Shown here: positions 1 to 24,396 of the stretch, piece by piece
Layout: each line of letters begins with the position of its first letter
How positions within the stretch are numbered: position 1 is the stretch's first letter
The notes under the pieces: generated by a model
The model's database searches: none
Seen by the model: the letters and a program-made list of their open reading frames with translations, nothing else
Told to the model about the DNA's origin: nothing
Translations under genes and position numbers: made by a program
Virus record (IMG/VR): IMGVR_UViG_3300025101_000182
Coordinates: 1 to 24,396 of that record
Strand: one strand, 5' to 3'
Source: a virus
DNA: 24,396 bases

Positions 1-2449
1 TATCTTGACTAACACCATTTAAATATATCCTACTATATGTTGCAGCTTTTGTTATACTATAAAACTGAAGACTTGTAGTTACCGCTGTATCAGGATTTAC
101 CTCTTCATCAGTAGGGAAAATTCCTTGAATCATACCTTGTCCTGAACCAGCAGCATCTTTTTGGATTTGTAATAAATCTGAATCAGTAGAACCTGAAGGG
201 CCTTTATCTATTTGTAATAAATTAGCAACATTATTAGTTGGATTTGCAGTTTTAGATCTAAATACAACAAAGTATGTTAATCCTTGATTATTAAGTGTAA
301 GATCTCCAAATACTGAACCATCTATAACACCACCATGTGCAGCTAGTTTACTACCCCACATATGTTCTTTACCACTTCCAGCAAAATCTCCATAGTATAA
401 ACCTGAAAGAGAATCAAGTTTCCATTTAGGTGAACTACCTGTAGCTTCTGATTTGCTTCTTAAGAAATTTCCTAATTTAGCATTTGCTGTTATTGGATTT
501 GCTTTATTATTAATTCTTGCTATAATATCTCCATTAGCTGCTACTGGTGTTGTTCCTGCAAAATCTTTGTATATTACAGTAGAATCTGTATAATCCCACC
601 ATCCTATTAAACCATTTAGTGAATCAGGTTTTAATGGAGTTAAATAATATGTTGCACTATAACTTGAATCTTCCCCAGTACATTTTGTTTTAATTTCATA
701 TTCATATTCTTTTAATGAAACTAAATTATCTAATACATAACTAAAATATATACTAGGTGGAGTCGGTTTAGCAAGAGCAACTTCATTCCATGTTCCAGAA
801 TTATCTGCTGTTCTTTCTCTCCATCTTAAAACATAAGAAACAATATCATTCTCAGGATTTAATAAATTTGGATCTTGGAATGTAAGTTTTACACTTGTTG
901 CAGATCTAAATTGTTTAAGGTGTAATGCTGGAGCTGTACAATCACATGGCAAGTCAGGATATACACATGTTTCTACAGTAGGATCTTCTACAGTAACTAG
1001 TATAGATTGTTCTGCACAACCTCCACTTGTTGTTACACAGTGACATAAATTTAATATATGATTATTATTTACAGAAGCATTTTCTATTACTATAACATAC
1101 TTACCTGATGAATCTGTAGTTAAATTTCCTCCATTCCATATAAAATCATAGAATGGCATAGGTTCTCCATTCTGATTTACAAATTTAAATGTTAATGTTT
1201 CTGTATCACATACTTCAGCACTTCCTTCACAAATACCATCTCTATTTAATGTAAATCCTTCTGGGCATTCTAAAGTTGTTGTTGAGGTTTGTGTTCTACA
1301 ACCTGGACAATCTGCTGAAAAAGGTGCTTGAGTATAAAGCGTTGAAGGGGGAGGACATGCATAAGGAGTATCTGCACTAATGTTACTGTAAAACTGATTT
1401 ACTGTATCAGTTGCAAATATTTCTGTTAATGATGATCTACCTGTAGCATTTACTATTTGAGTTTTTGTATTATCAAATATTGCACAAGCAAACATACCTA
1501 CAGCACTACCATTTCTTCCACTAACAATAAAAGTATAACACCCTGCTTCTAATGTAACAGGATATAAGAATCCTCTTGTGAATGAAAGACAATCAACACT
1601 TTCTGGACAATGTGCTCTTGTTCTATTAGTGCAACTATTAGCGGTTAACTTAACTGGAAGATTAGCTGTTGCTCCACCTGTTTGTCCATTAGCTTGAGAA
1701 ACCATTGTCATCAAAGTGCTATTATTAGACAATGATATATGAGTTGTTGTTACACCACCAGTTCTTGTTGCAAAACCAAATTGATTATCTGCTGCCATAA
1801 AAACATAATATGTTTTTGTACTTGCAACTGTTAAAGGAAAAGAAAATGATAATGTTGTATTACTAGGCCATGTAGGTTGAGGTGATCTTGCTAATGCATT
1901 AACTAAACTAGTTTCTGTTACACCTGGTATCTGCTGATTTATTGGACCATTAGTTGTTGCATCATATTGTGTCCACCAAGCTCTTGTTATAAATGTTGGA
2001 TTAGTTCCTCCACCATCAGTTCCTGATATAGCATCAAAAATAACTGGACAATCTTTACCATAACTATAATTGTTTTGAGGTCCTACATTTGTAGGTGTTC
2101 CATTAGGTAATGCAGGAGCATCTGTAAATGTATCTTGACCTACAGTAGTTGCAGTAACTGTTGCTTCACAAATTCCTAATGTAGGATTAAAAACTCCAGG
2201 TGGCTCACAATAATTTGCTACTGGATCTGCTGTATAAAATTGATTAACATCTTCTGGTAAAGGATCAATTTTTATATCTTGCCAATGACAGATATTATTT
2301 TTTAACACAGAAGCGTCTAAATCATAAGGACAACAATAGGTAATACCATACCTATCTGCTCTCATTTTTTTATAAACTTTATCTGCAAAATCAATTTTTA
2401 CATTAATCTGCTTGACTAATTCTTCATGTGTTTTTTTCTTAGTCCCCAT
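1..2449 (-). CDS. Large Cys-rich tail fibre / adhesin (partial, C-terminus off window)
   Basis: The frame is open from the ATG at 2449 to the left edge, giving at least 816 codons, so the C-terminus is missing. The protein starts with a short basic helical stretch (about residues 1-37) followed by a long Thr/Asn/Gly-rich beta region with many cysteines (about 25 in the visible part). Around residues 505-595 there is a fibronectin type III-like segment (pattern SYVLRWRERT, then LKEYEYEIKTKC). From about residue 605 the sequence looks like a LamG/concanavalin-like domain (GLIGWWDY, LTYFVVFRSK, SRIYLNG). Such domain strings are typical of phage tail fibres or adhesins that bind surface glycans. 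It starts 11 bases after the stop of the 182-residue gene and is probably co-transcribed with it. Family and receptor are not recognised; the adhesin role is inference from domains and position at the end of the structural block. Confidence 0.75.
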   Translation of the reverse strand, partial: MGTKKKTHEELVKQINVKIDFADKVYKKMRADRYGITYCCPYDLDASVLKNNICHWQDIKIDPLPEDVNQFYTADPVANYCEPPGVFNPTLGICEATVTATTVGQDTFTDAPALPNGTPTNVGPQNNYSYGKDCPVIFDAISGTDGGGTNPTFITRAWWTQYDATTNGPINQQIPGVTETSLVNALARSPQPTWPSNTTLSFSFPLTVASTKTYYVFMAADNQFGFATRTGGVTTTHISLSNNSTLMTMVSQANGQTGGATANLPVKLTANSCTNRTRAHCPESVDCLSFTRGFLYPVTLEAGCYTFIVSGRNGSAVGMFACAIFDNTKTQIVNATGRSSLTEIFATDTVNQFYSNISADTPYACPPPSTLYTQAPFSADCPGCRTQTSTTTLECPEGFTLNRDGICEGSAEVCDTETLTFKFVNQNGEPMPFYDFIWNGGNLTTDSSGKYVIVIENASVNNNHILNLCHCVTTSGGCAEQSILVTVEDPTVETCVYPDLPCDCTAPALHLKQFRSATSVKLTFQDPNLLNPENDIVSYVLRWRERTADNSGTWNEVALAKPTPPSIYFSYVLDNLVSLKEYEYEIKTKCTGEDSSYSATYYLTPLKPDSLNGLIGWWDYTDSTVIYKDFAGTTPVAANGDIIARINNKANPITANAKLGNFLRSKSEATGSSPKWKLDSLSGLYYGDFAGSGKEHMWGSKLAAHGGVIDGSVFGDLTLNNQGLTYFVVFRSKTANPTNNVANLLQIDKGPSGSTDSDLLQIQKDAAGSGQGMIQGIFPTDEEVNPDTAVTTSLQFYSITKAATYSRIYLNGVSQD

Positions 2450-2460
2450 AGTTTAAGATA

Positions 2461-3009
2461 TTAACAACAAATCGTGCAAGTAATTTTTTTTAATTTTTTC
2501 TTAGCAAAATTATATAATTCCATACCTTCATTTGGACTTTGACAAAACTCTACCTTAGCTTTTGCTGCATCTATTAATGTTCTTATATAATACATTTCAT
2601 GTAAAAGATCTTTTCTTGTAGATGAAGGTTCACACGGCTGGGCTTCTAATTCACACAATTTAGAAAAGTATTGACTTAATAGTTCTGTAGTTCTTAAATG
2701 ATTATATTCTACATATACTTTATCATTAGGTGCAACACTATATTTAATTATATAAATACCATCAGGTAATTGATTTATATTATTATTACAACCTGTTGTT
2801 TGTATACCTAGAGAACATGCATTAAAGGGCAAATTAAATTCTTCTTGTACTGTAGTTAATATTGGTGCATTAAATCCTGGAGGAGTTATAAGAAGTTCTT
2901 GACAATCCACAGGAAGCTGATCACTATATACACTTGTATCTACTACATTTAATATTGAACAATTTGCACTTTCAAGTACATCTAAGCTTAAAATGTGTTT
3001 GGAAGCCAT
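2461..3009 (-). CDS. Cys-rich structural protein of the tail module, unknown function
   Basis: This encodes 182 residues with ten cysteines, including a C-terminal CTICC. The N-terminal part (residues 1-110) is beta-like, with phrases such as VVDTSVYSDQLPVDC and LPDGIYIIKYSVAP. The C-terminal part (about 110-175) is helical and ends basic. No signal peptide or membrane segment is visible. It lies between the 460-residue structural gene and the large fibre gene, with its own AT-rich upstream region carrying the repeated TAATATACAAA motif. I think it is a small tail component or fibre adaptor, from context and from a recalled resemblance to hypothetical phage proteins that precede fibre genes. 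The exact role is unknown. Confidence 0.75.
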   Translation of the reverse strand: MASKHILSLDVLESANCSILNVVDTSVYSDQLPVDCQELLITPPGFNAPILTTVQEEFNLPFNACSLGIQTTGCNNNINQLPDGIYIIKYSVAPNDKVYVEYNHLRTTELLSQYFSKLCELEAQPCEPSSTRKDLLHEMYYIRTLIDAAKAKVEFCQSPNEGMELYNFAKKKLKKITCTICC

Positions 3010-3044
3010 ATATATTTAATTTTAAAAAGTATACTATTCATTAA

Positions 3045-3055
3045 TAATATACAAA
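3045..3055 (-). promoter_or_regulatory. Repeated AT-rich upstream motif (candidate late promoter), copy 1
   Basis: The minus strand reads TTTGTATATTA, 36 bases upstream of the ATG of the 182-residue gene and just downstream of a strong terminator. The same 11-mer occurs exactly upstream of the 460-residue gene and of the first gene of the left operon, and in a variant form upstream of the scaffold-like gene. Position and recurrence suggest a promoter element; there is no experimental support. Confidence 0.45.
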
Positions 3056-3076
3056 TTTTTCTGATTTAAATGAAAT

Positions 3077-3111
3077 AAAAAGGGGATAGAATTTAATCCA
3101 TCCCCCTTTTA
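3077..3111 (-). terminator. Rho-independent terminator after the 460-residue structural gene
   Basis: On the minus strand AAAAGGGG pairs with CCCCTTTT, with a further AT/AT pair beyond one bulged G, an AT-rich loop, and a run of five T followed by ATTT. It starts about 25 bases after the stop codon at 3136. This is a textbook intrinsic terminator and isolates the upstream gene from the fibre genes, which have their own promoter-like motif. Confidence 0.8.
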
Positions 3112-3135
3112 GTTTATAGATATATAGAAATACTA

Positions 3136-4518
3136 TTAAATATCTCCACCCTTATCAATAAGATCAGCAACAGATGTTACTACACCTGATCCATCAAACT
3201 TAGTTACACCAGCATCAATTGCAAGTGCTAACCAGTCAGCATCAAGAGATGATAATTCACCAGTACATTTAACATATACTTTGTAGTGATATTGATCATT
3301 ATCAAATACTCCTGATGGATTATTAAATCTAGGAACATTGTGTAATAAATGGTAAACTTTAAATGCACCATTACATGTACTTGTTGTAGCGTCTCTACCT
3401 AATTCAGTTACAATACCTGACATACCTTCTTGCTCTCTAAATCTACTAGAGTCTCTATTTCCTTGGTTATAAGGAGATTGTCTGTAGTTTTCAGTAAGTA
3501 AGATGTCATTAATAGCTGTATCAGAAGAAGTTCTTCTTTGTTTAAAGTCAGTAGATGATTCAATAACAAACCCTTGACAAGCAACACATGGGTTACCTAC
3601 CTCATCTTGTAAATCAACCATTACTTTAAGACCTCCTAATAAGTAAAAGTCTCTAGTATCAAATGAACAAGAAGAGAATTGAGTTTGTAATTCACAACTA
3701 GTTTTAAGTGTAATAGTAACTTTGTATAGTGTATCAACTAACCAAGTACCGTCACCATTAATACCAGCTGCACCACCTGCATAAATTGCATTTTCTTGTG
3801 CAACAGTTGGAGCAGCATAAGCACCACCACCCACAGATTGTGTTAATGTAGCTGTTCCAAATTGTGATAAAATAGGATCATTATTAAATTGATCTCTTAA
3901 GTTAGCAGCAACAATAGATGGAGCAATACCAACTTTACCAGAAGCTTGCTCAACACAACACATGTCAACACCATTAGCTGGAATTGTTACAACAGTACCT
4001 GGAGTTGATTGATTTTCTGATAATTGATTTTCTTGTACCATTGGAAGTGAGCCAGACAAAGAAGCATAAGCATTGTGATTTAATAATCTTAATGCTGCAG
4101 TTCCTTTAATGTCTACTCTAAATATTGGATCAGTACCACAAGGGAAACAAGATTGGTTTGCTAGAGTAGGTTTAATAATGATATTAGCAGTTCCTGCAGT
4201 TTCATTATTACACTCTGTAATCCACATATCAGAAATGTATTTTTTCATTATCATTTTTGATTTGTGAGACTCAGCATAACCACCATGTCCTGGGTTATTA
4301 CCAATTTTGTCATTTACTTGGAAAGAAGATTGTGCTAAATAAAAACCGCCAGCATGACCAGCAACTCCTAAAGCATTCAAAACCTTATAACCTGAATCTA
4401 CAATTGCAAATTCACCCAAAGCACCACCACCACCTAAGTCTGCAGTAGTCTCTGTAATTGTTTGATTATGCGTTTTAGCATAAAATGCTTTGCTAAACGC
4501 ATGATTAAAATAAGCCAT
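3136..4518 (-). CDS. Abundant structural protein, tail-module candidate
   Basis: This encodes 460 residues with a Gly/Ala-rich N-terminus (GGGGALGEF near residue 30), mixed beta content, and eleven cysteines including SCFPC, MCC and CVAC. A charged stretch around residues 340-370 (ENYRQSPYNQGNRDSS) looks like a surface loop. The gene has a repeated promoter-like motif and a palindrome upstream and a strong terminator downstream, so it is set up as its own transcription unit, as expected for a protein made in large amounts. Its place between connector-type genes and the fibre module suggests a tail tube, tail shaft or major tail-associated protein. I do not recognise a named family. The AT-rich leader has no Shine-Dalgarno sequence. 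Confidence 0.75.
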   Translation of the reverse strand: MAYFNHAFSKAFYAKTHNQTITETTADLGGGGALGEFAIVDSGYKVLNALGVAGHAGGFYLAQSSFQVNDKIGNNPGHGGYAESHKSKMIMKKYISDMWITECNNETAGTANIIIKPTLANQSCFPCGTDPIFRVDIKGTAALRLLNHNAYASLSGSLPMVQENQLSENQSTPGTVVTIPANGVDMCCVEQASGKVGIAPSIVAANLRDQFNNDPILSQFGTATLTQSVGGGAYAAPTVAQENAIYAGGAAGINGDGTWLVDTLYKVTITLKTSCELQTQFSSCSFDTRDFYLLGGLKVMVDLQDEVGNPCVACQGFVIESSTDFKQRRTSSDTAINDILLTENYRQSPYNQGNRDSSRFREQEGMSGIVTELGRDATTSTCNGAFKVYHLLHNVPRFNNPSGVFDNDQYHYKVYVKCTGELSSLDADWLALAIDAGVTKFDGSGVVTSVADLIDKGGDI

Positions 4519-4561
4519 AATTTCTTAATTTTAAAAGTTAATAAATATTGATATATATAAT

Positions 4562-4578
4562 TGTACCAACGTGGTACA
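4562..4578. repeat. Short perfect inverted repeat (possible operator or leader hairpin)
   Basis: TGTACCA and TGGTACA are perfect inverted arms around a 3-base centre (ACG). The site lies between the promoter-like motif at 4583-4593 and the start of the 460-residue gene at 4518, where an operator or a 5'-leader hairpin would act. Confidence 0.4.
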
Positions 4579-4582
4579 TAAT

Positions 4583-4593
4583 TAATATACAAA
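4583..4593 (-). promoter_or_regulatory. Repeated AT-rich upstream motif (candidate late promoter), copy 2
   Basis: The minus strand reads TTTGTATATTA, identical to the copies at 3045 and 21432, 65 bases upstream of the 460-residue gene start. It falls in the 99-base gap between that gene and the upstream connector gene. Confidence 0.45.
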
Positions 4594-4617
4594 ATAATTC
4601 AAACTTTACCTCATATA

Positions 4618-5340
4618 TTAATTATTTTTTTCTGATGATGCAGAACCTCTAATATATTGATTTGCATCATTAATGTCACCTGCAATAATACTACAAGCTT
4701 CATCAATTATTAATTCTACAACATCATCTTTAAATTCACAAATAACATCTGCAGCAGAAGTTACTAATGTATAAGGATCTACACAACCTTCAATTTGTAT
4801 CATCCTTGGTCTTCTATAGTAACTTAATACTGGATTAATTATGTCAAAGTCTTTTTTATAAATCCTTATTGTATTAGACTGCATAGTACAATATGTTTCA
4901 CCCCAGTCAAAATCTGGTTGTTTAAGTGGATCACGCATGTATAAATCTATATTTGCTTCTTCTGCTAAATATACAGTCATATCCCTTCCGTTACCTCTTT
5001 TGTCTACTGGACAACATTTAGTTGCAGCATCTGTACTTACTTTTTTAAATTCTAAATAATCAGTAGGAAAATTAGTTGATTCAACAAAATCTCCTTCATC
5101 TGTAAATAAAATTCCTAATTCATTCAATAAGGGTTGAAGATCATCTATACGTCTCTTAGACATTTCATCACCTTCTTTGTACATATTGTTACCATGCAAT
5201 TGTCTCCTACACCACTCTATTTGTGCTTTATTAAAAGCTTCAACAATTTGCCAGCATTCTATATTATCATAATCATTGCTAGCTAATTTATTTAGCCTTT
5301 GTCTAAATTTTATTTGTAATGTAGTATTATTAATTGCCAT
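4618..5340 (-). CDS. Head-tail connector / adaptor candidate
   Basis: This encodes 240 residues. The N-terminal helical part reads RLNKLASNDYDNIECWQIV and continues AFNKAQIEWCRRQ, a pattern I recall from a conserved crAss-like protein encoded a little downstream of the major capsid gene and thought to sit at the portal-tail junction. A beta-rich middle part (about 100-200) and a short helical C-terminus follow. It starts 7 bases after the stop of the 361-residue gene. The connector role is inference from resemblance and order; no enzyme motif is visible. Confidence 0.7.
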   Translation of the reverse strand: MAINNTTLQIKFRQRLNKLASNDYDNIECWQIVEAFNKAQIEWCRRQLHGNNMYKEGDEMSKRRIDDLQPLLNELGILFTDEGDFVESTNFPTDYLEFKKVSTDAATKCCPVDKRGNGRDMTVYLAEEANIDLYMRDPLKQPDFDWGETYCTMQSNTIRIYKKDFDIINPVLSYYRRPRMIQIEGCVDPYTLVTSAADVICEFKDDVVELIIDEACSIIAGDINDANQYIRGSASSEKNN

Positions 5341-5347
5341 AACTTAA

Positions 5348-6433
5348 TTACATTTTCCAGTAGTATTCAACTTGACTCATTAAAGATAATAAATGTTCTT
5401 CATTTAATGGATTCTTTAACCATTCTACACTTTGTGCAGAAGTTTTACCCATCTTAATTGATCCAAAATAAATCCATCCATCTGCTTTGTTTGATATTAA
5501 ACTATAACCAGATGCATCTTTTATAATAGCTCTTAGTTTTAAATCTTCCATACTTTCTCTAGAAGCATCTAAAAATGATTGAGCTGCTCTTGTTTGATTT
5601 CTTTCAGAACCTTCTCCATGAATAAACTTATCCATATTTTCATATATTACATCATTAGCTGTAGAGTTATTGTACTGTGTACTATTTGCATCTACAATTT
5701 TAGCAACGTAAAATAACTTTCTATTTTCAGTATCATACATAGTTGTTAATGCTGCTAATGATCTATTTCTTAATTTAGATAATTCAGTTCTTGTACTTAC
5801 TGTATCTTCTAGTTTATCTAAATAAAATTTACAACCAGGTGTTGCTTTTGCGCTTCTTAAATTAGGAGCTACAATTGAAAAACCACCTGCTTCTATTGCA
5901 TATAATTTAATTAGATCATAAGGATCAGTTGAAGGATCTAAATATAATGGATCATTACTTAACCTTAAGCTTATTTTACTCCAAAAGTCATGATTATCAT
6001 GTCTTAATAATTTTACTTTATTCCAGAACTCTGGATCTTTTGGATCAATAATATTTGCAGCTAAATCTCTTTCTAATGTAGCTACTGCAGTTCTAATTTC
6101 TCTTATTTTACCTTCTCTTTTATCAGCAGAAAGTTTTCTTACTTCAGGTGCAAATTCATTCAAACCAGTTACATATCTTTTAATTCCATTGACTTCAAGA
6201 CATGATAACTCTTCTTGATGAATTACTCCTTCAAAAAGTGACATACCATAATTTTCTAAACCCATGTTTTCCATGTCTCTATTAAAATAGGTACGTATTG
6301 CAATTGATTGATTTTTTCCTTGTTGATACTTCTCAATCATTGTTTCCATCCTTATTGCTTCTTCAGTATAAGTTGGAGTTGTAGAAATTATTGATTCTAC
6401 TTCTTCATTTTTTGTGACTTTTTTCTTTGCCAT
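5348..6433 (-). CDS. Conserved structural-block protein, function unknown
   Basis: This encodes 361 residues with a Lys/Glu-rich N-terminus, a mostly helical middle (about residues 90-170, including IREIRTAVATLERDL) and an alpha/beta C-terminal half ending in YYWKM. It sits directly after the major capsid gene and before the connector candidate, so it is probably a head-completion or head-tail joining component, or a non-virion assembly factor. The leader carries the 10-base AAAACC-type element shared with two other genes and has no Shine-Dalgarno sequence. Confidence 0.65.
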   Translation of the reverse strand: MAKKKVTKNEEVESIISTTPTYTEEAIRMETMIEKYQQGKNQSIAIRTYFNRDMENMGLENYGMSLFEGVIHQEELSCLEVNGIKRYVTGLNEFAPEVRKLSADKREGKIREIRTAVATLERDLAANIIDPKDPEFWNKVKLLRHDNHDFWSKISLRLSNDPLYLDPSTDPYDLIKLYAIEAGGFSIVAPNLRSAKATPGCKFYLDKLEDTVSTRTELSKLRNRSLAALTTMYDTENRKLFYVAKIVDANSTQYNNSTANDVIYENMDKFIHGEGSERNQTRAAQSFLDASRESMEDLKLRAIIKDASGYSLISNKADGWIYFGSIKMGKTSAQSVEWLKNPLNEEHLLSLMSQVEYYWKM

Positions 6434-6438
6434 TTTGT

Positions 6439-6448
6439 TTTGGTTTTA
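6439..6448 (-). promoter_or_regulatory. Shared gene-leader element TAAAACCAAA, copy 1
   Basis: The minus strand reads TAAAACCAAA, 5 bases upstream of the ATG at 6433. The same 10-mer lies just upstream of the starts at 9951 and 15376. It may replace a Shine-Dalgarno site as an A-rich translation enhancer, as is common in Bacteroidota leaders. Confidence 0.35.
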
Positions 6449-6470
6449 GTGTTAATTAATAAATGATATA

Positions 6471-6494
6471 AGGAGGGAGTAAAAACCCCCTCCT
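6471..6494 (-). terminator. Candidate terminator after the major capsid gene
   Basis: On the minus strand AGGAGGG pairs with CCCTCCT around a 10-base loop and is followed by TATATCATTT. The stem is GC-rich in very AT-rich DNA and starts 17 bases after the capsid stop codon. The U-run is imperfect, so it may terminate only partly or protect the 3' end of the capsid mRNA. Confidence 0.55.
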
Positions 6495-6510
6495 CAATCA
6501 TAAATAAATA

Positions 6511-8145
6511 TTAGAATGATCCTCCCGTTACTGGGTTTTTCATTACAATTTTAAGAACTTTAGTTGGATCCTTTACCCATATAGACGGCATGGTTTGAGT
6601 CATATAAACTCTATAACCATTAAATTGTCCAGATGAGTTAAACCCTTGAGTTCTACCCATATAGTCCATAGTACCATTTTGGTAGAACCACTTCAGTTGA
6701 TTATCCCAAGAAAGTTTCAACAAGTGAATGTTGTCATTTCCAGAATCAGTTACATCAAAAATGATAAAGCTATAAGAGCTTAAAGGTCTTCCATCAATAA
6801 GTGGATTCTCAATATCATTAGTATGTAAGTTATCAAATGCAGGATTCAATACAAATCTAACGTTAGCCAAGAAAGGAATAACATAAGAAGTGAATGCATA
6901 TCCAAATCCTAAGTCCATTCCAGAACCAGTAACCATACCAATTTGATCAGTATTTGTTACATATGCACTACCTAATCCAGCAGCTTCTTTAGCAATTGCA
7001 TCATTTACAAGCTTCATACCACCAATACCTGTTTGTACAATTAATGTACGTTTTGGATCTGGTCCTTCTAATTCAACTTTACCTTGGTAGAAGTTGTATA
7101 ATTCAGTCTTGAACATATCCAAGCTGAAAGAAGATTTGTTATAAATTCTCTTGTAAGAGTTGTCTAATTGCTTCCAAAGACCTACTGACATTCTGATGTC
7201 ATCTGGTCCGTCTTGTCTTACTCTACCTCCGTGTCCCCACATTAAGTATGTTTCAATGTCACTTGCAATTTTGTTCAAGTGAGCAGCTTCAAGATTAGTT
7301 AAGAATGTTCTTGATAAGTTTCCATTATCAAAAGCTCTCTTTACATAATCAGCTCCCATGATTTCAACCATACTTTCTAATGAAGATACTGAAGGATCTA
7401 CGTCTTGATCAAAAGTTCTCCAAATCTCTGTAACTGGAATAGAACCGTCAGCATTCATTCCTCCTTTAAGCATTAAATCTGCTCTTGAAGAAATAGAATA
7501 GTGAACGTGTGCTTCTGCTCCTCCTACAAAGTTGTAGAACTCACGGAAACCTGTTCCTGTTTCTAGATCTGAAAATCTTTCACCGTACTCACCACGTGCA
7601 GAACCTTTTCTAAAGAATTTAGTTCCTGACACTAAGTACTTATCTGCTAGACCTGCTGTATTATCACTGTTAACAAGTTGTACAGTATAAACAAATCCGT
7701 CACCTGAAGGAAGAATATCCTCTGCAGTAACGTAAAGTTCTTTACCGTTGTACTTGTCATAGGTAATAATATCACCATGTCCAAATGTTCTCTTGTTTAA
7801 GAGAATCTTAAATGTTTGACCATCTACACCTCTAGTAGTTCCTGCAGCGTCAGTAACGCCATCAATCTTACCTAAAGAATATGGAAGGTCTTGTGCAATA
7901 GGAGTTTGCCATTTATACTCACCTCTAGCATTATCCACCATAATTGTATTCTGTCCACCAAATGAAGCTAATTGATACAATGGCATTTCTACCTTTTGTG
8001 TCATTGCCCATAAATCAACAGGACCCATATCCATAGGTTCTGCAGATCCTAACATTTGTGTTAGGTGGTAAGAATCAATATGTGAACTAGCTTTGTAGTT
8101 AGTATCTCTAAGGAAAATCCCATTATTTAAAACTGGAGTTGCCAT
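6511..8145 (-). CDS. Major capsid protein
   Basis: This encodes 544 residues and is the best major capsid candidate: no membrane segments, balanced composition, the usual size for crAss-like HK97-fold capsid proteins (about 490-550), and a position after TerL, portal, a scaffold-like protein and a small decoration-like protein. Visible phrases include an N-terminal SSHIDSYHLTQMLGSAEP, a charged region near residues 175-200 (FRKGSARGEYGERF, possible E-loop) and a long mixed helix/strand region with ETYLMWGHGGRVRQDG. A GC-rich terminator follows. The leader carries a 14-base element shared only with the neighbouring 128-residue gene. Codons are of the type common in highly expressed genes here. 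The fold is inferred from context and resemblance. Confidence 0.8.
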   Translation of the reverse strand: MATPVLNNGIFLRDTNYKASSHIDSYHLTQMLGSAEPMDMGPVDLWAMTQKVEMPLYQLASFGGQNTIMVDNARGEYKWQTPIAQDLPYSLGKIDGVTDAAGTTRGVDGQTFKILLNKRTFGHGDIITYDKYNGKELYVTAEDILPSGDGFVYTVQLVNSDNTAGLADKYLVSGTKFFRKGSARGEYGERFSDLETGTGFREFYNFVGGAEAHVHYSISSRADLMLKGGMNADGSIPVTEIWRTFDQDVDPSVSSLESMVEIMGADYVKRAFDNGNLSRTFLTNLEAAHLNKIASDIETYLMWGHGGRVRQDGPDDIRMSVGLWKQLDNSYKRIYNKSSFSLDMFKTELYNFYQGKVELEGPDPKRTLIVQTGIGGMKLVNDAIAKEAAGLGSAYVTNTDQIGMVTGSGMDLGFGYAFTSYVIPFLANVRFVLNPAFDNLHTNDIENPLIDGRPLSSYSFIIFDVTDSGNDNIHLLKLSWDNQLKWFYQNGTMDYMGRTQGFNSSGQFNGYRVYMTQTMPSIWVKDPTKVLKIVMKNPVTGGSF

Positions 8146-8166
8146 AATTGATTGTTTTTAGTTTAG

Positions 8167-8180
8167 TTAATATTCAGTTT
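8167..8180 (-). repeat. 14-base leader repeat upstream of the capsid gene
   Basis: The minus strand reads AAACTGAATATTAA, 22 bases upstream of the capsid ATG. An identical copy lies 20 bases upstream of the 128-residue gene (8620-8633). Conserved sequence and conserved spacing suggest a shared leader or translation element, or a -10-type promoter. Confidence 0.45.
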
Positions 8181-8213
8181 AAATTATTTGTTGACTTTTA
8201 TTTTTTTAATTCT

Positions 8214-8600
8214 TTATGCACCTAATACATATGTTACTATGAATCTAAGGTCACCACCTGTAGAAAATACAGAACCTACTGGAGATATAGCAAGTTTACT
8301 TAAGCCTTTACATTTTCCAGCTTTCAATGTACCTGTTATTACATTTTCTGCAGTACCTATGTGCGTACTACTGTAGGTAGTTATCTCTATACTGTTTGTA
8401 CCATCTTCAAGTGATAGTTTAATACCACCACTAGCTCCACCTGGAGCAGTTCTAACATACATCACTATTCCTGTAACAATTGCATTATCAGGTAGTTCAA
8501 AGCTGTCTTTAATATTGGCTTGTGTGCCAGTAGCACCTGCACCGTCTGCTGCAAATTCCCATTTACATGATGTTGTGTGAGTTTTTGGATTTTTTGCCAT
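8214..8600 (-). CDS. Head decoration / head-fibre-like protein
   Basis: This encodes 128 residues, almost entirely predicted beta strands with Gly/Thr/Ser-rich turns. The phrase FELPDNAIVTGIVMYVRT is typical of small jelly-roll decoration or head-fibre proteins of tailed phages, in which a conserved LPDNA-IV segment starts the core. It lies directly before the major capsid gene and shares its unusual leader repeat, which suggests matched high expression. The decoration role is inference from fold and location. Confidence 0.65.
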   Translation of the reverse strand: MAKNPKTHTTSCKWEFAADGAGATGTQANIKDSFELPDNAIVTGIVMYVRTAPGGASGGIKLSLEDGTNSIEITTYSSTHIGTAENVITGTLKAGKCKGLSKLAISPVGSVFSTGGDLRFIVTYVLGA

Positions 8601-8619
8601 GATTTCAAATTTTAATTAA

Positions 8620-8633
8620 TTAATATTCAGTTT
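8620..8633 (-). repeat. 14-base leader repeat upstream of the decoration gene
   Basis: The minus strand reads AAACTGAATATTAA, identical to the copy at 8167-8180 and placed at nearly the same distance from the start codon (20 against 22 bases). Confidence 0.45.
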
Positions 8634-8649
8634 ATGTTTGTTGTTTTAT

Positions 8650-9951
8650 TTAAATTCTTTTAAAGATATTAGTATTCTTTCTACTTAAAGTTTTTCTTGA
8701 TGATCTCTTTGCACTTGGCTCTTCTTGTACTGCGGCAGCAGATGTTTTAGAAGATTGTGCACTTTTAAGTTTTCTTACTGTTTGTTCAACTGCTCTTGAC
8801 TCACCCTTCTTCATTAATGAAGTTTTATATCCATTTGGATCAGCAAGCAACCATAATGCTTCTGTTATTAAAGGATAATTAGGTTCAACAAACTGATACT
8901 TTTCTAATAAGTGACCTAACAAGTTTGTATTTTGCCCACTTATAGAAGGATATGCTGGATTTACTAAACCATTGTAAAGTAAAGACTGAGTCTTTTTATC
9001 TACTTTAGTTTCTCCTACCATACCATCTTTAAGTGTATTATACACATTTTTCATATAATTTTGAGATGCTTGTTCTTGTTGCTTTCTTTTCATGTCTTGT
9101 TCTTGCAATTTTCTTGCAACAACTTTTTCTTGCATCTTATCTAATTTTGGTTTAAACTTCATAGCTTGTTGTTCAAGCTTTCCAAGATCTTTCCAAATTT
9201 CTATTTCTTCTGAAATCTCTTCTTGTGATCCAAAACCAGTAGCACCTAAATATTCTCTAATTATATACTCTTGATCTTTTGATTCTTTAACATTTAAATC
9301 TCTTGTTTCTTCAACAACAGATAATGCTTTAAAAATACCTTTTAAATCTTGTCCTCCATCTGCTACATATCTTGCAGCAATCTGAAGTTCTTGTGGCAAA
9401 CTTTCAAAGAACTGTTTTGGAGTTTCTTGTCTTACTGCTTTTGTTCTTTCATCTAAATTAGCTTGAATTAATTCTTGCCAATCTTTAGCAGTATAGTCCT
9501 CCAATTCTTTACCGTCATCAAAAGCTAAAAGTTTTTCTTCATCAATTAGCTTTTTAAATACATCTGAAACACCTGATATAGGCTTTCTACCTCTTTTAGT
9601 TGACTTAGTATCTTCTGTAGTTTCCTCTTCTTCTACATTATCTCCTAATATTTCATCAATCTGTTCCTTTGAAACTGTTTTTTCTTTAGTTTCAACTTTA
9701 GTATCTTCAGCAGTTTCTGATTTTTCATCAGTTGGAGCTTCTTCTGTTTTTTCTTCAGCAGGAGCTTCTGTTGTTGGTTTATCAATAAAAGAAACATCTA
9801 CGTCTTCTTTTCTACTAAATATACTTGGTTTTTTAGATTCTTCTTCTGGTAACGTTATTGAATCTCCTCCTGGAGCTCCGTTAAAAATTTCATCAAGGTT
9901 AACCTCAACCTTTGCTTTTTTTGTTTCTACTGTTTTTGTTTCTTCAGCCAT
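8650..9951 (-). CDS. Scaffold-like acidic coiled-coil protein
   Basis: This encodes 433 residues. Residues 1-125 are low-complexity and rich in Glu, Thr, Lys and Pro (KPTTEAPAEEKTEEAP), followed by a KRGRKP patch. Residues about 240-310 form a strong coiled coil with long Lys/Gln/Glu runs (LQEQDMKRKQQEQAS), and the C-terminus is basic and Ser-rich. Lying between portal and capsid genes, with this composition, it fits a capsid assembly scaffold, or a scaffold fused to an internal head protein. No protease motif is visible. It has a variant of the repeated promoter-like motif and the shared AAAACC leader upstream. The role is inferred from position and composition. Confidence 0.6.
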   Translation of the reverse strand: MAEETKTVETKKAKVEVNLDEIFNGAPGGDSITLPEEESKKPSIFSRKEDVDVSFIDKPTTEAPAEEKTEEAPTDEKSETAEDTKVETKEKTVSKEQIDEILGDNVEEEETTEDTKSTKRGRKPISGVSDVFKKLIDEEKLLAFDDGKELEDYTAKDWQELIQANLDERTKAVRQETPKQFFESLPQELQIAARYVADGGQDLKGIFKALSVVEETRDLNVKESKDQEYIIREYLGATGFGSQEEISEEIEIWKDLGKLEQQAMKFKPKLDKMQEKVVARKLQEQDMKRKQQEQASQNYMKNVYNTLKDGMVGETKVDKKTQSLLYNGLVNPAYPSISGQNTNLLGHLLEKYQFVEPNYPLITEALWLLADPNGYKTSLMKKGESRAVEQTVRKLKSAQSSKTSAAAVQEEPSAKRSSRKTLSRKNTNIFKRI

Positions 9952-9956
9952 AACTA

Positions 9957-9966
9957 TTTGGTTTTA
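9957..9966 (-). promoter_or_regulatory. Shared gene-leader element TAAAACCAAA, copy 2
   Basis: The minus strand reads TAAAACCAAA, 5 bases before the ATG at 9951. It is identical to the elements before the starts at 6433 and 15376. Confidence 0.35.
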
Positions 9967-9994
9967 ATTATTATTACTGTAACTATTACATATA

Positions 9995-10005
9995 CAATAT
10001 ACCAA
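9995..10005 (-). promoter_or_regulatory. Variant of the repeated AT-rich motif (candidate late promoter), copy 3
   Basis: The minus strand reads TTGGTATATTG, matching TTTGTATATTA at 9 of 11 positions, 44 bases upstream of the scaffold-like gene. It lies in a 120-base gap that is long for this gene block. Confidence 0.3.
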
Positions 10006-10071
10006 GATTTTTTTGATTAAACCTTAGAAATTTGAAATTGTCTAAACATTTTTTGCAGTATATAGCTATCA

Positions 10072-12849
10072 CTATTTCTTCTTGTTATTCTTGCTATCAT
10101 TTTCACGTTTTTGAACATCATATTTGTTCTTATTTTCACGTGCAATTTCTAAATTAGTGTTTGCTATTTGACGTTGTGTAGTAAGTTTTTCTCTCTCAAT
10201 ATTCATCTTAGATTGATCTATAGCACTTTTTCTTGCTGACTCTTCTCTTTTGAAATCCATTTGCTCTCTATACTGATCTCTTTTTTCTATATCTTGCATA
10301 GCATCACGGAAATCACTCTGCATGTTTTGATCAATATCTACTTGTGCACCATATCCAGCTGCTCTAATCTCAGCAACCATAAGATCTTTCTTACGTTCTT
10401 CTGCACTTTCAGTTTTTAAGAACTCACGTTCAGCAGCTTTTTCTTTCTCTTGTGCAGCAAGTTGTTCTTGTTGCATTTGTTGTTGTTGCTGCATTTCTTG
10501 CTGTTTCATTTGCTGTTGTTTACCTTCAGCATTTTTAAGTATAGCTGATACTTCTGCAATAGAGTCAGATTTAATAATACTTCCAAGATCAAATATACTT
10601 GCTCCTGTGGTATTGTTTGTAAGAGCCATTTGTTTAAGTTGATCAAGTATAGCTCTGTGATTTGACTTAGTTGTACAGAATACGTTAAAATCTCTCATTA
10701 GTAATTCAGTACCGTTAATAGTAAAGTTTACTTTTTCTGCTTCACTTGATATATAATTTAATCTAACACTTGGCATTCTGCTGTGATAATACTGTGATAT
10801 ATCTGTTCTCATTTGATGTACACGTGGCATTAAGTAATCTGAATGTTGTATAAAATACATTTCAGTTTGTGAATAAGAAGATTGTACAGCTTGTACAACA
10901 CCAGTTGCACTTTGTCTTGCAACCTCCTGTCCCATTCTTTGTGGATTAACACCAATAGCTTCAAACGCTTGTTGTTTAAAATGATTTGCTAATTGTATTC
11001 TTGACATTAATCTACCAGATTGTTCAAGATTTAATGTTTGATAATGATTAAAGTTTGTAGCATTTTCAGTATTTGTAATTGAAGTATCTAATGGTAACAT
11101 GCCAAAATCCTTCATAGCTACATATGCTTTTGCCATATTGTTCTTACCCCAATCTTCACCCATTGAGTGACGTGGTAATGCATTTTGATCAAACATAATT
11201 ACAGTACCTAACTCATCTACTAGTATATCAGCAATCTGATTATTTACCATATTATATCCTACTTGATATGGTTTCATTAGATCTACTAATGATGTTGATC
11301 TTGTATTTCTATCTGAGAATACTCTACCCTCTACAGGCAATTTACATCCATATAAGTTATTATCACCCTTAAATTGGAACTGTACTCTACCTGGTTTTTC
11401 TTTATTAATGCCAAGATAAATAGGATCAAAACTATTTGCAGATGCATCAGCTCTCCATGATCCTGGTAAATTTCTTCCTATTTTAATACCACCCCATACT
11501 TCATTAATCCATATCCAATCTACATGTTCTCCTTCTATTACATTATCTTTAGTTTTTTGTTTAAACAGTACTGTATTGTAAATTGGTTTATGAGTTTCTT
11601 TCCAATTTTCATCAACAATTAATTGTTCAACTGATCCGTCTTTCATTACTCTTGTTAAATGACCAACTTTTCTTTGTGTTTTCCAATATATTGTTGACAC
11701 TCTTAACATTTCATTATTATCCCAACTACTTAAATCTTCTCCTTCATTAAGTATTTGACTAACAATGTCACCACCCCCACCTGGATTAGCAGCCCAATTA
11801 GTTATAAATTGTCTATATCCTAGTGATGGAGATTGAGTATTCCATTTATGTGATTTTGTTGGATCATAAAATGAACCATCATTTTGTACACCTCTGTTTG
11901 TATATATAGCTGATCTTGCAGGATAAATGTCTTCTAAAGACTCTAATTGTTTTTTTGACATCAGGTATCCATATGTATCTATAACGTCTGCTATAGTCAT
12001 CATATCACATTTTCCTACATAATTTGATTCTGATATATATCTTGTATCTGGAGACTTTTGATAAAATGTTAATACTGGATTCCAAAGTTCTACTTTATAA
12101 TCATCTTCTAACATACAAAAATGCCAAAACTCTCTATCTCCAATAAGCATATCTCTAAATGCTCTTTCTTCAAGCTCTTGCATTTTAAATCTTTCTTCAT
12201 CAACTTTCATTTGATGATGAGCCCATTCTTCAATTAAACTTCTATAATCTTTTTGAAAAAATTCTTCTATCTCAGGAAGTGATTTTAATTTTTCTGGTGC
12301 TAATTCTGCTTGAGCTTCTTCACCCATAGGGTCTACACCCATTTCAATTAACTTAGCTTGTACTTTATTTTTAGCATCTTGTAATAAATTTTCTTCTATC
12401 AATGATCTTTTTTGTTCCATCATTTCATTATATGATAGATCATCTACTGCTCTAAACTGTACTCTTGAAAATCTTTTTGAAAACTCCCCTGTTAATACAT
12501 TAATTACATTTGGAATGATAGGGTAAAATCTTAACTCTAATGCTGTCTCATCTTCTTGAGTTAGCACATCCATCATTTCTTTGTAGTCATTATCTGGTTC
12601 TACAATATAATCTGTTTTATCTATAATTCCTTTTGCTAACTTATAATTTTTAAGTAATTTTCTTGCATTACCTCTTAAGAAATTCATACCTTGAATTTCT
12701 AACCAGTCAAGATTCCATGCTGCCCAGTCATCATTCTTTTTCTTTGCAGGTAAAAATTGAACTGGTTGAGTTAAACTTGTTGTGGCTGGGTAACTCTTAG
12801 TATCAGCTTTAGCACCGTTCTTTAATTGTAATGCATTATATACTTTCAT
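10072..12849 (-). CDS. Portal protein with Gln-rich coiled tail
   Basis: This encodes 925 residues, the size seen in crAss-like portals. The N-terminal half contains YPIIPNVINVLTGEFSKRF, a long helical insert (about 145-235), and WNPVLTFYQKSPDTRYISES, matching the wing and clip character of portal proteins. The middle (about 530-700) holds long helices with LVDLMKPYQVGYNMVNNQIA and INTTLE-type loops, and NPQRMGQEVARQSATG, a typical portal stem signature. The last 150 residues are Gln-rich and coiled (QQEMQQQQQMQQEQ) and end in a basic NDSKNNKKK, probably a barrel or crown tail reaching into the head. It lies directly after TerL with a 69-base gap. Portals form the dodecameric ring through which DNA enters and leaves. 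Confidence 0.85.
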   Translation of the reverse strand: MKVYNALQLKNGAKADTKSYPATTSLTQPVQFLPAKKKNDDWAAWNLDWLEIQGMNFLRGNARKLLKNYKLAKGIIDKTDYIVEPDNDYKEMMDVLTQEDETALELRFYPIIPNVINVLTGEFSKRFSRVQFRAVDDLSYNEMMEQKRSLIEENLLQDAKNKVQAKLIEMGVDPMGEEAQAELAPEKLKSLPEIEEFFQKDYRSLIEEWAHHQMKVDEERFKMQELEERAFRDMLIGDREFWHFCMLEDDYKVELWNPVLTFYQKSPDTRYISESNYVGKCDMMTIADVIDTYGYLMSKKQLESLEDIYPARSAIYTNRGVQNDGSFYDPTKSHKWNTQSPSLGYRQFITNWAANPGGGGDIVSQILNEGEDLSSWDNNEMLRVSTIYWKTQRKVGHLTRVMKDGSVEQLIVDENWKETHKPIYNTVLFKQKTKDNVIEGEHVDWIWINEVWGGIKIGRNLPGSWRADASANSFDPIYLGINKEKPGRVQFQFKGDNNLYGCKLPVEGRVFSDRNTRSTSLVDLMKPYQVGYNMVNNQIADILVDELGTVIMFDQNALPRHSMGEDWGKNNMAKAYVAMKDFGMLPLDTSITNTENATNFNHYQTLNLEQSGRLMSRIQLANHFKQQAFEAIGVNPQRMGQEVARQSATGVVQAVQSSYSQTEMYFIQHSDYLMPRVHQMRTDISQYYHSRMPSVRLNYISSEAEKVNFTINGTELLMRDFNVFCTTKSNHRAILDQLKQMALTNNTTGASIFDLGSIIKSDSIAEVSAILKNAEGKQQQMKQQEMQQQQQMQQEQLAAQEKEKAAEREFLKTESAEERKKDLMVAEIRAAGYGAQVDIDQNMQSDFRDAMQDIEKRDQYREQMDFKREESARKSAIDQSKMNIEREKLTTQRQIANTNLEIARENKNKYDVQKRENDSKNNKKK

Positions 12850-12918
12850 TGTAATTAGTTTTTATAGATATAAATAATTTCTATATCACCAGCTGTTGTA
12901 GATTGAGTCCAATACATA

Positions 12919-15111
12919 TTATTTGATATTTTTAAATGGTGATTTTTTAAAACTTTTTTTATTTATCATACGTTTACCTCTACCTATATTCTTAAAAGGG
13001 TTCATAGATAATTTATACAAATTTTGTGAATTATCCAAGTTATTTCCTGACTTATCACTTTCTTTACGCTTTAAATAGCCTCTATTGGACTGTTGAACTC
13101 TAGCAAAGGCAACAAGTGCAGAAAATGCAACAAGTCTATCCACGTTTAAACCAGGGTAATATTGTGACATTTCTATCAATAACATTTTATCTGGTATTCT
13201 TTGTACACCTAATGTCTGTGATATTACTTCTCCATTGTCATCTAAGTCTTCATCTATAGCTTCTCTTATATATTCTATAGCATAAGAGATGAGGTGATTT
13301 TTAAACAATGTTCCTGTATTTTTCCAACCATATTCTTGAAATACATTAGCGTTTGATCCTAGATCTTTTAAAAATAAAACTTGTTGTTTTGGAACTAAGT
13401 ATTTTTGTTTACGTTTTGCAATCATATGTTGAATAAATAAAGATATATTATTCTCTACTATTGTCCATGCTTTGTACCATTCAATAATAAGTTCTAGCCT
13501 TTCATGTGTTTTATTTATATCATCAAATCTACCACACCATGATGCAACTATTTTATCTTTCTCAACAAATGTTTCTGGTCCATCTGGAGTTTCTCTAGTT
13601 ATTTCAATAGGATTTTTATATACAAAAATACTACACAAAGAATCTGATGTTGTAGTTTTACCTTCTGACACAGGGTCAATAGATGCATAATATGTTCCAA
13701 AATCTGGATTATCAATAGGTCTTTCCCATACAACAATAGATCCTGTTTTATCTTCTAACTTTTTCTTTACAGGAAATGTATTTATTGGTAACTTTTTTGT
13801 TCTTTTAGGTATTATTCCTTTTGAAGTTCTTTCAAGCTCTATAAACTCATATGAATATTCTTTATCTTCAATACGTTTTTGTTGTTCAGCTATAATACCT
13901 TGAGGAAATATTGCTGCTTGCCTATATGCAAAAGCTTCTGCAATATTTATTGGTTTCTGAGATATACGTAATTGATACTGTTCAGGTGCTAAATCTTTTT
14001 GCCATTGTGATCTTTCTTCTTCAATAGCCTTTAAAGACTCTTTAACTAATGAATTGCCGTATTTATCAATATAAGGGGGCATAGACCATTGTTCAGGAAT
14101 AAATAGACCTGCTACTCCAAAACCACCTTTATCATCCATTAAGTTTGTTTCTACAGCATATATATCATTTGCCTGTGGATTTAATATCATTTCTTTTAAT
14201 GGATTACATTGTGCTAAATCACCCACTGATCCTGCAGCAATAAACATACCTGTAGTTATCATACCTGAAGTCATTGCTGGTCTTATATACTCATAAGTTT
14301 GATCCATCTTTGGAGCAATACCAGCCTCTTCATGAAAGAAATAAGTACAAGGTCCACCTACACCTGTTGTTGCATTTTTTTCAAAAGATGCACCTTGTAT
14401 TTTAGACATAAGTCCTTTATTAGTTTTTCTGTTATTTATTCTTACCTCTATTTTTTGTTCCCATAGTAAAACTTTTTCTGGTGTACATGGTCTATACCAA
14501 GCAGTATGTTCATTTAAAAATGTTTTATATTCATCAAGAAATTTCCAAGATCCTTTGTCATTAATATAATCTTTTAATGATGCACCAATTTTACATATAG
14601 ATCCTTCTTCATACCAAAACTGATTTATAATTTTAGCCATATGAAAATAAGATGATGCTATCTGTCTTTTCTTTAGTATAGCTGCATGTTTATGATGTAG
14701 CTCTGCTAATAATTCATATAATGCCATATGATACTGTGCATCTCTTACTTTAGCAAAGCCATACTTCTTTTCTTCTTTATCAAAAATAGGTAAGAAGTTT
14801 AACCACATATAGTAATCTCTTGTTACATAAAAAGTATTTTTATCACTCTTAAATATAACACCATCTCTACATTTCTTTTTTTGATCTTCCCAATATGTGC
14901 TAAAATCTTTTGATCTAAAAGGTTTATCACAATAAAAACCTTGTTTATTAAATATCTTAGCTTGTTCATTAAAAAGCAAAGCAACCTCATCAAAATCATA
15001 TTGACCAGGTTCCTTAAATAATGTATTTAAATATTTGGTAAAGTCTTCTTTTTCTTTAAACTCTGTAACCGTCCATTTATTATTCTTATATGTTGGTACA
15101 GTTTTATACAT
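12919..15111 (-). CDS. terL: Terminase large subunit (TerL)
   Basis: This encodes 730 residues with both TerL domains. The ATPase part has a deviant Walker A (KKRQIASS, residues 147-154), a Walker B with acidic pair (YFFHEEAG, 257-264) and a motif III-like AAGSVGD (292-298). The RNase H-like nuclease part has three candidate metal-binding acids: D479 in ASIDPVSEG, E553 in IVENN and D658 in NVDRLVAF. The C-terminus is strongly basic. The product is the motor that cuts concatemers and pumps DNA into the prohead through the portal encoded next to it. The start overlaps the GroES-like gene by 8 bases. No small subunit is recognisable. The classical P-loop lysine is absent (ASS in place of GKS), which is tolerated in some phage TerLs with an upstream Lys/Arg. 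Confidence 0.93.
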   Translation of the reverse strand: MYKTVPTYKNNKWTVTEFKEKEDFTKYLNTLFKEPGQYDFDEVALLFNEQAKIFNKQGFYCDKPFRSKDFSTYWEDQKKKCRDGVIFKSDKNTFYVTRDYYMWLNFLPIFDKEEKKYGFAKVRDAQYHMALYELLAELHHKHAAILKKRQIASSYFHMAKIINQFWYEEGSICKIGASLKDYINDKGSWKFLDEYKTFLNEHTAWYRPCTPEKVLLWEQKIEVRINNRKTNKGLMSKIQGASFEKNATTGVGGPCTYFFHEEAGIAPKMDQTYEYIRPAMTSGMITTGMFIAAGSVGDLAQCNPLKEMILNPQANDIYAVETNLMDDKGGFGVAGLFIPEQWSMPPYIDKYGNSLVKESLKAIEEERSQWQKDLAPEQYQLRISQKPINIAEAFAYRQAAIFPQGIIAEQQKRIEDKEYSYEFIELERTSKGIIPKRTKKLPINTFPVKKKLEDKTGSIVVWERPIDNPDFGTYYASIDPVSEGKTTTSDSLCSIFVYKNPIEITRETPDGPETFVEKDKIVASWCGRFDDINKTHERLELIIEWYKAWTIVENNISLFIQHMIAKRKQKYLVPKQQVLFLKDLGSNANVFQEYGWKNTGTLFKNHLISYAIEYIREAIDEDLDDNGEVISQTLGVQRIPDKMLLIEMSQYYPGLNVDRLVAFSALVAFARVQQSNRGYLKRKESDKSGNNLDNSQNLYKLSMNPFKNIGRGKRMINKKSFKKSPFKNIK

Positions 15112-15376
15112 CTTCTATTGCCCACACATCTTGTTGTCTTAATAAAATATGATCTTCATCCATATGAGATACTTTAACTGGTTGTATAAACTGATTAAAT
15201 AATACTATTTCACCTTCAAATATACCCGTTACATCTTCACCTATTCCTACTACAGTCCCTCTATCTTCTTTTGTTTGTTGTGCATCAGGAATATATATAC
15301 CTGTATCACCATATGTTTCTGATGCTTTATGTTGTTTGATTAGGAGTCTATCTCCTACTGGTCTAATTTTACTCAT
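15104..15376 (-). CDS. GroES-like co-chaperonin
   Basis: This encodes 90 residues with the Cpn10 pattern: IRPVGDRLLIKQ at 4-15, a mobile-loop region ending GDTGIYIPDA (about 23-32), GTVVGIG at 40-46, and a strand-rich C-terminus with DEDHILLRQQDVWAIE. The family caps the GroEL folding chamber. Phage versions (T4 gp31 and relatives) adapt the host chaperonin to fold the major capsid protein, so its place just before TerL, portal and capsid makes sense. It is slightly shorter than host GroES (about 95). No GroEL gene is visible, so it probably works with host GroEL. Confidence 0.85.
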   Translation of the reverse strand: MSKIRPVGDRLLIKQHKASETYGDTGIYIPDAQQTKEDRGTVVGIGEDVTGIFEGEIVLFNQFIQPVKVSHMDEDHILLRQQDVWAIEDV

Positions 15377-15381
15377 TTTAT

Positions 15382-15391
15382 TTTGGTTTTA
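15382..15391 (-). promoter_or_regulatory. Shared gene-leader element TAAAACCAAA, copy 3
   Basis: The minus strand reads TAAAACCAAA, 5 bases before the ATG at 15376, in the 19-base gap after the 172-residue gene. It is the same 10-mer as before the starts at 6433 and 9951. Confidence 0.35.
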
Positions 15392-15395
15392 ATTA

Positions 15396-15914
15396 TTATA
15401 TTTGGTCATATGCTAATCCTTGACCACCACGGACTTGACTTTTTTGTTCATCTTTCATATCATTGTATGCACCTTTAAATGATTGTCTTATTTGCTCAAA
15501 CTTAGCTGCAGTATTTACTAATGATGTTAAATTACCATCTCTACCATGCTCTATAGATGTGGTTTCCATATATCTTGCTAGCCTATCTAACATTGTTTTT
15601 ATACCCTTATATGCTCTATATGTGGGTGTATGATAAAGATCTTCACATAACTTAATTCCATTTCTTATTGTCTCATCTTCTGTTGATTCTTCTAAACCCA
15701 CCTCTTCAATAATTAGATCCTCTTTTTCATGTTCAGGCATATTAAAAAATGGATTCATGTCTGGATCTGGACATGTCATATAAAATATAAACAGGTACAC
15801 TTCCATATATGTATCAGGATATTTATCCATAATACCCTTTAATGATTTTATAGAATAACAATGTTCTGATGGTATTACTTTACCATTTTGTACGTCAAAT
15901 AGTTTTACTAGCAT
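15396..15914 (-). CDS. Conserved helical hypothetical protein next to TerL block
   Basis: This encodes 172 residues, mostly helical. The first half is mixed (VKLFDVQNGKVIPSEHCYSI) with an acidic patch around residue 90 (EEVGLEESTEDE). The second half is long helices ending in VRGGQGLAYDQI. No catalytic motif, signal or membrane segment is visible. It overlaps the nuclease gene by 7 bases and lies two genes before TerL, so a packaging role such as a small terminase subunit is possible, but nothing in the sequence proves it. Confidence 0.6.
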   Translation of the reverse strand: MLVKLFDVQNGKVIPSEHCYSIKSLKGIMDKYPDTYMEVYLFIFYMTCPDPDMNPFFNMPEHEKEDLIIEEVGLEESTEDETIRNGIKLCEDLYHTPTYRAYKGIKTMLDRLARYMETTSIEHGRDGNLTSLVNTAAKFEQIRQSFKGAYNDMKDEQKSQVRGGQGLAYDQI

Positions 15915-16741
15915 TGTGGATTATCTTTTAACCACATCACAAGACTATTAATCTCATCTTTTAAATATGGTAGTTCATACATTTTAATTTCTTTAATAAT
16001 TGGCTCACCCTGATCATTATACTTAGTAATAGGATAACCAAACTCATTTTCACCTTCTTTTTCAAATGATACATGTTGTATTTGTAATTTACCTATTTTA
16101 AGTTTAGGGTTATGCTTTTTAATAATATACGCATATAAACTTAGCTGTAGGTTATAATGTTTTAAATTACAATCATCTAGATGTGACACAGGGCTATATA
16201 GTTTAGATGTTATACCCTCCCAGTTTGTAAATCCTTTTTCTTTTATTTCTTTATTAGTCTTGTAATCAAGAATATTAATTTTACCGTTAACAATAGTAAC
16301 TAAATCTGCTTGACCACAAACACCTAATGACTTAAGATACACAAAATGTTCTGGATATACACCATTATCAAGCTTTTGCTCTGGTGCAATTTTTATTCCT
16401 TTAGAATCTACAATAGGTCTAATTATAGGAACTTCAACACCCTCTCTTTCAATAGTATTGAATTCACATAAATTTTCTTCTCTTTGGTTATGATACCAAT
16501 TTCCTAACTCAATAGCTCTTTCTGATTCTCCATTCCAAGCAGCTAATATCTGTTTAGGTGTCATGCCATACCACTTGGATCTTTTATTTTTAGATGATTT
16601 ATCAGCTTGAGCTTTTGCATCAAACTTAGGTTTAAATAGACCTATAAAACTAGTTACACTAGTCCATTTTATTTTATCTTTTTCAAGATCTTTATTTAGA
16701 CTTTCATATATATGACCGTCTTCTTTAAATATTACTGCCAT
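15908..16741 (-). CDS. PD-(D/E)XK nuclease (RecB/Cas4-like)
   Basis: This encodes 277 residues with the core of the PD-(D/E)XK superfamily in order: GNWYHNQRE with His84, E131 in YPEHFVY, D146 in GQADLV, the D159-Y-K161 pair in NILDYKTNK, and the Q199 motif in YNLQLSLYAY typical of RecB/Cas4-type members. These enzymes cut DNA in a metal-dependent way, often as exonucleases in recombination or DNA processing. The start overlaps the Cys-rich gene by 17 bases. It may process replication or packaging intermediates; there is no helicase domain and no clear iron-sulphur cysteine set. Confidence 0.85.
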   Translation of the reverse strand: MAVIFKEDGHIYESLNKDLEKDKIKWTSVTSFIGLFKPKFDAKAQADKSSKNKRSKWYGMTPKQILAAWNGESERAIELGNWYHNQREENLCEFNTIEREGVEVPIIRPIVDSKGIKIAPEQKLDNGVYPEHFVYLKSLGVCGQADLVTIVNGKINILDYKTNKEIKEKGFTNWEGITSKLYSPVSHLDDCNLKHYNLQLSLYAYIIKKHNPKLKIGKLQIQHVSFEKEGENEFGYPITKYNDQGEPIIKEIKMYELPYLKDEINSLVMWLKDNPQC

Positions 16742-17147
16742 CTTTTTTATTTTTTTGATCTTTTAAGATTTTTTTATTTTGTTCCTCAGCTTTTCTTTTC
16801 ATCTCAGCTCTATGCTTATCTGTTTTCTCCATATCTAAATATATTTGTTTTTTAAGTTCATTTTCCATTTCTTCTGGCATAATCTCTTTCCATCTTCCAA
16901 CAGGACAGCTAGCAGATAATGCTCTAAGTTTTAAACCTAAACTACAACCACATTCAGAACAACAAGGTTGAGTTCCTGGAACAGCACATGAGGTACCAAC
17001 TTTATCATTGAAAGGACAAAGTTTACATTCTTGAAATCTCATCTTAGCTACCATTTCAACATCATCTTTTTTAAAGACTCTGTTTTTAATACCTTCAGCA
17101 ATTTGATCTAAATTGCCTAATGCTCCTAAAAGTTTATTTATTCTCAT
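16725..17147 (-). CDS. Cys-rich, probable zinc-binding protein
   Basis: This encodes 140 residues. Eight cysteines cluster between residues 41 and 81: C41 and C44 (CKLC), C54, C62, C63, C66, C68 (CCSECGC) and C81 in the SCPVGRW motif. CxxC pairs plus a CP-GRW ending recall a widespread small phage metal-binding family of unknown role. The C-terminal 50 residues are Lys/Glu-rich and probably helical. It overlaps the HU/IHF-like gene by 14 bases and the nuclease by 17, so the genes are translationally coupled. A nucleic-acid-binding role is plausible but not shown. Confidence 0.7.
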   Translation of the reverse strand: MRINKLLGALGNLDQIAEGIKNRVFKKDDVEMVAKMRFQECKLCPFNDKVGTSCAVPGTQPCCSECGCSLGLKLRALSASCPVGRWKEIMPEEMENELKKQIYLDMEKTDKHRAEMKRKAEEQNKKILKDQKNKKDGSNI

Positions 17148-17502
17148 TTTTAAATTCTTTTTTATTTTTAATATTTTCTTCTACTGCATTGAGCAAATCT
17201 TCCATTTCTTTTAGTTTTTCTTTTACTGCTGTATGTTTTTCATATCCATCATATGTCATTTTTTCTAAGTTTCCTAAAATATCTTTATTTCTTTTTATTG
17301 CTTTTTTAAGTTTGTTAGTTCTAATAACAAATGTTCCTAATCCAGGCAATCCTATTTTAGGGTTTGTAAGTGATGATAAATTTTTTCTTACCCTTCCGTA
17401 GAAGAAACTTATAAAGTCTGCAACTAGATCTTTATGAACTTCTGCTTCTTCAGCAATTTCATCATAAAAAGTTTTGTATTTTTTTGGATTAAGATTCAAC
17501 AC
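17134..17502 (-). CDS. HU/IHF-like DNA-binding protein with coiled-coil tail
   Basis: This encodes 122 residues. Residues 8-70 fit the HU/IHF fold: an N-terminal helix pair (YDEIAEEAEVHKDLVADFIS), then NPKIGLPGLGTFVIRTNKLK, where PGLGTF is the beta-arm hallmark. Instead of the usual short C-terminal helix it has a charged coiled coil (about 70-122) ending in basic residues. HU/IHF proteins bend and compact DNA; IHF-like proteins are a known crAss-like core feature and may help replication or packaging. It overlaps both neighbours by 14 bases. Confidence 0.75.
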   Translation of the reverse strand: MLNLNPKKYKTFYDEIAEEAEVHKDLVADFISFFYGRVRKNLSSLTNPKIGLPGLGTFVIRTNKLKKAIKRNKDILGNLEKMTYDGYEKHTAVKEKLKEMEDLLNAVEENIKNKKEFKNENK

Positions 17503-17851
17503 CTAAAATTTTAAAATCTAAAAAAATAGTGCCCTCTATCTCAATACCCATTTCAGGATTAATATATATTTTCTTTTTATTATCTCCATTCTTAACTATT
17601 AATCCTTTTTTTTCAGCTTTTGTTACAGCATTTCTACAAGACTGTGGACTTTTAAAAATACCATGTTCTGAAACAATAGAACAAAACTTTGTCATTTCAA
17701 TAGATCCTAACATAGACAATAGGTGTAAAGAATTTAAATCAGATACACTAATTTGTATGTCCTTAAGGAAGCAATAAGTAAGGATTTGATATTTTACTAC
17801 CTCATCCTTACTCATCTTAATCCTTTTATCTATTTTATTTACTAAAGCCAT
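17489..17851 (-). CDS. Winged-helix-like small protein, possible regulator
   Basis: This encodes 120 residues. A helical N-terminal half (VVKYQILTYCFLKDIQ, then LNSLHLLSMLG) is followed by a stretch resembling a recognition helix and wing: FKSPQSCRNAVTKAEKKGLI, then a Lys-rich hairpin KNGDNKKKIYINP. That arrangement is typical of winged helix-turn-helix domains. No other domain is visible. It overlaps the HU/IHF-like gene by 14 bases and the transpeptidase-like gene by 10. A role as a DNA-binding regulator of late genes is possible; the fold call is from pattern only. Confidence 0.6.
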   Translation of the reverse strand: MALVNKIDKRIKMSKDEVVKYQILTYCFLKDIQISVSDLNSLHLLSMLGSIEMTKFCSIVSEHGIFKSPQSCRNAVTKAEKKGLIVKNGDNKKKIYINPEMGIEIEGTIFLDFKILGVES

Positions 17852-18462
17852 GTTGTTGGTATATCATCACTTTCTATTAATGTATATGTAAAGTTATTAC
17901 CCCAAGTGTCTCTAGCTTTTCTCATGATCTTCATGAATAATCTCCAATCATCATTATCAGCTATAACTTGACATCCTGCAGACCATTTATCTACTTGTGT
18001 AGATTTTTTTCCTGCATACTTGGTAGCTCTATGTATATTAATACCAAACAATCCTGTCATAGTATTATTATCATCTAGATCAAACTTACCATCTCTATTG
18101 TTGTCTCTATAAACAGTAACACTTCTATGTTGACCTAAAGCTTCATATTTTCCCTGGTGTTTTCTTATTTTATGAGAACCTTTATATTGACCTGGCTTTA
18201 ATACTGCCACACCTTCTTTTCTCATAATATTCTCAACCCAATGAGTTCCAGGATCTGTAGTACAATCCATTTCATGATATACCCATTCACCACCATCTTT
18301 GTAGCAAACAGTCATTAAATCATCAAATTTATTTGTAACAATACCTTTAGTTGCTAAATTTCTAACTCCAACTATATTTACATTATAATCACCAGATTCA
18401 AAGAATTTATATTCTTTTCTTTCTAATGCCCTTCTTATATGATCTACACTATACTTGCTCAT
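17842..18462 (-). CDS. L,D-transpeptidase (YkuD)-fold protein, lysis candidate
   Basis: This encodes 206 residues. The catalytic pattern of L,D-transpeptidases is visible: H144 in GLFGINIHRAT and, 17 residues on, S161-A-G-C164 in KWSAGCQVI, matching the family's His-x-[ST]-x-G-C layout. Just before it lies a calcium-loop-like sequence DNNRDGKFDLDD (120-131), which looks like an EF-hand or dockerin loop. In cells the family cross-links peptidoglycan; in phages such proteins are proposed to act as peptidoglycan-modifying or endolysin enzymes. No signal peptide is seen, so export would need a holin; a two-helix holin-like gene lies in the same operon. The canonical motif has His where this one has Ala162. 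Confidence 0.7.
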   Translation of the reverse strand: MSKYSVDHIRRALERKEYKFFESGDYNVNIVGVRNLATKGIVTNKFDDLMTVCYKDGGEWVYHEMDCTTDPGTHWVENIMRKEGVAVLKPGQYKGSHKIRKHQGKYEALGQHRSVTVYRDNNRDGKFDLDDNNTMTGLFGINIHRATKYAGKKSTQVDKWSAGCQVIADNDDWRLFMKIMRKARDTWGNNFTYTLIESDDIPTTWL

Positions 18463-18790
18463 TGACTGTACGTTTTAAAGTTCTTTTTATCTCCTCTGCT
18501 GCCTCTGCACCTCCCATTGCACCTAAATTAGTAATAGGTTTTGATTCACCTTTTTCTTCACCTTCTGGTGCTGGTGCCATTGTTTGTGCAATCCACATTT
18601 GTGCTTGAAGTCTTTCTGCACGTGTTTTTTCAATATCTCTTAATAACTCCTCATATTTTAATTGTGTTTCTAAATGAGGAATATTATCTTGATAATACTT
18701 AGAGATTTCTTCTCTTTTAGAATCCAACGCCTCTTTTGACATTGTTTCTGGATTTGGAGCATTTACTGCTGCCTTTTTAGCTTTTGCCAT
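18449..18790 (-). CDS. Coiled-coil hypothetical protein
   Basis: This encodes 113 residues with a basic Ala/Lys-rich start, a long amphipathic helix from about residue 25 to 72 (LETQLKYEELLRDIEKTRAE) and a Gly/Glu-rich linker followed by a final short helix. No enzyme motif or membrane segment is present. It overlaps the transpeptidase-like gene by 14 bases and is preceded by a 74-base AT-rich gap that may carry a promoter. Function unknown. Confidence 0.6.
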   Translation of the reverse strand: MAKAKKAAVNAPNPETMSKEALDSKREEISKYYQDNIPHLETQLKYEELLRDIEKTRAERLQAQMWIAQTMAPAPEGEEKGESKPITNLGAMGGAEAAEEIKRTLKRTVNEQV

Positions 18791-18864
18791 TGTATAAAAT
18801 TTTTAATTAATAATAAGGCAAATATATATAAAAAGTTTAAATAAAAAAAGTTTATAGTATTTTT
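18791..18864 (-). promoter_or_regulatory. AT-rich gap with possible Bacteroidota-type promoter
   Basis: The gap between PhoH and the coiled-coil gene is one of the few longer gaps in the block. The minus strand contains TATATTTG (complement of 18819-18826), a match to the Bacteroidota -7 consensus TAnnTTTG, and two AAACTTTTT repeats just upstream. A clear -33 TTTG is missing, so the call is weak. Confidence 0.25.
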
Positions 18865-19527
18865 TTAATGATACCCATTCAATAACTCTAATAAATCATC
18901 TATTGCTTTATGTCTATGTGAATCTTCTAATACTGTTTTAAAGACATAGTCTGAATTAGTTAATTTAGCCATATCATGATATGCAGACCAGTTTTTATCT
19001 TTAAGATCTATTTGATATGAATCACCACAAAAAATCATTTTAGAATCTTTACCTAATCTTCCTATACACATTGCCAACTGAGATCTATTTAAATTTTGAA
19101 ACTCATCTACAATTACAACTGAGTTATCAAATGTTCTTCCTCTAAAGTGAGCTAATGAAACAAGTTCTATCTTTTCTTCTTTTTCCATTTTCTCTATGAT
19201 ATGAGGTTTGTTATATACTTTACGCATATTAGAACGTATAGGAACTAACCATGGTTCCATCTTTTCTTTTTCAGATCCTGGAAGAAATCCATTATCTTCT
19301 GTAGATATTGTTGGTCTTGTTATAATTATTTTATTGTATTGTCTTTTAAAGAATTGATCTAAAGCAACTTGTACTGCAAGTAATGTTTTTCCACTACCAG
19401 CTTTTCCAACAATAAAATTATAAGGGTGTTTGAGAATCTCTGTTTTAGCTCTTTTTTGTTCTAGAGATAAACTTAGAGAAAATCTAACACTTCCTTTTGG
19501 AGGTGTTTTTTCTTTATTTGTCATCAA
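18865..19527 (-). CDS. phoH: PhoH-family P-loop ATPase
   Basis: This encodes 220 residues, the usual length for phage PhoH. Visible motifs are Walker A GKAGSGKT (41-48), the PhoH signature RPTISTEDNGFLPGS (71-85) with EPWLVPI after it, RGRTF (129-133), Walker B VVIVDEFQN (137-145) and FCGDSYQID near 156-164. The family is related to superfamily 1 helicases; phage copies are common in aquatic phages and their role (RNA or phosphate metabolism) is unsettled. The stop lies 74 bases before the next gene, and it starts just after the holin-like gene, with a gap of 3 bases. Confidence 0.92.
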   Translation of the reverse strand: MMTNKEKTPPKGSVRFSLSLSLEQKRAKTEILKHPYNFIVGKAGSGKTLLAVQVALDQFFKRQYNKIIITRPTISTEDNGFLPGSEKEKMEPWLVPIRSNMRKVYNKPHIIEKMEKEEKIELVSLAHFRGRTFDNSVVIVDEFQNLNRSQLAMCIGRLGKDSKMIFCGDSYQIDLKDKNWSAYHDMAKLTNSDYVFKTVLEDSHRHKAIDDLLELLNGYH

Positions 19528-19530
19528 TGA

Positions 19531-19746
19531 TTATTTACCTTTAATTTTTTCAAATGAGCTTATACCAAAGCTCCCAAGGGTTACAATAACAAATGAGTTG
19601 TATATAACTTCATTTATTACAAGCTCCATTCCACACCATCCAGTAATTAAATCACATATAGCAAATATTACCATAAGTACAAATGAAGCAAAGCCAACTA
19701 TAGCTTTTTCATTTATGTCATTTTTATCTTTAAATAATTTCCACAT
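19531..19746 (-). CDS. Small two-helix membrane protein, holin candidate
   Basis: This encodes 71 residues with a charged start (MWKLFKDKNDINEK), a first membrane helix at about 15-35, a short loop, a second helix at about 46-63, and a basic tail ending EKIKGK. Size, two hydrophobic helices and charged ends fit a small class II-type phage holin, which would let the transpeptidase-like lysis candidate in the same operon reach the cell wall. It is flanked by 3-base gaps on both sides. The role is inferred. Confidence 0.6.
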   Translation of the reverse strand: MWKLFKDKNDINEKAIVGFASFVLMVIFAICDLITGWCGMELVINEVIYNSFVIVTLGSFGISSFEKIKGK

Positions 19747-19749
19747 ATA

Positions 19750-20013
19750 CTAACATTTCCATTTTTTTCTTGCAAGACATGCTCTTTTCTTAGGAGTTTT
19801 TCTGCAGTCAATGTTAAATTTTTTAATTTGACCTAAATTTCTAGCACAAAAAGATCTTTTACGTGGTCCTCCTCCAGGTTGTGGTGCCTTGAGTTTAGAA
19901 CCAGTCTTTCTGTTGATCATCTTACGTCCCTTGGCTGTAAGACCACCTGATTTGCTTTTACAACCATTCTTGATTGAGCAACCCTTCATTCCTCCTTTTT
20001 TCTTGCTAGCCAT
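19750..20013 (-). CDS. Small basic Cys protein (recalls DUF6321)
   Basis: This encodes 87 residues, extremely rich in Lys, Arg and Gly, with six cysteines. The segments GGLTAKGRKMINRKTGSKLK, then APQPGGGPRKRSFCARNLGQ, match a small protein family I recall from aquatic phages (DUF6321). Its function is unknown; strong positive charge suggests binding to nucleic acid or packing with DNA. Its ATG overlaps the stop of the upstream small gene as TAATG, so translation is coupled. Confidence 0.75.
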   Translation of the reverse strand: MASKKKGGMKGCSIKNGCKSKSGGLTAKGRKMINRKTGSKLKAPQPGGGPRKRSFCARNLGQIKKFNIDCRKTPKKRACLARKKWKC

Positions 20014-20276
20014 TATTTTCCAACTTTTTTCTGTGCCATCTTATGTGACTCACCAAATGATGCACCATTTTTCATTGCATCAACCATCATTTGCATATGT
20101 TTTTTACTATGATGTACAGAATGTTTTTTAAGTGTTTTTTGTTGTCTCATAGTTAATGCACATACATCAACACCTTTTACTTTTCCTATACATTTTTCAC
20201 CACCCTTTTTATAAGTTGTTACACTTTTTGGCATTGTGCCTTTTTTCTTTGCGGGTTTAATATTCTTTGCAGGCAT
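20013..20276 (-). CDS. Small basic protein with KGVDVCALTMRQQ motif
   Basis: This encodes 87 residues, very rich in Lys, with His and Met. The pattern KGVDVCALTMRQQKTLKKHS followed by HHSKKHMQMM and a final helix (SFGESHKMAQKKVGK) recalls conserved small hypothetical proteins of aquatic phages. There is a helical C-terminal half and no membrane segment or enzyme motif. The stop overlaps the start of the next gene (TAATG). Possibly a DNA-associated virion or assembly protein; the function is unknown. Confidence 0.7.
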   Translation of the reverse strand: MPAKNIKPAKKKGTMPKSVTTYKKGGEKCIGKVKGVDVCALTMRQQKTLKKHSVHHSKKHMQMMVDAMKNGASFGESHKMAQKKVGK

Positions 20277-20300
20277 AATTTTAAATTTAATTTATTAATA

Positions 20301-20513
20301 TTATTTTTTCTTTTTTTTCCAACTAATTCTTTTTGGTCCAGTTTTTTTACTTGAAGAAGAATTACATTGTGCTTTAGTTGGTCTACAAGCTGGATACGGT
20401 CTTTTAGATCCGCCTTTTGCTGACTTTCTTCCACAAGGTTTACCAGTCTTACAATCTATCCAACCTTTACCTTTGTTTCTGCTAAACCATTTATGTAAAC
20501 TTTCTTTAGCCAT
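20301..20513 (-). CDS. Small basic Cys protein with HKWFSRNKGKGW motif
   Basis: This encodes 70 residues with the pattern LHKWFSRNKGKGWIDCKTGK followed by PCGRKS, then YPACRPTKAQC, and a C-terminal KKKKK. Four cysteines in C...C...C...C order could bind zinc. This pattern is familiar to me from small phage and metagenomic proteins of unknown role. The start is coupled to the upstream 53-residue gene by a TAATG overlap. Confidence 0.75.
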   Translation of the reverse strand: MAKESLHKWFSRNKGKGWIDCKTGKPCGRKSAKGGSKRPYPACRPTKAQCNSSSSKKTGPKRISWKKKKK

Positions 20514-20674
20514 TATTTCTTTTTCTTTTTAGACTTGTTACCCCAATTAGCAGCCCCCACCTTTCTACATCTTACTAGTGCCCCTGACGCATAAGCTGAT
20601 GGCCATACGCTATATCTTGATCTTACTTTACTGTAACATGCGTCTCTTTTAGCTTTTTTCTTTTTCTTTGCCAT
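20513..20674 (-). CDS. Tiny basic protein with WPSAYASGALVRCRKVGA motif (53 residues)
   Basis: This short gene runs from the ATG at 20674 to the TAA at 20513-20515. It encodes 53 residues: a Lys-rich start, then CYSKVRSRYSVWPSAYASGA followed by LVRCRKVGAANWGNK, and a Lys-rich end. The SAYASG-CRK-G-NWG pattern is one I recall from many phages and large algal viruses. Its stop overlaps the start of the next gene (TAATG), and only 3 bases separate it from the nuclease gene upstream. The pattern and tight coupling make it a real gene despite its size. Confidence 0.8.
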   Translation of the reverse strand: MAKKKKKAKRDACYSKVRSRYSVWPSAYASGALVRCRKVGAANWGNKSKKKKK

Positions 20675-20677
20675 AAT

Positions 20678-21040
20678 TTATCTTTTTCCGCCATGGTATA
20701 CTACAGCATGACCCATTTCTATTAATTTATCATTTACACAGCATTCTTTTTCTTCTATTACTACATGTAACTTACCAAGAACTCTACCAAACTTACCCAC
20801 TTTTTCACTTTCTAGAATAAAAAAGTCTTCTTCATTTACTTCAGTCAGAAGCTTTACTAAAGCATCTTTAGCTGCTAGACCACGTTTCTTTTCTTCTAGA
20901 TCCCTGGTCCTTGACTCAGGAGTATTTATCCCCGCCAGTCTGATTCTTTTGTGAACCGTTATATCAAACCCAAGATTTATAGTAGCATCTATTGTGTCAC
21001 CATCAATTACTCTTGAGACTTTAGCTTTATATACGTACAT
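20678..21040 (-). CDS. Staphylococcal-nuclease-like (SNase/TNase) protein
   Basis: This encodes 120 residues spanning one SNase OB-fold domain: VSRVIDGDTIDATI (D13, D15), RIRLAGINTPESR with R34 and E42, and GKFGRVLGKL with R86. These match the catalytic Arg, Glu and Arg of micrococcal nuclease. There is no signal peptide, so it acts in the phage-infected cell, perhaps on host DNA. It overlaps the upstream gene by 14 bases. It is shorter than secreted nucleases but complete for a phage version. Confidence 0.88.
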   Translation of the reverse strand: MYVYKAKVSRVIDGDTIDATINLGFDITVHKRIRLAGINTPESRTRDLEEKKRGLAAKDALVKLLTEVNEEDFFILESEKVGKFGRVLGKLHVVIEEKECCVNDKLIEMGHAVVYHGGKR

Positions 21041-21374
21041 TTAATTGTTCTTTTATCTGCCTATCAATAATTATATCTCTTATCTCAGCACACTTTTCAT
21101 ACTCTTCAGTGTCCACGAAATAAGCCATCATATTCTCTAAAGTATCTAAAGACATTTCTTCATCAGGAGTATGGGCCATTACGGCACTACTTCCGTCTAC
21201 GGTTTTCATATCTAAAAGATCTTCAAACTTTTTCCTACCCGTTATAACTAGAAAAGAATTATTAAAAGCTGTTTCTACTATTAGATCCTCTAGAGCTAGT
21301 TTTTGTTGTAATGTTAATCCGTCCATCTTATCATCAAACTCACCTAATCCGTCATTGTCAAAATTATTTTCCAT
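21027..21374 (-). CDS. UVR-motif-like acidic protein, first gene of the left operon
   Basis: This encodes 115 residues, acidic. The C-terminal segment LENMMAYFVDTEEYEKCAEI followed by RDIIIDRQ resembles the UVR motif (the helical hairpin by which UvrB and UvrC meet, also found in some small proteins). The N-terminus is Asp/Asn-rich. It is the first gene after the divergent promoter region, with the repeated promoter-like motif 58 bases upstream, so it may be expressed strongly. The function is not known; the UVR resemblance is weak and from pattern alone. Confidence 0.6.
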   Translation of the reverse strand: MENNFDNDGLGEFDDKMDGLTLQQKLALEDLIVETAFNNSFLVITGRKKFEDLLDMKTVDGSSAVMAHTPDEEMSLDTLENMMAYFVDTEEYEKCAEIRDIIIDRQIKEQLNVRI

Positions 21375-21431
21375 TTTATTTTAATTTTTTTTAATTCAAC
21401 AAACTCCTTTCTATAAAGGATCATATATACA

Positions 21432-21442
21432 TAATATACAAA
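21432..21442 (-). promoter_or_regulatory. Repeated AT-rich upstream motif (candidate promoter of left operon), copy 4
   Basis: The minus strand reads TTTGTATATTA, identical to copies 1 and 2, 58 bases upstream of the first gene of the long left operon. This is the strongest positional argument for a promoter, since nothing on the minus strand lies upstream of it. Confidence 0.5.
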
Positions 21443-21470
21443 AAATTTTTGGGGAATTAAAGTTTTGTAT
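21436..21470. repeat. Inverted repeat in the divergent intergenic region
   Basis: ATACAAAA (21436-21443) and TTTTGTAT (21463-21470) are perfect 8-base inverted arms 19 bases apart, centred between the two divergent transcription units. The arms overlap the left promoter-like motif, so the site could be a pair of divergent promoter elements or a shared regulator site. Confidence 0.4.
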
Positions 21471-21517
21471 GCTTGAAGTGCTTGGAACCTTCTAAGTTTC
21501 AGCTCCCCAGTTTATTT

Positions 21518-21545
21518 ATGACAGTAAGCACCCCTGGTGTATAAT
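21518..21545 (+). promoter_or_regulatory. Sigma70-like promoter for the rightward unit
   Basis: ATGACA (21518-21523) and a perfect TATAAT (21540-21545) are separated by 16 bases, with an extended TG before the -10 box (TGTATAAT). The gene start at 21569 would follow with a leader of about 16 bases. The layout is a close match to a host-type promoter, although typical Bacteroidota promoters differ, so use by the host polymerase is uncertain. Confidence 0.5.
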
Positions 21546-21568
21546 ATTAACCTTAAAAACTTTTAACT

Positions 21569-21865
21569 ATGTCAAAAGATGTTTTTTTCCACAAGACTGT
21601 AAATAATACAATTATTGTAAAGTCTAAACCTTTGTCCACACGTAAGACGGTGGTCAACGGTCAAGAAGTGTACACAAGAGAACAAGGTCAAGTGACCTAC
21701 GGACTCTTATGTTTAATTGACGCAAATGGACAAGCTATTGCGCCATCATCACTTGGGCTTAAAGCCAACCAGCTCATGAAGGGCATACGCCTTTCTGATT
21801 CACCTGTAATGGATCAAGATGATCCAACAGTTGAAACAGGCATGTTCTGGGCTGAATCTTATTAA
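21569..21865 (+). CDS. 98-residue unknown protein, first rightward gene
   Basis: The predicted protein is beta-like in its first half (NNTIIVKSKPL, EQGQVTYGLLCLID), then has APSSLGLKANQLMKGIRLSD and an acidic end ETGMFWAESY. No signal, membrane segment or known motif is seen. Codon and base use are more GC-rich than in the left block, and it stands alone between a strong promoter candidate and the long non-coding stretch. An isolated small gene at the divergence point is a typical place for an early gene; the role is unknown. Confidence 0.7.
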   Translation: MSKDVFFHKTVNNTIIVKSKPLSTRKTVVNGQEVYTREQGQVTYGLLCLIDANGQAIAPSSLGLKANQLMKGIRLSDSPVMDQDDPTVETGMFWAESY

Positions 21866-21877
21866 GGTTCAGTTCCA

Positions 21878-22040
21878 GCATGACACTGGTTGAATAGTCA
21901 CTGGAGTCTGCATACACTCTATAAATCAGTATGCAACTATACTCACTCAGACTGAATAGCTACAGACTACAAGCTCTCACTGCATTCTTGATTGATAAGC
22001 AGTCAACTTGGCAAGATTGTAAGCTATTCGGTGAGTGTTA
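21878..22040 (+). ncRNA. Structured RNA region directly after the 98-residue gene
   Basis: Strong helices fill this stretch: TGCATAC (21909-21915) with GTATGCA (21929-21935); GAATAGCT (21954-21961) with AGCTATTC (22022-22029), continued across a bulge by ACTCAC (21941-21946) with GTGAGT (22031-22036); and inside it TCTTG with CAAGA (about 21986-22015). CCAG with CTGG forms a further hairpin at 21875-21888. It may be a separate small RNA, a structured 3' leader end, or the first part of the larger RNA downstream. Confidence 0.5.
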
Positions 22041-22199
22041 CACCACATCCACAACCATTATAGTTACACAACCACAATAAAGTGTGTGGAATTAAAAAAA
22101 AATTGTGTGTGTTAAACAATGTGTGTGAGGTCATATTTCCCACATATTACCACTTTGTTACACACTTACAACTGTTAAACACAGTAGTATATAATATAG
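22041..22199 (+). other. Gene-free GT/AC-rich stretch with possible promoter
   Basis: I see no gene here. Short GTGTGTG and ACACAC runs face each other (AAGTGTGT near 22078 and ACACACTT near 22160), an A-run of nine lies at about 22096, and ACTGT with ACAGT forms a small hairpin at 22171-22185. A perfect TATAAT at 22190-22195 has only a weak -35 candidate. It could hold the promoter of the large structured RNA, or a replication-related site; neither is proven. Confidence 0.3.
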
Positions 22200-22975
22200 C
22201 TATCATAATAGTTATTTCAACAACAGTTACAACTACTGTTACTCATACATAATGTTTGTCTTCTCTCTCTATAGGATGAGCATATATGTATCCGCAATAT
22301 TAAAATAAATAGGTTCTATAGAGTTACCTATGATCATAATACTCTTGACACTTGGTTTAACGGGATCTGCAGTTCTATCAACCACTATCTGAAATGATAT
22401 ACTTTGATATAAGCATTTGATTGTAAACAGTGTCCTACAAGTTCTACAATAAACAGTTGCCTTCACGTGGCGTAGAATGTAAGTAATTTGCAACTCCATT
22501 ATGCAAATGAAACTAAATACTGGAAAATATAAGCGTAGCCTGAATTGCAAGTCAGGTTAGGATTAGAACTATCGTTAACTCTTGTGCTAACAGGGGAGGA
22601 TAGGATCGTGTAGCCATCCAGGCGTATAAGTATATCTAAATAGATATGCTTCACCACTTAATAGTGGACATGATTATGGATCTTATTAACAGACAGAAAA
22701 TCTACTGTTAGTATGGTAATAGGTTATCTTAATAGGTGTCGCTTAACATCTAGATAACACACATAGTCTGTAATAGACTGCTAAATGTATACACAAGGCC
22801 AACTGGAAGAGTGTATATAATAGTAACTTGGGAGAGTTATAGTGTTTACCGAGACAAACTGATGTGAGTCAGATAGTATTTCCATATGGTTGATTACCAT
22901 CTAATCCGTGCTTTTAATGCAGCAATATCTGGTCACAAGCCCAGTTGAGAGATGCAGAGTGAAAGCACACATCAT
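22200..22975 (+). ncRNA. Large ornate structured non-coding RNA (GOLLD/ROOL-like candidate)
   Basis: About 770 bases with no credible gene but a nearly unbroken series of helices. Pairs include AACAGT/ACTGTT (22222/22235), ATAGGT/ACCTAT (22309/22326), TTCTAC/GTAGAA (22442/22472, with GCC/GGC nested inside), ATTTGCA/TGCAAAT (22486/22502), CCTGA/TCAGG (22539/22552), AGTATATC/GATATGCT (22629/22643), CCACT/AGTGG (22654/22663), TAACAG/CTGTTA (22687/22705), GTTATCT/AGATAAC (22723/22752) with AGGTGT/ACATCT nested, AGTCT/AGACT (22765/22775), TATACAC/GTGTATA (22788/22811), TAACT/AGTTA (22824/22835), ATGGT/ACCAT (22886/22896), and GTGCTTT/AAAGCAC (22908/22962) closing over CTGG/CCAG. Base composition is more even than in the genes around it. 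Size, phage context and a tRNA gene about 1.2 kb downstream fit GOLLD or ROOL RNAs; the exact class and ends cannot be settled by eye. Confidence 0.65.
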
Positions 22976-23002
22976 TCAAGTTTAATTAAACAAAAGATTA
23001 TT

Positions 23003-23350
23003 ATGAAAGAATCATTTAAAAAAGTCTGGAAGTTAAAAAGTGAATACCTAACACATGTATTTGCTCCAGCAGTTTATCTATTATTGTGTTACTTAGCATT
23101 TATTGGTGGCCATTTGTCAGAACCATTTATGCTAATCATGCTAACTGTATTTTTAGTGGCATTAGTATTTATAAACTATGTAGTTTATAACAATCCACCA
23201 AGGAGATACAGAGCAAGATTTTATATAGAGCACATACCAATGATTGGATTTGGAATTGTGTTTGATGATATATGGTGTATTGTTTTACCTTATGTTTGCA
23301 TAGGTATAGATTTTAGAGATGTATATAAATTTAAACTACGTGCCTTATGA
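23003..23350 (+). CDS. Small membrane protein, unknown
   Basis: I start it at the ATG at 23003 (115 residues); a longer frame opens at 22952, but that start lies in the structured RNA's 3' end. The protein has a basic start (MKESFKKVWKLK), membrane helices at about 18-36 and 41-62, a polar basic loop (PPRRYRARF) and a hydrophobic C-terminal part (about 80-102). It overlaps the next gene as ATGA. Function unknown; the upstream AT-rich leader has no Shine-Dalgarno sequence. Confidence 0.65.
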   Translation: MKESFKKVWKLKSEYLTHVFAPAVYLLLCYLAFIGGHLSEPFMLIMLTVFLVALVFINYVVYNNPPRRYRARFYIEHIPMIGFGIVFDDIWCIVLPYVCIGIDFRDVYKFKLRAL

Positions 23351-23496
23351 AAAATATATTAGATACAATCTTATACTTGTTTATAGGTAGATATAAACTG
23401 GTTGACTCAATTAGATTAGAAACAGGAATAGTATGTAAGCACTACTATGACAGAAAAAATGAAGTAATAATAGTTAAAACTGAAAAGTATGCATAG
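23347..23496 (+). CDS. 49-residue hypothetical protein
   Basis: This short frame starts at 23347 inside the stop of the membrane protein gene (ATGA) and ends at the TAG at 23494-23496, overlapping the next gene by 8 bases. The first part is hydrophobic (ILDTILYLFIGRYKL) and the rest charged (HYYDRKNEVIIVKTEK). Both overlaps indicate coupled translation and support a real gene; the function is unknown. Confidence 0.55.
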   Translation: MKNILDTILYLFIGRYKLVDSIRLETGIVCKHYYDRKNEVIIVKTEKYA

Positions 23497-24040
23497 TTTG
23501 GTTAATAAAATTAGAAGCTGGTTCCAAAAGCCAGCTTCTATAGACTGTAGTGATTTAGATTTTCAACAACTTAAAAAGGTGTATGAAATAAAACACGGTA
23601 ATTCTTTTAAAGGACACACATCATGTATGTTTACAACTGGTGGTGATAATCCTACTATACAGTATTGTAATAGTTATTTTAAAGGACATGTTCAAGCAAC
23701 ATTCTTTGTTAATGCAAATAAAACTGCAGTAACTACACATAAATGGTGGAAGACACCTAAGTATGTTATAAATGCATTAGGTAATAATCCATATGCTGAA
23801 TATAAAGATGAATGGGAAGATGGTGATAAATCTATAAAGATTGTAATCCATCAAGGTGAGATGCATATAGATATGAATTCTGTACATACAGGTATCAACT
23901 TCTGGGATCATTATAAGAACATCAATACTTTAAAAGAATTAGATGGTATAATGAACAAAGTTAAAAGAAGATTTAAAGACAATGATCTTGATGGATTTTT
24001 AATTGCCAATGGTGATCATGGTTATAAGTTAAATCTATAA
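23489..24040 (+). CDS. 183-residue unknown protein
   Basis: The product is soluble and mixed alpha/beta: a basic helical start (MHSLVNKIRSWFQK), a Cys-containing middle (FKGHTSCMFTTGGDNP, YCNSYFKGHVQATFFVN), a His/Trp-rich stretch (TTHKWWKTPKYV), an acidic loop (EYKDEWEDGDKS) and a basic helix near the end (NKVKRRFKD). No known motif is recognised. It is the last of three overlapping genes and is followed by hairpins and a tRNA gene. Confidence 0.7.
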   Translation: MHSLVNKIRSWFQKPASIDCSDLDFQQLKKVYEIKHGNSFKGHTSCMFTTGGDNPTIQYCNSYFKGHVQATFFVNANKTAVTTHKWWKTPKYVINALGNNPYAEYKDEWEDGDKSIKIVIHQGEMHIDMNSVHTGINFWDHYKNINTLKELDGIMNKVKRRFKDNDLDGFLIANGDHGYKLNL

Positions 24041-24053
24041 GTTTGGGCTCATA

Positions 24054-24084
24054 ACGTCACTGGTGACGTACTAACAACACCAGT
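24054..24084 (+). promoter_or_regulatory. Mutually exclusive hairpins after the 183-residue gene
   Basis: ACGTCAC (24054-24060) pairs perfectly with GTGACGT (24063-24069). Alternatively ACTGGTG (24059-24065) pairs perfectly with CACCAGT (24078-24084), followed by AACTTTATTT. The two helices share bases, so only one can form. This could be an attenuator-like switch or simply a terminator with an alternative fold. Confidence 0.4.
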
Positions 24085-24146
24085 AACTTTATTTGATTTA
24101 GTAATCTGTAGTGGATTATTAAGTTTGAGTGAGTGAGATGATATAG

Positions 24147-24170
24147 GAGCGGTAGTTTATTCTACTGCTC
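24147..24170 (+). other. Hairpin just upstream of the tRNA gene
   Basis: GAGCGGTAG and CTACTGCTC form a 9-pair stem with one G-U pair and a 6-base loop, 11 bases before the tRNA. It may help tRNA processing or end the upstream transcript; there is no strong U-run. Confidence 0.45.
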
Positions 24171-24181
24171 TTGTATCTGAT

Positions 24182-24255
24182 ACACCCATAGCTCAACTGG
24201 ATAGAGCAACAGCCTTCTAAGCTGTAGGTTGTAGGTTCAAGTCCTACTGGGTGTA
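24182..24255 (+). tRNA. tRNA-Arg (anticodon TCT)
   Basis: A full cloverleaf is visible: acceptor ACACCCA with TGGGTGT, D stem GCTC/GAGC, anticodon stem ACAGC/GCTGT with loop CTTCTAA (anticodon TCT), and T stem GTAGG/CCTAC with loop TTCAAGT. The discriminator base is A and CCA is not encoded. It reads AGA, the arginine codon favoured in such AT-rich genes. Confidence 0.95.
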
Positions 24256-24297
24256 CTGAGTAACAAATAAAATGAATATTAATTTAAAATTAAAAAA

Positions 24298-24396
24298 ATG
24301 AAAAATGTAATTAAGTTTCTTAAAGAAGAGTGGAGATTCACATTGAAGGCTGTGATAGGTAGCATAGCAATATGTTTTGCTGTTATATTTGGCTTT
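24298..24396 (+). CDS. Small membrane protein (partial, C-terminus off window)
   Basis: The frame opens at the ATG at 24298 and runs to the right edge (33 codons). It has a charged start (MKNVIKFLKEEWRF) followed by a hydrophobic helix (about residues 18-33, AVIGSIAICFAVIFGF). It lies 42 bases after the tRNA. The pattern fits a small membrane-anchored protein such as a lysis accessory or unknown inner-membrane protein; too little is visible to say more. Confidence 0.5.
   Translation, partial: MKNVIKFLKEEWRFTLKAVIGSIAICFAVIFGF

Follow-up and report, generated by a model that had tools for sequence, protein, structure and literature searches.

The question raised by this locus is whether a stretch without genes at positions 22200-22975 of the window (the whole 24.4-kb virus contig analyzed here, 24,396 nt) encodes a giant structured RNA, as an earlier note proposed, and whether such an RNA belongs to GOLLD or ROOL or forms a new class. 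The window carries crAss-like structural genes on its minus strand, including those for TerL, the portal, the major head protein, PhoH, and GroES, and the best listed matches to its TerL, from crAss-like and Flavobacterium phages, have 24-26% identity. Past ~21.4 kb, the coding strand switches to small plus-strand genes, and the RNA is located at the start of this plus-strand region, past the switch that lies upstream of TerL (Table 1). The region indeed holds no plausible gene: the overlapping ORFs are all unsupported and at most 93 aa long, for which reason we rejected a coding explanation, and the next gene runs from 23003, a start codon taken from the sequence.

The ~770 bases claimed to be structured proved to be so in their 3' part and not in their 5' part. 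On the plus strand, 22535-22968 has an MFE of -134.2 kcal/mol, compared to a shuffle mean of -103.6 (z = -4.93), and none of 100 shuffles folds as well. Region 22300-22534 gives no fold signal (z = +0.29, with 122 of 200 shuffles folding at least as well), and the whole interval 22200-22975 shows z values of -2.7 on the plus strand and -0.1 on the minus strand. The feature is therefore ~430-440 nt long, preceded by ~200 unstructured nt, and the full 776-nt extent was rejected, since the fold of its 5' part is at chance level. No 5' processing element of the RNA was found, and its 5' end is undefined.

Table 1. Positions of the features discussed in the text, in coordinates of the window.
Feature	Position	Strand	Details
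TerL	12919-15111	-	
98-aa gene upstream of the slot	21569-21865	+	No PHROG match
33-nt leader, CTATAGGATRA-N12-CCGYAAYATT	22269-22301	+	Upstream of the slot, invariant length, 73 viral contigs
5' module common to the window, L002, and L030 (AGGTTCTATAGAGTTACCT...ACTCTTGACACT...GTGTCCTA)	22309-22440	+	73% over 136 nt, E 1.6e-13
RNA body	22530-22915	+	18 covarying helices, 108 pairs; predicted 5' product of twister cleavage
Helix 1, 5' hairpin CCTGA/TCAGG	22539-22556	+	5/5 pairs doubly changed
Helix 2, GGATTAG (22560-22566)/CTAATCC (22901-22907)	22560-22907	+	100% paired, 3 double-change pairs
Long-range complementarity, 22582-22593 with 22705-22716	22582-22716	+	99.3% paired (12 sequences), 2 compensatory double changes
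Helix 7, hairpin AAGTATATCT/AGATATGCTT	22628-22651	+	8/10 pairs doubly changed, 100% paired
Helix 9, long-range stem, 22677-22684/22878-22885	22677-22885	+	4 double-change pairs, 92.9% paired
Inner multibranch domain, helices 10-16	22715-22850	+	Window-free covariance model: 71.5 bits, E 1.6e-13
Twister P1 stem, GTGCTTT/AAAGCAC	22908-22968	+	
Type-P1 twister ribozyme	22911-22965	+	RF03160, 43.4 bits, E = 5e-8, full model 1-68
115-aa ORF downstream of the RNA	23003-23350	+	No PHROG match
tRNA-Arg	24182-24256		In the region of small plus-strand genes

The last ~55 nt of the RNA match the whole type-P1 twister model, keeping the core elements UAA, GC..GC, GGUC.CAAGCCC, and GAG. The multibranch unit closed by GTGCTTT/AAAGCAC, which the earlier note had pointed out, does exist, but its identity as a known ribozyme (twister-P1, RF03160) had been missed. 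Twister-P1 is found by Rfam at the same relative place in all five homologous loci scanned, with scores in the family of 43-57 bits (57 in L104), below the Rfam gathering cut-off of 67.2. Among homologues, twister P2 switches between UGC/GCA and AUC/GAU, and double changes occur in three of the four helix-20 pairs. Solved twisters cut at a U-A step (PMC6154101), which by analogy places the predicted cut at U22915|A22916. Separately, twister-like matches occur in twos or threes between short genes in four viral contigs (L084, L095, L114, and L115), with spacings from a few hundred to ~2000 nt. Tandem repetition at the twister spacing, with periods of up to 500, was looked for in L084 and not found.

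Homologues were searched for by a twister-core scan of viral contigs, followed by nhmmer with the window RNA as query. The window RNA can be aligned over its whole length with eleven more full-length sequences, all on other viral contigs (alignment A4, 12 sequences, the window being 59-61% identical to the others). The nhmmer matches cover most of the RNA and not the ribozyme alone (E ~1e-25 to 1e-31). Independent patterns elsewhere in the RNA also led to these contigs and brought in L117, L119, L121, L122, L125, L133, and L134. In L122 (8602-9105) and L125 (8712-9213), the loop of helix 11 contains a ~39-nt insertion and the stem sequence is swapped, with compensatory changes. Contigs L116, L118, L120, L123, L124, and L127-L132 were discarded as pattern matches only, with no significant match to the RNA family. 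Among named phages, blast of the window RNA, L101, and L104 revealed no relatives, two L104 matches of 50 and 36 nt being judged chance. Among GTDB genomes, one RNA pattern had no match at all, and the sole match of another, in Sphingobacterium (L135), was rejected as chance (nhmmer E 7.5).

We observe a conserved fold across this family. The consensus of 122 pairs in 21 helices is paired in 98.1% of cells in the 12 sequences (shuffled 86.8, slid 33-42). Double changes occur in 62 pairs, compared to 26 after shuffling and 3-12 after sliding, and the score is 0.399 (0.177 and 0.05-0.07, respectively). When the twister is removed, 57 of the 108 pairs of the body are doubly changed, compared to a shuffle mean of 22.8 and 3-12 in slid controls, and 97.9% of cells are paired. 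As a control for circularity, a structure was predicted from eight homologues, leaving out the window and L104; 106 of its 124 pairs are kept in the window, versus 43-49 in slid controls, and 34 of the 106 are kept by double substitution. A covariance model of the inner domain, also built without these two sequences, found L104 at E 2e-31. It matched neither the remaining slot RNAs nor the unrelated twister loci included in the search, and revealed no divergent members in other leader-bearing phages or other twister loci. With homologues aligning end to end, strong covariation, and a fold better than that of shuffled sequence, the idea of a large ornate phage noncoding RNA is well supported.

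In the resulting map, helix 2 closes the whole multibranch domain and adjoins the twister. The long-range complementarity joins two near-invariant segments and overlaps a local hairpin at 22581-22594. Judging from the sequences, it could compete with this hairpin, form a pseudoknot on it, or represent an intermolecular contact.

Regarding the class of this RNA, Rfam cmscan of 21860-23010 at E<=5 shows no match to GOLLD, ROOL, OLE, or HEARO, contrary to the proposed GOLLD or ROOL membership. GOLLD members often exceed 800 nt and have a conserved 3' domain (PMC12286853); this domain (RF02032, 416-position model) is not matched in the window at E<=5. The body (~375 nt) matches no Rfam 15 family, with only chance-level window matches besides twister-P1 (E 2.2 or worse), and in the five homologous loci no Rfam match besides twister-P1 overlaps the RNA. 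The window RNA is therefore neither GOLLD nor ROOL, and it is the alternative suggestion of a new class that agrees with these results. No published description was found in the open-access literature searched, the coverage of which is incomplete, so that an earlier description is possible.

The intuition about GOLLD was nevertheless right for the genomic slot, if not for the window RNA itself. In this slot, we observe GOLLD in the two closest relatives, L002 (TerL 87% identical) and L030 (TerL 74%), behind the same leader. The GOLLD matches (L002 2778-3171, 73.0 bits; L030 10191-10584, 70.9 bits; E ~1e-17 to 1e-18) are below the Rfam gathering score of 150, yet full length. The L030 copy escaped both a whole-genome GOLLD search and a long cmscan but was recovered by a short-stretch scan, probably indicating a filter effect. 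The exact pattern of the 5' module occurs in only three viral contigs, each with a large RNA; the module gives no fold signal (22300-22534, z = +0.29) and, beyond its ~130 nt, the window diverges completely from both relatives. Since L030 is the TerL outgroup, the simplest history from these comparisons, which concern one clade only, would be that GOLLD came first and was replaced in the lineage of the window. Nevertheless, the two GOLLD copies are 92.5% identical, suggesting an apparently recent horizontal exchange of the slot, which makes the direction of replacement uncertain.

The leader marks the slot in the relatives of the window: the 73 contigs carrying it (L007-L079) are crAss-like, and each of four 108-120 kb genomes tested contains exactly one copy. 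Its T7-promoter-like CTATAGG suggests that it may be a promoter or leader of the early region. The leader often lies ~60 nt ahead of the first small plus-strand ORF. Long ORF-poor stretches also occur in the slot of L007 (741-1424; also in L038 and L047) and of L008 (minus strand, ~624 nt after the leader). The L007 and L008 stretches show a moderate fold signal (z of -2.8 and -3.0) without Rfam match, and these loci are possibly further unlisted large RNAs.

The hosts of the homologues are crAss-like phages where testable, and are distant from the window (TerL 27-28% and major head protein 23-28% identical). Positions could be compared in three of these distant genomes (L101, L097, and L119), and in each of them the RNA occupies the same slot as in the window, just past the change of coding strand upstream of TerL. 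It lies ~4-6 kb from the TerL 5' end and on the opposite strand, the corresponding distance in the window being 7.4 kb. In L104, L119, and L125, the upstream ORF ends only a few bases from the start of the RNA, or the two overlap, which leaves the RNA little room for a promoter of its own.

From these comparisons, we consider it probable that the RNA represents a new class of large structured phage RNA that has its own 3' twister processing and is interchangeable with GOLLD. The RNA would be transcribed within the plus-strand operon, and the predicted twister cut would release a ~386-nt body with a defined 3' end, parted from the downstream mRNA, the 5' end being made by a nuclease or an upstream start. 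The freed RNA may then act in trans and fill the role of GOLLD in the sister phages. For the fuller proposal, an undescribed class in which the twister is a 3'-maturation device of a ~375-nt multibranched domain that takes over the function of GOLLD in crAss-like phages, perhaps by forming a self-assembling RNA particle, we see the chances as even. GOLLD forms 14-mer cages (PMC12286853), which makes a similar self-assembly of the window RNA plausible by analogy, as a lead only.

The main rival is a cis-acting allosteric ribozyme, in which the body would sense a ligand, a protein, or temperature and switch the twister, thereby regulating the downstream early operon. The closing helix of the body directly adjoins twister P1, the near-invariant 12-nt long-range pairing excludes the local hairpin in a switch-like manner, and the next ORF often starts 24-39 nt 3' of the ribozyme. 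Nevertheless, we find this reading unlikely: at least five unrelated ORFs are found 3' of the RNA in the different phages, which argues against control of one gene, 18 covarying helices are large for a sensor, and the sister phages have GOLLD, not a riboswitch, in the slot. A selfish or mobile RNA element, retrozyme- or intron-like, that carries a ribozyme and moves between phages might explain the presence of the RNA in phages with such distant TerLs and would suit a recombinogenic slot; this seems very improbable for an RNA with no ORF, no second 5' ribozyme, and no intron family match, which is always in the same slot where mapped. Least probable, and largely refuted already, is a highly divergent GOLLD with a rebuilt 3' half, since the GOLLD-defining 3' half and any GOLLD match (E<=5) are absent from the window and the helices and twister have their homologues in a separate family from distant phages, even if slot, leader, and 5' module are common with the GOLLD-bearing L002 and L030.

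To our knowledge, no purpose has been established for GOLLD-type phage RNAs. That close relatives of the window naturally carry GOLLD in the slot where the window has an unrelated RNA suggests selection for a job rather than for one fold, and provides a comparative handle on that job. If the preferred reading of a twister-processed new class is true, the twister also gains a concrete biological context, the end-trimming of a large operon-embedded RNA.

Among known systems, the glmS type is a ribozyme fused to a regulatory domain. The window RNA is likewise a (predicted) self-cleaving RNA beside a protein-coding gene, but with a different ribozyme, no known ligand, and downstream genes that are not conserved in its family. 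It differs from the type-P1 twister (RF03160) in the covarying 375-nt domain that is fused 5' of the twister and conserved with it. ROOL is similar as a large multibranched phage RNA with long-range pairings, and a tRNA gene is near in the window, whereas the window RNA is smaller, ribozyme-ended, and without Rfam match. Compared to GOLLD (RF02032), the window RNA is ~430 nt long with an unrelated body, a terminal twister, and no sequence or structure match; nevertheless, both are large ornate phage noncoding RNAs, GOLLD occupies the same slot behind the same leader in L002 and L030, and a tRNA gene is nearby.
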